Of a stretch of DNA of 64,000 nucleotides, positions 1 to 64,000 are shown one piece after another. The DNA comes from Clavaria fumosa (lineage: Eukaryota; Basidiomycota; Agaricomycetes; Agaricales; Clavariaceae): assembly GCA_951802425.1 (NCBI GenBank), contig OX637794.1, positions 930,001 through 994,000 on the forward strand, given 5' to 3'. A model generated the notes under the pieces. That model did no database searches. It was not told the DNA's origin and was given only the letters and a program-made list of their open reading frames with translations. Both the position numbers and the translations under genes were made by a program. Positions within the stretch are counted from its first letter, which is position 1. Every line of letters starts with the position of its first letter.

Positions 1-390
1 GGTGAGTTGCTCCGTCGCCGTTTGTCTCTCGCTCCGCGGGTCTCGCCCTGCTCGCCGAGTTGATCCTCTCCAGGTTCGAGATCCTGTCCATCAGGGTCTT
101 CCGCATCTTCGCCACTCTCCGCAGCTGCGCGGAGAATTCTCCCATGCTCCTCAAGTGAGTCGAGATACGCTGAGTTGACCTGTTCTTCCGATGCGACAGG
201 TCCTGTTTCCTGTAATACGTTGAAGATCTGTGTCACTGCCGCTCCCTTGGTGATTCTCCCATCTCGAAAGCGCTTGACGATTTCGTCGCATCGCACGTTT
301 GTTGATGGGGCGCTTGGTAAGTCTGAGGCGGACACAGTTCTAGACGTTGGAGGAGGGTTGGTTCCGACTGCATCTGAGGTTGAGGTCATG
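1..390 (-). CDS. partial unknown basidiomycete protein, N-terminal 130 codons
   Basis: The minus strand is open from an ATG at 390 to the left edge, so the gene is cut by the window. The first ~35 residues are Ser/Thr/Pro rich. Then comes a basic helical stretch with Ile-Val-Lys-Arg-Phe-Arg near residue 40, and a helix-rich segment ending in a Leu-Glu-Glu-His pattern. From about residue 90 it is strongly acidic, then Arg/Lys rich at the edge. Similar openings (arginine-rich helix, then a Ser-Glu-Glu-Gln segment) occur in many uncharacterised basidiomycete proteins, some linked to repeats; that is recollection, not a search. No catalytic motif is visible. A plus-strand frame over the same bases lacks this composition and looks like a shadow. 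Confidence 0.5.
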
Positions 391-972
391 TAAACCGATC
401 GAGAATGAAGTTCTCAATAAAGTGCTCGCGATATGTATGTGCTGCGATACGTGTGTGCTGCAATGCGTGTGTGCTAACGGAATGAGGCTCAGTAACACTA
501 CCGGCTACTGGAGATGAAGGAGGTGCACCTGGTGAGCAAGAGGAGAGGCTAGAGAGCCTTTCCCTTCGCTGCTCACCAGGGTAGGGCCAGCGGGGGTAAA
601 GTCTCGGCTGAGACGTTTGCCGCAGTGAGCGGGATACAGATAGTCCGGGCGTGGGTGAACCGAGTGTTTCGCCCAGCGTGGACAATGGGAGCCTCGCCCA
701 GCTCGGGCATGCGGAGGCGTAGTCGATGTGTGCTGAGCCTCGCCCAGCGCGGGCATGCGGAGGCGAAGCGACGCTTGTTGCTGTGTGGGCTACCAGTGTC
801 ACGCGTGCGAACGGTATTGCCGCGCGTGATTGAACTACTGTAAACAAACTTTAAATACGACACATGATTGTGGTTCATAACACAAGCTGGCTCTCTCGAA
901 ATTCTGAAATGCTTTGGAACCAACACGTATTTACCTATTCTCATCTATCCTATTCTCATCTATGAGATATAT
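391..972. other. intergenic, GC-rich degenerate repeat
   Basis: No convincing gene. From about 600 to 860 there are imperfect repeats built on GCCTCGCCCAGC followed by GGGCATGCGGAGGCG (two good copies near 690-775), ending in ACTACTGTAAACAAAC. A diverged relative with the same elements and the same end (ACTACTGTAAACACA) lies at about 10,380-10,640. The pair looks like a dispersed repeat family. Confidence 0.4.
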
Positions 973-2412
973 CTATGAGATATAGTCAGATCTCTTTGGC
1001 CATGCAGGCCTCGGAAAATCCAGTCTGTCATGGACAGTGTCCTTGATGAAATGAGCAATGCATACCCTGTCCCCTTCCCATTGACAAACTTCATGGAAGA
1101 AAACCTTCCCACAGAGGGAGACCATTGTCCCAGGAGGATATGAGAGGGAAACTCCTAACTCTTGAACATCAAAAGTGGTTCCATGGTGTGCCCCAGCACT
1201 GAGAAGGAGGTCAAAGTGCGTTGGACAACCACCTTCATCCCTGTGATGAGGAGTCACCCGATTCACGATCACCTGCATTGCAGTGTATACCGATGGCCAT
1301 AACTCGACATTTTGATACTTTTGAGCCATTTCAACACCCTCTTTGATCTTGCCTATGGCTGCGAGCCCATAGTCATATAGTTCTGGAGTAATTAGTGCTG
1401 TGACACAGTTGCAGAGGAGCTCTACATCAGCAATTGCTGTCATGAATGACTGGCCATGCAATGCCTGCAAACTTGTAGATGCTCTGAGCTTCTCATGAGG
1501 TTGCTATTAGAGATCATCAGTTTGTGCTATTGGATGTCTCATTTGACGCACATCTCGTAGTTGCATAAACCAACCAGCAGAGAATGCCAAAACACCAGCG
1601 CCAAAGACAGTGTTGGCTGGAGGGTTTAAACCCTGCAACCTCCAAGGCTTATCTTGGCCTGATGTCTTGTTCACAAGATTACTCTTGATCAGGGCTATAG
1701 CTCTGTTGCAGTCAGCCTAAATATTTCCATATAAGCAAAGATCAATTAAACATGAGCTCTACTCACGATTCGCGATGTTGAGATGATACCCGGCAGATGC
1801 CATAATATGATGTGGTTGAACTTGTCCACTACAATTGCTGGCTCATCGATGTATCCTGAGCCATCTGGGATTCTGAATTTCTTCTTCAGATGAGCCAACT
1901 CATTATCTATCCTTGACTCATAGTCTCCTGCCATATTGAGCTCCTTGATGTTGCTGATAAATCTTTCAACATCCCAATCTGTCTGAACTGGGAATGTAAT
2001 TAGTTAACAGAGCCATGCAGCAACTAGGGACCAAGGGTATTTCAGTCAGCTCCACGTACTAGGGTTGAGCAAAGCATATGCAGCAGTAAGCACTATCCTT
2101 TGGAAGTCTGCTTCTCCAAGCGGGGTGTGGTCACTCAAGTCTAAAGCTGTCTTCAGTTCCTCAAGTTCAGCCCAAACTTTGAGCCTGGGATGAAATTGAG
2201 GTTATATTAAAAAATGACAGTTGGAGGATCACATACTGTTTCTTCTTCAGGTTCTCTGTTGTATTGCCACAATGCCTACGCAAAATATCTTTCAACCGGG
2301 CCCAAATAGAGTCTTTTAGAGTGAGGGGTCCTGCCAGTGGGAAGGTCGATGAAGGTGCCAAAGGAGTGGAATGACCCGTCGTTTCCGATGCCTGTTTACG
2401 ACGTCGCTTCAT
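973..2412 (-). CDS. TET/JBP-family 2-oxoglutarate/Fe(II) dioxygenase, five exons, 405 aa
   Basis: Exons read 2412-2237, 2184-2060, 1987-1767, 1716-1552 and 1503-973. All introns are GT...AG, 47-72 bases, and the frame stays open to a TAG at 973. The N-terminus is basic (Met-Lys-Arg-Arg-Arg-Lys). The catalytic core is in exon 5: His316-Arg-Asp318 inside Asn-Arg-Val-Thr-Pro-His-His-Arg-Asp, then a Tyr-Pro-Pro-Gly-Thr turn, distal His366 (Val-Phe-Phe-His-Glu-Val) and Arg375 (Gly-Asp-Arg-Val-Cys-Ile-Ala-His) as the likely 2-oxoglutarate ligand. This matches my knowledge of the fungal TET/JBP group, which oxidises 5-methylcytosine in DNA and is expanded in mushrooms in association with KDZ transposons. 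Residues 130-165 (a Tyr-Ile-Asp-Glu-Pro...Leu-Trp-His-Leu-Pro-Gly-Ile segment) also fit the family. No KDZ transposase is visible nearby. All metal and co-substrate residues are present, so it could be active; substrate is inferred. A nuclear site is likely. Confidence 0.75.
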
Positions 2413-3101
2413 GGCTGTTTGTGGAACAGTTGTGAAAATCAAGCTTACATGATGCCTTGCTAACCTTACCCAAACGAGATAAACACTACATTGTAAGAGA
2501 AACATAGAAAAAACACATATTACACCACAAGATACACAACAACGAAAGTGAGCCTTGAACATGCCACAAGCCCGAATGCTCCTGCGGTGACCTCTGCCCA
2601 CGGTGACGCGATACTGAGACCATATATTTCACAACTGCCGAACCTGCGATGCACACTGTCACATATTAACAGAAGTACACCAGGACCACTCGCTGCACAT
2701 ACTTCTAAGTGGTACAAAGGGACTACTCACAGTGGCAAAATTCTTACGACAATCCAGCGCCTTTACATCCACCAGAAAAAATCCTGAAATGCCAAAACCT
2801 CCGAGCCTCCCAGGTCTTGACCTGTCAGAGACTCCAGACCTGACAGAACCCCCAGACCCACCATAAATTAAAGCAATACCAACCACAATCCAAACGACAG
2901 ACTCCTCCTTACCTATACAATACATCACACACACGTACTTCATGAAAAAACCGTGTCTTCGTCATAGCTACATGTAGCGGTATAAAAATGCTGATTCAAA
3001 AAACAAAACAAAAACAAAACAAAATCTAGAACATATGATAAAATTCGCGTGGTGCTTTCCAGATCGTCTGGTAGCTGGCAGGTGAGCCATACAAAAGGCA
3101 C
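2413..3101. other. intergenic between dioxygenase and H3-tail-like gene
   Basis: No gene supported. The interval is 689 bases between the end of the zinc-finger gene and the start of the dioxygenase, both on the minus strand, so it probably holds the dioxygenase promoter. Near 2995-3025 the plus strand has an A-rich, AAAAC-repeated stretch. The zinc-finger gene might instead run to about 2940 if an unusually short intron at 3105-3068 is used. Confidence 0.4.
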
Positions 3102-4715
3102 TTACCCCAGCCCGAATCTTTCCCTCTTGTTCCAGACAGGTCCAGATCCAGCCTCCCTGTCTGCTTCCATCCTTTCCATCCACATAAACAAGAAATATTG
3201 TACATACCAGGCTTCCCAGTATCAATGTCGATGGTCAGGGTGCGAACAGCATGACAGATTGGACACTGGAGTGAGACCATCTCCCCAAGTGGGCAGATAT
3301 CTTTGTGCCACCATATGTACTCGAGGCCTAGAAACGGGAGAAGCACAATGAGGCTCGTATGGGCGCCGAGGCCCTCTTCCTCCTTTAATAAGTCGGTGAG
3401 GATGCGAAGGACTGAAAAACACTCGACAAAATTTTTGATCATGAGTTTGAGGAGGAGTGCTGTGGCCAAGTGAGGATAGAAGTTGGCCTGGCCAAATCCA
3501 ATTATGAAGCTGAAACACTGCCTGCTAATTATGAGTAATGATAAGAATATTCAGTTAGACCACTCATGACTTTGCAAATTTTTGCATTGCGAAACGGGAG
3601 GCATCTGCCTCCCAGATGCCTCCACAAACCTCCATGACTAATGTTGATTGTGATTCTTTGGCGAACGACAAGAGGTCGGGCCCAATAATCTCATCCAGGA
3701 ACTGAAGAGAGTCTTATTCAAAGCAATATTGAAAATTATTTATAATGCACAACACCTATTTCGAGGGCTTGGCCAGTGGTGCAATGGAGATCACCACTGT
3801 CTGGATTGGTATGCATGTACAAAAAAACTAGAAGTCGTTTAACATGTTTCCTGAATAAATAAATATTAAATATTAAACTATGTTCTACAATAAAAAACAG
3901 ACCTTACCAGCGAAGACTTTTCACAAAATTTGCCAATATCAACTGATGCCTCTCCAATGATTTAGTACTGGAAGGGACAACATCTAAATTCACTTCCAAC
4001 TCGAAATACTCCCTCCCCTCCGATTCAGGGACATACCACCCACTCAGGGTGTTTGCGACCGACTTGAACGGATCGCCTCTTTCGGTGATGGAATGAAGGC
4101 GAATGTTGACCAGTGCAATTGAAGAAGTGTTCTGGCAGGCATAATGGCCTCGAAGGGTGGTAGGCTGGACCAGGCCAAACACCTGGGGTACCGGCTTCTC
4201 ATCAAAGTAGAGGGGCTAGGGGGAAAATTCAGATATAAAAAAAGGGTATAAAATAAATCGTACAAGGTACGGTTCACATTGGGCAGATGATCTGATATGA
4301 CAGCTAACACACTTGAACTTTGTATTGGGCTGGGAGACCAAGTCTTGTCCCCCCAGGATGGCCAAACATTTGTCACAGAGAGTTTGCACACAGAAGTCGC
4401 AGTCGAGAGAGAGGCTGCCGTTACCGCATCCAGAACACCACTGGGGATCAGATCAGATCAGATCAGAATATTTCTGGAGAAGTTCTACTCACCTCGTCAT
4501 TTCCCTCCTTTTCCATTGCATCTGCTGTAGGCTGATCTCATGATCAGTACAATCAGTGGGGACAAAGTTGTTGTACTTATGTGAATATAGGGCAATATCG
4601 GTGCCTTTGGTGCTGCTGGTGCTGGGTTGGCTGGCTTAGGCTGAGCCTTGGCCAAGGTAACTCTTGTAGCACAGGCACCGCTCGATCTCTTCGCAGATTG
4701 TCTGGTTCTTGCCAT
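3102..4715 (-). CDS. PHD/RING-like zinc-finger protein with histone H3-tail-like N-terminus, eight exons, about 421 aa
   Basis: Exons by eye: 4715-4577, 4524-4493, 4440-4264, 4215-3908, 3850-3756, 3712-3571, 3521-3208 and 3160-3102. The frame is continuous across all joins; the sixth intron needs a weak GTCATG donor. Residues 2-13 (ARTRQSAKRSSG) align without gaps to the H3 tail ARTKQTARKSTG, with Lys4 and Lys9 replaced by Arg and Ser10 kept. A Pro/Ala/Lys linker follows. Residues 59-104 form a cysteine cross-brace: C59-x2-C62, C71-x2-C74, C79-x2-C82, C101-x2-C104, PHD/RING-like with Cys in the usual His place. The remainder is a conserved helical region, then a second CPIC-type knuckle with partners not clearly seen. 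The same body recurs at 8022-9524 without the H3-like tail. Intron 2 contains a GATCA microsatellite. Function unknown; a chromatin role is inference. Confidence 0.65.
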
Positions 4716-5140
4716 GATTGAGGGCGAACAAGGTAGACTCGTCACGTGATCTAACGCGGCGACGAAATAGAACGTATCACGTGACTTAAAATCCGTGCCG
4801 CAGCGCTGCCCGGCACATGTTCTACAATGTACATGGACTTCGAAGTCCAATTTTTATTTTTTTCTTGTAAATAAAATAACTACTCAGCTCAGTGGCAAGG
4901 CACCCCCAATGCGGGCCCTCATTGGGAGCACCCCACCACATGAACCGTTTACAATTTTTAATCTACGACTATGAGATGGCTAAGTCTATGGGGGAGGTCA
5001 GATGTCGAAGTCAAAGTCCAAAGGTTGGGTATGACTGACTGAAGAAAAATCAGTATGTGAGGAAAAAATACAAGTGCATGTACCAAAAAGCTTCACTACC
5101 TTTGGGTAGTTGAAACCAAGTTAATAGAGGAGAAAACACG
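4716..5140. other. intergenic, no gene seen
   Basis: This is the presumed promoter side of the H3-tail-like gene. No ORF with coding character was found. CACGTGA/TCACGTG-type motifs lie at about 4744-4785. The stretch after 4850 is AT rich. Confidence 0.35.
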
Positions 5141-5146
5141 CCAACG

Positions 5147-5295
5147 CACCACAGCGTCGAACAAAGGAAGGCCACCGAGGGCCAAAACTGCCAACACACT
5201 GCAGCGTTGAACAAGGGAAGGCCACCGAGGGCCAAAAATGCCAACGCACCGCAGCGTCGAGCAAAGGAAGGCCGCCGAGGGCCAAACACCTGATG
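5147..5295. repeat. three tandem copies of a ~50-bp unit
   Basis: The unit contains CCAACGCACC, CAGCGTCGA, CAAAGGAAGG and CGAGGGCCAAA, and starts near 5150, 5199 and 5248 with a few substitutions. The minus-strand translation (repeated Leu-Gly-Gly-Leu-Pro-Leu) is just a read-through of the array. Confidence 0.75.
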
Positions 5296-6059
5296 CACCA
5301 CAGAGTCAAGGCATCGATTGCTAGGGGGGCAGAAGGAGGCAAAGGGCTGTATGCATCCAGCCCTTAGCCTCCCCCAGTCCCCTTCGCAGGAGAGAGCGCA
5401 AAGATGGGAGGGCGACTATAGTGGTAGAGGGGAAAGGATGGTGGTGCGAGAAAAATGGAACGTGCCTTGTTTTGAACTTCCACATAGATTCCCACACTCA
5501 CGATCATGTGACTGCCAACCTTGCCTAGTTTGGAATTTAACATCCCACACTCACGATCATGTGACCACCAAAGTTGCCTAGTTTGGATGTTTGACTTACA
5601 TAATCTCGATGCTGTGCACCAAGCTCACACACATGTATATTGAGAATGGATTGAATTATATAAGTTAATTGATACAACTCTGAACAGAATGAAACTTGTG
5701 CATGGGAAGACAACAAATAAACTTACAGCGCATAAACTTACAGTGTCCAGTTTGTCACATGATCATTACAAAATAATGCGATGCGATGCAAATGCCGACT
5801 GCAGGTCACATTTGCAGTAAGTAAAATATTACAAGTAGCCCAAACTCAGGAAGGGATGACCACCATGCTTGAGTTGTTAGTTCAAACACATACCAGTAGA
5901 TGCCAATGAGTTCGGAATGGCTTCTATCACATGGGCCAAGTTAAACATTATGCTGATATCACTTGGCTGAGGACTTGAAGCTCATATGACAGTTGGTTAG
6001 AGACGCATCCTGCGGTCATTCCATTGGTTACAACATGTTGCTTGCCCTTGTACTCCTTC
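5296..6059. repeat. intergenic with a 53-bp tandem duplication
   Basis: Positions 5491-5543 and 5544-5594 are imperfect copies sharing CCCACACTCACGATCATGTG and TTGCCTAGTTTGGA. The rest of the interval shows no coding signal. The bases after 5800 probably belong to the degraded 3' side of the Harbinger fragment. Confidence 0.55.
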
Positions 6060-7001
6060 CTATCTGCCCTCTGGCTTCATGAAATTCTCAGCCGCACGCC
6101 ATGCTCGGCATGAGTGCGCTGAAACCCATGCCTTGGCTTCATCTTTCTCAGCTTCAGTTGGAAACCTAACTGCCTCTTGCATAAAATCTGAGTGAAGCAC
6201 CGACACCATCACACGTCGTGTGCAGAGAGTTACAGACCCTTTCCCGACACCAGCCCAATTAGCAACACTCTGGAGGCTTGCAGCATTGCCATCATGGCCA
6301 AAACGATAGAGAGTAATTGCGAGCTGGTCTTCAACAGATATCTGAGGGTTGTTGGAGTTGTTGAAGAAGATCGGATGATTCGAAATCTTGTGTAGAATTT
6401 TGTCAAATGTGGCTGGAGATATGCAGAGCTCCTGGCGGAAATGGTCAGGCCGGAGGTCTTTCCATACTGTAAGAACATGACGGAGGAATGCTGGTCCTTT
6501 GGGTAGACGGTCTCGGGGCCTTTCGTAACAGTGAGCATACATATCTTCAATTTCCTTCAAGACCCAGATACCAAGACTCCTCCGCCTCACCTCATCTCCG
6601 CAATCTTCATCTAATTCACTATCCTCATCATCAGCATCCCAACCATTCTCCGAATCATACCCTGCAGCCCCAGCATCTGCATCTTTGCCAGGGAGAAGAT
6701 CCATGCTAAACTCAGAACTGTCAAAGTCCGAAGAGGTTGTCGAAATGGACTCGGAGCTAGTATCTGACTTTGAGTCATCTTCATGATCTGTGGCCTCTGG
6801 AGTAGACACATGGAAGGGTGCAAGCGGTGGAAGGGATGGTGAATAACGCTGCCTTGGGACATACTCTTGCCTTGTATTTACAAGTTGCTGCCTGAGCTGT
6901 GCTGCAAGTTGAATGCATCTTTTCCCTAATGCATGGCGGTATTGCAGGTAGACTTTGAGGAGTCTTTTAGTTCGGGCAAGGCGGCGCTCACCCAAAGGCA
7001 T
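6060..7001 (-). pseudogene. PIF/Harbinger-type transposase, N-terminal part only
   Basis: The ORF starts at an ATG at 7001 and gives 313 residues. The N-terminal ~60 residues are basic and helical; residues 75-145 are Ser/Asp/Glu rich. From about 165 the sequence follows the helix-turn-helix part of fungal Harbinger transposases (DDE_Tnp_4 type): an Arg-Gln-Glu-Leu-x-x-Ser-Pro-Ala-Thr-Phe segment, Asn-Asn-Pro-Gln-x-x-Val-Glu-Asp-Gln-Leu-Ala-Ile-Thr-Leu, then Asn-Trp-Ala-Gly-Val-Gly-Lys-Gly. It ends soon after His-Ser-Cys-Arg-Ala-Trp-Arg, where the family continues into the DDE catalytic domain. That domain is missing here, so the copy cannot transpose by itself. The cut end lies near 6100. 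It sits between two paralogous zinc-finger genes, so it may have inserted there. Confidence 0.7.
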
Positions 7002-8021
7002 TATTCTGTTGCAAGAGGACCACAGCAGACATATTTAATTTAATCTAATTCAGCTGAAACAAGGCCTGGAACACTACTGAATCACTGAAATGAAACGGGA
7101 CAGTCAAAGATATATGTGATTCAGCAACGATTCGGACTTTGAAGCATTGCCGAATCAGCTGTTGAATCGGCTGCTGAAACGCTCTGAAACGCTGACTCTG
7201 ACTGCGCCTATTGCAAAAGTCCAGATTATCGGTAATGCTGCTGGTGCCATTGTTGATGCACGAAGCATCCAAGACCACAAATGCATTGCTAAAAAACCTA
7301 CACCAGGTTCAAGACAAGTTGCAGCATGAGCGCATATACAGTAATGACTATGAATTTATAATTAGGCCGACATGAAGTCTTTTGAATGTAAAACTTTTTG
7401 CATGCTGGGCCTACACATTTGCTCCATGAATTTTACTGATGGGCTGTCATGTATACCTCATTATTTGCTGCTTGGGCCCATCAGGATAGTATGTGCCAGG
7501 GTCATCTAGGCCCATATGATGTTGACTACAAATTTATATTTAGGCCAACATGGCCAACATGTAGTCTTTGGACATCTGGGCCTACACTGAAATCTATTGA
7601 TAGGCCGATATGCACTTTTCAACCAAAGCTATTGCAAACCATCTTGCATACCATGTGTTTACCCATCAGAAGTGGCCGAACATTGGCTGCCCTGATATTT
7701 ACGGACTGGTGTAGATGTGGGCTGGAATGATATTTACATTGAAAAATGACTGAATGGTGTGAATTCTAATTTATTGATTTATTGGATTTATGTCATGTCA
7801 GAGTCACAACATGGCAAGGTTTTCTGATACAGTTGTAGTTGTAGTAGAGCAGGATTAGGGGGGCTCAGCTAATCATGAAAATTGTTTACTCTATTTGTAT
7901 GGTCTTGAGGTCGAGTAATTTCTACACAAGTGATAATTTGAACCTGAAACCCACTCAAATTGCAACTTCCTACAATGTGACAAAGGTAGATTTAGGCTAT
8001 TTAACGACGTTCCATGCTGAA
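7002..8021. repeat. repeat-rich intergenic DNA with one arm of a dispersed inverted repeat
   Basis: Around 7340-7620 the phrases ATTTATA(A/T)TTAGGCC, GGGCCTACAC and GGCCCAT recur irregularly. About 7650-7760 (CCCATCAGAAGTGGCCGA ... GGTGTAGATGTGGGCTGG ... ACTGAATGGTGTGA) is found inverted at about 12,845-12,955. No gene is supported. Confidence 0.5.
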
Positions 8022-9524
8022 CTACTTATTCACCGAGACAACCATCCATCGCCCACCATCAACCTCCCCACCTAGCCATTTCACAGTATTAGGGCGTGGA
8101 AATTTGACTTTCTTCGGGCAGCCCTTACAACCAAACAAGCAAGATGAATCCGGGCCATTTACCAATACCCAGGATCGGATGCGGCCACAACTTTCACACT
8201 GCACAGGCAGCCTGTTACCCCATGGGCGAATGGTACGATGCGTCCAGATGTAGCGAGAACCACGTGGCTTTCCTTGCTCTCTGAAGATATGAAAGATGTT
8301 TGTGTGCCGGCAAATTGAAGTCATTGTTGGAAGAAATTGGTGATTGAAGTCGAAGAAGGGAAGGCCTTCAACAAGAACATGCTGGGCATATGAAAGGACA
8401 AGGGGGGAGATTATGCAGGGCTGCAGCTCCGCATTGGTGAAGCCAATGATATGAGAAAGATTAAGGCTGAAATATTAAGTCAGAGCAGAAGTTTGGGGAG
8501 TGAGACAGACCCACTGGCTGGAACTAATCAAGAAACTGTTATAACTCGATGACTTATTGACAAGAGAGAGACCAGTCAAGAACCATAAGTGAGCTTCTGT
8601 ATTGATCGGGAATAGCGGCTTGGGGAGGAGTGCTTGCATGAACTAGGAATGATGTAAAGGCAGTGTTTTTAAAAATGGTTACCCATCTCTCACCTCTGTA
8701 ACACTGCCAGACGTGTTTGGACCCAGCATTGGGTCTCCAGTATCCTTGTGCAACTGTGTACTTATGAATATGACAACTCGGGTAGTTGAGCTGTTGCGCA
8801 GTGTTAGAAATTTTCCAAGTGATAGCAGTCCACTTACCATTGGCCAATAATCTCTCTGACATTGTTTTGGATTCGATTGGCATGCTCAGAAATCAGCATG
8901 TCAGAGGACAGGTCAAACGAGATCTCTCTGTGAACTAGGACCTCTTGATCCAGGAATGCTGACATGTACTCACAAAGAATCTTGGCAGGAGATCCATTCA
9001 ATTGCAAGCTGGAGAGGTAAAAGTGGACAATAACCAGTTTTGTGTTGATAACCTGGGACTGTGCAGTCATCTGAAAGTGACCTTTGATCTTCACCCCTTG
9101 GTCATGAACAGGATGAAAAGCCGCAACATTGATATCACTGTCTACTGTGGGGGGGATGGTGGTGTCATGGATATGGAGGCCCTGGGCATTGTTCAGGTTA
9201 GAAGGAGAATTGGAACATAAGACCCTCACTTTATATGGCTGTGATGCAAAGAATCGTTCATGGCAATTGAAACAAAAGAATACTAAATTTGAAGATGGAA
9301 AAGCTGGGATTGTTATGCAATTTGAGCATAGTGTGCGAGGACAGTTGTAGCAGATGATCAAGGGTTTATTGCCATTAAGGCACATGCAGCAACGCTGGGA
9401 GACATTTGTACTAGTTCTGCAACAGCAAAAGAGCACATACATCATTAGCAGCTGAAAGATGTCGCTTCTTATTCACAAGCTCTTCTTTTGTTGGAAGCCA
9501 TTGCTTTTGAGACCGAGAAGCCAT
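8022..9524 (-). CDS. zinc-finger paralogue of the H3-tail-like gene, multi-exon
   Basis: The stop is at 8022. Introns with good signals lie near 9229-9176 (GTGAGG...CCCAG), 8838-8792 (GTAAGT...ACAG), 8692-8643 (GTGAGA...CTAG) and about 8511-8467 (GTCTGT...TCAG). The frame is continuous from the zinc finger to the stop. A cross-brace of four C-x2-C pairs (CCMC, CYNC, CSNC, CFNC) matches the spacing in the 3102-4715 gene. Downstream blocks also match: an Ile-Ile-Gly-Phe segment, an aromatic Tyr-Ile-Trp block just before a C-x2-C knuckle (CESC), and a final CKGC. An ATG at 9524 begins Met-Ala-Ser-Arg-Ser-Gln-Lys-Gln, but I could not join it cleanly to the zinc-finger exon at about 9410, so the 5' end is uncertain. 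No H3-like tail is evident. Product length is of the same order as the paralogue. Role unknown. Confidence 0.55.
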
Positions 9525-9592
9525 TATTAGAGATTCTCGGTTTCGTTTGGCAAGAATGTTTGCAGTGTAGTTACATAAGCTATAGCAAATAA

Positions 9593-9933
9593 GACCAAAT
9601 TGCACCAATTGCTGTGCCATCAGGATGGACCTATTTGTCGCAGTCGCCGCGCGAGCGCACCAAATAGGACCAAATACAATTGCTGTGCCATCAAGATGGT
9701 CCTATTTGGCGTAGTCGCCGCGCGACTGCATCAAATAAGACCAAATAGGACCAAATATTAGTAAATGCATGCGACTCCCATGCCACACAACCTGGGGTGG
9801 TGAAACTGCAAGGGAATGAATGGGTTGTCAGCAAGGCCAATGAGAACAAGATATAGAGACAGACCTTCAACATTTATTGTGGGATTGTGATGCTATCTTA
9901 TGACAGGCACACAGTGCAGCATTGATGGCAGAG
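9593..9933. repeat. 341-bp tandem duplication, copy 1
   Basis: It begins GACCAAATTGCACCAATTGC and contains CTATTTGGCG/CGCCAAATAG hairpin motifs, then a unique part with CACAACCTGGGGTGGTG. The second copy follows directly with a few substitutions. Confidence 0.85.
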
Positions 9934-10274
9934 GACCAAATCGCACCAATTGCTGTGCCATAAGGATGGTCCTATTTGGCGCAGTCGCCGTGTGACTGTG
10001 CCAAATAGAACCAAATACAATTGCTGTGCCATCAAGATGGTCCTATTTGGCGCAGTCGCCGCGCGACTGCGCCAAATAGGACCAAATAGGACCAGATATT
10101 AGTATATGCATGCAACTCCCGTGCCACACAACCTGGGGTGGTGAAACTGCAAGAGAATGAATGGGTTGTCAGCAAGGCCAATGAGAACAAGATATAGAGA
10201 CAGACCTTCAACATTTATTGTGGGATTGTGATGCTATCTTATGACAGGCACACAGTACAGCATTGATGGCAGAG
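9934..10274. repeat. 341-bp tandem duplication, copy 2
   Basis: Every landmark is shifted by exactly 341 bases from copy 1. The 60-residue minus-strand ORF in each copy (9691-9873 and 10,032-10,214) is a duplicated frame without a recognisable product. Confidence 0.85.
10039..10083. repeat. near-perfect palindrome, 20-bp arms
   Basis: The left arm GGTCCTATTTGGCGCAGTCG is followed by CCGCG and then the exact reverse complement of the arm. Degraded versions occur at about 9629-9672, 9696-9745 and 9965-10,010. It could fold into a hairpin or mark the end of a small inverted-repeat element. Confidence 0.85.
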
Positions 10275-11264
10275 GATAGTCATTTAGAGAAGTTCAATCA
10301 GAGTAGCTGGTAACAAGGCAATGTGAGAGTCAGTGTCATCTAGGCCTTTATGCTGGCCTTGATAGATGCCTCATTAACCCGAGCGTGAGTGGGTGGGTGG
10401 TGAGGGGTTTGCATTCGTTCAGCAGGGCATGCAGGCGTGGGTGGTGAGCGGTAGTGACGGAGGGCATGTCTCTCGGAGCATGGTATGCGGAGGCGCAGTG
10501 CGTTTGGTCACACCCGAGTGCGGGTATATGCGGAGGTGGTTAAGGTGCCTCGCCCAGCGGAGCGTGTGGAGTTGCGAGCAATGCTTGTCATTCAGTGCAT
10601 TGGCCACAGGCCACTACTGATTGGACTACTGTAAACACATTTATTTTTTGGAGTGACTGTGAACGTGTCGTGTGCTCATCTGTGAAACATGTGATAGACA
10701 ACGCGTCGCATGCTCATCATGTGATGGACAATGCGTTGAGCACTCATCATGTGATGATAACATAAATAAACTGAAACAGAGATCTGTCACTTTCTTCTCT
10801 CTTCCATGCACTCTTCCTATAGGAATGCGACGCATCCAGCACTACACCTGCAGAGCAGTGCTGGATACGTCTTATTCCTGTGCTGCGGGCATTGCGACAC
10901 CCTCTTCCAACGCTCTTTCTCTGAGGTCCGAATCGTCCGATACTCTTTCTCCGAGGTCCGAGACTCTTTTTCTCAGGTGCGCAGTTTCCTATCAGTTGTT
11001 ACGACCCCATCCGCTTGCATAAGCACGACCCCCGCTCCGGACTCCGAGCTCCTTACCAACTCCAATCCGCTCCGCCGTAACTCCGTGTGCTCCGCTCCGC
11101 ACCTTCGTCGGACTTCACTCCGCCAGCCTTCGGACCGTTCGGACTTCGTTCCAGAACCTTCTCCCTCCATCCCCTCGTTCTGTTTACCATTGAGAGGATA
11201 CCCTTGACCCATGGGAGTTGCTTTTTTGTTGTTGTTCCTTTGTTCCAAGAAAATTGCACAGGCA
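10275..11264. repeat. repeat-rich intergenic DNA
   Basis: 10,380-10,640 is a diverged relative of 600-860, sharing GGTATGCGGAGGCG and ending ACTACTGTAAACA. Next, 10,660-10,760 holds three ~30-38-bp tandem units ending CTCATCATGTGATGGACAA. From 10,900 the DNA is rich in TCCG, with repeats of CTCTTTCTC(T/C)GAGGTCCGA. No convincing gene was found. Confidence 0.45.
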
Positions 11265-11470
11265 CAAGTGGTGAAACTCTCCTAGTAATTTGATAAGTAC
11301 ATTGTTTCACATTACTCCTATACTCTGTCCTTGCAGTATAAGTTTCCACCTGTATCTCCCTGCTCCTCAGTTCGAATATAACGTCTCTTGATCCCAAAAA
11401 CATCTCTGAGCTTTCGTCCTCACTGTCCTCGATGTTCTCCACGTCATCCGACCAACTCCGACCCACTCCG
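11265..11470 (+). repeat. dispersed repeat, copy 1
   Basis: The block contains AGTGGTGAAACTCTCCT, TTTGATA, TGTTTCA, TTGCAGTATAAG and CTTTCGTCCTCA. The same order with about one change in five bases recurs at 39,445-39,630. It resembles part of an LTR or other element, but no ends could be defined. Confidence 0.55.
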
Positions 11471-13822
11471 ACGGACTCCAATCACTTCGGAGTTGACTTA
11501 CGTTCTGATTCTCTCTTGGGTATTGTTCTTGTTTGATAAATAGGGACAAGTATATACGTGGTGGCACAACACATACGTTGAGGCCGCAGTCCCATAAGTC
11601 TCCTCCCTCTTGTTACTACGTTTCACCAATATCGGACTCTGACCGGATTCCGATAGAACATCTCCGCTCCGCTCCGCTAACCCCTTTGCCACTAACCTTG
11701 TTAGGACCTTGACATCAGTCCATACTACTCATCTATTTTTCAAGGTATGGGCTTTGCAGTCAGGCTAGCATGAGTCAAGGGGAGGGGGCACTGTGCGCCT
11801 TCAGAATTGAGTTTGCGTCTATATGCTGGCACGAGTCATTCTGCCTCCTAGGACTGGCTCTGGGGGGGGCATTATGCTTGCCGATGAGATTGAATGCTGA
11901 TCTTGATGCTGATTGGCCTCATCTCACCCCTTGAAGATAATAGGCATGTGTTTCCACCTGGAATTATTGCCATTGTCAGTTGTGCAGTACTCACCAGATT
12001 GTTCCATTGCAGGACATTTCGAAGACCCGAGTTGGGTCTAGCAAATGGTATGTACTGCGTACTTTTGTTACTCATACTGACCTTAATTACTAGCCCTACC
12101 AACAAGAAATCGCAAGCCTCTGAACAAAAAAGTACTAGCCCTACAGACGAGACCGAGTGGAACCTCCATAGAAGCCTTTTCACAGTACGTAGTATCTACA
12201 TCTCACATATCTCTGTGCTCATCTCATGGGTGTTTCCCTTAGCATATCTACAGAATTTCGATGCACCCATATTTAGATAGCACTTCTTTCTCTGGGCTCG
12301 GGGAGGACTGAACTGGCCACTCAGTCCTCTCCAAATGGCCCTACATACATTTGCACTCTTATACTTTTTTTATTCAATCTTTTTTACGTTATAACCAAGA
12401 ATTGTACAACTTAAAAATTCAGAAGAAATTCTGGTCGGTGAAAGAAATCATGTGACCTCTGCTTTAAATGTCACTGCCTACAAGGTTCGCACTTTGCTTC
12501 GCTCAAGCGGTTACAGTGTACCAGCACTAGTTTTCACACCAAACATGGCTTCCGTGTCTCCACATCAACACAACATGATTAAAGAAAATCAGAGTAGGTG
12601 CGAAAGCTTGAGAATTACCTTAGGAATGCACAGTAATTTTTTCATTAATTTTAAGGCCAGTGTATCAGTTGTATGAGCAGGCAGAAAGATGAGTGCCATT
12701 TCACTCGGAAACCGTTTGTTTTCACACCGTGGGAACAAACTGGAACACTCAGTCGCCATCGCTCGAATCCGCGAGGGAACAAGATGGGCTGCAAGGTTTC
12801 CTCTTTAGTTCTAAGGTCTCGAAGTAGAATTGCCGTGGCTCTGCTCTACTCAACTCACACCATTCAGTCATTTTTTGACATAGATATCATTCCAGCCCAC
12901 ATCTACACTAGTCCGTAAATATTGGGGTGGCCGATGTTTGGCCACTTCTGATGGGTCATCACAATTACCAACCAAGTCAAATGTAGAGGGTGGTTCCAGA
13001 CTAAGAATTGAGTTTCTTATCAGTCAGCGTTACATGTCACCATGTGACCAGAGTTGAAGTACTTCAATGCAGGTCACATTGTGACTTGTCACACCCCTTT
13101 CAAAAAAATCAAAGTGCATTGGTATTACCAACCAAGTCAAATGTAGAGGAAGGGTGGTTCCAGACTAAGAATTGAGACCTCTGTATTGTTGCTTATTGGT
13201 TTTTCTGTGTAAATGCCTCATAAATTATATAGCTGCAATTCTCTTATTGATCAAACATCATGTGACAAGATGTGACAGTCACTTTGATCTCCACCACTTC
13301 AACAATGTCTTCACTGATAATTCTCCCTTGTTCCTCTTATCGCATTGACAAACAGACAAAACAGATGAAATCACTCTATGTGTCTCTGCAGGTACAGGGA
13401 GCAATGTAAGCTTTTCTTGTTTGCTGTGCTTCGTGCGACAACTAAATAGCTCTCTAAAGGGCAATGATGACATTAACAGATCCTGGATTGCCCGATGTGC
13501 GCATCCGATTAGAAAGAGATGCTTATTCTTGTAAGGTGAGATTCAAGTGCAGATGAAATCAGGCCAACGCAATCTCACCGTTCTAGATGAGTGACCCCCA
13601 GGACAAGGGAGACCATGTCATAATGGTCCTGAACGTGAATCTTGTCTGTCCAGCAACTTCTGCAGTGATGGAATTTTGGAACAAGACTGATGCAAGTAAG
13701 TACTCATTCCAACTTCTATTCAAAATCAGTGGCCTGAGCATAATTTCCAGATTGTGCTGCATTTCGAGAGCTCATGCTTTTGTTCAATCAAAATGAAGAG
13801 ATGTGGACTAATAAGAAATATC
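11471..13822. other. long gene-poor interval with short repeats
   Basis: No gene is supported. A possible short spliced remnant lies at about 12,015-12,180 (plausible donor at 12,048, acceptor at 12,095), but it is too short to name. 12,845-12,955 is the inverted partner of 7650-7760. Direct repeats of ~50 bp at 12,964-13,012 and 13,124-13,176 share ATTACCAACCAAGTCAAATG and end in AAGAATTGAG. The rest is AT-rich with scattered short ORFs. Confidence 0.4.
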
Positions 13823-14010
13823 TGTTAGGATTGCTTATGTAAGCCATCCCAAAGTGCAGTTGTGGAGAAACTGGGGAGGGTTGTTGGAAGGTCACATGAC
13901 CTGTGGCTGGGTCGGATTATGTAATCATGTAAGATCACATGACCTGGGGCCTGGGCGCATCACGTGATCCGAGGGTCCGAGCGTGGGAACGCCGGCAAGT
14001 GCCAAAGCTG
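13823..14010 (+). repeat. truncated 5' LTR of chromovirus copy 1
   Basis: It matches the start of the 3' LTR at 19,844 and the minus-strand LTR ending at 24,822 up to CCGGCAAGTGCC. It then jumps to sequence that lies in early gag of the minus-strand copy. Confidence 0.8.
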
Positions 14011-14564
14011 TAGCCCAACCTATGAGGCTTGACCTATCTGTTGCCCCCTTTGATGGGCAGAAAAGGAACTTCTGTATGTTCCTCTGATCACTTCGCCTCT
14101 CGTTTATGGCGAACCCGACTACCTATGCTACGGACCTGGTGAAGGTCCTCTTTGCTTTGAGCAAAATTACTGGAGATGGATTCGCTGCTGAATGGGCGAA
14201 TATGAAGGTGGAAGAGATCCTGGGTAGTGGCGAGGCCGGAACCTGGGCAGAGTTTGTGGAGGAGATGAAGCAAGTGTTCGATGACCCGAACAACCATGCA
14301 ACTGCCCTTGCCGATATTGCAGGGTTGAAACAGGGTGCCACAACGGCACCAGAGTTCTTTGCGAGATTCAAGATGCTGTTCCGACAGGCGGAGTTGAGTG
14401 CAGAGAAGGACTCAGGAATCCTGGTCCATTGGCTGGAGTTGAACCTGAGTAGGAGGTTGGTGGAGAGGATCTATGGTGTCTCCCCGATGCCAGAGACTTA
14501 TGGAGAATGGAAAGTGCTGGCAGAAAGACTGGATGCCCAGCAAAGGTGATTTGACACGATAGTC
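14011..14564 (+). pseudogene. gag capsid region, chromovirus copy 1
   Basis: The frame encodes a capsid-like segment. Stops occur at 14,085-14,087 and 14,547-14,549; at both sites the minus-strand sister copy has CGA. The 14,106-14,549 frame is open for 147 residues. The gag start is lost in the LTR-gag deletion. Confidence 0.8.
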
Positions 14565-15359
14565 ATGGAACGGACACTGCGACCTGTGCAACCCACCGCA
14601 ACCTTTTTGCGACCTGCCGCAGCCCTCTCGTGCCCTCTGAATGTGGCCATGGGCCATGGATGTGCCCCTGCTGATGAGAGACGTTGTTTCCGATGCCACC
14701 AGATTGGGCATGCCATCTGTTTCTGCCCCCTGCCCAACATGCGTCTGCATGTCCCAAGAGCCCGAACCTGTGGAGTGCCAGGTACCCCCCGAACAACAGA
14801 GGATTACCAGAGAGAGATTGCGTTGCTCCAAGCAAAACTGGAGCCACTTGAGAGAGAAAGGAGGACTCTGGCTGGAGAGAAGAGTCGTTCCAGCCCCCAT
14901 TCCATCCCTGTGCCTGCAGCAAGTATACCGAAGTATACTATCTTGCAGCGGAGACATACCCAAATTGGGTCTGAGGTGAAAGAGGAAGTGAGACTGGCAG
15001 AGCACCCAACCAAGGTGCAGCCAGAGGTGGAGAAATGTGTGCCACGAGAGCTAGCCATCCAGGTGCACTTGGAGGCCCTCAGCACTGGCAAGTGGGCTAT
15101 GACGAAGGCCCTTGTCGACTCAGGATGCACCAACTGTTTCATGGATTTGGAGTGGGCGAAAAGAGTGGGCCTGGAACCATCTCCCTTGCTGAACCTGATC
15201 ACGATGTACAACGTGGATGGGTCACAGAACAGAGAGGGTAAAATCCGCTTTGGAATTGAGCTGCTGGTGAAGGTGGGCGACCATCGTGAACAGGTCCATT
15301 TCCTGCTGGGAAAGATCCAATCCCACAAGGTCATCCTTGGGCATGACTGGCTCAAGTGA
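14565..15359 (+). pseudogene. gag zinc knuckle and aspartic protease, chromovirus copy 1
   Basis: 264 codons. A CCHC knuckle C-x2-C-x4-H-x4-C is near residue 42 (CFRCHQIGHAICFC). A coiled-coil-like Leu/Glu/Arg stretch follows. The retropepsin motif Leu-Val-Asp-Ser-Gly-Cys-Thr lies near residue 186, and the flap-side Ile-Leu-Gly-His-Asp-Trp at the end. The frame stops at 15,357-15,359 with TGA; the minus-strand copy has the same stop at the same place, so it is ancestral or hit twice. Confidence 0.85.
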
Positions 15360-16286
15360 CACAACCCTGACATCGACTGGAAGAAGGCAGAGCTGAGCCT
15401 TACCCACTGCCCCCCACAGTGTTCCCCATCCCCTCGAGCCCCTGCACCCCTGAAAACGAGTACCCTCACATCCGCGAGTATTCCGGACACCTGTTTTCCC
15501 AACTCTGGCCCTACCCCCGATTGGCCCAGCTGCTACCTTTTGGTTTTTAGTGAAGCGAAGTGGGATGAGCTTCCCCACTCCTGACCGGACTTCGATATTA
15601 AAATCAAGTTCAAAAAGGACCCTGAGCACCTCTCCTCCAAGCTATACTCACTGACATGGCAGGAGATGGTGGAGATGAACTGTTGGGTGGATGAGCAGCT
15701 TGCTTCTGGATGAATCCGCCCCTCAAAATCCCCATATGCCAGCCCCTTCTTCTTCAAACATGAGAAGGACAAGCTGCGGCTGATCATTGACTACTTGAGG
15801 CTGAATGCACACCTGATCAAGGACAAGTACCCCCTCCCCCGCATCCGAGACACAGTGGATGTGCTTAAAGGAGCATCGATCTACTCTAAGATTGATGCAA
15901 AAGGAGGTTTCCCATCTATGCAGGTCTGGCCCGAGCACCAGCACCGCTGTGCCTTCCTGACACCCCGTGGACTCTTCGAACCAGCTGTCATGTGGTTTGG
16001 ACTGCAGAATGCACCTGCCACCTTCCAGCGCTTCATGAATCATGTGTTGAGGGAGGAGATTGCAGGAGGACATGTCCGGGCTTATGTGGATGATGTGATT
16101 GTGTTTGCAGAGGATTTGGCAACACACTGGTATTGGATGGATCGGGTCTTGAGGAAGTTTGGAGAGAATGGGTTGTGTCTCAAACTCAGTAAATGCAAGT
16201 TTGAGAAGAGTGAGATCATCTTCCTGGGGATGAAGATCTCTCACAACCGGCTAGAGCATGACCCAGCAAAGGGTGTGGCAGTCTGA
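15360..16286 (+). pseudogene. reverse transcriptase, chromovirus copy 1
   Basis: After stops near 15,580 and at about 15,709 the frame is open to 16,286. It has the Ser-Pro-Tyr-Ala-Ser-Pro-Phe-Phe-Phe segment, Leu-Ile-Ile-Asp-Tyr, the Lys-Ile-Asp-Ala-Lys-Gly-Gly motif A region, and the catalytic Tyr-Val-Asp-Asp box at about 16,083-16,094. It ends in TGA directly before an Asp-Trp-Pro-Arg-Pro segment, where family members normally have Arg. Confidence 0.9.
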
Positions 16287-17709
16287 GATTGGCCACGTCC
16301 TAGGAATGTGAAGGATGTCCAGAGGTTCAATGGGATGTTGAACTACCTCCGCCGGCACATCCCGAATCTTTCTGCCAGGGCCAAGCCACTCTTCCAGCTG
16401 ACTGGGAATGTTCCTTGGAAATGGGAGGAGGAGGAGGAAGCAGCCTTCCGAGATCTCTGTCAGGCACTCATATCAGCCCCGGTCTTGGCTCTGCCTCAGG
16501 ACGAAGGGAGATGGAAGGTAGAGATGGATGCAAGTAACCTGGCGACTGGTGGAGTGCTCTCGCAGCAGCAGACAGATGGAACATGGAGAGTTGTTGACTA
16601 TATCTCCAAGGCCCTCACCGCAGCTGAGAAGAACTACGATGTGTATGACAAGGAGTTCTTGGCTGTGATTTGGGCACTTTGTGAGTGGCGGGCGTACCTC
16701 ATTGGAGCAGATGAGACAATTGAGATCTGGACGGACCATGCAAACCTCCAATACTTCCGGAAGCCCCAGAAGTTGAAACCAAGACAGGTCCATTGGGTTG
16801 GGGAGCTCCAGTGCTTTGACTTTGAGATAAAGTATCACACTGGCAAGTCGAATATGAAGGCAGATGCACTCTCCCAGAGACCAGACTATGGAGAGATGGT
16901 GGAGGAGGATGCACCAGTGCAGGTTTTCCTGGAAACGGAAGTCTGTGTGTCGTTCACATCAGAAATGGAGACGCTACTCCAGAAAAATAGTGTGGTACAC
17001 ATACAGAAGCTGGAGGAGCTTGATGACAAGTGGATACGAGATCGTGCTGGACTCTGGCGAAAGGGGATAGTCACTTGGGTCCCCCTAGGAGCTCGTGAGG
17101 CTGTCCTCGAGTTTGAGCATGACCTCCCTGCTGCTGGACACCCTGGACCCCGGAAGTTGAGAGCGGCACTGGTGAAGGGTTATTGGTGGCCAGACATGGT
17201 GAAGGATGCGGATCGGTATGCCCAGGGGTGTGAGACATGCCAGAGGACAAAGCCTGACCATACCAAGCATGCTGCCCCCCTGCACCCCCATCCAGTTCCC
17301 GATGGTCCCTGGTCGGTGATCTCATGGGACATAGTTGGTCCCCTCCCCCTCTCCCATGGACATAATGCCATCCTTGTCATCGTCAACAAGTTCACAAAAT
17401 GGACACTGCTCGAAGCGATCAGGCTCAACCTCACGGGACTTGGAGCAGTGCGTCTCCTCTGAGATCGAGTGTTTCGGGACCATGGAGTCCCTCATAAGGT
17501 CGTGAGTGACCAAGGCTCCCAGTTTGTGTCTCGGTTCATGAAGGAGTTCTACTCTATGATCCAAGTAAAGGCAAACCCGAGTACGGCCTTCCACCCACAG
17601 ACTGATGGGCAGACGGAGCAGGCGAATCAGGAGATGGAGATCTATCTCCGGGCCTATGTGGACCACCTCCAGGACAATTGGGCTGAGTGGTTGTCGACTG
17701 CTGAGTTTG
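16287..17709 (+). pseudogene. RNase H and integrase N-terminal half, chromovirus copy 1
   Basis: The frame 16,308-17,462 carries RNase H (Glu-Met-Asp-Ala-Ser-Asn; Trp-Thr-Asp-His-Ala-Asn), the integrase HHCC zinc region (Gly-His-Pro-Gly ... Cys-Glu-Thr-Cys), and the first catalytic Asp (Ser-Trp-Asp-Ile-Val-Gly-Pro-Leu). After a TGA at 17,460-17,462 it continues with the second Asp (Ser-Asp-Gln-Gly-Ser-Gln-Phe) and the Glu of Gln-Thr-Glu-Gln-Ala-Asn. It is then interrupted at 17,710 within Ala-Glu-Phe by the solo LTR. Confidence 0.9.
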
Positions 17710-19138
17710 TGTCAGGACCCATGCATTTTTCCTTGCCCAAGCCGACTTCACCCACATCCACGAGCTTCTCGACGACCCTCTACAACCTCGCGAGTCCCTC
17801 TACACACTTCCAGGACCCACTGTCTCCTTCCGGAAGCCTCTCCAACCTCCCCCGCACTCACACGACACTCGCGACCACCATGCTGTACTCGCGATGTTTC
17901 CTAGTACTTCATCCTACGCGCATACTTCACCCAGACCCACCAATCCTATGCGTGACACACCGATACGCGTCTACTTCCACCAGCACGTGACTTGCCGCGC
18001 GGCACCCCCGACGCTACCACTACCGGCGCCAATACGTTACCCACGTGACTACCCGCCCGTAGGTCACCTGCGTCACTAGCGTCACCCACATGATCGCTCT
18101 TATGACCTCGCGACCTTAACACTCAAACGCGCCACCAATGGTCAGCTGTATGAACACTTCAAATATGCGTCCCTTCTTCTCCTCAGTTGTCTATAATTAC
18201 GTTACTTATGATCCGAGAATCCCTCCGTAGTTATAGCAATGTATATACTTATTTAACTAGGTCGCGACCCGTGACAGGTCATCTTCGCGACCTTACCTAT
18301 GCATACCTAACCCCTCGCGACCTTAGTAGAACACGCGCCTAGTCACTTTATGACTAAACATACCCCGTACTACCATAGTCTTGTCGCCTGGCGACCTCTG
18401 TACTTTCCCTTTTTCGTTATACTCTCTCTATGTACGTATATAAGGTCTCGCATGTACTTATGGTACTCCAGACTTGATATTGACGCATATTGGTTTAAGC
18501 TTGAGGCTAGTACGCCCTTTGAGCTTGGAACCATCGCGATTGATAGGTCTTGTCTCTCTTGGTGACCACAAGATCGCCAAGACACACTCTACTCTGTTCT
18601 AACTCGCGCGATCCAAGTATTCTCTATTATTCGTCTTGGTACTGATCTTAGAACCCTACAGGTTCACCCGTCGGTTGGCAAAGTCATCACCTCTGCCGAC
18701 ACATTCCTCAACACCGTCGCGACCACCGCGACCCTTCCAACATTGTCTATTTCTTTCACCTCGTCTTCTTCCTTCTCTACACTTCATCGGTCAACCTTGC
18801 GACCTTCTCAGCATTGTCACTTTCTCCCACCTCGTCTATTTCTTTCTTCACACTTCGTTGGTCGACTTCGCGACCCTCTCAGTGTCACCCATTTCCCCCC
18901 TCCTCGTCAATTTCCTCCTTTACACTTCGTCTACCGACTTCATGACCTTCCTAACAACGTCTTCCTCTTTTATACTTGTCTTTCTTCGCTCTTACATCTT
19001 CTCAGACGTCTTCGCGACCTTCCGGGACCGAGCATTCTCGACTGTGCTCTACAGTTGATTGGTCTTAGCGAGTTTCCAGCATAGGTCACCAACAAGTCGA
19101 TCTCTGGCACTACTATCGAGACGGGACAGGCCCTAACA
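17710..19138 (+). mobile_element. solo LTR, 1429 bp, with 5-bp target duplication
   Basis: It starts TGTCAGGACC and ends GGCCCTAACA, an imperfect TGT...ACA pair. It is flanked by GTTTG at 17,705-17,709 and again at 19,139-19,143. Removing it and one GTTTG restores an open integrase frame (Ala-Glu-Phe-Ala-Leu-Asn-Asn). The inside is rich in CGCGACC motifs and has no gene; short ORFs are incidental. No internal region of this family is seen in the window. Confidence 0.9.
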
Positions 19139-19143
19139 GTTTG

Positions 19144-19832
19144 CTCTTAACAATTGTGAGCACTCCGCGACAGGACAGACGCCTTTCTTCCTTGATTATG
19201 GACAACACCCTTGGAATGGGGGACTCTGCCCACCTTCTGAGGTGAACCTGGCGGCAGATGAGTGGATGGCTAAGCTCACGGAGTCCCGAAGAGCAGCCAG
19301 GGAGGCGATGGAGAAAGCGGCAGCAGCGATGAAGAAGAGCTATGATAAGGGGAAATGCCCAAGTCGGGAGTACTCTGAGGGAGATCTGGTCTGGCTGGAT
19401 ACTAGAAACCTGAAGATGGACTGGCCCTCTAAAAAGCTTGACAACAAGAGAGCAGGCCCCTTCGCAGTTGAGGAGAAGGTGGGACCTGCTGGGTATCACC
19501 TCAAGCTCCCTTGGGCCTGGCGCATCCATCGGGTCTTCAATGAGTTGCTGTTGACACCATACCATCCCCCTTCCTTCCCTTCCCAGAATCTACCTCCCCC
19601 TCCACCCCCTACAATTGAAGATGACCACCTGGAGTATGATGTGGAGGCAATCCTTGATGTCAAGAAGGTGGGGCGTGGGGTGAAGTACTTGGTGAAGTGG
19701 TTGGGATACCCAGTGGAGGAAAACACTTGGGAGCCCTGTAGGAACCTCACCAACGTAGTGCTGCTGCTCCGGGACTTCTTCCTTGCCCACCCTGACAAGG
19801 CCAAGCTAGCTGGTCGAGATGCCCAGCCTTAA
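19144..19832 (+). pseudogene. integrase C-terminal part with chromodomain, chromovirus copy 1
   Basis: Continues the integrase frame after the solo LTR. A basic helical segment is followed by the Gly-Asp-Leu-Val-Trp-Leu integrase SH3-like core. Near the end is a chromodomain: Glu-Tyr-Asp-Val-Glu-Ala-Ile-Leu, Tyr-Leu-Val-Lys-Trp-Leu-Gly-Tyr and Asn-Thr-Trp-Glu-Pro. This places the element among chromoviruses, whose chromodomain directs insertion to marked chromatin. The frame ends in TAA at 19,830-19,832. Confidence 0.9.
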
Positions 19833-20132
19833 GAGGGAGGTGATGTTAGGATTGCTTACCTAAGCCATCCCAAAAGGAGGAGTTGTGGAGAAATTAGAGA
19901 AGATTGTTGGAAGGTCACATGACCTGTGGTGGAGGATTACATAATCGGGAGATCACATGATTCGGGCCTGGGCGCGTCACGTGATTCGAGAGGTCCGAGC
20001 GTGGGAACACTGGCAAATGCCGAAGTGTTCGCTATATATACTACGTCTTTTCCATTCTTGTACCCTTTTCCCCTTATCTTAGTATTGTCGTCATGACCTT
20101 ACGCTTAAGTTGTGTGAGACCCAGTCTGATAC
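19833..20132 (+). repeat. polypurine tract and 3' LTR, chromovirus copy 1
   Basis: The tract GAGGGAGGTGA (to 19,843) precedes the LTR start TGTTAGGATTGC at 19,844. A TATA-like TATATATA lies near 20,034. The LTR ends at about 20,132 (GTCTGATACA) and abuts, back to back, the minus-strand RT fragment of copy 2. Confidence 0.8.
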
Positions 20133-20749
20133 ATGCTCCAGACGGTTGTGGGAGATCTTCATCCCAAGGAAAAGGATCTCATCCTTCTCAAACTCACACT
20201 TGCTGAGTCTGAGGCACAGCCCATTCTCTCTGAACTTCCACAAGACCTGATCCATCCAGTACCGGTGTGTTGCCAGATCCTCTGCAAACACAATCACATC
20301 ATCCACATAAGCCTGAACATGTCCTCCTGCAATCTCCTCCCTCAACACATGGTTCATGAAGTGCTGGAAGGTTGCTGGTGCATTCTGCAGCCCAAACCAC
20401 ATAACAGCTGGCTCAAAGAGTCCACGAGGAGTCAAGAAGGCACAGTGGTGCTGGTGCTCTGACCAGACCTGCATGGATGGGAAACCTCCTTTTGCATCAA
20501 TCTTAGAGTAGATTGATGCTCCCTTAAGCACATCCACTGTGTCTCAGATGCGCAGGAGGGGGTACTTGTCCTTGATCAGATGTGCATTCAGCTTTGAGTA
20601 GTCAATAATCAGCCACAGTTTGTTCTTCTTGTGTTTGAAGAAGAAAGGGCTAGCATACGGGGATTTTGAGGGCTGGATACATCCAGAAGCCAGCTGCTCA
20701 TCTACCCAATGGTTCATCTCCACCATCTCATCTCATGTCAAAGAGTATA
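20133..20749 (-). pseudogene. reverse transcriptase fragment, chromovirus copy 2
   Basis: It carries Ser-Pro-Tyr-Ala-Ser-Pro-Phe-Phe-Phe, a Lys-Ile-Asp-Ala-Lys motif and the Tyr-Val-Asp-Asp box. A stop at about 20,541 separates two frames. The last ~12 codons of the frame that appears to end at 20,091 are reverse-complement LTR sequence of copy 1, not RT. Confidence 0.85.
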
Positions 20750-22346
20750 CAGTGACTCACAAAACTGTTTGAATGTTTTGCACTTTTGAAATGATTCACT
20801 TATAACACTCCAGGTAAAATAGCTAAAATTCTGAAGATATTTGTGAGGATAGCCATGCCTCTTGGCTACAACTCTGCTCTATATTGTAAAGTACAATTCC
20901 CATTTTTGGTAATGTTATGACATCATTTTCTTTGTCATGTCATTCGAACAGTTTTGTTGCTGACAATTTTACCAGTCAAATGTGTAAGTATTAGTGTTCA
21001 ATATGGCCTCTTTTTGCCTTCAGCACACCCCCAATCCTTCTAGGCATGCTTTCAATCAATCCCTGACAAATAGAAGCAGGTATCTTGTTCCACTCCTCTT
21101 CCACCCTTCCCAAAACTGTAACACTCCACCTGGTGCCTTTTCATAGTCTCCAAGCCTCCTCTTAAGATGACTCCACAGATGTTCAATGGGATTGAGGTCT
21201 GGAGATTGACTAGGCCATATGAGGGCCTTAAAATCATGATCCATTAGCCAATCTTTGGCCTGGTGGCTCTGGTGCTTGAGGTCCCCATCATGTTGCAATT
21301 GGTTTGATCAGCTCTGGCAAGGCAGAAAATACTGTGCAGATTGCCAGGACCCTTAGTAGTATTACTAACCAGCCTATTTCTGCACACACTGTTAGAAAGT
21401 ATCTAAGGACTGTAGGTCTAAAGGCTGTAACTAAGAAGAAATTGCCCTTACCTAGTAGTAAACATAAGAAGGAGGGGATGGACTTTGCTATAGCACATAA
21501 AGATTGGACTGTAGAGGACTGGAAGAGGGTTGTCTGGTCAGATGAGACTAAGATCAATAGGCTGGGATCCAATGGGAAGAAATGGGTGAGGCAGAAGCAG
21601 GGTGAAAATATGGTGGTGACAGGTTGGTGGAGGGAACAAGAACATTTGGAGGTGGTTCTGTGATAGTATGGGGATGTATGATGTTGGAGGGGGTGGGATA
21701 TGCCTGCAAGATTGATGGAAGGATGGATAAGCACCTTTACACTGCCAAACTTCAGGCCAGCCTCCAATAGTATAACAAGATCCTTGAAGACATCATATTG
21801 CAACATGATGGGGACCTCAAGCACCAGAGCCACCAGGCCAAAGATTGGCTGATGGATCATGATTTTAAGGCCCTCATATGGCCTAGTCAATCTCCAGACC
21901 TCAATCCCATTGAACATCTGTGGAGTCATCTTAAGAGGAGGCTTGGAGACTATGAAAAGGCACCAGGTGGAGTGTTACAGTTTTGGGAAGGGTGGAAGAG
22001 GAGTGGAACAAGATACCTGCTTCTATTTGTCAGGGATTGATTGAAAGCATGCCTAGAAGGATTGGGGGTGTGCTGAAGGCAAAAAGAGGCCATATTGAAC
22101 ACTAATACTTACACATTTGACTGGTAAAATTGTCAGCAACAAAACTGTTCGAATGACATGACAAAGAAAATGATGTCATAACATTACCAAAAATGGGAAT
22201 TGTACTTTACAATATAGAGCAGAGTTGTAGCCAAGAGGCATGGCTATCCTCACAAATATCTTCAGAATTTTAGCTATTTTACCTGGAGTGTTATAAGTGA
22301 ATCATTTCAAAAGTGCAAAACATTCAAACAGTTTTGTGTGTCACTG
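20750..22346. mobile_element. fold-back Tc1-type element, 1597 bp, 550-bp inverted arms
   Basis: The arms 20,750-21,299 and 21,797-22,346 are inverted copies that looked essentially identical by eye, starting CAGTGACTCACAAAACTG. TA flanks both ends (20,748-20,749 and 22,347-22,348). Removing the insert restores a TATACTC junction matching chromovirus copy 1. Each arm includes the last ~80 codons of the transposase, with Trp-Pro-Ser-Gln-Ser-Pro-Asp-Leu-Asn-Pro-Ile-Glu. Confidence 0.9.
21304..22040 (+). pseudogene. Tc1-type transposase remnant inside the fold-back element
   Basis: 21,304-21,663 encodes a helix-turn-helix remnant and the first catalytic Asp (Val-Trp-Ser-Asp-Glu-Thr-Lys). The frame then breaks near 21,660, continues in another frame with a stop near 21,770, and picks up the third catalytic region in the right arm. 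The N-terminal DNA-binding part is replaced by the inverted left arm, so no complete transposase is encoded. Confidence 0.8.
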
Positions 22347-22631
22347 TAGCTTGGAGGAGAGGTGCTCAGGGTCCTTTTTGAACTCGATCTTGATATCGAA
22401 GTCTGGTCAGGAGCAGGGAAGCTCATCCCACTTCGCTTCACTAAAAACCGAAGGGTAGCAGCTGGGCCAATCAGGGGTGGGGCCAGAGTTGGGAAAACAG
22501 GTGTCTGGAATACTCGCAGATGTGAGGGTACTCATTTTCAGGGGTGCAGGGGCTTGTGGGGATGGAGAGCACTGTGTGGAGCAATGGGTAAGGCTCAGCT
22601 CTGCCTTCTTCCAGTTGATGTCAGGGTTATG
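22347..22631 (-). pseudogene. protease-RT linker region, chromovirus copy 2
   Basis: This links the protease to the RT fragment split off by the Tc1 insertion and is collinear with copy 1 positions 15,360-15,645. Its first codon after the protease is the shared TGA. Confidence 0.7.
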
Positions 22632-23999
22632 TCACTTGAGCCAGTCATGCCCAAGGATGGCCTTGTGGGATTGGATCTTTCCCAGCAGGAAATAGACCTG
22701 TTCACAATGGTCGCCCACCTTCACCAGCAGCTCAATTCCAAACTGGATTTTACCCTCTCTGTTCTGTGACCCATCCACATTGTACATCGTGATTGGGTTC
22801 AGCAAGGAAGATGGCTCCAGGCCCACTCTTTTTGCCCACTCCAAATCCATGAAACAGTTGGTGCATCCTGAGTTGACAAGGGCCTTTGTCATAGCCCACT
22901 TGCCAGTGCTGAGGGCCTCCAAGTGCACCTGGATGGCTAGCTCTCGTGGCACACATTTCTCCACCTCTGGCTGCACCTTGGTTGGGCACTCTGCCAGTCT
23001 CACTTCCTCTTTCACCTCAGCTCCGATTCGGGTATGTCTCCGCTGCAAGATAGTATACTTTGGTATACTTGCTGCTGGCACAGGGACGGAATGGGGGCTG
23101 GAACAACTCTTCTCTCCAGCCAGAGTCCTCCTTTCTCTCTCAAGTGGCTCCAGTTTTGCTTGGAGCAACACAATCTCTCTCTGGTAATCCTCCGTTGTTC
23201 GGGGGGTACCAGGCACTCCACAGGTTTGGGCTCTTGGGACCTGCGGACGCATGTCAGGCAGGGGGCAGAAATGGACAGCATGCCCTGTCTGGTGGCATCG
23301 GAAACAACATCTCTCGGCAGGGGCCCAACCTTGGCCCATGGCTACATCCGGAGTACACCACAGAGGGGTTGCGAAAGGTTGCGGAAAGGTCACGGTGGGT
23401 CGTGGGTCTCGTTCCACAACTATCACATCAAGTCGCCTTTGCTGGGCATCAAGTCTTTCTGCCAGCATCCTCCATCCTCCATAAGTCTCTGGCATAGGGG
23501 AGACACCATAGATCCTCCCCACCAACCTCCTACTCAGGTTCAACTCCAGCCAATGGACCAGGATTCTTGAGTCCTTCTCTGCACTCAACTCTGCCCGTCA
23601 GAACAGCATCTCGAATCTCGCGAAGAACTCTGGTGCCATCATGGCACCCTGTTTCAACCCTGCAATATTGGCAAGGGCAGTCGCATGGTTGTTCAGGTCA
23701 TCAAACGCCCGCTTCATCTCCTCCACAAACTCCACCCAGGTTCCAGCCTTGCCACTACCCAGGATCTCTTCTGCCTTCATATTTGCCCATTCAGCAGTGA
23801 ATCCATCTCCAGTAATTTTGCTCAAAGCAAAGAGGACCTTCACCAGGTCCGTAGCATAGGTAGTCGGGTTTGCCATAAACAAGAGGCAAAGTGATCGAAG
23901 GAATGTACGGAAGTTCCTTTTCTGCCCATCAAAGGGGGCAACAGATAGGTCAAGCCTCATAGGTTGGGCTACAGGCAGGGTGACATGGTCTGCCATCAC
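22632..23999 (-). pseudogene. gag and protease, chromovirus copy 2
   Basis: The ATG at 23,999 opens gag with Met-Met-Ala-Asp-His-Val. A TGA at 23,600-23,598 interrupts it; copy 1 has CGA there. The frame then stays open to 22,632, with the CCHC knuckle (CFRCHQTGHAVHFC). In the protease motif the catalytic Asp is Asn (GTC-AAC at 22,874-22,872, against GTC-GAC in copy 1), so the enzyme would be inactive. Confidence 0.85.
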
Positions 24000-24571
24000 A
24001 GGCCCTGGATGCTGTAAATAAAGTTCTGGGCCTTGGGCACTCAGGATTTCTTCAATCTCTTAACAGTCCTGTCCTCTTAGGCTGCTCTTCTGTGTACTTA
24101 TGTACCTATAGAACTCTTATTCTATGAAACTTTTGTTAATGTGGGGCCCAAATGGTGTCCCAGGTGGTTGCTCCACAACTCCTATTGAGTTGCCCGTGCG
24201 CCCTTCTGACAATGGTCACAGAGCAAGGGCCCTGTCCACTGGACCAGGAAACTACAGAAAGACTATGTAGAGGGCCTTTCCTTGCCCTGTACACTACACG
24301 ATTCACTGGTACATAGCTGTAAAACAAAGTTCTGGGCCTTGGGCACTCAGTATCACTTGGGGAGGGTCACAGTAGACTTCCTCTGGGTCTGGTCACATGT
24401 ATCTACACACAGTAAAAATTTCACGCAGTTCTGTTACACACTGCAGGCAGGGTAAAGAAAAAGAGGATGATAGGGGCTGAGCTGTGACAATGTGTCACAG
24501 TTTGAGATTAAGGGTCCAGGCTAGCTGGGTTAGGACACAGGGCTAGGGTGGATGGGTGGATCTTAGTATTA
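24000..24571 (-). other. leader of chromovirus copy 2 with a ~270-bp insertion
   Basis: The direct repeat GCTGTAAA...AAGTTCTGGGCCTTGGGCAC occurs at about 24,011-24,046 and 24,315-24,350. The DNA between contains, on the minus strand, TGGTCCAGTGGACAGGGCCC, which loosely recalls a tRNA-type A box. It may be a SINE-like insertion or a local duplication. Confidence 0.35.
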
Positions 24572-24822
24572 TATCAGACTGGGTCTCACACAACTTAAGC
24601 ATAAGGTCATGACGACAATACTAAGATAAGGGGAAAAGAGTACAAAAAATGGAAATGACAAAGTACTTATAGCGAGAGCCCCAGCACTTGCCGGTGTTCC
24701 CACGCTCGGACCCTCAGATCACGTGATGCGCCCAGGCCCCAGGTCATGTGACCTTCCAACAACCCTCCCCAGTTTCTCCATAACTCCTATTTGGGATGGC
24801 TTATGTAAGCGATCCTAACAAA
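24572..24822 (-). repeat. 5' LTR of chromovirus copy 2
   Basis: In minus orientation it starts TGTTAGGATCGCTTACATAA at 24,822 and ends near GTCTGATA. It matches the 3' LTR of copy 1 over its length. Confidence 0.85.
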
Positions 24823-24831
24823 AGTCCAGTA

Positions 24832-25552
24832 CAGTGGTAAGTCACTCATCCGTGATGTCTTCATTATGTGTTGGATACACCAGGATGATTCTCTTGTCGT
24901 TCTGTTGCACACAATGGGCAGGGGAATGGGAAAGAAGCTAGGCTGACCAGGGATGGGCAGGGTCGAGGTAGCTGGGGGTGGATGCTGGGATTGTGTCAGT
25001 CCAAGGTCCTCACAGAAAGCGAGAGGGGAAGTAACTCGATTTCAGTGTAAGGGACTAACACTACTACATGGATACTATATATACTGGGGAAGGGGGCTGT
25101 GCGACATGAGTGAGTCATGAGGAAGAGGGCGAGGCTACACACACTGAGTCGCGTGGAGTAGGGGAGGTGTATTAGGGTAAATGAGATGCTAAAATGGGAA
25201 GGCGGCAGAGAGGCACGGATAAGGAGCGCTGACAAGGGGAATGCTTGGCATGGGCTTGGCTGCCCAAGGGGAGACCTCAGCTAGACCCGATTAGGGTAGA
25301 TTAATTGATGGGACCTGTCAGTTCCGCTGTTGTGGATCTGCCTCCATCACGAATTGCAAAGTGTGGGAAAGGTCAAGAAACGTGGGTGTGGGCACGTGAC
25401 GGGCGCTTGTTGGAGGCCTGTAGGCACTGGTGCGTGGTCACGAGTGTCCCCAAGATCATGGGTGGTCACGTGACTCCATACTCGCATCTCATCGCTAGTT
25501 CCTGGTGCGCTTTGGAGTTCAATGGTGGTAGCTTACGTAAGCAATCCTGACA
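24832..25552 (-). repeat. related gypsy LTR with leader remnant
   Basis: In minus orientation it starts TGTCAGGATTGCTTACGTAA at 25,552, like the LTRs of the neighbouring elements but diverged inside. The LTR probably ends near 24,990 (GGACTGACACA), followed by leader-like sequence up to copy 2. No coding part of this element remains. Confidence 0.6.
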
Positions 25553-25662
25553 TAATCAGCCACACTTATCCTACTACTGTCACTACAACTATGTAACCAC
25601 TGCTATAAACAGGGTTCTAATGCACTTGTGACTGAGGATATCTGGTCTCACTCAAACCAATC

Positions 25663-28600
25663 TTACATAGACTCTCTGCTTGATCCAAGTATCCTCTTCC
25701 TCACTTCTACCACTTGCACTTCTAGACTCTCTGCTTGATCCAACTTCCCCTGACTCCTGTATGTGGCTGCCAGATTGGCAATACTTTCCAAAGTGTCTGG
25801 GTGTTCTGGCCCAAGTATCCTTTTCCTCACTTCTACCACTTGCACTTCTAGACTCTCTGCTTGATTCAACTTCCCCTGATTCCTGTATGTGGATGCCAGA
25901 TTGGCAATACTTTCCAAAGTGTCTGGGTGTTCTGGCCCAAGCATCCTTTTCCTCACTTCCACCACTTGCACTTCTAGACTCTCTGCTTGATTCAACTTCC
26001 CCTGATTCCTGTATGTGGATGCCAGATTGGCAATACTTTCCAAAGTGTCTGGGTGTTCTGGCCCAAGCATCCTTTTCCTCACTTCCACCACTTGCACTTC
26101 TAGACTCTCTGCTTGATCCAACTTCCCCTGATTCCTGTATGTAGCTGCCAGATTGGAAATACTTCTCAAAGTGTCTGGGTGTTCTGGCCCAAGCATCCTT
26201 TTCCTCACTTCCACCACTTGCACTTCTAGACTCTCTGCTTGATCCAACTTCCCCTGATTCCAGTATGTGGCTGCCAGATTGGCAATACTTTTCAAAGTGT
26301 CTGGGTGTTCTGGCCCAAGTATCCTCTTCCTCACTTCCACCACTTGCACTTCTAGACTCTCTGCTTGATCCAACTTCCCCTGATTCCTGTATGTAGCTGC
26401 CAGATTGGCAATACTTTTCAAAGTGTCTGGGTGTTCTGGCCCAAGTATCCTCTTCCTCACTTCCACCACTTGCACTTCTAGACTCTCTGCTTGATCCAAC
26501 TTCCCCTGATTCCAGTATGTGGCTGCCAGATTGGCAATACTTGACAAAGTGTCTGGGTGTTCTGGCCCAAGTATCCTCTTCCTCACTTCTACCACTTGCA
26601 CTTCTAGACTCTCTGCTTGATCCAACTTCCCCTGACTCCTGTATGTGGCTGCCAGATTGGCAATACTTTCCAAAGTGTCTGGGTGTTCTGGCCCAAGTAT
26701 CCTCTTCCTCACTTCTACCACTTGCACTTCTAGACTCTCTGCTTGATCCAACTTCCCCTGACTCCTGTATGTGGCTGCCAGATTGGCAATACTTTTCAAA
26801 GTGTCTGGGTGTTCTGGCCCAAGTATCCTCTTCCTCACTTCTACCACTTGCACTGCTAGACTCTCTGCCTGATCCAACTTCCCCTGACTCCTGTATCTGG
26901 CTGCCAGATTGGCAATACTTTTCAAAGTGTCTGGGTGTTCTGGCCCAAGTATCCTCTTCCTCACTTCCACCACTTGCACTTGTAGACTCTCTGCTTGATC
27001 CAACTTCCCCTGATTCCAGTATGTGGCTGCCAGATTGGCAATACTTTTCAAAGTGTCTGGGTGTTCTGGCCCAAGTATCCTCTTCCTCACTTCCACCACT
27101 TGCACTTGTAGACTCTCTGCTTGATCCAACTTCCCCTGATTCCAGTATGTGGATGCCAGATTGGCAATACTTTCCAAAGTGTCTGGGTGTTCTGGCCCAA
27201 GTATCCTCTTCCTCACTTCTACCACTTGCACTTCTAGACTCTCTGCTTGATCCAACTTCCCCTGACTCCTGTATGTGGCTGCCAGATTGGCAATACTTTT
27301 CAAAGTGCCTGGGTGTTCTGGCCCAAGTATCCTCTTCCTCACTTCCATCACTTGCACTTCTAGACTCTCTGCTTGATCCAACTTCCCCTGACTCCTGTAT
27401 GTGGCTGCCAGATTGGCAATACTTTCCAAAGTGTCTGGGTGTTCCGGCCCAAGTATCCTCTTCCTCACTTCTACCACTTGCACTTCTAGACTCTCTGCTT
27501 GATCCAACTTCCCCTGACTCCTGTATGTGGCTGCCAGATTGGCAATACTTTTCAAAGTGCCTGGGTGTTCTGGCCCAAGTATCCTCTTCCTCACTTCCAT
27601 CACTTGCACTTCTAGACTCTCTGCTTGATCCAACTTCCCCTGACTCCTGTATGTGGCTGCCAGATTGGAAATACTTTTCAAAGTGTCTGGGTGTTCTGGC
27701 CCAAGCATCCTTTTCCTCACTTCCACCACTTGCACTTCTAGACTCTCTGCTTGATCCAACTTCCCCTGATTCCAGTATGTGGCTGCCAGATTGGCAATAC
27801 TTGACAAAGTGTCTGGGTGTTCTGGCCCAAGTATCCTCTTCCTCACTTCCATCACTTGCACTTCTAGACTCTCTGCTTGATCCAACTTCCCCTGATTCTT
27901 GTATGTAGCTGCCAGATTGGCAATACTTTTCAAAGTGTCTGGGTGTTCTGGCCCAAGCATCCTCTTCCTCACTTCCATCACTTGCACTTCTAGACTCTCT
28001 GCTTGATTCAACTTCCCCTGATTCCTGTATGTGGATGCCAGATTGGCAATACTTTCCAAAGTGTCTGGGTGTTCTGGCCCAAGCATCCTTTTCCTCACTT
28101 CCACCACTTGCACTTCTAGACTCTCTGCTTGATCCAACTTCCCCTGATTCCTGTATGTAGCTGCCAGATTGGAAATACTTCTCAAAGTGTCTGGGTGTTC
28201 TGGCCCAAGCATCCTTTTCCTCACTTCCACCACTTGCACTTCTAGACTCTCTGCTTGATCCAACTTCCCCTGATTCCTGTATGTAGCTGCCAGATTGGAA
28301 ATACTTTTCAAAGTGTCTGGGTGTTCTGGCCCAAGCATCCTTTTCCTCACTTCCACTACTTGCACTTCTAGACTCTCTGCTTGATCCAACTTCCCCTGAT
28401 TCCAGTATGTGGCTGCCAGATTGGCAATACTTGACAAAGTGTCTGGGTGTTCTGGCCCAAGTATCCTATTCCTCACTTCCATCACTTGCACTTCTAGACT
28501 CTCTGCTTGATCCAACTTCCCCTGATTCCTGTATGTGACTGCCAGATTGGCACTACTTAACAAAGTGTCTGGGTGTTTTGCCCCAAGGATCCTATTGCAC

Positions 28601-30379
28601 ATATGCCTTGCATGCATATAATGTGTTGCTGCTTCCTTGTAATAACTATTCACAAAGTACACCAATCCTAAACTACTCTCTTCCAGAATACCCTTTTCTT
28701 CATCAATCATCTGTGTGGTAATGTTCACAGTTTTGCAATGTCCCTCATTTTTAAAAATGTGTGGCATGAGTAACTTGCAATATCTGTAGTCTTCAGCAGT
28801 CCTTGGCCATGTGATTGAATGACACAGCATTCTCCTTGTCATAAGACAACTTATCTGCTGGTCCATCCTTGACAATCTATCCCAGCTCCACAAGTGCACC
28901 AATGGGTGCATAGAGTAGATATTGCCTTCCAGACTCTTGATAAGGGAAAATGATAACAAGATGGCAATCCCTTCCCTCAACCAAGCATTATCCCATTTGC
29001 CTTCCTTGTTTATTTGTAGCAATGTAGCATGAAATTTTGAGAATGCTTCTGATACATGTCTCCTTTGCTTTCTGCCCCTGGATATAGAGGAGACCATCCT
29101 CTGGAACAGCTTGACTTCTTTGGCTCTCCTATCAGTCACTGAATTGACTGCTGCTCTTTGGAATATCTCTTCTGATATACTTTCATGATGAAGTGAAGAA
29201 AATATTTGTAGCAGGAGGATGGCACTCTTGGCAGCCTGGAGATTCTTGCTGTTTTCTTGTCCTGCAGCTCTGGCTGCTATGGCTTGGAATGACAGGTCCC
29301 ATGTCCCATACACTGCCTGACCATAGTTTGATGCTCCCCTGAATGATGGATGTGCTAGCAGATCATGATGATGTTGCTGATATTTCCCAAGGTATTCACC
29401 AAGGTCACAGAGACCAGAAGCAATATATGCTCCAGCTTGGTCAACTGCCAAAGGCAAACAGCATAATTCAGCCACAACAGGCTGAGAGGTGTTCCTCAAT
29501 GATTCAGCAAATTCATCAAGGAATGCAGCCTTCAATAGTAAAGATATTGCTTCCTGCTCCTCCATCTTCTCAACCTCCTCCCATGCCTGAGGATGCACAG
29601 TGCGGCGCACATCTGGATTTCTGCTTGTGATCAACAAGTTTCCATGACTGCCTCTGGGAGTGAACTTGGAGAGCATGTCAAGATCACTTGCATTGTCAAA
29701 TACAAGTATCCAGTTCTCCTTGGCAGTGTAAGACAGCCACAGGAGCACAGACTCCACAGAGCTTTGGACTCCGCATGACCGAGCAGCAGGGACTTCTGCG
29801 ATGTCTTTGACACTTTGCTCAGCAGTCTCGTTGTTGGTCGCATCAATCCAAAACACTTCCCAGAACCTGGCAGGATTGGTGAGATTGACAGGACCAGTGC
29901 CGGAGCAGACCAGACTCACAAATCCCTGTTCTGTTCAACAAATCTCAAACAAATCTGAGTCTTCCCCGCACCACCCATTCCATATAGCAGAAATTGTTTC
30001 TGGCACTCGATCGGCATGCTGAAGTGATCTCGGAGTCTGTCTAGATAGCCTTCACGCCCAGTGAAGAGAGGACTGGACGGAGGCATCAAGCGGTATGGAG
30101 TCCTTGGCTGTAATTGTTTGGGCACATTGGCAGCAGCCTGATCTACGTTTCAGGTGAGAAACGGACTTGTATGATTCTACGTATATGATATTGTTCCTAC
30201 TCACTGTAAATGGTGTAAGTATTGATTGTTCTGTTATCAACGATGCTGAGGTTATTACTACCAACATCGCCGCCGCGACCAGTTGCACTGGACGTATCTA
30301 GAGAGAAGAATCAATATCATGCGGCACGAGACCATGCAGGCTACTCACTGATTGTTGCGAAACTGAAGTCTTGACTCAT
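25663..30379 (-). CDS. NB-ARC/TPR protein (NLR-like receptor), four exons, 1516 aa
   Basis: Exons: 30,379-30,349, 30,297-30,205, 30,142-29,920 and 29,866-25,663; introns are GT...AG of about 51-62 bases and the frame is continuous. The N-terminus is short (~85 residues), Asn/Thr rich, with no effector domain recognised. The NB-ARC has Walker A Gly96-Met-Gly-Gly-Ala-Gly-Lys-Thr103, Walker B Trp-Ile-Leu-Val-Phe-Asp173, an Ile-Thr-Ser-Arg block, a Leu-Pro-Leu-Ala segment and an MHD-like Met-His-Pro-Leu-Val-His. From about residue 545 come 23 TPR units of 42 residues built on LGPEHPDTL..SIANLAATY and GKLDQAESLEVQ. Units differ at a few positions only. In fungi such proteins act in self/non-self recognition and programmed cell death, with the repeats as sensor; that is family knowledge. 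A 25-base tail after the last unit is frameshifted and ends in TAA. A truncated duplicate lies at about 32.0-32.5 kb. Confidence 0.85.
25680..28600. repeat. 126-bp tandem repeat array (23 units) encoding the TPRs
   Basis: Units are nearly identical in DNA, so unequal exchange can change copy number. Encoded residues vary at fixed positions: Arg-Ile/Met before Leu-Gly, Lys/Glu/Arg/Ser after Thr-Leu, Ala/Ser-Asn, and Arg/Trp/Lys-Asn/Ser before Gln-Gly-Lys. Some units are identical in protein (for example 21/22 and 9/11 counted from the N-terminal side). Confidence 0.9.
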
Positions 30380-31979
30380 GATATGGCCAACGGTGAAGAG
30401 GAGGGTCTTATCGATGCCAATCAGCACTCGTCTGCTGCGCAGTTGCCCTTGCTGTATGTCACGTGCTCATTCACGGCAATGGCCGTGATCCTCGTCCGCC
30501 TCCTCTTGTTCGAGACCTTTGTTCTTCTCTTACCAGCCGCATCCGAGGATCCCCCAGCGCTCTACGGATTGTCGTAGGACTGCTTTGGGATCTCCGCTAG
30601 TACCTGCGAGCAAGAGCGGCGGGAAGAGGAAACCACTTGGGGGACCATTCGCGCCTTCCTTTGAGCCTCCTCCTGGCGCCTCATACTCATCTCTCAGGGC
30701 GCCCCTTGGGTCTCGAACCAACCCCCTCCCATGGGACCTCCTGGTGAGACACCGACTTCGGGCGAGGCTCCGACGCTGGCCCTTCCCACTCCTTCACGCT
30801 CTGCCCCACTGTCCGCAATGCCCACGCCGCACAGGCCCCGTGGTCGGGTTTGGCGCCGCCGCTCGCCCCAGCCTTTGGTGATGCGGAGGCATCACAAACA
30901 CTCTCCACTCCATCTGTGTCCACACGTGTCGGGGTCGCACTATCTCCTTCCACCTCCGGGTTGGATTTGAATGAGAAGCCTGGACTGTTCCTACCTTCAA
31001 TTGCGCCCACTCTTAGCATGGACTAGGTGCTCAGTCACCGATCTTCGCAGGAATCATGACACTTGCTGTCAAGCAGCTTGTGCAGTTACACCTGCCTCAC
31101 ACGGGCCTTCCTCTGCCCTGGCTGTTCCATTCCCTGGGATGCTCTTTTTAACGCTGACGGCGACTTTCGGATCATTTCTTGTTATCGATCTCATTCATCT
31201 ACCATCAGTGACCCTGACCACATCCGTAACTCCAGTAGCTAAAGGTTGAGAATTAGCTTGACTCGATAACAGCGCAACTCCCGTAGCCCACACTCATGGA
31301 TATGTCTGTCAGTAACGCATCGGCTCTCTTCGAGGAGTTAGGCTCGAGGCATGGGCTCCTCGGATCACTGTCACATTGACAATGCGGCTCCACGCTACAA
31401 TGTCGCCTCCGCGTCTGTGCGGCCCCTCGGTTTACGCATAACTGCGCGAGCGTTGGCGCACATCCACACGCCCCTTCTGCGACCCTGTTACCAGCAATCA
31501 AGTGTGTCGTGCCCACTTGTGGAACAACAACCCCGTCGCACAAGGAACGCATGAAATTTGCCGTGCTTTGGTCCAAAGCAAAGTGCTGAAGAAGACCATA
31601 TCTTTGCCATGATCAATAAGTGCCCAGACATAGACCTGTCGTTGAGTAATCTCTGCAACCTGGGCGTCCAGTACTTCGGTAACTCGAGTTGCGTTCTGCG
31701 GAGGGAGCGAAGCCCATGGAGCGTGTGCGGCATCAGAATATTTAGAGGGCATTGGTGTAAGGTTTTTGCCAATAAAATGACTGAGATCTGAAATTATGTA
31801 CAAAATAAAGTTCGCCCTACCACTATAGAACAAAAACGTGTATTGAAAGGCTCGCAGTGGGAGATGTCACATTTGTGACACTCCCATGGCCTCGACGCGA
31901 ACTGCCTCCGCGGCGGTTCCGTCGCTGACTCGCGTCCTGTAAGTTCCTCTTCTCCTCTGTACGACCACCATCTCACCAG
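30380..31979. repeat. upstream of the NB-ARC gene; segment duplicated at 32.5-34.3 kb
   Basis: 30,297-30,580 matches 32,400-32,640. About 30,800-31,290 matches 33,840-34,340 (shared landmarks GATGCGGAGGCATCACAA, TCAATTGCGCCCACTCTTA, ACCGATCTTCGCAGGA, TTGACTCGAT). Minus-strand frames over 30,687-31,019 and 33,826-34,029 share the segment ValAspThrAspGlyValGluSer but diverge elsewhere, so coding status is unclear. A minus-strand frame at 31,498-31,833 is open but unrecognised. No gene is claimed. Confidence 0.45.
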
Positions 31980-32498
31980 TCAAAGCCAACCGCAATGCCC
32001 GCCGTAGCATGGCTCAGTGCCAAGTTCTTGAACCGCCACCGTCGCAAGGCGGATAACCTCGAACAGCTCAAACACTCGTTCGAGAACGAAACAAATCTGA
32101 GTCTCCATTCCATATAGCAGAAATTGTTTCTGGCACTCGATCGGCATGCTGAAGTGATGTCGGAGTCTGTCTAGATAGCCTTCGCGCCCAGTGAAGAGAG
32201 GACTGGATGGAGGCATCAAGCGGTATGGAGTCCTTGGCTGTAATTGTTTGGGCACATTGGCAGCAGCCTGATCTACGTTTCAGGTGAGATGCGGACTTGA
32301 ATGATCCCATGTATTTGATCTCATTCCTACTCACTGTAAATGTAGGTATTGATTGTTCTGTTATCGACAAGGTTATGACTAGCGACATCGCCGCCGCGAC
32401 CAGTTGCACTAGACGTATCTAGAGAAGAGTCAATGTCGTGCGGCACGAGACCACGCAAGCTACTCACTGATTGTTGCGAAACTGAAGTCTTGGCTCAT
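31980..32498 (-). pseudogene. truncated duplicate of the NB-ARC gene, P-loop deleted
   Basis: It starts at an ATG at 32,498 and keeps the same first exon and both small introns as the full gene. Small deletions in exon 2 are in frame. The next exon is nearly identical until the P-loop, where 12 bases are missing, so Gly-Met-Gly-Gly-Ala-Gly-Lys-Thr becomes Gly-Met-Glu-Thr. About eight codons later it diverges and ends in a stop at 31,980. No TPR follows. Either a relic of a segmental duplication or a short open product of about 150 residues lacking nucleotide binding. Confidence 0.75.
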
Positions 32499-33408
32499 GA
32501 TATGGCCAACGGTGACGAGGAGGGTGTTATCGAGGAGGGTGTTATCGAGGAGGGTGTTATCGATGCCAAGCAGTGCTGGTCTGCACCCTTTGCTGTATAT
32601 CACATGCTCGTTTACAGCGGCCTCCCGCTCGTTTAACGCAGACGTTAATGGCTATGTCCTCGCCGCCCCCTCTTCTTCGAGACCCGCCGTGTCTTTCTTT
32701 TTCTTGCTAGACGAAACAATGGATGTAATCTTGATTTAAGTCGCGGTGCGCTTCGCTCTTGCTGTCAGAAACATCCTGCTAGGACATTGATCGATCACTG
32801 TCAGCCTGTCACGCACGCACAATCACGACCCGATTTTCGCTCGCTTGACGCGTTGTTTGGCCAAGTTGCTGTTGTTGTCGTCTTAGGCGTTGACGGGTAG
32901 TGTCATGACCTGGTCGCTGGACGCCTCAGATTACCTATACAACCACCCGCCCATGCGAGACGCAACCAACAAAAGCGCCCTCTCGTCATATACCTCGGCC
33001 TCGTAATGCTTGTCATCGCCCTCGTCCCATTCTTCACCCATCATCGATGCCCTCCCGCACCCTTCCTGTCGCCAGACACTGGAAAGCTGTCCACGCCGCC
33101 CTACCAGTCCATGTCATCGTTGCCCCACCGGCTCCCCGCGACAAAACCAGTCTCACGCGCTCCGAGCTGCGCAGACACCATGAGAAGCGAATATGTCGCT
33201 AGGAGTGCAAGAAGAGGTTCGAGCTGGTCTGTCGTTATGGGCGTCAGGGAATGTCAAACGACAAAACACTACGCGAGCGTAGCACTGCGTCCTGTATTAT
33301 TTTATTTTAATTCGCTGGAAGATTTTAATTCGCTGGAAGCGGTAAATCAATGCATAGTATCTCCATGCACGACATGAGCGACGAGCGACAACATTGAACG
33401 ATAAATGC
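32499..33408. other. duplicated segment plus unique DNA
   Basis: 32,518-32,560 has three tandem copies of GAGGAGGGTGTTATC. A plus-strand frame from an ATG at 33,048 runs about 50 codons to a TAG at 33,203, then continues with Glu-Cys-Lys-Lys-Arg; it could be a broken small gene. 33,302-33,342 has a short direct repeat TTTTAATTCGCTGGAAG. Nothing else is recognised. Confidence 0.3.
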
Positions 33409-33765
33409 CTATGCCTTCGCCGCTCGCTTTTCCTTCGACAACTTCTTGTCGACAAACTTGGTTGCCTTCTCGAATCTCGGTACCGTCAACCCTCCCCCCT
33501 CCAACAGAGGATCATCCCTAGGCGGAGGACGGACAGGTGGTTCGGAGTCCTGAGGGGGATGACCCTGAGGGACGGAGTCACGGGGAGCCGCAGAGCTCCG
33601 AGTCGTGATGGCAACGCGAAATGATGCAAGGAGCGAGTGTGGAGGATGTGGGTGAGTGATGAGTCTGGGGGAATGGGCGAGAGCGACTCTTAAATAGGTA
33701 CGGAGGGAGGATATGATGTCATCTGGGTGTGCTGAGAGGCGTCGAGACGCGATGGATTGTGACAT
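33409..33765 (-). CDS. hypothetical small protein, 118 aa
   Basis: An ATG at 33,765 gives Met-Ser-Gln-Ser-Ile-Ala-Ser-Arg-Arg and the frame is open to 33,409. There is a possible helix at residues 15-30, a Pro-rich middle (residues 60-90) and a basic C-terminus (Lys-Lys-Leu-Ser-Lys-Glu-Lys-Arg). No family recognised. It lies in the unique part between the duplicated segments. It could be a real short gene or a chance frame in GC-rich DNA. Confidence 0.35.
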   Translation of the reverse strand: MSQSIASRRLSAHPDDIISSLRTYLRVALAHSPRLITHPHPPHSLLASFRVAITTRSSAAPRDSVPQGHPPQDSEPPVRPPPRDDPLLEGGGLTVPRFEKATKFVDKKLSKEKRAAKA

Positions 33766-35319
33766 GGTTGCACGTGACTGATGAATCCTTTCGTTGGCCA
33801 AGGCAACGTCTTCTCTGCCCCACTGTCAACAGTGCAACCCACTCCGTCTCCAGCCGCGCAGTCCCCGTGTTCGGATTTCGCTCGCCCCAGCCCCTGGTGA
33901 TGCGGAGGCATCACAAGCACTCTCCACCCCATCTGTGTCCACGCGTCGGGGTCGCGCTGCCTCCTTCCACCTGGATTCAAATGAGAGGCCTGCGCCGTTC
34001 CTACTTTCAATTGCGCCCACTCTTACCATGGACTAGGTGCTCAGTTACCGATCTTCGCAGGAGCCATAACACATGCTGCTGAGCGGCTTGGACAGTTACA
34101 GGCGTGCCTGCCCCTTTCTCTGTGCACCTGAATCCGCCTGAGCCTTGGCTATTCCACTTTCCGAGATGCTCTATTCAACGTTGAAGGCGTCTTGTTTCTT
34201 GTTATCCCTTTCGTTTATCTATCGTCAACTGCGACTCTGACCACATCCACAAGTTGAACCCCAGTTGCTCAAGGTTGGCGATTGGCTTGACTCGATGAAG
34301 GCGCAACCTTTACAGCCCACACTCGTGGATAAGTCTATTGGTAACACAGTGGCTCTCTTCCTGCGCCTGATCGCCGCCCACATCGACTGGTGTCCTATAC
34401 ACCCCGTTCACGCCGCCTGCGCTCCATCCACACCCATGCCGCCTGCGCTCCGTCCGCACCACCAATGCCGCCTGCGCCCATCCACGCCTGCACACCATCC
34501 ACATCTATGCGCCCCGCTCATGCCGCCTGCGCCCACCCACCCATGCCACCCACAACGACTGGTGCTCCATGCACCCCGCCCACACCGCCTGTGCCTAACC
34601 CACTCCACTAACACTGCCTGTGGCATCTCCACCACGCCTCTGCGATGGCCCAAGCCCCCCACCGCGGTCACAGACCGACGGCAGGGACTTGGGCCGTTGA
34701 GTGGGGGCGGCGGCAGCTATGGCAGCGGGGGCGGGGAGTGGTATCCACACCACCTATGCCGCCCGTCGGCTACAAGTCTTCTCCATCGCATGCAGTGGTC
34801 GCTTTCTGTCACTCCACCAAGCTTCAGCGTTCCTATGATCCGGTAGAGCACTCGATCCTGACCCCAGACGCCACCAAGATCAAGACCCTTGATGAAGAAA
34901 TCAGTTTGCATCTTCGTTCCTTCAGCTTATTGCTGTTGCTGAAGGAGACGACTTCTACTTACCGCAACTGTCGCTCGTGCCATGGCCCCATCGCTTGCAT
35001 GGAATGCATTTCCCAATTCTAGCTTCTTTCTTCGTAAGTGTATCTAAGCCTGTCCCTACTGTCTGCTTGTTGGCATGCACACATTACCGGTTCTGACATC
35101 CAACATCGTGCCAACATTCAAGTATTTGCCGCTGAGGGACAGCAATAGAAGCAAGAAACCAATTCACACACACATTCGGGTACGGGAATGCGGTGAGGAG
35201 CGCAGAGGGGGTGACGGTGCTGGACAACGTCTTGTCGCGCGGACGGTGTTCTTGGTGAAGGCGGGGCCGTCACGTGCACCTGGGCAGAACGACCTGGTCG
35301 GGGCGCCATTTGTGGCGAA
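33766..35319. repeat. second copy of duplicated segment, then low-complexity DNA
   Basis: 33,840-34,340 duplicates 30,800-31,290. From 34,390 to 34,620 the plus strand is an irregular repeat of CCGCCTGCGC and CCCATCCAC that yields Pro/His-rich frames with no domain. 34,650-35,319 shows no recognisable gene, only scattered unmatched frames. Confidence 0.4.
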
Positions 35320-35742
35320 TCAGCGGTGAGACGAAGCTGCAGACGGGGTTTGTGGACACGCCGGGTAGGGAGGCGTTGACGTGTGTGGTGGGACCGGCGG
35401 GGACGGAGGCGTGGCCGTTTGGTGGGTCGATATCGTCGTTGGTGAAGACTGTGCGCCCGTTGATATTGATGTTGGCGCAGTCGCAGGGGGCAAGTGGGGG
35501 GAGCGATGGCACACCACGGTGATGACGACGGCGGAGGGGACAGGTTGAGGCGATTGTTGGGGTTGGGGTGTGTCTGTGTATTCTGCGTCGGCGTCGTCGT
35601 CTGTGGTGAGTGCGTCTGCGCCTATCACGGCTGCGTCTACGTTAGTGTCTACGTCGCCGGTGGTGGGGAGGCCGCCGTACGCGCCGTCACGGTTTACTCG
35701 AGGACGTGAACGCGTGAACTCCTGCCTCTTGAGACATACCAT
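35320..35742 (-). CDS. hypothetical Thr/Pro-rich protein
   Basis: The ATG at 35,742 gives about 140 codons: a basic start, an Asp/Thr-rich centre, then a Ser/Thr/Pro-rich tail. Another frame over 35,270-35,512 (Asn-Ile-Asn-Ile-Asn-Gly-Arg-Thr-Val-Phe-Thr-Asn) looks more protein-like, so a frameshift or unseen intron near 35,510 is possible. The ATG overlaps a GTATGT donor-like string. No family recognised; weak support. Confidence 0.25.
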   Translation of the reverse strand: MVCLKRQEFTRSRPRVNRDGAYGGLPTTGDVDTNVDAAVIGADALTTDDDADAEYTDTPQPQQSPQPVPSAVVITVVCHRSPHLPPATAPTSISTGAQSSPTTISTHQTATPPSPPVPPHTSTPPYPACPQTPSAASSHR

Positions 35743-36179
35743 TATTATCTTTTTAATAAAAATTATTGTAATAGCGGCTTCTCTTCGTCGTAGGGCATGG
35801 TTGTTGAAGCACGATTTGCGGCGGCGGCAGCATGTGGTGGCGGGCGGGTGTGAGCGGAAAGTCGCGCGCACTGCGTGGGTACAACTGGTAAGGAGCTGAC
35901 AGTGATGCAGTTGAACTTGAAAGGTAGTTGAACTTGAGTCGAAGTGATATCCCCGCGCGTCGATACCAGATGCCAAAACGAAAATGTGCCATTATGCCGA
36001 GGCGGAGACGTACTATGAGTACATTGCAAGTACAAGATCCAGGTGCTCAGAAAATATGAAAGAAACTACCAAGAAAACAAGCCCGACCATGTGTAGTACA
36101 GCGCTCGGGTTGGAGCGGTGTTGGAACGGGTACAAATTTTGCTCAAACGGGCCCGCTTTCCACCTGCGTTTGGATCTTC
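35743..36179. other. intergenic, no gene seen
   Basis: This separates the Thr/Pro-rich ORF from the membrane protein gene on the same strand. No coding signal and no repeat of note. Confidence 0.35.
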
Positions 36180-38117
36180 TTAGATCTCGCAAAGGAAAAG
36201 AATCTGGAACGCTTGCGCTTCTACGCAACAACGTATCAGAAGGGTGCTGTTTACTGAAGCCAGATTCGGGTCACATACCTCGATGGTCAAAGACTCTGCG
36301 CCTGGCATTCCCATCACGCGTGCCCTCACTGTCGGGGGAATATCCAAATGTTTGGTGGTGAAATCGACTGCCGCAAACTCTGGAAGTGTCCACACGGCTT
36401 CCCGGCGCCGCGCATATAAGGCCAATGCAATGCCAGCGAGATAAACTAGAAGAACATATCCGCTCCAGTGCTTCTGGATTGAGGCACCGAATCCGAGTAT
36501 CAGAAGTAATAGCCCGTTAAGGATGGCCCATAGTACTCCGATTGAACGCTGAGTGACATTATCAGGCTCGACGGATACCAGCACACCATAAAATGACGCC
36601 TGAGATTCGAAGCTGATCCAATGGTCCTCTACGCGGGGACTTCTATAAGCATAGGGTTCTTTCCGAACGATCGTCTTCCGGGGGGTCTTGTATCGGCCTT
36701 CTTTCACTTTGGCCTCCCGTATCGCTGCGCTTAGGATATCCTCTGGAATAGGAATGAGGCCCCGCAAACGGGCGATACCTGATGACTGGGTGGCGATACG
36801 GATTGCTCCCCCCTCGTGTTCCGTAGGCCACGACTTGAGGATTTTCGGCTTGAAGTCGCGAGCTGCATCAGCTGGTACGAACCTCCATGCTCTCAAACAT
36901 GCTGTCCAGTTCACAAAATATCCCAAACAGCTGAGTGCAAAGAACTGGCTGATCCAGCTCCAGTTCGTGTACCAAGCAGCCAAGAAGGTTCCGACGGTAA
37001 GAATCACACAGAATAGGGCAGCAAGACGTTGTTGGAGTCTGCCTGTCGATGCCCCGAAATACGCAGTGGTGAGGAGGTTGCATGCGTCTTGTAGCGAGAG
37101 GTCCCGCGCGCTTGCAACTGCCAGAGCTTCGATCTGCCACCGATCCATCCACCATTTATCTGTTGAGCCCTCGCTGATCTCCTGCCTGTCTTCGGTGGGG
37201 ACCGGGATGGAGGTTTTGACGCCGACCCATGCGGGTTTTGGCTTTTCCTCTTCGAGCTCGGAAGTGGGGGTATCTTGCCTGGCCGTTTCTGTCACTCCCG
37301 AATCGCCTGTGCTTTCTGCTCCCCAGAAGTCTCTTTCAGTAATGATATCCTTCGAATTCCGAAGCAGTTTTCCTTGCGGACCAGACCCCTGATTGATCCG
37401 GTGATAACTGGTTTCCTCCCGACCCATATCAAGAATGTGAATCTCTGGCCATGACTCCTGTTGGAGCCAAAATTCCCTGGCTTGCACGGATTCGGGCGGC
37501 TTTATGCCATGTACCAAATGCAGCTTCTCGAAGCAAGGCGATTTGCAAATCCTGCCTAGTACCCTCAGTGATCCGATCCCTAGAATTCCTTGGATCAATC
37601 TCCAAAATTCCGGTTGCGAAGTCCCTGGCTCTGCAAAGAGTATATCTGCCTCGAGTAATCCGAGAACCCCAGACATGGAAAGCCGTCTTGATTCCGCAAT
37701 TAGGGTATCGAAGTCGATGCTCGCAGCAACTTCCTGTGCATTAAGAATTGCGAGAAAGGGATAAACTAGATCTTTCGTCAGATGAAATGCACCGTAGGCA
37801 GCCGGACAAAAAATACGCGTACGCCAAGCGGTGCTTCCGATCCCAGTGAAAGTCAGAAACCCCCTCCGTATTCCGGTATCCAAAGGTGAGCCCTTAGGCT
37901 GTCTATGTGATAGAGTCTCATCGAGAGACGGTGGAAACGAAGGTGCCACAAGTGTAGTAGACGGAATGGGTTCTGGGTGGGCGAAATTGTGGCCTGAGTG
38001 TGGGCCGGGGTTACCGCGTAGCTCTTCTGATTCAATCGTTCGATCTCCGTCAATGTGTCTGCCCTTCCGGGTGGTAAGAGAGACAGAGGATCCCATCTTC
38101 TCGCCGCTAAATGGCAT
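36180..38117 (-). CDS. uncharacterised multi-pass membrane protein, 645 aa
   Basis: A single frame runs from an ATG at 38,117 to a TAA at 36,180. The N-terminal ~75 residues are polar. Residues 85-235 form a soluble domain with conserved-looking Trp/Gly/Cys positions; residues 265-320 are acidic and Pro/Ser rich. Likely transmembrane helices are at 364-382, 387-408, 525-546 and 552-570. A basic loop (residues 410-520) lies between the pairs, and a soluble C-terminal part follows. The last 33 codons may be altered by a 75-base in-frame intron (GTATGT donor after residue 613, TTCCAG acceptor) that leaves the same final seven residues. It looks like a host gene, with no transposon features. Function not recognised. 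Confidence 0.65.
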   Translation of the reverse strand: MPFSGEKMGSSVSLTTRKGRHIDGDRTIESEELRGNPGPHSGHNFAHPEPIPSTTLVAPSFPPSLDETLSHRQPKGSPLDTGIRRGFLTFTGIGSTAWRTRIFCPAAYGAFHLTKDLVYPFLAILNAQEVAASIDFDTLIAESRRLSMSGVLGLLEADILFAEPGTSQPEFWRLIQGILGIGSLRVLGRICKSPCFEKLHLVHGIKPPESVQAREFWLQQESWPEIHILDMGREETSYHRINQGSGPQGKLLRNSKDIITERDFWGAESTGDSGVTETARQDTPTSELEEEKPKPAWVGVKTSIPVPTEDRQEISEGSTDKWWMDRWQIEALAVASARDLSLQDACNLLTTAYFGASTGRLQQRLAALFCVILTVGTFLAAWYTNWSWISQFFALSCLGYFVNWTACLRAWRFVPADAARDFKPKILKSWPTEHEGGAIRIATQSSGIARLRGLIPIPEDILSAAIREAKVKEGRYKTPRKTIVRKEPYAYRSPRVEDHWISFESQASFYGVLVSVEPDNVTQRSIGVLWAILNGLLLLILGFGASIQKHWSGYVLLVYLAGIALALYARRREAVWTLPEFAAVDFTTKHLDIPPTVRARVMGMPGAESLTIEVCDPNLASVNSTLLIRCCVEAQAFQILFLCEI

Positions 38118-38919
38118 TGTCGCCGCTCTGGCCAGTTAGAAATTAGCCATGATCAAACCAAGGAATACTCGGCGCACCCTGAGACCGGATATCAGAGTTA
38201 AGAACCTGCAGAGACGGTGGGATAGTTCCAAAAACAAAAGTACTGGCACGCCGGAAAAATCCAGGAGTCGTGAGAGCTTGACAGTTAGGTTGCGGGGCCA
38301 CTTGTGGACGGTGCAGTGCGCGTGTTGCCAGTCGCTGCGGTGTTGCAGGATTGACTCTTCTTGAGCTTGTGGGCGAGGCGACAGGATTCGTTCTGGGCAG
38401 CACAATAGGGGGGGGGGAAAGAGCAATGCTTATGGAGTAGGAGGATTAGGCATTATAAATGCAGAGCGGTGATAGTGCTGGCAAGAAGCGGGGGCAATTT
38501 ATAGCTGACGATGTCAATTTGGAAGGAGCTGGCCTGTTCTGCTGCGAACGTGTTGGCCTTGAAGTGTACCTGATCTTTGTTGGCATTGAATTTTGTGTGA
38601 AGTGGACCTTGATTAAGACCTGCCATCGAACGCGGTCGCCGCACATCATACTCTGGATGAGATTCAGAGGTTAGGACGATTTGTAGAATGCCTGAAGGAA
38701 ATTAGAAATACAAATGAGGGGCCATTCGCGGTTTGAGATCAGGCGATTTGTACTGCATGCGTCCCTCATTTGACTGCGTGTGAGTGGGCCTTGAAAAAGC
38801 GGGACAGATCCATGTTCAAATATGGACTTGAGGGTGCTTATTACTAAGGTGGAATTTGTCAAGCACTTACAATACTCACATCCAATACTTGCTTTACATT
38901 TTCTGTTGAACACACCAAT
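38118..38919. other. intergenic, no gene seen
   Basis: This is the promoter side of the membrane protein gene. A G run lies at 38,409-38,417. Overlapping short frames on both strands show no recognisable product. Confidence 0.35.
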
Positions 38920-38926
38920 GTAAAAG
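38920..38926. repeat. candidate target duplication GTAAAAG, left copy
   Basis: GTAAAAG precedes the left end of the long inverted-repeat element; the same 7 bases follow its right end at 44,935-44,941. Confidence 0.65.
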
Positions 38927-39139
38927 TATGAAGGACCAAACTGGACAAAATTCATATCTTTGGTAAATTATGCTTCCAGACATGCATGCACACATGTGTG
39001 CATGTATGGACATGCATGGACATGTATGTACACACATGTCCATCTGTGTACATGTGTGCCCATTCATTTACATGCATGGGCATGAGCATCCATGAATGTG
39101 CATATGTGTCCATGCATGGGCACATGTGTCAATATTGGC

Positions 39140-39390
39140 CCTGTGTGTGCAAATGTATGCTAATATATGTGCAAGCTTATGCTGATTTGTGCAGAATTAT
39201 GCTATTATATGTGCAAGCCTATGCAAATTTGTGCAGAATTATGCTAATTTATGTGCAAGCTTATGCTGATTTGTGCAGAATTATGCTGATGTATGTGCAA
39301 GCTTATGTCAATTTGTGCAGAATTATGCTATTAGATGTGCAGGCTTATGCCAATTTGTGCAAGCTTATGCTAATATATGTGCAGACCTAC
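39140..39390. repeat. 42-bp minisatellite, left arm
   Basis: Units of the type TGTGCAAGCTTATGCTGATT plus TGTGCAGAATTATGCT(A/G)AT. One frame yields a 14-residue peptide repeat (for example LIYVQAYADLCRIM), but unit lengths and low-complexity flanks argue for non-coding repeats. Confidence 0.8.
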
Positions 39391-39444
39391 AGATGACTCT
39401 GGTGTACTTGACAGGATTGGGTATGGCCTAATGAACTTAGGCAT

Positions 39445-39630
39445 GAGTGGTGAAACCCTCCTTGAAATTTGATACATATACTATGTTTCAGAGTGCTCCT
39501 ACATGTATACTTCTATTGTTGCAGTATAAGATCCCACATGTATTTCCCTGGTCCTCAGTTCAAATATTATCATCTCTTGTTCCTAAACATTTCTTAGCTT
39601 TCATCCTCATTGTCCTTGACATTGCAATTG
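39445..39630 (+). repeat. dispersed repeat, copy 2
   Basis: Matches 11,265-11,470 in order (GTGGTGAAACCCTCCT, TTGCAGTATAAG, CTTTCATCCTCATTGTC). Confidence 0.55.
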
Positions 39631-40812
39631 CACAGGCAATGTGGGCTGATTACACCCAGAAGCACCAATGGGCTGTATGAATCATTTGCATATTGTAATT
39701 ATACACTGTATTTTACATGGCATGACAAGTAGAAATGAATAACCATGGCCTAGGCAAGGGATTAACCAGAACACTGTTTGGCAAGTTGTCCAAGAAGGAA
39801 ACAGCTATGAGAGGAAGCTTTGCTGATGGCCAAGTACATGTGTAAGAATTCCCACCCCTTCTTACTCCACATGACTCCCCCAACCACACTGCCTCTCATG
39901 CCGTCACCACCACCCCTGCCCCTACCCACATGCTCCCACCTCCTTTTCCTTGTCACCACCCCATGCAGTGCTGCCTCGCCAGTCCCTTGTGTATCCCACA
40001 TGTATGACTCATGCAATGCACTGCCCCCTTTCCGATTATGACTCATACCTCACATTACACACTATATAAACATGGACTCTTGTAGTGTAGTCTCCTTAGG
40101 TTGTGACTCCTCTTCCAATACAACCTTGCACTTCAATTTGGCCAAGCCACGAACCAGGTTCCCTCAAATGCACAGAAGTCGCATTGCTCTTTGTGACAAG
40201 TAACAACCTTTCCCACTGCCTACCTCTTTGGACCTAGGCACTCTCCACCCTGCCCAAGTCGAAGCAAGACTCGTATATCCCAAGAAGACAGACTGGCTCA
40301 CTTTTGAACAGTGTATGAATGATCTGTCAGGAGAAAGGCTCTCCTGGGACTAGATATCGAGACTGACTTTGAACAACTGACACTGCCGAATATGCCTAGA
40401 GGAAGCTATGGTGACTTCCACTACCTGAGACATTCAGAAGTAACTGCATTATTGTTCCAATGCCATTTTGCCAGCAAGAGGATCTTTACATGAGAAGATC
40501 CATTCCAAAACAACCCTTTGTCCCACAAACATTCCATCGAGTGGTGTACTTTCTGATGCAACCTGCTGGAACAGCTAGATGTTTTAGCTGAGAAACAAAG
40601 AAACAAAGATGAACTTACTGAGCTCCTATGAGGGGATGAAGATCTTGAAAGCTTTTCTAGTGAAAGCGACTACCAAAGCACTCTTGAAGAACTTACCCAT
40701 TACTCCGTTGGGGTTCAGACAGACCCAGTACCAGAAGTGCCACACTGCTCTGCACATGCCCAAACCAACCTCACCTTTCTCAGCCTAGAAGATAGGCTAC
40801 GTATCGACATTT
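39631..40812 (+). other. putative retroelement leader, no intact gene
   Basis: A TATA-like ACTATATAAA at about 40,061 is followed by a cDNA-like stretch. From 40,600 a broken frame with acidic Ser/Glu-rich sequence leads into the gag fragment. Probably the 5' part of a decayed gypsy element. Confidence 0.35.
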
Positions 40813-41244
40813 TTGCAGAACCCCCTCAAATCTACCTACAACCCGACTAAGACAGACACCGCACCTGCACCAGAACCAGCACCACCCCTCGCCCCTGCCA
40901 TGTTCTCCCTAAAGATCACCACGTACTCTGGAAAGAGGGAGGAGTTCCAGACATTTTTGAGAAGCCTGCATCTGGAATTCCAAGTAAACGAGGCCAAGTA
41001 CCTGATGGACTTCCACAAGGTAGTCTTCTGCTTAAGCCACATGACAGAAGGATATGCCACAGAATGGGCAAATCAAGCTGTGAATGTGCTACTAGAAGAA
41101 GGAGGCAAGCTTGTAATTTGGGCCATGTTCGAAGCTCGAATGAGAGAGGCCTTCTCTCCCATCGAGGACCAAGCCTTGGCCATGCAGGAACTTAGCAACT
41201 TCAAGCAGGTACAGATGGATGCGGTGCAATTTTTGTCTTTATGA
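40813..41244 (+). pseudogene. gypsy gag fragment
   Basis: 143 codons. After a Thr/Pro/Ala start, the segment Thr-Tyr-Ser-Gly-Lys-Arg-Glu-Glu-Phe-Gln-Thr-Phe-Leu-Arg-Ser-Leu and the later Ala-Thr-Glu-Trp-Ala-Asn align with the gag of the chromovirus copies above. It stops after about 110 gag residues. No protease or RT follows. Confidence 0.7.
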
Positions 41245-42797
41245 GGAAGGATTGGGAGGACTGGGAGGCAATAGGTGTATTAGAAAAGTTGTGAGGAAAC
41301 TGAAGAGAGGAGGAATTAGTTGTGGCCCACATGAGTATGGGGGTTGGTTTGTTGTTGTGACTCAGAGTTCCCCTGGAAGTTCTTGAGTTGCTTCCTCATT
41401 TAACTCTTCATGCAGGTCATCCACATCCTCTTTGACTTCTTCCTCAACTTTGTAAGCCTCCTGAAGATCTTCCTCTCCTTCTTCCAATGTGAAGATGGCT
41501 CATCCTGCTACTCTTCGGTCAGGGCATGCAGCACTTTAATGTCCTGGCTTCCCACATCTCAAACAAAGGTTTCCCTGATGGCATCCTTCTCATTCCTCAT
41601 CACTAAGCACAATGTAAGGCAGGTTCAGGTCCAGCTGGCAGGCAAGGTGGATTAATGGGTTGTGGTGGGGTTGTGGGGGTTCCTGCAGCTGGTCTGGGTA
41701 TCATGGGATTGTTACCAGTGGTGGGGTAAGGTTGCAGTTTCTGCCTTGTTGGGCAGGTAGATGAGGGGCAGGTGGGTTGGTGTGGAATTGAGCTCATTGG
41801 GTCTTGCTCTCATACTCCCAGTGCCCCTGGTCAATCCATATAGCCAAATCTCATAGCTCCTGGGAAAAAAGCAAAAGTATATATAGCAGGAACCCCAGTG
41901 CTTGCCAGCATTCCCACACTCAGGCCCCATGTGTTATGTGATGTGCTAAAGGCCTGGGTCATGTGACCTGGGGATTATGTAATCTGGCTCCTGTCTGGAT
42001 CACATGACTAATCCATGATCTTCCCACAACTCTTTAGTAACCATTCCATGACCACTTACATAAGTGATCCTGACAATAGTTGAATTCTGACACTTGGCAA
42101 TTACATCTGACCAACAAATGGCAATTCCAAGTGCAATCCATAATTCTGACAATTGCTGCTTGCCTTGCTGTTGCTCAGGCATTGTTCAGGAGTTGCTTTA
42201 GGATTTGCAGGGTGGTCTCTAGACAAGTTAGTGCATATGCCTCAATGATGTTAGGTTTTAGGGTATCGATATGGTGGCTGAAACATGTCTCTGGGCAATT
42301 TCCTTATTATTTGTCTTGCATTTTCTTCTTTGTAGATCTTCTTTGGTACTATTCCACTTCTGATAATTCTTCAGTATATAATCCTTGAAGTAGTAAATAC
42401 TACAACATACTATATAACATAAACTCAATTACCCACATATGCATAAGGATCACTGTCAAGAGCCACCTAAGTACTTGGCTGGGTATCACACAGCAGCCAC
42501 CCTCTTGTGCAGTGTCTGGGTCAAACCCCTCTGTCATGCTACCTTGACCATCCCCTACCTCATCCAGTTGCATCCCTGCCACTCATTGGCAACATGACCA
42601 AAATGCAGGATTCCTGCCCATTGTTGGAATTACTGCTATGCCCCCTCCTTGCCATTGTATACATTATTAACTGGTTTAATTGACCTACTCTTGACAACAA
42701 ATTGGCATAAGCTTGCACACATAATCCTGCACAAATTGGCATAAGCTTGCATGTATATTAGCATAATTCTGCACAAATTGGCATAAGCTTGCACATA
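41245..42797. repeat. gypsy LTR (minus) and minisatellite inside the 6-kb element
   Basis: In minus orientation an LTR starts TGTCAGGATCACTTATGTAA at 42,075 and runs at least to about 41,870, sharing the GTCACATGATCC-type blocks of the other gypsy LTRs. 42,690-42,797 is minisatellite split by the Tc1 insertion. The remainder shows no gene. Confidence 0.55.
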
Positions 42798-44399
42798 CAG
42801 TGACTCACAAAACAGTTCCAATGTTTGGAACTTTTCAATTAATTAGAGTGTAGCTCATGAAGAAATTTAGATAGAATTATGAAAATGTTTATCAAAATGG
42901 GACACTATATAGGCCATAATCATACCAATTTTCAAAATACTTCATCCATGTTTGCCTGACATATGAACATTTTTCTTCAGGGGTATCATTGGAACAGTTT
43001 TGTTGCAGGTGGACTTTGGCTACCAAAGCATTAAATCTAGTATTTAGTGTAGCCCCCTTTTGCTTTGAGCACTGCCTGAATCCTCCTAGGCATGCTCTCA
43101 ATGAGTCTTTGACACTCTACTGTGTCAATCTTGTTCCACTCCTCCTCTACCCTCTCCCACATCCCCCCAGGTGCCCTCTCATACTCTCCCAGCTTTCTCT
43201 TCAGGTGACCCCACAAATGTTCAATTGGATTAAGGTCAGGAGACTGTGCTGGCCATGCAAGAACCTTCAGGCCATTCTCCTGGATCCATGTTTGTGCCTT
43301 TTTGCATTTGTGCTTAGGATCATTATCCTGCTGAAAGATGATGTCAGCTGGCAATTTGTCATAATACCTGATGCTGGCTTGGAGGTCTTCTTCCAAAATC
43401 TTGCAGTAAAGCTCCCCATCCATCCTCCCATCAATCCTGCATGCAAATCCAACTCCCTCCCACAGAATGCACCCCCACACCATCACAGACCCTCCACCAA
43501 ACTTGAGTGTTCCCTCAATAAGCCTATCATTCAAGCCCTCCCCAGCCCTTTTCCAAGCCCACTTCTTCCCATCTGAGCCCAGATGATTTATTTTGGTCTC
43601 ATCAGACCATACAACTCTCTTCCAGTCCTCCAAAGTCCAGTGGTGTGCCAAGGCAAAATCCAACCTCTCCTTTCTGTGCCTCTTGGAGAGAAGGGGCTTC
43701 TCCTTCTTCACCACAGCCTTCATACCTGCTTTCTTCAGGCTACGACGCACAGTCTGGGCAGAGAGAGGCTGGTTGGTGATGTTGGTAAGGGTTTTGGCCA
43801 CATCCACAGCAGTACTAGCCCTCCCAGAGCCAATAAGATGGACAGCATGGCAAATATTGGTGCTGGAAAGCTTAGCAGGGCAACCTCCAAGAGACTTAGA
43901 GAGGTGAGGGCGATGTTTAGAGCGAAGCCTAGAGATGCTGGAAAGGCCATGGCCAGTGGAGGATGCTATAGACCTAGTAGAGTGGCCAGCATCCAGCATA
44001 GAAAGTATTTGGTTTTGTCAGATGGTGTAAGTGGGTGCATGACCAAGTGTGGGGTGTCAACTGTACCAGAAGCCTTGTATATATACACCAGCATGGTCTG
44101 ATCATGTGACACTGTTGAAACAACATAAATATGCCCAAACAATCAACAAAGTCATATGATTCTGTCTATTTTATCATGTTAGTTTCACCTGCAACAAAAC
44201 TGTTCCAATGTCACCCCTTAAGAGAAATGCACATATCTCAGTGAAGGGTTACTGAAGAATTTTTAAAATTGGTACGATTATGGCCTATATAGTGTCCCAT
44301 TTGGATAAATATTTTCATAATTTTATCTAAATTTCTTCATGGGTTACACTCTAATTAATTGAAATGTTCCAAACATTGGAACAGTTTTGTGAGTCACTG
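42798..44399 (-). mobile_element. Tc1-type transposon, 1602 bp, ~215-bp inverted repeats
   Basis: The ends are CAGTGACTCACAAAAC...GTTTTGTGAGTCACTG, with TA on both sides (42,796-42,797 and 44,400-44,401). It is inserted in a minisatellite unit (GCTTGCACA-TA-TATTAGC). The inverted repeats are imperfect and about 215 bp. The outer 15 bp match the fold-back element at 20,750. Confidence 0.9.
43037..43999 (-). CDS. Tc1-type DD34E transposase, nearly complete, 320 aa
   Basis: A single frame with an N-terminal helix-turn-helix region (Leu-Asp-Ala-Gly-His-Ser-Thr-Arg-Ser-Ile) and a second HTH (Thr-Asn-Gln-Pro-Leu-Ser-Ala-Gln-Thr-Val). Catalytic residues are the Asp of Trp-Ser-Asp-Glu-Thr, the Asp of Gln-Gln-Asp-Asn-Asp-Pro-Lys-His, and Glu 35 residues later in Asn-Pro-Ile-Glu-His-Leu-Trp, giving DD34E. 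The family normally starts about 15 residues earlier. An upstream ATG near 44,032 opens a fitting segment (Met-His-Pro-Leu-Thr-Pro-Ser-Asp) but is one base out of frame, so either the start is the ATG at 43,999 or one indel has shifted the N-terminus. Cut-and-paste transposition at TA is family knowledge. Confidence 0.85.
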   Translation of the reverse strand: MLDAGHSTRSIASSTGHGLSSISRLRSKHRPHLSKSLGGCPAKLSSTNICHAVHLIGSGRASTAVDVAKTLTNITNQPLSAQTVRRSLKKAGMKAVVKKEKPLLSKRHRKERLDFALAHHWTLEDWKRVVWSDETKINHLGSDGKKWAWKRAGEGLNDRLIEGTLKFGGGSVMVWGCILWEGVGFACRIDGRMDGELYCKILEEDLQASIRYYDKLPADIIFQQDNDPKHKCKKAQTWIQENGLKVLAWPAQSPDLNPIEHLWGHLKRKLGEYERAPGGMWERVEEEWNKIDTVECQRLIESMPRRIQAVLKAKGGYTKY

Positions 44400-44934
44400 T
44401 ATATTAGCATAATTCTGCACACATTTGCATAAGCTTGCACATATATTAGCATAAGCTTGCACAAATATGCATAAGCTTGCACATACATTAGCATAATTCT
44501 GCACAAATTTGCATAGGCTTGCACATATAATAGCATAATCCTGCACAAATCAGCATAAGCTTGCACATAAATTAGCATAATTCTGCACAAATTTGCATAG
44601 GCTTGCACATATAATAGCATAATTCTGCACAAATTTGCATAGGCTTGCACATATAATAGCATAATTCTGCACAAATCAGCATAAGCTTGCACATATATTA
44701 GCATACATTTGCACACACAGGGCCAATATTGACACATGTGCCCATGCATGGACACATATGCACATTCATGGATGCTCATGCCCATGCATGTAAATGAATG
44801 GGCACACATGTACACAGATGGACATGTGTGTACATACATGTCCATGCATGTCCATACATGCACACATGTGTGCATGCATGTCTGGAAGCATAATTTACCA
44901 AAGATATGAATTTTGTCCAGTTTGGTCCTTCATA
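44400..44934. repeat. minisatellite and right inverted-repeat arm of the 6-kb element
   Basis: Reverse complement of the left arm: first the 42-bp units (GCACATAATAGCATAATTCT type), then the CATGCATG-rich part, then the end CCAGTTTGGTCCTTCATA at 44,934, followed by GTAAAAG at 44,935-44,941. Confidence 0.8.
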
Positions 44935-45004
44935 GTAAAAGGCTTTGCTATACACTTATTCTAGTGTCTCAGCAATTTCCTTGCTCTTTTTATCATCACT
45001 ACGC

Positions 45005-45911
45005 TGTAAGGATAATATGCGGTTTGAACATAGAAACATGACAGATACCGATCATCCGGATATTTCGGGATCCAAGGCAATCGCATCCGATACGATCCGA
45101 TAACAATCCGACACCATCCGATAACGACCGATACTTATCCGACATCGGACTCTCCGGTCTCCAACTCCCCGTAAAGATCACAGCCCGCAGGTCTCACACA
45201 CCGCCCACGCCTTTCTATTTCATCACTCCAGCATGGTCAGCGCTCGACATACTCATTATTCCATTCCCATTCCTTTATTTCATATAACATGCTGTAAATT
45301 TCATATTGTGATCCCTTTCAACCATTCAATCATTTGAATGTTTCCAACCCTTTGCAGTACTTTGCCCATTGTTCCTAATACCCCTTTGCTGTACCAGCCC
45401 CACTTTCCTTCAGTTTACGAGCAGTCCGGACATGTGCTACTCATCGGACATTTCATTCCTCCGAGCTACTCAATTCTCTTGTGATATAACTCCCTCATGT
45501 AACCCTTCACGCGACATGGCGCTGTGCCATATGTTTTCCGGACATTTCCATACATTCCAATTTGCTGTACTTACAGAACTGTACTTAAGCACACTTCGGA
45601 CTATACGGAAATCCAGCCTTTTTAACACCCACATCGTGCTGCGATTTTTAGCAAGCTCACCTTTTGTCGTACCTATTGATCCGCTGGCCTTCATCGTCGC
45701 CGGCCCCTCGAACCTTCGATCCAAACATCGGACTCTATCGGATCCGATACCGGATACTCCAGACAACGTATATTTTCACTCTCTGAACCTTTTGCACTCA
45801 ACCTCCATATCCTCCAAGGTTCTGTCTAGTATACCCGTTGTGCAATAAGACCCCCTGAAGAACCCGGCCGCGAACATCTATTTGCAGCCAACACCTGTAC
45901 AGCCTACTACA
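45005..45911 (+). repeat. 5' LTR of copy A, 907 bp
   Basis: Begins TGTAAGGATAATATGCGG and ends GTACAGCCTACTACA. It is rich in ATCCGATA-type motifs in both orientations (45,060-45,145). The 3' LTR at 63,907 starts with the same bases apart from GCGG/GCAG. Confidence 0.85.
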
Positions 45912-46300
45912 ATTTTGGAGCCCACCGCAAGGGGGTCGTAACAACGTCTTCACTACAGCCTTCAAGGATTCCCAGAGGCTCCTCCGCTTTCCAGCCTCGA
46001 CGCTCCGAACGTCTGAGAAGTCGAAACCCGGATCGAATCACAGAACCACCACACTCCGAACCTCCCGGAGAAGTAATTGAAACTTCCCACTTTCTTCCAT
46101 CGGACATTCCCAGTATTTCATCCATTGTTTACTCCCACACAAGCTTTGCCACCCCGGTTACCTCATTACCACAGATCTTCGAAGAACCACACTCACCGCT
46201 CACACCACTACCCCTCAAACTGAACACCTTACAATTTCCAACTGACAAACCACAGAATCCTCTCGACGCCGTACAAGAACTTCCTCACGCAGCAATACCA
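45912..46300 (+). other. primer-binding site and AUG-less open 5' extension of gag, copy A
   Basis: The candidate primer site TGGAGCCCACCGC lies four bases after the LTR. From there to the gag ATG at 46,301 the gag frame is open with no ATG, and its translation is conserved in copy B (Ile-Pro-Ser-Ile-Ser-Ser-Ile-Val-Tyr-Ser-His-Thr-Ser-Phe in A). It may be translated from a non-AUG start or be a coding relic. Confidence 0.5.
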
Positions 46301-48298
46301 ATGGCCAACCAACCGAGATATCCGCTCCATGGCGCTCATGGGGCCCCCGCCTTTGACGGAGTACCAACCCATCTCAACCGGTATTTCGAGGACATCGACA
46401 TCGTACTCACCAGCATTAATCCAGATGTTCCGGAAGCCGATTTAATTCGGTATGCAAAGCACTACCTCGACACAGACACATGTCTCCTCTGGGAGACCCT
46501 CACACCAGCCCCAGACCCGGTATGGACCTGGGAAACCTTCAAAGCGGCTGTCCGACGCCTTTATCCAGGCTCCGATGGCGGTCGTTTGTTTTCTGTCGCC
46601 GACTTGGACCGTTTCATATCAGACTCGGCCCAAAAAGGGGTTTACACATGCGCAGAACACGGAGAATATTACCGGGACTTTCTCCGGATCACTTCGCACC
46701 TGATCACCTCCCAACGTATGTCTACAAATGACAGAAACCGGCTTTACATCCTCGGATTTGGGGATCATACTAGGCGCCGGATCGAGAGCCGGCTCGCGAT
46801 TATACTACCTAATCACCATCCGGAGGACCCATACCCGATGAATGAGGTTCACGCCGCAGCCGAATTTCTACTCTCCTCAATGTCCCCGCACTCCGTAACA
46901 ACTGATCAATTCTCCGGACCTATCCGCTTCGCATCCGCAGCCCCCAGGAGAGAAACGAAACCAGTGATCAAGAAGGAAGAATTTGATATGTCCGCAGCCT
47001 TGGCAACATTCGCCTCCACAATGGCTCGCATCGAATCAATTTTATCAGCCCAGTCTCTCGAACAGGCAAAACGTTCTGCTCCTCGGACGACGAATTCCCC
47101 TGCAGGCCGGACGTGTAATTTCTGTTCGGAACCAGGTCATTTTATTAGTGCCTGTCCGAAGGCCCTCGAATACATCAAGTCCGGTAAATGTATACGGAAC
47201 ACCGAAGGCAGAATTTGCCTTCCCTCCGGACGATACTTGCCAGGCACTATTGTGGGAAATAACCTATCAGAGCGCTTTGACAAGTACTACACCACCTACC
47301 AATCCCAGAATACGCAACCGGCAACAACCGCGGTATTTGAAGCACAGCCGATCGGACCATCCGCTCACCCCCCAGACATGGAAGACGAATCGGAAGAAGA
47401 AGATAACGAGACGACCGCGTTGGAAAACATGGTCCACACCTTTGCAAACGATGTGGCAAAGAAAGTAGATAAGGGCAAAAGGAAAGCACCCACACCCAGG
47501 AATAACGATCCACAGCCATCTAGGTTACCTCCTCCGCCCGCCGCTGTCATTACCTTGCCTCCGGTCATGCGCCCATCGAAGCTGGAAAGAATCGAACAAT
47601 CCGACATCCAGTATCATTACCAAGCTCCGATAGAAAATCCAGTAACCGTTCAACAAGTTTTCGATCGCACACTCGACATTCCGGTCCGTGTGACACCCCG
47701 TGAATTACTCGCCATTTCCGGAGACGTCCACAAAAAGATGAAGGATATGGTTACCACCCGCCCAGTTCCGGTCACCGCATCTGTCGTACAGGATACGCTC
47801 TACACAAACGTTACAACCCCGGACACCTCCGATCTTGTCGTAGCTGTCGATGCCGCTCCGCTCCGCATCGTAGAAGGCATATTGGATAGCCGGATCACCG
47901 CGGAGTGCTTGCTCGATCAAGGCAGCTCGATCGTGGCAATGCAAAGAGACGTTTGGGAGAAGCTCGGTAATCTGCTGCACTCCGAGCGCGTAATTCATAT
48001 GGAGTCCTCACACGGTACCATCGCCCCGACACTTGGACTGATAAAGAACTTTCCCTTGCAGATCGGTCCATGCACGTTTCATGTCCAAATGCAGGTCGCC
48101 GATACCCTACCTTGCGAGGTCCTCGTCGGACGCCCGTTCTTTATGCTTACCGGCTCCCAAACTATCGACCATCCTCATGGTGCCCAAGACCTGATCCTGA
48201 ACGATCCGAACACTGGAGAAAGGATCATCGTACCGACAAAGGAGCGAATCCCGATCCGGAAGAACCTCAAACTTCAGAAACCGCATCCGGATTTTTGA
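46301..48298 (+). CDS. gag with C-terminal aspartic protease, copy A, 665 aa
   Basis: The ATG at 46,301 opens a capsid-like region. A CCHC knuckle C-x2-C-x4-H-x4-C (CNFCSEPGHFISAC) is near residue 270. An acidic Glu/Asp stretch and a Lys-rich Lys-Gly-Lys-Arg-Lys follow. The protease core near residue 546 is Leu-Leu-Asp-Gln-Gly-Ser-Ser, with Gln where most retropepsins have Ser or Thr; copy B is the same. A Val-Gly-Arg-Pro-Phe-Phe segment follows. The frame ends in TGA at 48,296-48,298, which overlaps an ATG of the pol frame (TGATG). Confidence 0.9.
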   Translation: MANQPRYPLHGAHGAPAFDGVPTHLNRYFEDIDIVLTSINPDVPEADLIRYAKHYLDTDTCLLWETLTPAPDPVWTWETFKAAVRRLYPGSDGGRLFSVADLDRFISDSAQKGVYTCAEHGEYYRDFLRITSHLITSQRMSTNDRNRLYILGFGDHTRRRIESRLAIILPNHHPEDPYPMNEVHAAAEFLLSSMSPHSVTTDQFSGPIRFASAAPRRETKPVIKKEEFDMSAALATFASTMARIESILSAQSLEQAKRSAPRTTNSPAGRTCNFCSEPGHFISACPKALEYIKSGKCIRNTEGRICLPSGRYLPGTIVGNNLSERFDKYYTTYQSQNTQPATTAVFEAQPIGPSAHPPDMEDESEEEDNETTALENMVHTFANDVAKKVDKGKRKAPTPRNNDPQPSRLPPPPAAVITLPPVMRPSKLERIEQSDIQYHYQAPIENPVTVQQVFDRTLDIPVRVTPRELLAISGDVHKKMKDMVTTRPVPVTASVVQDTLYTNVTTPDTSDLVVAVDAAPLRIVEGILDSRITAECLLDQGSSIVAMQRDVWEKLGNLLHSERVIHMESSHGTIAPTLGLIKNFPLQIGPCTFHVQMQVADTLPCEVLVGRPFFMLTGSQTIDHPHGAQDLILNDPNTGERIIVPTKERIPIRKNLKLQKPHPDF

Positions 48299-48505
48299 TG
48301 GCTGGAGCCTTGATTATCCGCAAATCTACGGACTCACCTCTGGTCGATGCGGACACGGAACCTGTACCCAAATACGAGACTCCAGCCATCTTTTCTACTT
48401 CCGTTCAAAATTTCTCATCGTCTTCCCTTGTAAATTTAGCACCTCCCGATCCCATTCCCAGTATCAGTTTCTCGGACGTTTCTCTTGATTCCGTTGATTC
48501 CCCGG
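48298..48505 (+). CDS. pol N-terminus, copy A (first part of split gene)
   Basis: From the overlapping ATG at 48,298 (-1 frame relative to gag), about 69 codons to the insertion point of copy B. It ends with the segment Asp-Ser-Val-Asp-Ser-Pro, resumed at 58,388. Confidence 0.8.
48502..48505. repeat. target duplication of copy B, left (CCGG)
   Basis: CCGG here and CCAG at 58,384-58,387 flank copy B. Removing the insert and one copy restores the Asp-Ser-Pro-Val-Ala-Ile frame of pol. Confidence 0.7.
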
Positions 48506-49423
48506 TGTAGTGGGTATTACGGTTCTTGCTGCAACTGCTTGATTACAGTCAAGTCCTTCAGGGGTTCCTGTAAGGCGTTAGAGATTCACCAAACACCCTT
48601 GAGGATGTGGAGTATGAATTCAAAATGTGTGAGAAATAGAAATATACGGTGTCCGGGATATTCTGCTATGTGTCCGATAAAATCCGATAAGGATGGTGCG
48701 ATAAGACGAAGGGCCGGCAACGACGGAGGCCAGCGGATCGAAGGTTGCGACGACGGGTGAGCTTAGGTGAGGTTTCTAACAGAGAGAAGGGGTTTAGAAA
48801 GCTGTATTTCAGAGAGGTCCGGAGTGTACTTAAGTACAGTTCTGTAAGTACAGCAAATTGGAATGTACGGAAATGTCCGGAAAACACATGGAACAGCGCC
48901 ATGTCGCGTGAAGGGTTACATGAAGGAGTTATATCACAAGGGAAATGAGTAGCTCGGAGGAATGAAATGTCCGATAACTAGCAAATGTCCGGACCGCTCA
49001 TAAACTGAAGGAAAGTGGGGCTGGTACAGCAAAGGGGTACTAAGAACAATGGACAAGGTACTGCAAAGGGTTTGAAACGTTTAAACGATTGAATGGTTGA
49101 AAGGGATCATAATATGAAATTTACAGCATGGTATATGAAATAAAGGAATGGGAATGGAATAGTGTGTATGTCGAGCGCTGACCGTGCTGGAGAGGTGAAA
49201 TAGAGAGGCGTGGGCGGTGTGTGAGAGCGGTGGGCTGTGATCGTCACGGGGGATTGAAGACCGAAGTGTCCGACATCGGACATGTATCGGATACTATCGG
49301 TCGTTATCGGACGGTGTCGGATCGTTATCGGTTCGTATCGCACGTAATTTCTTTGGATCGCAAAACATCCGGATAGTCGGTATCTGTCATGTTTCCGTGT
49401 TTAGATCGCATATGGTCCTTACA
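48506..49423 (-). repeat. 3' LTR of copy B, 918 bp
   Basis: In minus orientation it starts TGTAAGGACCATATGCG and ends CCCACTACA. Against the 5' LTR the visible difference is a 2-base indel (GGGGGATTG against GGGGATG). Confidence 0.9.
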
Positions 49424-49438
49424 TTCTCCCGGGGGCTG
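49424..49438 (-). other. polypurine tract of copy B
   Basis: On the minus strand the LTR is preceded by CAGCCCCCGGGAGAA, the same as before the 3' LTR of copy A (63,892-63,906). The GGGAGAA end is the likely plus-strand DNA primer. Confidence 0.55.
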
Positions 49439-49580
49439 AAAATGCAACCGCCCTCGGTTGCAACCAAACAAGGCCAAATAACGGTTTGTTGATCGTGAAG
49501 TACGCGTCGTGTGGGTGCACATAGGTCCAAACACACCCTTGTGTTTTCTCCAGCGACAGCAACACGTCAACTCTCCGACA

Positions 49581-51133
49581 ATGGAAAACTTCGATTCTTC
49601 AATCTTTCGAAACGCAGTCCAGGCGATGACCGAGGCGCAGGCCATGGCGCCGGGCGAGGAGTTGCCGGATCGGGGGCAGGATGGAGAGTGCGCGGAGTGG
49701 GTGGGGACGTATGCGGGTGACGCGGTGCGTGAACGAGAATCTTTCGTACTTTTTTTTGTATCGCACTGACGACGTTTTTAGGACGATTTTCTTGCCGGAT
49801 ATGTGGCAGCGATCGACGACGACGTGGAGGTGGACGAGGGACTCGTCCGGGTCGCGCGAAGGCTCAAGAAGTGGCGGAAGCTCCGCGGGGACGAGTGGTC
49901 CGCTGAGCGGACGAGAAGGCGGGAGGAGGTCGAGGCCGAGAAACAGCGCACGAGCGAGGAGAGGGCGGCTACTGAGCGGGCCGCAGCAGAGGCGGAGGCG
50001 GAGGAGAGGCGGGCGGAGGCGGCGAGGGCTGCCGAGAAGAGGGCGCGCCTTGCCCGGGCGCGCTTAATTGTCGTATGTGACAGCGACGACGAGGGCGAGG
50101 CGGCGGCGGCGGCAACAACGACGACGACGGGAGCGGCGGAGTCCGGTGCAGCGGCGGTAACAACGACGACGATATCACCGGACGCCGGAGAGCTGCGTGT
50201 GGACGAGGTGGCGGCAGGGGAGGATCCGGACGGTCATCGGACCGTGTGGGGAACCGACGGGGTGACGCCCGTCGGTGTTATCGAGGCGGCGGCGGTGAGT
50301 GCGGTGGCCGGGGGAGGCGAGCAGTCGGTGGAGGAGCCGATGTTCGTGCACCGGGACGGTGCGCGGATGATGGCGACTCCGGTGTGGGTGGAGATCGCGA
50401 GGCGGAAGGCAGCGGAGCGAGGGCGAGGGAGGAGAGGCGGGGCGAAGAGCGACATAGAGTCCCGGGCTGCGCGGCAGCCTGGAGATAAGGTGAGTGGTTA
50501 ATTAAGATATGTGAGGCTTTTTCGACATCTGATATAATGATTAGGAGCACGTTCCGGGGTGCAAGGAGTGCACCCGGAAGTGGCGGGCGTGCTACGGAGT
50601 GGAGGGGATAGCGTGCCGGTGGTGCCGGACGTATAAGGTATCGTGCAGTCTGTCGGCTGTGCGAGGTAAGTGGTATTCTTTTTATTTTTCATGATGAGAC
50701 AAATGATAGGTGTGTTTCAGGAGCGAAAACAGAGAGAGCGGCGGTGTCCGGAACGGAAGGTATGTCGAGAAGGTATCGGGTCCGCATTTGCTAACGTATC
50801 GGAACAGGTCCGAAGGCGGCGGGAGCGAGCGGAAGTAAGAGGCCGAGGCGAGGTGCGACGCGGGTACCGGTTCGCGAGGAGACGACGCCGGAGGAGGAGG
50901 ACGAGATTGAGGAGGATACCAGTGTGGAGCTGGTGGAGGAGCCGCCGGCAAAGAAGAAGAAGGCGGAGGCGGGACCAAGTCGGAAGGGTAAGGAGCGGGA
51001 GGTGGCGCGAGGGGTGTCCGGGAGGGAGGCGCTCGATAGGGCGCTGGAGATGATGGAGAGGGGGGCGGACCAGGTGAAGGCCGGAGCGGAGCTGCTCCGG
51101 ATGCTCCTCCTTGGCGAGTCGTCCTCTAAGTAA
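49581..51133 (+). CDS. antisense accessory gene of copy B: Zn(II)2Cys6-type, coiled-coil protein, five exons, 445 aa
   Basis: Exons: 49,581-49,724, 49,782-50,489, 50,545-50,665, 50,721-50,759 and 50,808-51,133, with GT...AG introns of 48-57 bases. It runs opposite to gag-pol, converging on pol with 213 bases between stops and starting just inside the 3' LTR. Residues ~70-140 are Arg/Glu/Ala-rich, coiled-coil-like. A Thr/Ala-rich stretch follows. Exon 3 carries C290-x2-C293-x6-C300-x7-C308-x2-C311-x6-C318, the spacing of a fungal Zn(II)2Cys6 DNA-binding cluster with basic residues between the first cysteines. Then come a basic Lys-Arg-Pro-Arg-Arg patch, an acidic run, a Lys4 patch, and a C-terminal amphipathic helix ending Leu-Leu-Arg-Met-Leu-Leu-Leu. 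Copy A has the same five exons with lengths differing by multiples of three. Likely nuclear; a transcription-factor or chromatin role is inference. Confidence 0.8.
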
Positions 51134-51346
51134 ATATTTTGTTTTTGTTTTTATATATGTTTTTCTTTTTCTATTTGGTATGGTATGTCGTGTGGGATAA
51201 GTGAGGAATGTGAGAATGTGAGAAAATGGTTGAAAGAACGTCGGGTATAAAGTTTGGACTTGTCCGAATTTTTTTTTTTTTTTTTTTTGACGGTGTGAAT
51301 CAATGTGAAGTATAGAAAAATGAAGGATATGATGGAGAAAAAATAC
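51134..51346. other. convergent 3' regions of pol and the antisense gene, copy B
   Basis: 213 bases with a ~19-T run at about 51,270-51,288. The shared 3' region may let the two transcripts overlap. Confidence 0.4.
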
Positions 51347-54300
51347 TTAATGGCGAGGCCGAAGGTTCCGGGTTGCTCCGGAGCGTTGCGGACGAGTTTC
51401 CGCAGTGTCGTCGTCGGTGGTTTCATTATCGGATTCATCGGATAGGTCAGCCGCTTGGTTTTGCTCATCTTCTCTGTCGATAGAGTTGGGTGACGCCTCG
51501 TGTATTTGATAGGGAGAGATGTCCTCGTTTATCTCCGTCGTTTGGTCGATGATAGAAGTGACCGGAATCGATGTTTGCGACCTCGGATAGTAGGGAATGA
51601 TGCGGAAAGCTGCGTAGTGGATTTTGGAAACGGCGCCGTCGAGTTCCGAGAGAATATAGGCGCCATATTGTGTTCGGCGAACGACGATCATCGGTCCGAA
51701 GAATCGCGGTTTTGTTTTTCGATTTAATTCCATTTCAACGGCCGAATTGCGGATCAATACCAACGATCCGGGTTGGAAGTCGTAGTCGATAATAGACTTC
51801 CGGTGTGCGTCGATGAACTGCTTGACGGATTGTTTGCGGGCAGCGAGCACTTTATCGGCGATTGTTGCTAGATCTTCTTCTCGTTTTTGCAGTTGGCGGG
51901 CACGAAGGGCTATCAGTTCCGGAGTGGTCATCGGGGCGTCGGCGGTCGGAATTAAATATGTTGCTTCGGATATGTCGAAGGGGAAAAGCGGTTCGACGCC
52001 ATGTGCGATGTAAAATGGGGAGTGGCCGGTGGACCGTTGGATCGTGGTTCGTTCTGCCCAAATGACTGAGGGTAAAACGTCCGGCCATTTCGATTCGTCT
52101 CCATCTGCTGCTTTGATTAACGACTCACGGACCGATCGATGGGCACGTTCGATGACGCCGTTAGCGCGGGAGTTGTATCCGGATATACGGATGTGATGGA
52201 TTCCGTACCGTTTCTTAAGGAAATCGAGGGCTTTGATAAATGGGGCTCCGTTATCCGTGATAATCTCTTCTACTGCTCCCCATCGGCATAGTATATCTTC
52301 GAATATGAAGGTTCCGAGAAGTCGGGCGGTCTCGTTTCGTAGCGGTCTTGCTTCCGGATATGCGGATAACGAGCATCGGGCGTGGACGAGAAGTCGGAAA
52401 CCGCGGGCTCTTGGTAGGAACATAGTATCAATGTGCGCTCGACGGAAAAGACCGGCCGGTGTAGCGACCGTCGGTGGAATGAAGATCTTCCGGATTTGCC
52501 GAGTTTGGCATTGGTGACAAGTTTTGACAAACCATTTTACGTCTTGATCCAGCACCGGCCACCAGAACCGATTTAGAATACGTGTCCGGATAACGTAAAC
52601 GCCTTTGTGGCCGAGTGAATCGTGTGCCTCTGTGATAATTGCGAGACGTTTGTGGTCCGGAGGTACTACTTGGTGGTATCCGTTAGGTCGGCGACGCCAT
52701 AATTTGTCATCTAGGATGAAGAACTCGGATGCGGAGCGGACCAGTCGTCGGAACTGGTTTGCGTCAATGCCAGAGGGACAGATCGGGTTTCGAAGGAAAG
52801 ATTCAATTTTGCGAATCTGTTCTTCTCTTTTGTTTGCTGCATCGGATCGGGGTATAAGGACGGCGGAAGATTCGTTCGGGGTCGGTGATTCCTCGGGTGG
52901 TACCGTCGAATTGAGTAGCGTCGATCCTGTGTAAACTTTGAAGCGAGTATGGGTGATGCCGGCGAGTCGTGTCTCGGATGTGTAGGAAGCGTCCGGTGCT
53001 CGATTCATGTGTTCCATGGCGAATACGTAGCTCCGATCGATCCATTCTTCGTGATCTTCAGACTCGGTATCTTCTTCACCATCTGCGGCACGTCGGCGTG
53101 ATAGTCCGTCGGCTCCGGTGTGCTTATCTGCGGGAATATGAACAAGATCGAAATCGAAGAGTAGTATACCGGCAATCCATCGATTCATGGCAGCGTTGGG
53201 TTGAATGTCCGGATTGTTTAGCATACCCTTAATGAACTTCGCGTCCATTTCGACAGTAAATTTCGGAAGGCCTATAAGGTAAATCCGGTACGACCGAAGT
53301 GCGCGGAAGAGTCCGTATAAATCGATTTTTGCTTGTGAGTATCGGGCCTCGCGTTCGTTCCAGGTAATGGAGCCAAAGCGGGAGGGATATCGTATTCCAT
53401 CTTCTCCAATTTGGAAGAGTGCGAAACCAACGGCGATATTTGATGAGTCGACGGCGAGGATTACGGGTTGTCCGGAGCGGTAGTCGATTGGTCGGATGGC
53501 GGATGAGTTCAGAATCGCGTGTTTGAGTCGGTCCATCGAGTTTTGTTCTTCTTTTTCGAATCTGAATGGCACGTCCTTGCGAGTTAGACTGACAAGAGGT
53601 CGGGCAAGTACGGCGTAGTTTTTAATGAATATCCGGAGTAGTCCGCAAACCCCTAAAAATGATCGGACATCGGTCAGGGTTTTGCAAGGAGGCCAGTCCC
53701 GGATACGCTGAACGTTGGAGGCATCCGGAACTCGTCCTTCGTATGTGCACGTATGTCCGGTAACGACTGCTTCGGGAACGCAAATTGTCGTTTTCTTGCC
53801 GTTAAAGGTTCCTCCGACTTTCTTGATTCGTTGGAGCACCCGGTTGACGTTATTTAAATGCTCCCAAACAAATCGTCGTATTTGCGGATTCTCAGGGATC
53901 GTCTCGTAGGTGCCGTCCGGAAGCTCGTATCGGGTTTCCGGGCCCTTGATCGCTACATCGTCTACGAATGGGATGGTTACGTGCGGAATTTCATCTTGTA
54001 GAACATGCGTGACGTCTCCATGCATAATCTGCGTCGCGTTGGTGTATCCCATGGGGACGCAGGTGAGCTGTTTTGCTCCGAGAGGGGTTTGAAACGTGGT
54101 GAGGTCTCGGCTTCGTTCGTCCAGAGACCGCTGATCGAAGGAGACGAAAAGGTCGAGTGATCCGTAACATCCGCGTCCGGCGAATGATTCCGCAAAAACC
54201 TCCATTATCGGGGGGACCGCGGAATCGCCGATAGTGATTTTGTTAAGCGGCTGGAGGTTGTGCACGAGTCGGAGAGACTTTCCGTCTTTCTTTAACACGC

Positions 54301-55084
54301 AAAACCACTGGGACCGATAAGAAGAGTTGGATTCTTCATAAACGCCGGCTGCGATCTTTTCCTGGATTACTTTGAGAACTTCGTCGTAAATACCGGGGGG
54401 AATCGGTATATTTTTGAAGATCCAAGGGATATGTTCGACTGTCGGGATAATAATCGGATCGAAGTATTTTGCGTCGAATCGTCCTTTTTCGGTCTCTTTC
54501 CAAGCGAAGGCGTCTTCCTGGGCTTTAATAAGATGGTGAACGAGTTTTTCTTCCTCCGGCCATAAGAATCCGGTGGGGTTGGCGTTGTGCGTGTCTTTCC
54601 GGTTTTGAGTGTATCGAAGACCGGGGGTGAAATCGGGGGGATGGGTCGGAAGAGTTGGCATATCGGCTAGGGGGTCCGGGTGTCGGCGTCGGACAATCCG
54701 GAATTCTTTGGGTACTGTCGCTTTGATCGGATTGACGCGATTCGCGACTTTCTTATATTTCTTTCCCAAGTAAACTGGAAGAACGGCGTCCGTAGACAGG
54801 GAATTTATTTCGGGGGTTTTGTTGTACAAGGGGGTTGCAACATTTGGACGCGTCGGTTCACGTCCGATAGCGACTGGGGAATCAGCGGAATCGAGAGAAA
54901 CGTCCGAGATACTGATACAGGGGAAGGGGTCGAGAGAGACTGGGTTTATAAGGGAAAACGATAAGGGAACGTGAACGGAAGTAGGAAAAATGGCTGGAGT
55001 CTCGTATCTGGGTATAGCTTCCGTGTCCGCATTGATCGGAGGTAAGTCCGTTGGTTTGCGGACATTCGAGGCTCCAGCTCTCAA
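51347..55084 (-). CDS. pol (reverse transcriptase, RNase H, integrase), copy B, 1245 aa
   Basis: The frame opens at the end of gag in the -1 frame at a TTTTTGA string; copy B has no ATG there, so frameshifting is likely. RT: Ser-Leu-Asp-Leu at ~309-312 and catalytic Phe-Val-Asp-Asp at 373-376, with Phe replacing the usual Tyr. RNase H: Ala-Val-Asp-Ser-Ser-Asn and an Ala-Lys-Ile-Asp-Leu-Tyr-Gly segment. Integrase: His-Lys-Gly and Cys-His-Gln-Cys zinc region, Ala-His-Ile-Asp-Thr, Ile-Thr-Asp-Asn-Gly-Ala-Pro-Phe and Asn-Gly-Val-Ile-Glu-Arg-Ala. The C-terminus is acidic and then basic, with no chromodomain seen. The frame has no interruptions. Confidence 0.95.
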   Translation of the reverse strand: MRAGASNVRKPTDLPPINADTEAIPRYETPAIFPTSVHVPLSFSLINPVSLDPFPCISISDVSLDSADSPVAIGREPTRPNVATPLYNKTPEINSLSTDAVLPVYLGKKYKKVANRVNPIKATVPKEFRIVRRRHPDPLADMPTLPTHPPDFTPGLRYTQNRKDTHNANPTGFLWPEEEKLVHHLIKAQEDAFAWKETEKGRFDAKYFDPIIIPTVEHIPWIFKNIPIPPGIYDEVLKVIQEKIAAGVYEESNSSYRSQWFCVLKKDGKSLRLVHNLQPLNKITIGDSAVPPIMEVFAESFAGRGCYGSLDLFVSFDQRSLDERSRDLTTFQTPLGAKQLTCVPMGYTNATQIMHGDVTHVLQDEIPHVTIPFVDDVAIKGPETRYELPDGTYETIPENPQIRRFVWEHLNNVNRVLQRIKKVGGTFNGKKTTICVPEAVVTGHTCTYEGRVPDASNVQRIRDWPPCKTLTDVRSFLGVCGLLRIFIKNYAVLARPLVSLTRKDVPFRFEKEEQNSMDRLKHAILNSSAIRPIDYRSGQPVILAVDSSNIAVGFALFQIGEDGIRYPSRFGSITWNEREARYSQAKIDLYGLFRALRSYRIYLIGLPKFTVEMDAKFIKGMLNNPDIQPNAAMNRWIAGILLFDFDLVHIPADKHTGADGLSRRRAADGEEDTESEDHEEWIDRSYVFAMEHMNRAPDASYTSETRLAGITHTRFKVYTGSTLLNSTVPPEESPTPNESSAVLIPRSDAANKREEQIRKIESFLRNPICPSGIDANQFRRLVRSASEFFILDDKLWRRRPNGYHQVVPPDHKRLAIITEAHDSLGHKGVYVIRTRILNRFWWPVLDQDVKWFVKTCHQCQTRQIRKIFIPPTVATPAGLFRRAHIDTMFLPRARGFRLLVHARCSLSAYPEARPLRNETARLLGTFIFEDILCRWGAVEEIITDNGAPFIKALDFLKKRYGIHHIRISGYNSRANGVIERAHRSVRESLIKAADGDESKWPDVLPSVIWAERTTIQRSTGHSPFYIAHGVEPLFPFDISEATYLIPTADAPMTTPELIALRARQLQKREEDLATIADKVLAARKQSVKQFIDAHRKSIIDYDFQPGSLVLIRNSAVEMELNRKTKPRFFGPMIVVRRTQYGAYILSELDGAVSKIHYAAFRIIPYYPRSQTSIPVTSIIDQTTEINEDISPYQIHEASPNSIDREDEQNQAADLSDESDNETTDDDTAETRPQRSGATRNLRPRH

Positions 55085-57078
55085 AAATCCGGATGCGGTT
55101 TCTTGTTCTTCAAGGATTTGCGGATCGGGATTCGCTCCTTCGTTGGCACTATGATTCTTTCTCCGGTGTTTGGATCGTTGAGAATAAGGTCCTGGGCCCC
55201 GTGGGGATGGTCAATCGTTTGGGAACCGGTTAACATGAAAAACGGTCGTCCGACAAGAACCTCGCAGGGCAACGTGTCTGCTACTTGCATTTGAACATGG
55301 AATGTGCACGGACCGATCTGTAGGGGGAAATTCTTGATGAGTCCGAGGGTCGGAGCGATGGTGCCATGAGAGGATTCCATGTGAATAACGTTCTCGGAGT
55401 GTAGTGGGTTGCCGAGTTTCTCCCAAACGTCTCTTCGCATTGCCACGATTGAGCTGCCTTGGTCGAGCAGGCACTCCGCGGCGATCCGGTTGTCCAATAT
55501 CCCTTCTACGATGCGGAGCGGAGCAGCGTCGACGGCGACAACAAGATCGGAGGTATCCGGGACCGTAATGTTTGTATAGAGCGTATCCTGTACGACGGAC
55601 GCGGTGACCGGAACGCGACGAGCGGTAACCACATCCTTCATCTTTTTGCGGATGTCTCCGGAAATGGCGAGTAGTTCGCGAGGTGTGACGCGGACTGGCA
55701 TGTCGAGTGCGCGATCGAATACTTGTTGAACGGTTACCGGATTTTCGATCGGAGCTTGGTAATGGTACTGGACGTCGGGTCGTTCGATTTTCTCCGGCTT
55801 TGATGGACGAGTGACCTGAGGCGGCGTAATAACAACGGCTGGTGGTGGCGGTAACCTAGATGGCTGAGGATCGGTATTCCTGGGTGTGGGTGCTTTCCTT
55901 TTGCCCTTGTCTACTTTCTTCGCGACATCGTTTGCAAAGGTGCGGACCATGTTTTCCAACACGGTATTCTCGTCATCTTCCTCGTCCGAATCGTCTTCCA
56001 TGTCCGGGGGGTGAGCGGATTGTCCGATCGGCTGTGCTTCAAATACCGCGGTTGTCGCCGGTTGCGTGTTCTGGGATTGGTATGTAGCGTAGTACTTGTC
56101 GAAGCGCTCGGATAGGTTGTTCCCTGAGATAGTGCCTGGCAAATATCGTCCGGAGGGGAGACAAATCCTGCCTTCTGTGTTCCGTATACATTTGCCGGAC
56201 TTAATGTATTCGAGGGCCTTCGGACAGGCACTAACAAAATGACCTATTTCCGAACAGAAATTACACGTCCGGCCTGCGGGAGAGTTCGTTGTCCGGGGAG
56301 CGGAGTGTCTTGCCGGTTCGAGAGATTGGGCTGTCAAAATCGATTCCAGGCGAGCCATTGTGGAAGCGAATGTTGCCCAGGCTGCGGACATATCAAATTC
56401 TTCCTTCTTGACTACCGGTTTCGTTTCTCTCCCGGGGGCTGAAGATGCGAGACGGACGGGTCCGGAAAGTTGATCGGTTGTCGCAGAGTGGGGGGACGTC
56501 GAGGAGAGAAGAAATTCAGCTGCACCATGTACTTCATTCATGGGGTAAGGATCCTCCGGATGGTGGTTTGGTAGTATGATAGCGAGTCGGCTTTCGATCC
56601 GACGCCTTGTATGATCCCCAAATCCGAGGATGTAAAGTCGGTTCCTGTCATTTGTGGACATACGCTGTGATGTGATCAAGTGCGAGGTGATCCGGAGAAA
56701 GTCCCGATAGTATTCTCCGTGTTCTGCGCGCGTGTAAACTCCCTTTTGGGCCGAGTCCGATATGAAACGGTCCAGGTCGGCGACGGAAAATAAGCGACCT
56801 CCATCAGATCCTGGATAAAGTCGTCGGACGGCCGCTTTGAAGGTATCCCACGTCCATACCGGGTCCGGGTCAGGTGAAAGAGTCTCCCAGAGGAGACACG
56901 TATCGGTGTCGAGATAGTGCTTGGCGTACCGAATTAAATCGGGTTCTGGAACGTCCGGGTTGACGCCGGTCAGCACGATGTCGATGTCCTCGAAGTACCG
57001 GTTGAGGTGTGTCGGTACTCCGTCAAAGGCAGGGGCCCCGTGGGCGCCACGGAGCGGATATCTCGGTTGGTTGGCCAT
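55081..57078 (-). CDS. gag with C-terminal aspartic protease, copy B, 665 aa
   Basis: Same length and layout as copy A. The ATG is at 57,078; CCHC knuckle CNFCSEIGHFVSAC; an acidic run and Lys-Gly-Lys-Arg-Lys; protease motif Leu-Leu-Asp-Gln-Gly-Ser-Ser. It overlaps the pol frame by four bases. An ATG-less conserved extension in the same frame continues upstream to the primer site. Confidence 0.92.
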   Translation of the reverse strand: MANQPRYPLRGAHGAPAFDGVPTHLNRYFEDIDIVLTGVNPDVPEPDLIRYAKHYLDTDTCLLWETLSPDPDPVWTWDTFKAAVRRLYPGSDGGRLFSVADLDRFISDSAQKGVYTRAEHGEYYRDFLRITSHLITSQRMSTNDRNRLYILGFGDHTRRRIESRLAIILPNHHPEDPYPMNEVHGAAEFLLSSTSPHSATTDQLSGPVRLASSAPGRETKPVVKKEEFDMSAAWATFASTMARLESILTAQSLEPARHSAPRTTNSPAGRTCNFCSEIGHFVSACPKALEYIKSGKCIRNTEGRICLPSGRYLPGTISGNNLSERFDKYYATYQSQNTQPATTAVFEAQPIGQSAHPPDMEDDSDEEDDENTVLENMVRTFANDVAKKVDKGKRKAPTPRNTDPQPSRLPPPPAVVITPPQVTRPSKPEKIERPDVQYHYQAPIENPVTVQQVFDRALDMPVRVTPRELLAISGDIRKKMKDVVTARRVPVTASVVQDTLYTNITVPDTSDLVVAVDAAPLRIVEGILDNRIAAECLLDQGSSIVAMRRDVWEKLGNPLHSENVIHMESSHGTIAPTLGLIKNFPLQIGPCTFHVQMQVADTLPCEVLVGRPFFMLTGSQTIDHPHGAQDLILNDPNTGERIIVPTKERIPIRKSLKNKKPHPDF

Positions 57079-57467
57079 TTGTATTGGTGCGTGGGGCGGT
57101 GAGTGAACTTCGTCTGGTGAATTCTGAGGTGTTTCGGGCGGGAAATGAAGGATGTCTGGTTCAAGGGGAAGTGGTGTAAGCGGTGAGTGTGGTTGTTCGA
57201 AGGTCTGTGGTAGTGAGGGATCCGGAGTGGTGAAACTCGTGTGGGAGTAGACAATGGATGAGATACTGGGAATGTCCGATGGAAGAAGGTGGGAAGTTTC
57301 AATTACTTCTCCGGGGGGTTCGGAGGGCGGTGGTTCTGTGATCGGATTCGGGTTTCGACTTCTCAGGCGTTCGGAGCGTCGAGGCTGAGGAGCGGATGAG
57401 CCTCTGGGAATCCTTGAGGGTGGTAGTGAAGACGTCTTGTTGAACCCCTCGCGGTGGGCTCCAGAAT
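57079..57467 (-). other. primer-binding site and AUG-less gag extension, copy B
   Basis: On the minus strand TGGAGCCCACCGCGAGGGG follows the LTR by four bases. The gag frame is open from there to the ATG without an ATG. The peptide parallels copy A (Leu-Pro-Ser-Asp-Ile-Pro-Ser-Ile-Ser-Ser-Ile-Val-Tyr; Pro-His-Ser-Pro-Leu-Thr-Pro-Leu-Pro-Leu). Confidence 0.5.
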
Positions 57468-58383
57468 TGTAGTGGGTATTACGGTTCTTGCTGCAACTGC
57501 TTGATTACAGTCAAGTCCTTCAGGGGTTCCTGTAAGGCGTTAGAGATTCACCAAACACCCTTGAGGATGTGGAGTATGAATTCAAAATGTGTGAGAAATA
57601 GAAATATACGGTGTCCGGGATATTCTGCTATGTGTCCGATAAAATCCGATAAGGATGGTGCGATAAGACGAAGGGCCGGCAACGACGGAGGCCAGCGGAT
57701 CGAAGGTTGCGACGACGGGTGAGCTTAGGTGAGGTTTCTAACAGAGAGAAGGGGTTTAGAAAGCTGTATTTCAGAGAGGTCCGGAGTGTACTTAAGTACA
57801 GTTCTGTAAGTACAGCAAATTGGAATGTACGGAAATGTCCGGAAAACACATGGAACAGCGCCATGTCGCGTGAAGGGTTACATGAAGGAGTTATATCACA
57901 AGGGAAATGAGTAGCTCGGAGGAATGAAATGTCCGATAACTAGCAAATGTCCGGACCGCTCATAAACTGAAGGAAAGTGGGGCTGGTACAGCAAAGGGGT
58001 ACTAAGAACAATGGACAAGGTACTGCAAAGGGTTTGAAACGTTTAAACGATTGAATGGTTGAAAGGGATCATAATATGAAATTTACAGCATGGTATATGA
58101 AATAAAGGAATGGGAATGGAATAGTGTGTATGTCGAGCGCTGACCGTGCTGGAGAGGTGAAATAGAGAGGCGTGGGCGGTGTGTGAGAGCGGTGGGCTGT
58201 GATCGTCACGGGGATGAAGACCGAAGTGTCCGACATCGGACATGTATCGGATACTATCGGTCGTTATCGGACGGTGTCGGATCGTTATCGGTTCGTATCG
58301 CACGTAATTTCTTTGGATCGCAAAACATCCGGATAGTCGGTATCTGTCATGTTTCCGTGTTTAGATCGCATATGGTCCTTACA
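57468..58383 (-). repeat. 5' LTR of copy B, 916 bp
   Basis: Starts TGTAAGGACCATATGCG at 58,383 (minus) and ends CCCACTACA at 57,468. Nearly identical to 48,506-49,423. Confidence 0.9.
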
Positions 58384-58387
58384 CCAG
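58384..58387. repeat. target duplication of copy B, right (CCAG)
   Basis: Pairs with CCGG at 48,502-48,505. The single difference is a CpG-to-CpA change. Confidence 0.7.
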
Positions 58388-61300
58388 TCGCTATCGAATG
58401 TGAACCGACGCATCCGAATATCGCATACCCTCTGTACAACAATACCTCCGAAATGAATTTCCCGTCTACGGACACCCTTTTGCCAGTTTACCTAGGAAAG
58501 AAATATAAGAAGGTAGCGAACCGCGTCAATCCGATCAAAGCAACGGTACCCGAAGAATTCCGGATTGTCCGACGCTGGCATCCAGACCCCCTAGCCAATA
58601 TACCGACACTTCCAACACACCCACCCGATTTCACCCCCGGTCTCCGATATACTCAAAACCGGAAAGATGCGCATAACGCAAACCCCACCAGATTTTTATG
58701 GCCGGACGAAGAAAAACTCGTTCACTATCTGATTAAAGCCCAGGAGGATGCCTTCACTTGGACGGAGACCGAAAAAGGACGATTCGACGCAAAATACTTC
58801 GATCCGATCATCATCCCGACAGTTGAACATGTTCCCTGGATTTTCAAAAATATACCAATTCCTCCCAGCATCTACGACGAAGTCCTGAAGGTCATCCGAG
58901 AAAAGATAGCTGCGGGAGTATACGAAGAATCCAACTCCTCCTACCAGTCCCAGTGGTTTTGCGTGTTAAAGAAAGACGGAAAGTCCCTCCGACTTGTCCA
59001 TAATCTCCAACCGTTGAACAAAGTTACTATCGGCGACTCTGCGGTTCCCCCGATAATGGAGGTTTTTGCGGAATCATTCGCCGGACGCGGATGCTACGGA
59101 TCACTCGACCTTTTCGTCTCCTTTGATCAGCGGTCCCTTGACGAACGGAGTCGAGACCTTACCACGTTCCAAACCCCTCTCAGAGCCAAACGGCTCACTT
59201 GCGTCCCCATGGGATACACCAATGCGACGCAGATTATGCATGGAGACGTCACGCATATTCTCCAAGACGAAATTCCGCACGTAACCATTCCATTCGTAGA
59301 CGATGTAGCGATTAAGGGCCCGGAGACCCAATACGAGCTTCCGGACGGCACTTACGAGACGATCCCGGAGAATCCGCAAATACGGCGGTTCGTTTGGGAG
59401 CATTTGAATAACATCAACCGGGTGCTCCAACGAGTCAAAATAGTCGGAGGAACCTTTAATGGCAAGAAAACAACAATTTGCACCCCCGAAACAATCGTTA
59501 CCGGACACACGTGCACATATGAAGGGCGAGTTCCGGACGCTTCCAATGTTCAGCACATTCGAGACTGGCCTCCGTGCGAAACACTTACAGATGTACGATC
59601 ATTTTTAGGCGTCTGCGGACTGCTCCGGATATTCATCAAAAACTACGCCGTACTTGCCCGACCACTTGTCAGCCTAACTCGTAAGGACGTCCCATTCAGG
59701 TTCGAAGAAGAAGAGCAAAATTCGATGGACCGACTTAAACACGCAATAGTCAACTCATCCGCCATTCGACCGATCGATTACCATTCTGGGTGGCCCGTAA
59801 TTATGGCCGTCGACTCGTCCAACATCGCCGTCGGCTTCGCGCTATTTCAAATCAGACAAGATGGAATCCGATACCCATCCAGATTCAGCTCGATTACCTG
59901 GAACGAATGCGAGGCCCGATACTCTCAAGCAAAAATCGAATTATACGGACTCTTCCGCGCATTTCGGTTGTACCGGATTTACCTTATCAGCCTTCCGAAA
60001 TTCACCGTTGAAATGGACGCGAAGTTCATTAAGGGTATGCTAAACAATCCGGACGTTCAACCAAACGCTGCCATGAATCGATGGATTGCCGGTATACTAC
60101 TCTTCGATTTCGACCTTGTTCATATTCCTGCAGATAAACACACCGGAGCTGACGGACTATCACGCCGACGTGCCGCAGATGGTGAAGAAGACACCGAGTC
60201 CGAAGATCACGAAGACTGGATCGATCGGAGCTATGTATTCGCCATGGAACACATGAATCGAGCACCGGACGCTTCCTACCCATCCGAGACGCCACTCGCC
60301 GGCATCGCCCATTCTCGCTTCAAAGTTTACACAGGATCGATGCTACTCAATTTGACGGTACCATCCAATGATTCACCGGCTCCGAATGAATCCTCCACCA
60401 TTCTTATACCGCGACCCGACGCAGCAAAGAAAAGAGAAGACCAGATCCAGAAAATAGAATCTTTCCTTCGAAACCCGATCCGTCCTTCTGGCATCGACGC
60501 AAACCAGTTCCGACGATTAATCCGCTCCGCATCCCAGTTCTTCATTCTAGATGACAAGCTATGGCGTCGCCGACCTAACGGATGCCACCAGGTAGTGCCT
60601 CCGGACCACAAACGGCTCGCAATTATCACAGAGGCACACGATTCACTCAGCCACAAAGGCGTTTACATTATCCGGACACGTATTCTAAATCGGTTCTGGT
60701 GGCCGGTGTTGGATCAAGACGTAAAATGGTTTGTCCGAACTTGTCACCAATGCCAGACTCGGCAAATCCGGAAGATTTTTATTCCACCGACGGTCGCCAC
60801 GCCGGCCGGTCTTTTCCGTCGAGCACATATAGATACCATGTTCCTACCCAAAACCCGCAGTTTCCGACTTCTTGTCCACGCCCGATGCTCGTTATCCGCA
60901 TACCCGGAAGCAAGACCGCTACGAAATGAGACCGCCCGACTTCTCGGAACCTTCATATTTGAAGATATACTGTGCTGATGGGGAGCCGTAGAAGAAATTA
61001 TTACAGATAACGGTGCCCCATTTATCAAAGCTCTCGATTTCCTCAAGAAGCGGTATGGAATCCATCACATCCGTATTTCCGGATATAATTCCCACGCTAA
61101 TGGCGTCATCGAACGTGCCCACCAGTCGGTCCACGAGTCGTTAATCAAAGCAGCAGACAGAGACGAATCGAAATGGCCGGACGTTTTACCCTCAGTCATT
61201 TGGGCAGAACGAACCACAATCCAACGATCCACCGGTCACTCTCCGTTTTACATCGCACATGGCGTCGAACCGCTTTTCCCTTTCGACATATCCGAAGCAA

Positions 61301-61914
61301 CATATCTAATTCTGACCGCCAATGCCCCGATGACCACTCCGGAACTGATAGCCCTTCGTGCCCGCCAACTGCAAAAACGAGAAGAAGATCTTGCAACAAT
61401 CGCCGATAAAGTGCTCGCTGCCTGCAAACAATCCGTCAAACAGTTCATCGACGCACACCGCAAGTCTATTATCGATTACGACTTCCAACCCGGATCGCTG
61501 GTATTGATCCGAAACTCGGCTGTAGAAATGGAATTAAACCGGAAGACAAAACCGCGATTCTTCGGACCGATGATCGTTGTCCGCCAAACTCAATACGGCG
61601 CATACATCCTCTCAGAACTCGACGGCGCCATCTCCAAAATCCACTACGCAGCTTTCCGCATCATTCCCTACTATCCGCGGTCGCAAACATTGATTCCGGT
61701 CACTGCTATCACCGACCAAACAACGGAGATAAACCAGGACGTCCCTCACCATCAAACACACAAGACGTCACATAACTCTATCAACACCGAAGATGAGGAA
61801 AGCCAGGCGGCCGATCTATCCGATGAATCCGACAACGAGGCCACCGATACCGATGCTCCGGAAACTCGTCCGCAACGCTCCGGAGCAACCCGGAACCTTC
61901 GGCCTCGCCATTAA
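58388..61914 (+). pseudogene. pol remainder, copy A, with one stop codon
   Basis: Continues the split pol after copy B; 208 + 3527 bases give 1245 codons. RT has the Phe-Val-Asp-Asp box; RNase H and integrase motifs match copy B. A TGA at 60,976-60,978 replaces the CGA (Arg) of copy B between the first and second integrase Asp. The frame is then open to TAA at 61,914. An apparent ORF start at 58,183 lies inside copy B's LTR and is an artefact of the junction. Confidence 0.9.
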
Positions 61915-62166
61915 GCACTTTCCTCCATCGTATCTCTTAGTCCCCTATAATTTACATTGATTTCCTTTGAAGTTCCACACAGAAAATCGCCCAAAAATAA
62001 AATAAAAAATAAAAAATAAAAAAAATTGAAATTTCGGACAAGTCCAAACTTTATACCAGACGTTTCTTTAACCATTTTCTTACATTCTCACATCCCTCAC
62101 TCACTTTTCTAGCACGACATAATATAGCAAATGGGAAAAAGAAAAATATATATATAAATACAATAC
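61915..62166. other. convergent 3' region, copy A
   Basis: A-rich DNA (AATAAAATAAAAAAT type near 62,000-62,025) between the pol stop and the antisense gene stop. Equivalent to 51,134-51,346 in copy B. Confidence 0.4.
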
Positions 62167-63747
62167 TTATACAGTAAGGCGCTCACCAAGGAGAAGCATC
62201 CGGAGCAACTCGGCTCCGGCCTTCACCTGGTCGGCCCCCCTCTCCATCATCTGGAGCGCCTGCTCCAGCGCCTCTCTGACCGATGGTCCCGCCGCCGTCT
62301 CCCGCTCCTTTCCCTTCCGGCTAGGGCCCGCCTCTGCCTTCCTCCTCTTCGCTGACGGCTCCTCCACCAGCTCCACGCTGTCATCTTCAATTTCATCCTC
62401 CTCCTCCTCCTCCTCCTCCTCCGGCGTCGTCTCCTCGCGAACCGGTACCCGCGTTGCACCTCGCCTCGGCCTTTTGCTCGCGGTCGCTTCCGCCGCCTTC
62501 GGACCTACACCACTACGTTAGCCGATACAGATCCGGTACTCTCTTGACTTACCTCCGGCACTGGACACCGCGACCCTCTCGGCTTTCACCCCTGAAACAC
62601 ACCTTTTAGATTGATTCATCAAGAAATAAAAAGAATATTACTTACCTCGTACAGCCGAGAGACTGCACGACACCTTGTATGTCCGGCACCACCGGCACGC
62701 TATCCCCTCCACTCCGTAACACGCGCGCTGCTTCCGGGTGCACTCCTCGCAAGCCGGATCATGTTCCTATTCATTAGATCAGACACCCTAAACCTTCACA
62801 CATTTTAATCGACCACTTACCTTATCTCCAGGCTGCCGCGCAGCCCGGGACTTTATGTCCGCCCCCGCTCCGCTCCTCCTCCCTCGCCCCCACTTCGCCG
62901 CCCTCCGCCTCGCCATCTCCACCCACACCGGAGTCGCCGTCATCCGCCCGCCCACCCGAGCCTCCAACGTGAGGGGCTCCTCGACCGTCTGCTCGCCTTC
63001 CCTGGCCACCGCACTCACTGCCGCCGCCTCGATAACACCAATGGGCGTCACCCCGTCGGTTCCCCACACGGTCCGAAGACCGTCCCGATCTTCCGCCGCT
63101 GCCACCCATACCTTTCCTGTCTCCTCCTCCGCAGTCGCAACCTCGTCTCCACGCAGCTCCGCGGCGTCTGGCGATACCGTCGTCATCGCCGCTGCCATTG
63201 CGCCAGACTCCACCGCCCCCGTCATTGTTGTTGCTGTTGCCGCCGCCCCCCCACCGTCATCGTCGCTGTCACTGATCACAATGAGGCGCGCCCTCTTCTC
63301 GGCAGCTCTCGTCGCCTCCGTCCGCCTCTCCTCCGCCTCCGCCTCCGCTGCGGCCCTCTCGGCGGCCGCCCTCTCCTCGTCCGCACGTTCCTGTTCGGCT
63401 TCGGCCTCCTCCTGTTTCCTCGTCCGCTCGGCAGTCCATTCGTCCCCGCGGAGCCTTCACCACTTTTTGAGCCTTCGCGCGACGAGGACGAGTCCTTCGT
63501 CCACCTCCACATCATCGTCGATTGCGGCAACGTAGCCCGCAAGGAAATCATCCTGAAAACTTGTCAGTGCAAAGTCAAAAAGAAAGAAAGAAACAACACA
63601 CACCGCATCACCCCCATATATCTGCACCCACTCCGCGTATTCACTGTCCTGCCCCCGCTCCAGTAAATCCTCACCCGGCGCCATGGTCCGCGCCTCTGTC
63701 ATCGCCTGGACCGCGTTCCGGAAAACGATAGCGTCGAAGTTTTCCAT
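62167..63747 (-). pseudogene. antisense Zn(II)2Cys6-type accessory gene, copy A, one stop
   Basis: Exons: 63,747-63,604, 63,552-62,821, 62,766-62,646, 62,591-62,553 and 62,504-62,167. Lengths are 144/732/121/39/338 against 144/708/121/39/326 in copy B, so all differences are multiples of three. Splice sites and the six cysteines with spacing 2-6-7-2-6 are kept. A TGA at 63,459-63,457 replaces CGG of copy B early in exon 2. The acidic run is longer and the last residues differ. It runs opposite to copy A gag-pol. Confidence 0.78.
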
Positions 63748-63891
63748 TTTTTTGGATGGTTGATGCGTTGCTGTTATTGGAGAAGACACAAGTGTGTGTT
63801 TGGACCTATGTGCACCCACACAATGCGTACTTCACGATCAACAAACGATTATTTGGCCTTGTTTGGTCGCAACCGAGGGCAGTTGCATTTT

Positions 63892-64000
63892 CAGCCCCCG
63901 GGAGAATGTAAGGATAATATGCAGTTTGAACATAGAAACATGACAGATACCGATCATCCGGATATTTCGGGATCCAAGGCAATCGCATCCGATACGATCC
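63892..64000 (+). repeat. polypurine tract and start of 3' LTR, copy A
   Basis: CAGCCCCCGGGAGAA (63,892-63,906) is followed by TGTAAGGATAATATGCAG at 63,907, matching the start of the 5' LTR at 45,005. The LTR continues beyond the window. Confidence 0.85.

Follow-up and report, generated by a model that had tools for sequence, protein, structure and literature searches.

A five-exon gene antisense to gag-pol in a Ty3/gypsy-type retrotransposon lineage of Clavaria fumosa, with a six-cysteine cluster in its predicted protein

Antisense accessory genes of LTR retrotransposons

Accessory ORFs in antisense orientation recur in unrelated LTR elements. HTLV-1 HBZ, a spliced antisense gene of the 3' end that codes a nuclear regulator with a basic leucine zipper, provides an analogy only for the protein described here, being no relative of it and having no Cys6 cluster. 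In the account of PMC7264820 an antisense promoter of HTLV lies inside the 3' LTR. For plant elements, two papers describe antisense TRP28 ORFs with predicted DNA binding in nearly all Retand clusters (PMC11963269), nuclear localisation and an own promoter for Grande gene23 (PMC7264820), and antisense ORFs also in RIRE2 and PvRetro13 (PMC7264820). A regulatory role is proposed there for the plant ORFs, while the function of antisense accessory ORFs is presented as an open question (PMC7264820, PMC11963269).

A fungal case is found in this literature as well. The antisense gene brtn of Boty, cited for Botrytis cinerea and Sclerotinia, is placed among antisense ORFs between pol and the 3' LTR (PMC7264820), and brtn of Boty/BcGypsy1 is ascribed to Zhao et al. 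2011 (cited in PMC7264820, PMC8365987 and PMC4227169). The impression given by the initial annotation of the Clavaria fumosa locus that a fungal antisense gene has no precedent is not supported. Compared by description only, Boty/BcGypsy1 and the element that carries the present gene (element B) are alike as fungal Ty3/gypsy elements with an extra gene antisense to gag-pol. They differ in that Boty/BcGypsy1 has an ascomycete host and that gag-pol of Boty has a CHROMO domain (PMC4227169), while the Pfam search of element B gave no chromodomain match.

The trait in common with the plant Retand/Tat-type elements, Grande gene23, RIRE2 and PvRetro13 is a conserved antisense ORF between pol and the 3' LTR. 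The word 'intron' is absent from the main texts of PMC11963269 and PMC7264820, whereas the present gene features four introns and a Cys6 cluster; the TRP28 domain (PF04195) has no Pfam match in its protein up to E 1. A zinc-cluster or intron-bearing antisense gene of a fungal LTR element does not appear among the literature matches listed, a set drawn from outside the subscription journals. Measured against these sources, the position, orientation and proposed role of the gene are already known, and its introns and Cys6 cluster are what is new. In the present case, moreover, the signal of selection is unusually strong, the spliced protein is defined, and a candidate zinc-cluster domain is open to testing.

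Gene structure and carrier element

The window (the 64,000-nucleotide stretch of Clavaria fumosa contig OX637794.1 that was analysed) contains element B, 9.9 kb long and on the minus strand, nested in an older copy A that runs on the plus strand from 45005 to beyond the window end. The features of the two copies are as follows.

48506-49423, minus strand: 3' LTR of element B, 918 bp, TG...CA ends
49424-49540: spacer from the 3' LTR to the antisense ATG, unusually conserved non-coding DNA
49581-49724, plus strand: antisense gene exon 1, 144 nt, begins with ATG
49725-49781, plus strand: intron 1, 57 nt, GT-AG
49782-50489, plus strand: exon 2, 708 nt; conserved N-terminal part, charged Ala/Glu/Arg-rich stretch, Ala/Thr-rich linker and VWGTDGVTPVGVI block
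50490-50544, plus strand: intron 2, 55 nt, GT-AG
50545-50665, plus strand: exon 3, 121 nt; Cys6 cluster
50666-50720, plus strand: intron 3, 55 nt, GT-AG
50721-50759, plus strand: exon 4, 39 nt
50760-50807, plus strand: intron 4, 48 nt, GT-AG
50808-51133, plus strand: exon 5, 326 nt; KRPRR and KKKK basic patches, acidic stretch, predicted conserved C-terminal helix, TAA
51347-55084, minus strand: pol ORF of element B (RT, RNase H, integrase)
55081-57078, minus strand: gag-protease ORF of element B, with zinc knuckle and aspartyl protease matches under Pfam cut-offs
57468-58383, minus strand: 5' LTR of element B, 916 bp
62167-63747, minus strand: antisense gene of copy A, one in-frame stop at codon 80; exons 63604-63747, 62821-63552, 62646-62766, 62553-62591 and 62167-62504

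By its LTRs, their TG...CA ends and the order RT-RNase H-integrase, element B is classified as a Ty3/gypsy-type LTR retrotransposon. The two LTRs differ by no mismatch and two gaps. In pol the RNase H (510-638) and H2C2 integrase (808-864) domains score above the Pfam cut-offs, RVT_1 (265-445) reaches 29.4 bits, just under its cut-off of 29.6, and rve_3 stays well under; every Pfam match of the gag ORF is below cut-off.

The antisense gene occupies 49581-51133 of the plus strand, between pol and the 3' LTR as had been proposed. Its five exons and four introns lead from the ATG at 49581 to the TAA at 51131-51133, and the spliced coding sequence of 1338 nt corresponds to 445 codons plus stop, giving a protein of 445 amino acids. 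The previously annotated start and end of the gene are exact. When left unspliced the frame is closed by stops inside the introns. Intron 3 of copy B has no match to the branch-like motif YTRAY.

The initial annotation had also claimed that the gene travels with its introns. This agrees with the absence of any intronless gene copy from the 43 rows of the alignment described below: the introns are retained through retrotransposition and are copied along because the genomic RNA is the opposite strand, on which the splicing signals of the gene are not read. The case shows how a gene with introns, when oriented antisense, can come through an RNA stage intact; it mirrors in nature the marker with an antisense intron that retrotransposition assays employ.

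Copies, linkage to pol and selection

Copies were searched in the genome to which the window belongs (48.8 Mb, 17 contigs). The whole gene is covered at no less than 93% identity by 36 matches, and many diverged copies are present besides the near-identical set. The latter amounts to about 35 copies, in a fungal host of a type suited to reporters and gene removal. Merging of the matches listed gave 100 gene places and 104 pol 3' ends. At 78 of the 100 gene places listed the gene faces a listed pol 3' end within 2.5 kb, at a distance of 202-281 bp in 70 of them, and among the matches listed the gene is never found beside pol on the same strand within 1.5 kb. The linkage at these 78 places shows, at the level of genome organisation, that the antisense gene belongs to the element lineage. 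There remain, among the matches listed, 22 gene places and 26 pol places with no partner. Five of these pol places were read and all five carry gene parts in the expected orientation, partly missing at three of them (L058, L059 and L060). The divergence of the gene correlates with that of pol over 11 loci (Spearman 0.82 from 55 non-independent pairs).

Some decayed pol copies near contig ends (for example L057 on C14, C7:43485, C13:1877934 and C10:3294301) are near-identical to one another, with 82-83% identity to B and mostly 5 TGA, which suggests spread by subtelomeric duplication. Other Ty3 lineages of the genome are represented by 1,542 first-look H2C2 candidates, of which 150 were scored.

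Copy B was aligned with 20 further B-type copies and with 22 diverged copies that are 20-26% different (copy A, L034 and L037-L056), yielding 43 rows with B included. The GT and AG of all four introns are kept in 43 of 43 rows. Among B and the 22 diverged copies, all 16 splice columns are invariant, and so are 61 of the 199 remaining intron columns (p = 2e-8 in a hypergeometric test that disregards relatedness). Of 123 exon gaps relative to B, counted over all 22 non-B copies, 117 have a length divisible by three (34 of 40 when each distinct gap is counted once), versus 26/138 in the introns and 33/92 in the flanks. The remaining six break the frame, with one lone deletion or insertion in each of six decayed copies. 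In 16 copies chosen for net frame alone, a biased set for this purpose, the count is 85/85.

The same 16 copies, which exclude L034, L039, L043, L044, L048 and L055, have dN/dS values of 0.22-0.30 against copy B. Between B and A the value is 0.25 for the antisense gene (bootstrap 0.20-0.34), 0.13 for pol and 0.08 for gag. Divergence is 0.27-0.40 at third codon positions and 0.10-0.22 at first and second positions. Along the protein, both terminal parts and the exon with the Cys6 cluster are constrained, in contrast to residues 217-283 and the Ala/Thr-rich linker, which are relaxed. These comparisons between subfamilies 20-26% apart give clear evidence, at the sequence level, for purifying selection on the protein and on its splice sites, in keeping with the intact spliced gene antisense to gag-pol that had been claimed.

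Within the young B family the picture is different. Its 20 copies display 9 synonymous, 20 non-synonymous and no stop changes, so that a ratio near 1, named beforehand as the outcome that would speak against the gene, is roughly seen inside this family only, the values between subfamilies being those given above. Pairwise dN/dS among eight chosen open copies ranges from 0.22 to 0.54, the high values belonging to close pairs (0.46-0.54) or to L053. The frame is open in 19 of the 20 further B-type copies; a premature stop is absent in only 8 of the 22 diverged copies, two of these eight having no ATG. The B-family changes, the high values of close pairs and the stops are expected if selection acts on the replicating lineage while inserted copies subsequently drift.

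The ATG column is intact in 18 of the 22 non-B copies. The other four (L038, L041, L047 and L049), which come from two sublineages, carry AAG where an extended A run ends; this looks like homopolymer slippage, perhaps during reverse transcription. In exon 2, synonymous divergence drops to 0.2-0.3 over residues 201-283, most other segments having 0.6-0.8; either recombination between subfamilies or a signal in the nucleic acid could account for it.

Encoded protein and candidate roles

The cysteines encoded by exon 3 follow the pattern CKECTRKWRACYGVEGIACRWCRTYKVSC, that is C-x2-C-x6-C-x7-C-x2-C-x6-C, and the annotated spacing 2-6-7-2-6 is exact in the copy B protein. All six are present in 28 of 28 exon-3 loci examined; one cysteine of the cluster is lost in one young copy. 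The Zn(II)2Cys6 consensus, C-x2-C-x6-C-x5..12-C-x2-C-x6..8-C, accommodates this arrangement. Profile-profile comparison by hhalign of the exon-3 cluster with five host Zn_clus domains gave 74% probability with all six cysteines aligned, its E of 2.7e-5 holding for one single comparison. The cluster aligns to positions 2-32/33 of the 39-position Pfam Zn_clus profile (PF00172), scoring 11.2 bits for the window exon 3 and 13.6 bits for a typed composite, under the cut-off of 21 bits; the whole protein has no match to PF00172 up to E 1. The label 'Zn(II)2Cys6-type' is borne out by spacing and by profile comparison, not by the Pfam score, and membership of the protein in this family is suggestive only. 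Like fungal Zn(II)2Cys6 proteins it has six cysteines at allowed spacing. It departs from them by a cluster in the middle of the protein instead of the N terminus, and by a second half (CRWCRTYKVSC) unusually rich in conserved aromatic and basic residues.

The basic and acidic patches noted at the outset are present as basic stretches that begin at residues 77, 134, 348 and 386 and as the acidic stretch EEEDEIEED. The C-terminal helix is likewise predicted by AlphaFold2 on exon 5, as a single helix at exon-5 residues 71-105, with a block pLDDT of 80-85 up to residue 100 and whole-model values of 66.4 (mean pLDDT) and 0.23 (pTM). Relatives in protein databases amount to six sequences (P0001-P0006, four of them from the first search), all from metagenome sources that come with no organism or context and all matching exon 2 only. 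Viral contigs searched with the exon-2 alignment gave 120 pattern stretches and 0 relatives, and a PDB sequence search with the exon-3 profile returned two chance matches only (phage coat protein, E about 4). The sole Pfam match of the whole protein, FIT1_2 at E 0.05, is far under its cut-off and was rejected as spurious. A sense-strand env-like reading was also set aside, the sense frames opposite exon 5 containing stops in most copies.

The element has probably evolved its own helper protein. The reading we rank first, and to which we give about an even chance, is that of an accessory gene of a Ty3/gypsy-type lineage encoding a spliced nuclear Cys6 DNA-binding regulator of the element. Transcription would start from an antisense promoter located either in the LTR or in the conserved spacer upstream of the ATG, and the spliced transcript would give rise to a nuclear protein. 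This protein would have a Cys6 cluster that binds zinc, stretches of basic and of acidic residues, and a helix at the C terminus for interaction. It would probably bind element DNA (LTR or spacer) and promote or tune transcription of the element or counter its silencing. On average the spacer diverges by 0.04-0.09, the LTR end beside it by 0.19 and the introns by about 0.24-0.36. The sense polypurine tract is likely located in this spacer and would explain part of its conservation, a promoter or 5' UTR possibly accounting for the rest.

A nuclear regulator stays the most likely role. Its main rival is an accessory factor, likewise real, of the replication cycle that acts not in transcription but in genomic RNA or Gag binding, nuclear import, or tethering of the pre-integration complex to its target. 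We regard it as a tentative option, appreciably less probable than a regulator. It draws on the same selection evidence, and Cys clusters and basic stretches are also able to bind RNA or protein, yet an own antisense transcript with splicing would be an unusual route to a structural part. Its further argument is the very strict insertion site, which makes target recognition a feature of the lineage. In 22 of 22 distinct B-type insertions the 4-bp site adjoining the 3' LTR reads NCGN, with CG as its second and third positions; the share of CG among flank dinucleotides is 4.8%. The loci used were L001-L021, L028, L059, L067-L085, L100-L109 and window positions 48502-48505 and 58384-58387. Exact 4-bp duplications are found in 16 of 19 copies tested at both ends, the other three having one end that is not readable. 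Copy A is flanked by ACGC at both ends; for copy B of the window the two flanking sites read CCGG and CCAG, so that an exact duplication is lacking. Nine diverged copies, A included, divide into six NCGN and three NCAN, which fits CpG decay, and a tenth has no readable end. Such a 4-bp target with central CG is most simply explained by the integrase, which weakens the argument for the replication-cycle factor.

According to the review PMC5408687, sequence-specific integration is exclusive to errantiviruses, with targets TATA, CGCG and ATAT. Against this background a Ty3-type element from a fungus that ends in TG/CA and has CG fixed at the centre of its target merits separate study, and CG-centred insertion is a second testable trait of the lineage.

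A more speculative and quite improbable extension is that the putative Cys6 antisense product recognises CG-containing sites, either to steer integration complexes there or to keep methylation and silencing away from the CG-rich DNA of the element. CGG is the typical binding site of Zn(II)2Cys6 proteins. If true, such a reader would couple strict CG-centred insertion with the survival of the lineage in a genome where old copies look decayed at CpG, and its anti-silencing version would be a fungal counterpart of transposon-encoded factors such as the plant anti-silencing factor VANC.

That the element captured a host gene, carried as a passenger or for a role in the host, is an unlikely explanation. 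The introns are typical of nuclear genes and point to the genome as the probable source, as opposed to a sense-orientation RNA copy; Zn_clus genes occur in fungal genomes, at 16 places in the present one. None of these 16 coincides with a place of the antisense gene, and host Zn_clus genes were set aside as its source. A free-standing copy was not found in the five read out of the 22 gene places that have no listed pol. Two of the five (L062 and L065) continue into pol-region sequence and one (L064) is joined to a gag-pol piece after a deletion; two from a more distant subfamily (L063 and L066) have no pol within the 2.2 kb read and are undecided over that distance. Constraint across subfamilies also favours use by the element. 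For the origin of the gene alone, capture may still apply.

It is very improbable that the antisense transcript works as RNA, through dsRNA or siRNA control of the element, with the open frame of little importance. Such roles of retrotransposon antisense transcripts are discussed in PMC7264820, and the spacer before the ATG is conserved. The coding signal strongly disfavours this option: multiple-of-three gaps, third-position divergence, splice-site conservation and a dN/dS of 0.22-0.30 indicate that the protein is selected, and the sense-strand frames of exon 5 are inconsistently open among copies. Finally, a gene-prediction artefact, with chance open frames and chance splice signals in G+C-rich DNA, is hardly credible: G+C-rich exons do give long open frames on both strands, and the sense frame opposite exon 2 is open in most copies, yet this frame has two stops in copy B, and splice sites, gaps, dN/dS and the six cysteines refute the artefact unless the alignment is wrong.

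Two further features of the window lie outside the gene. A minus-strand ORF of 1418 amino acids (25663-29919) has 23 TPR_10 matches built on a repeat unit of 126 bp, with about 94-98% identity between inner units; it looks like a repeat-homogenised TPR protein, which we presume to be perhaps of the fungal NLR kind. A Tc1/mariner-type transposase ORF (HTH_Tnp_Tc3_2, DDE_3) is found at 43037-43999 of the minus strand and is adjoined by tandem repeats of 42-bp spacing around 44400-44715.
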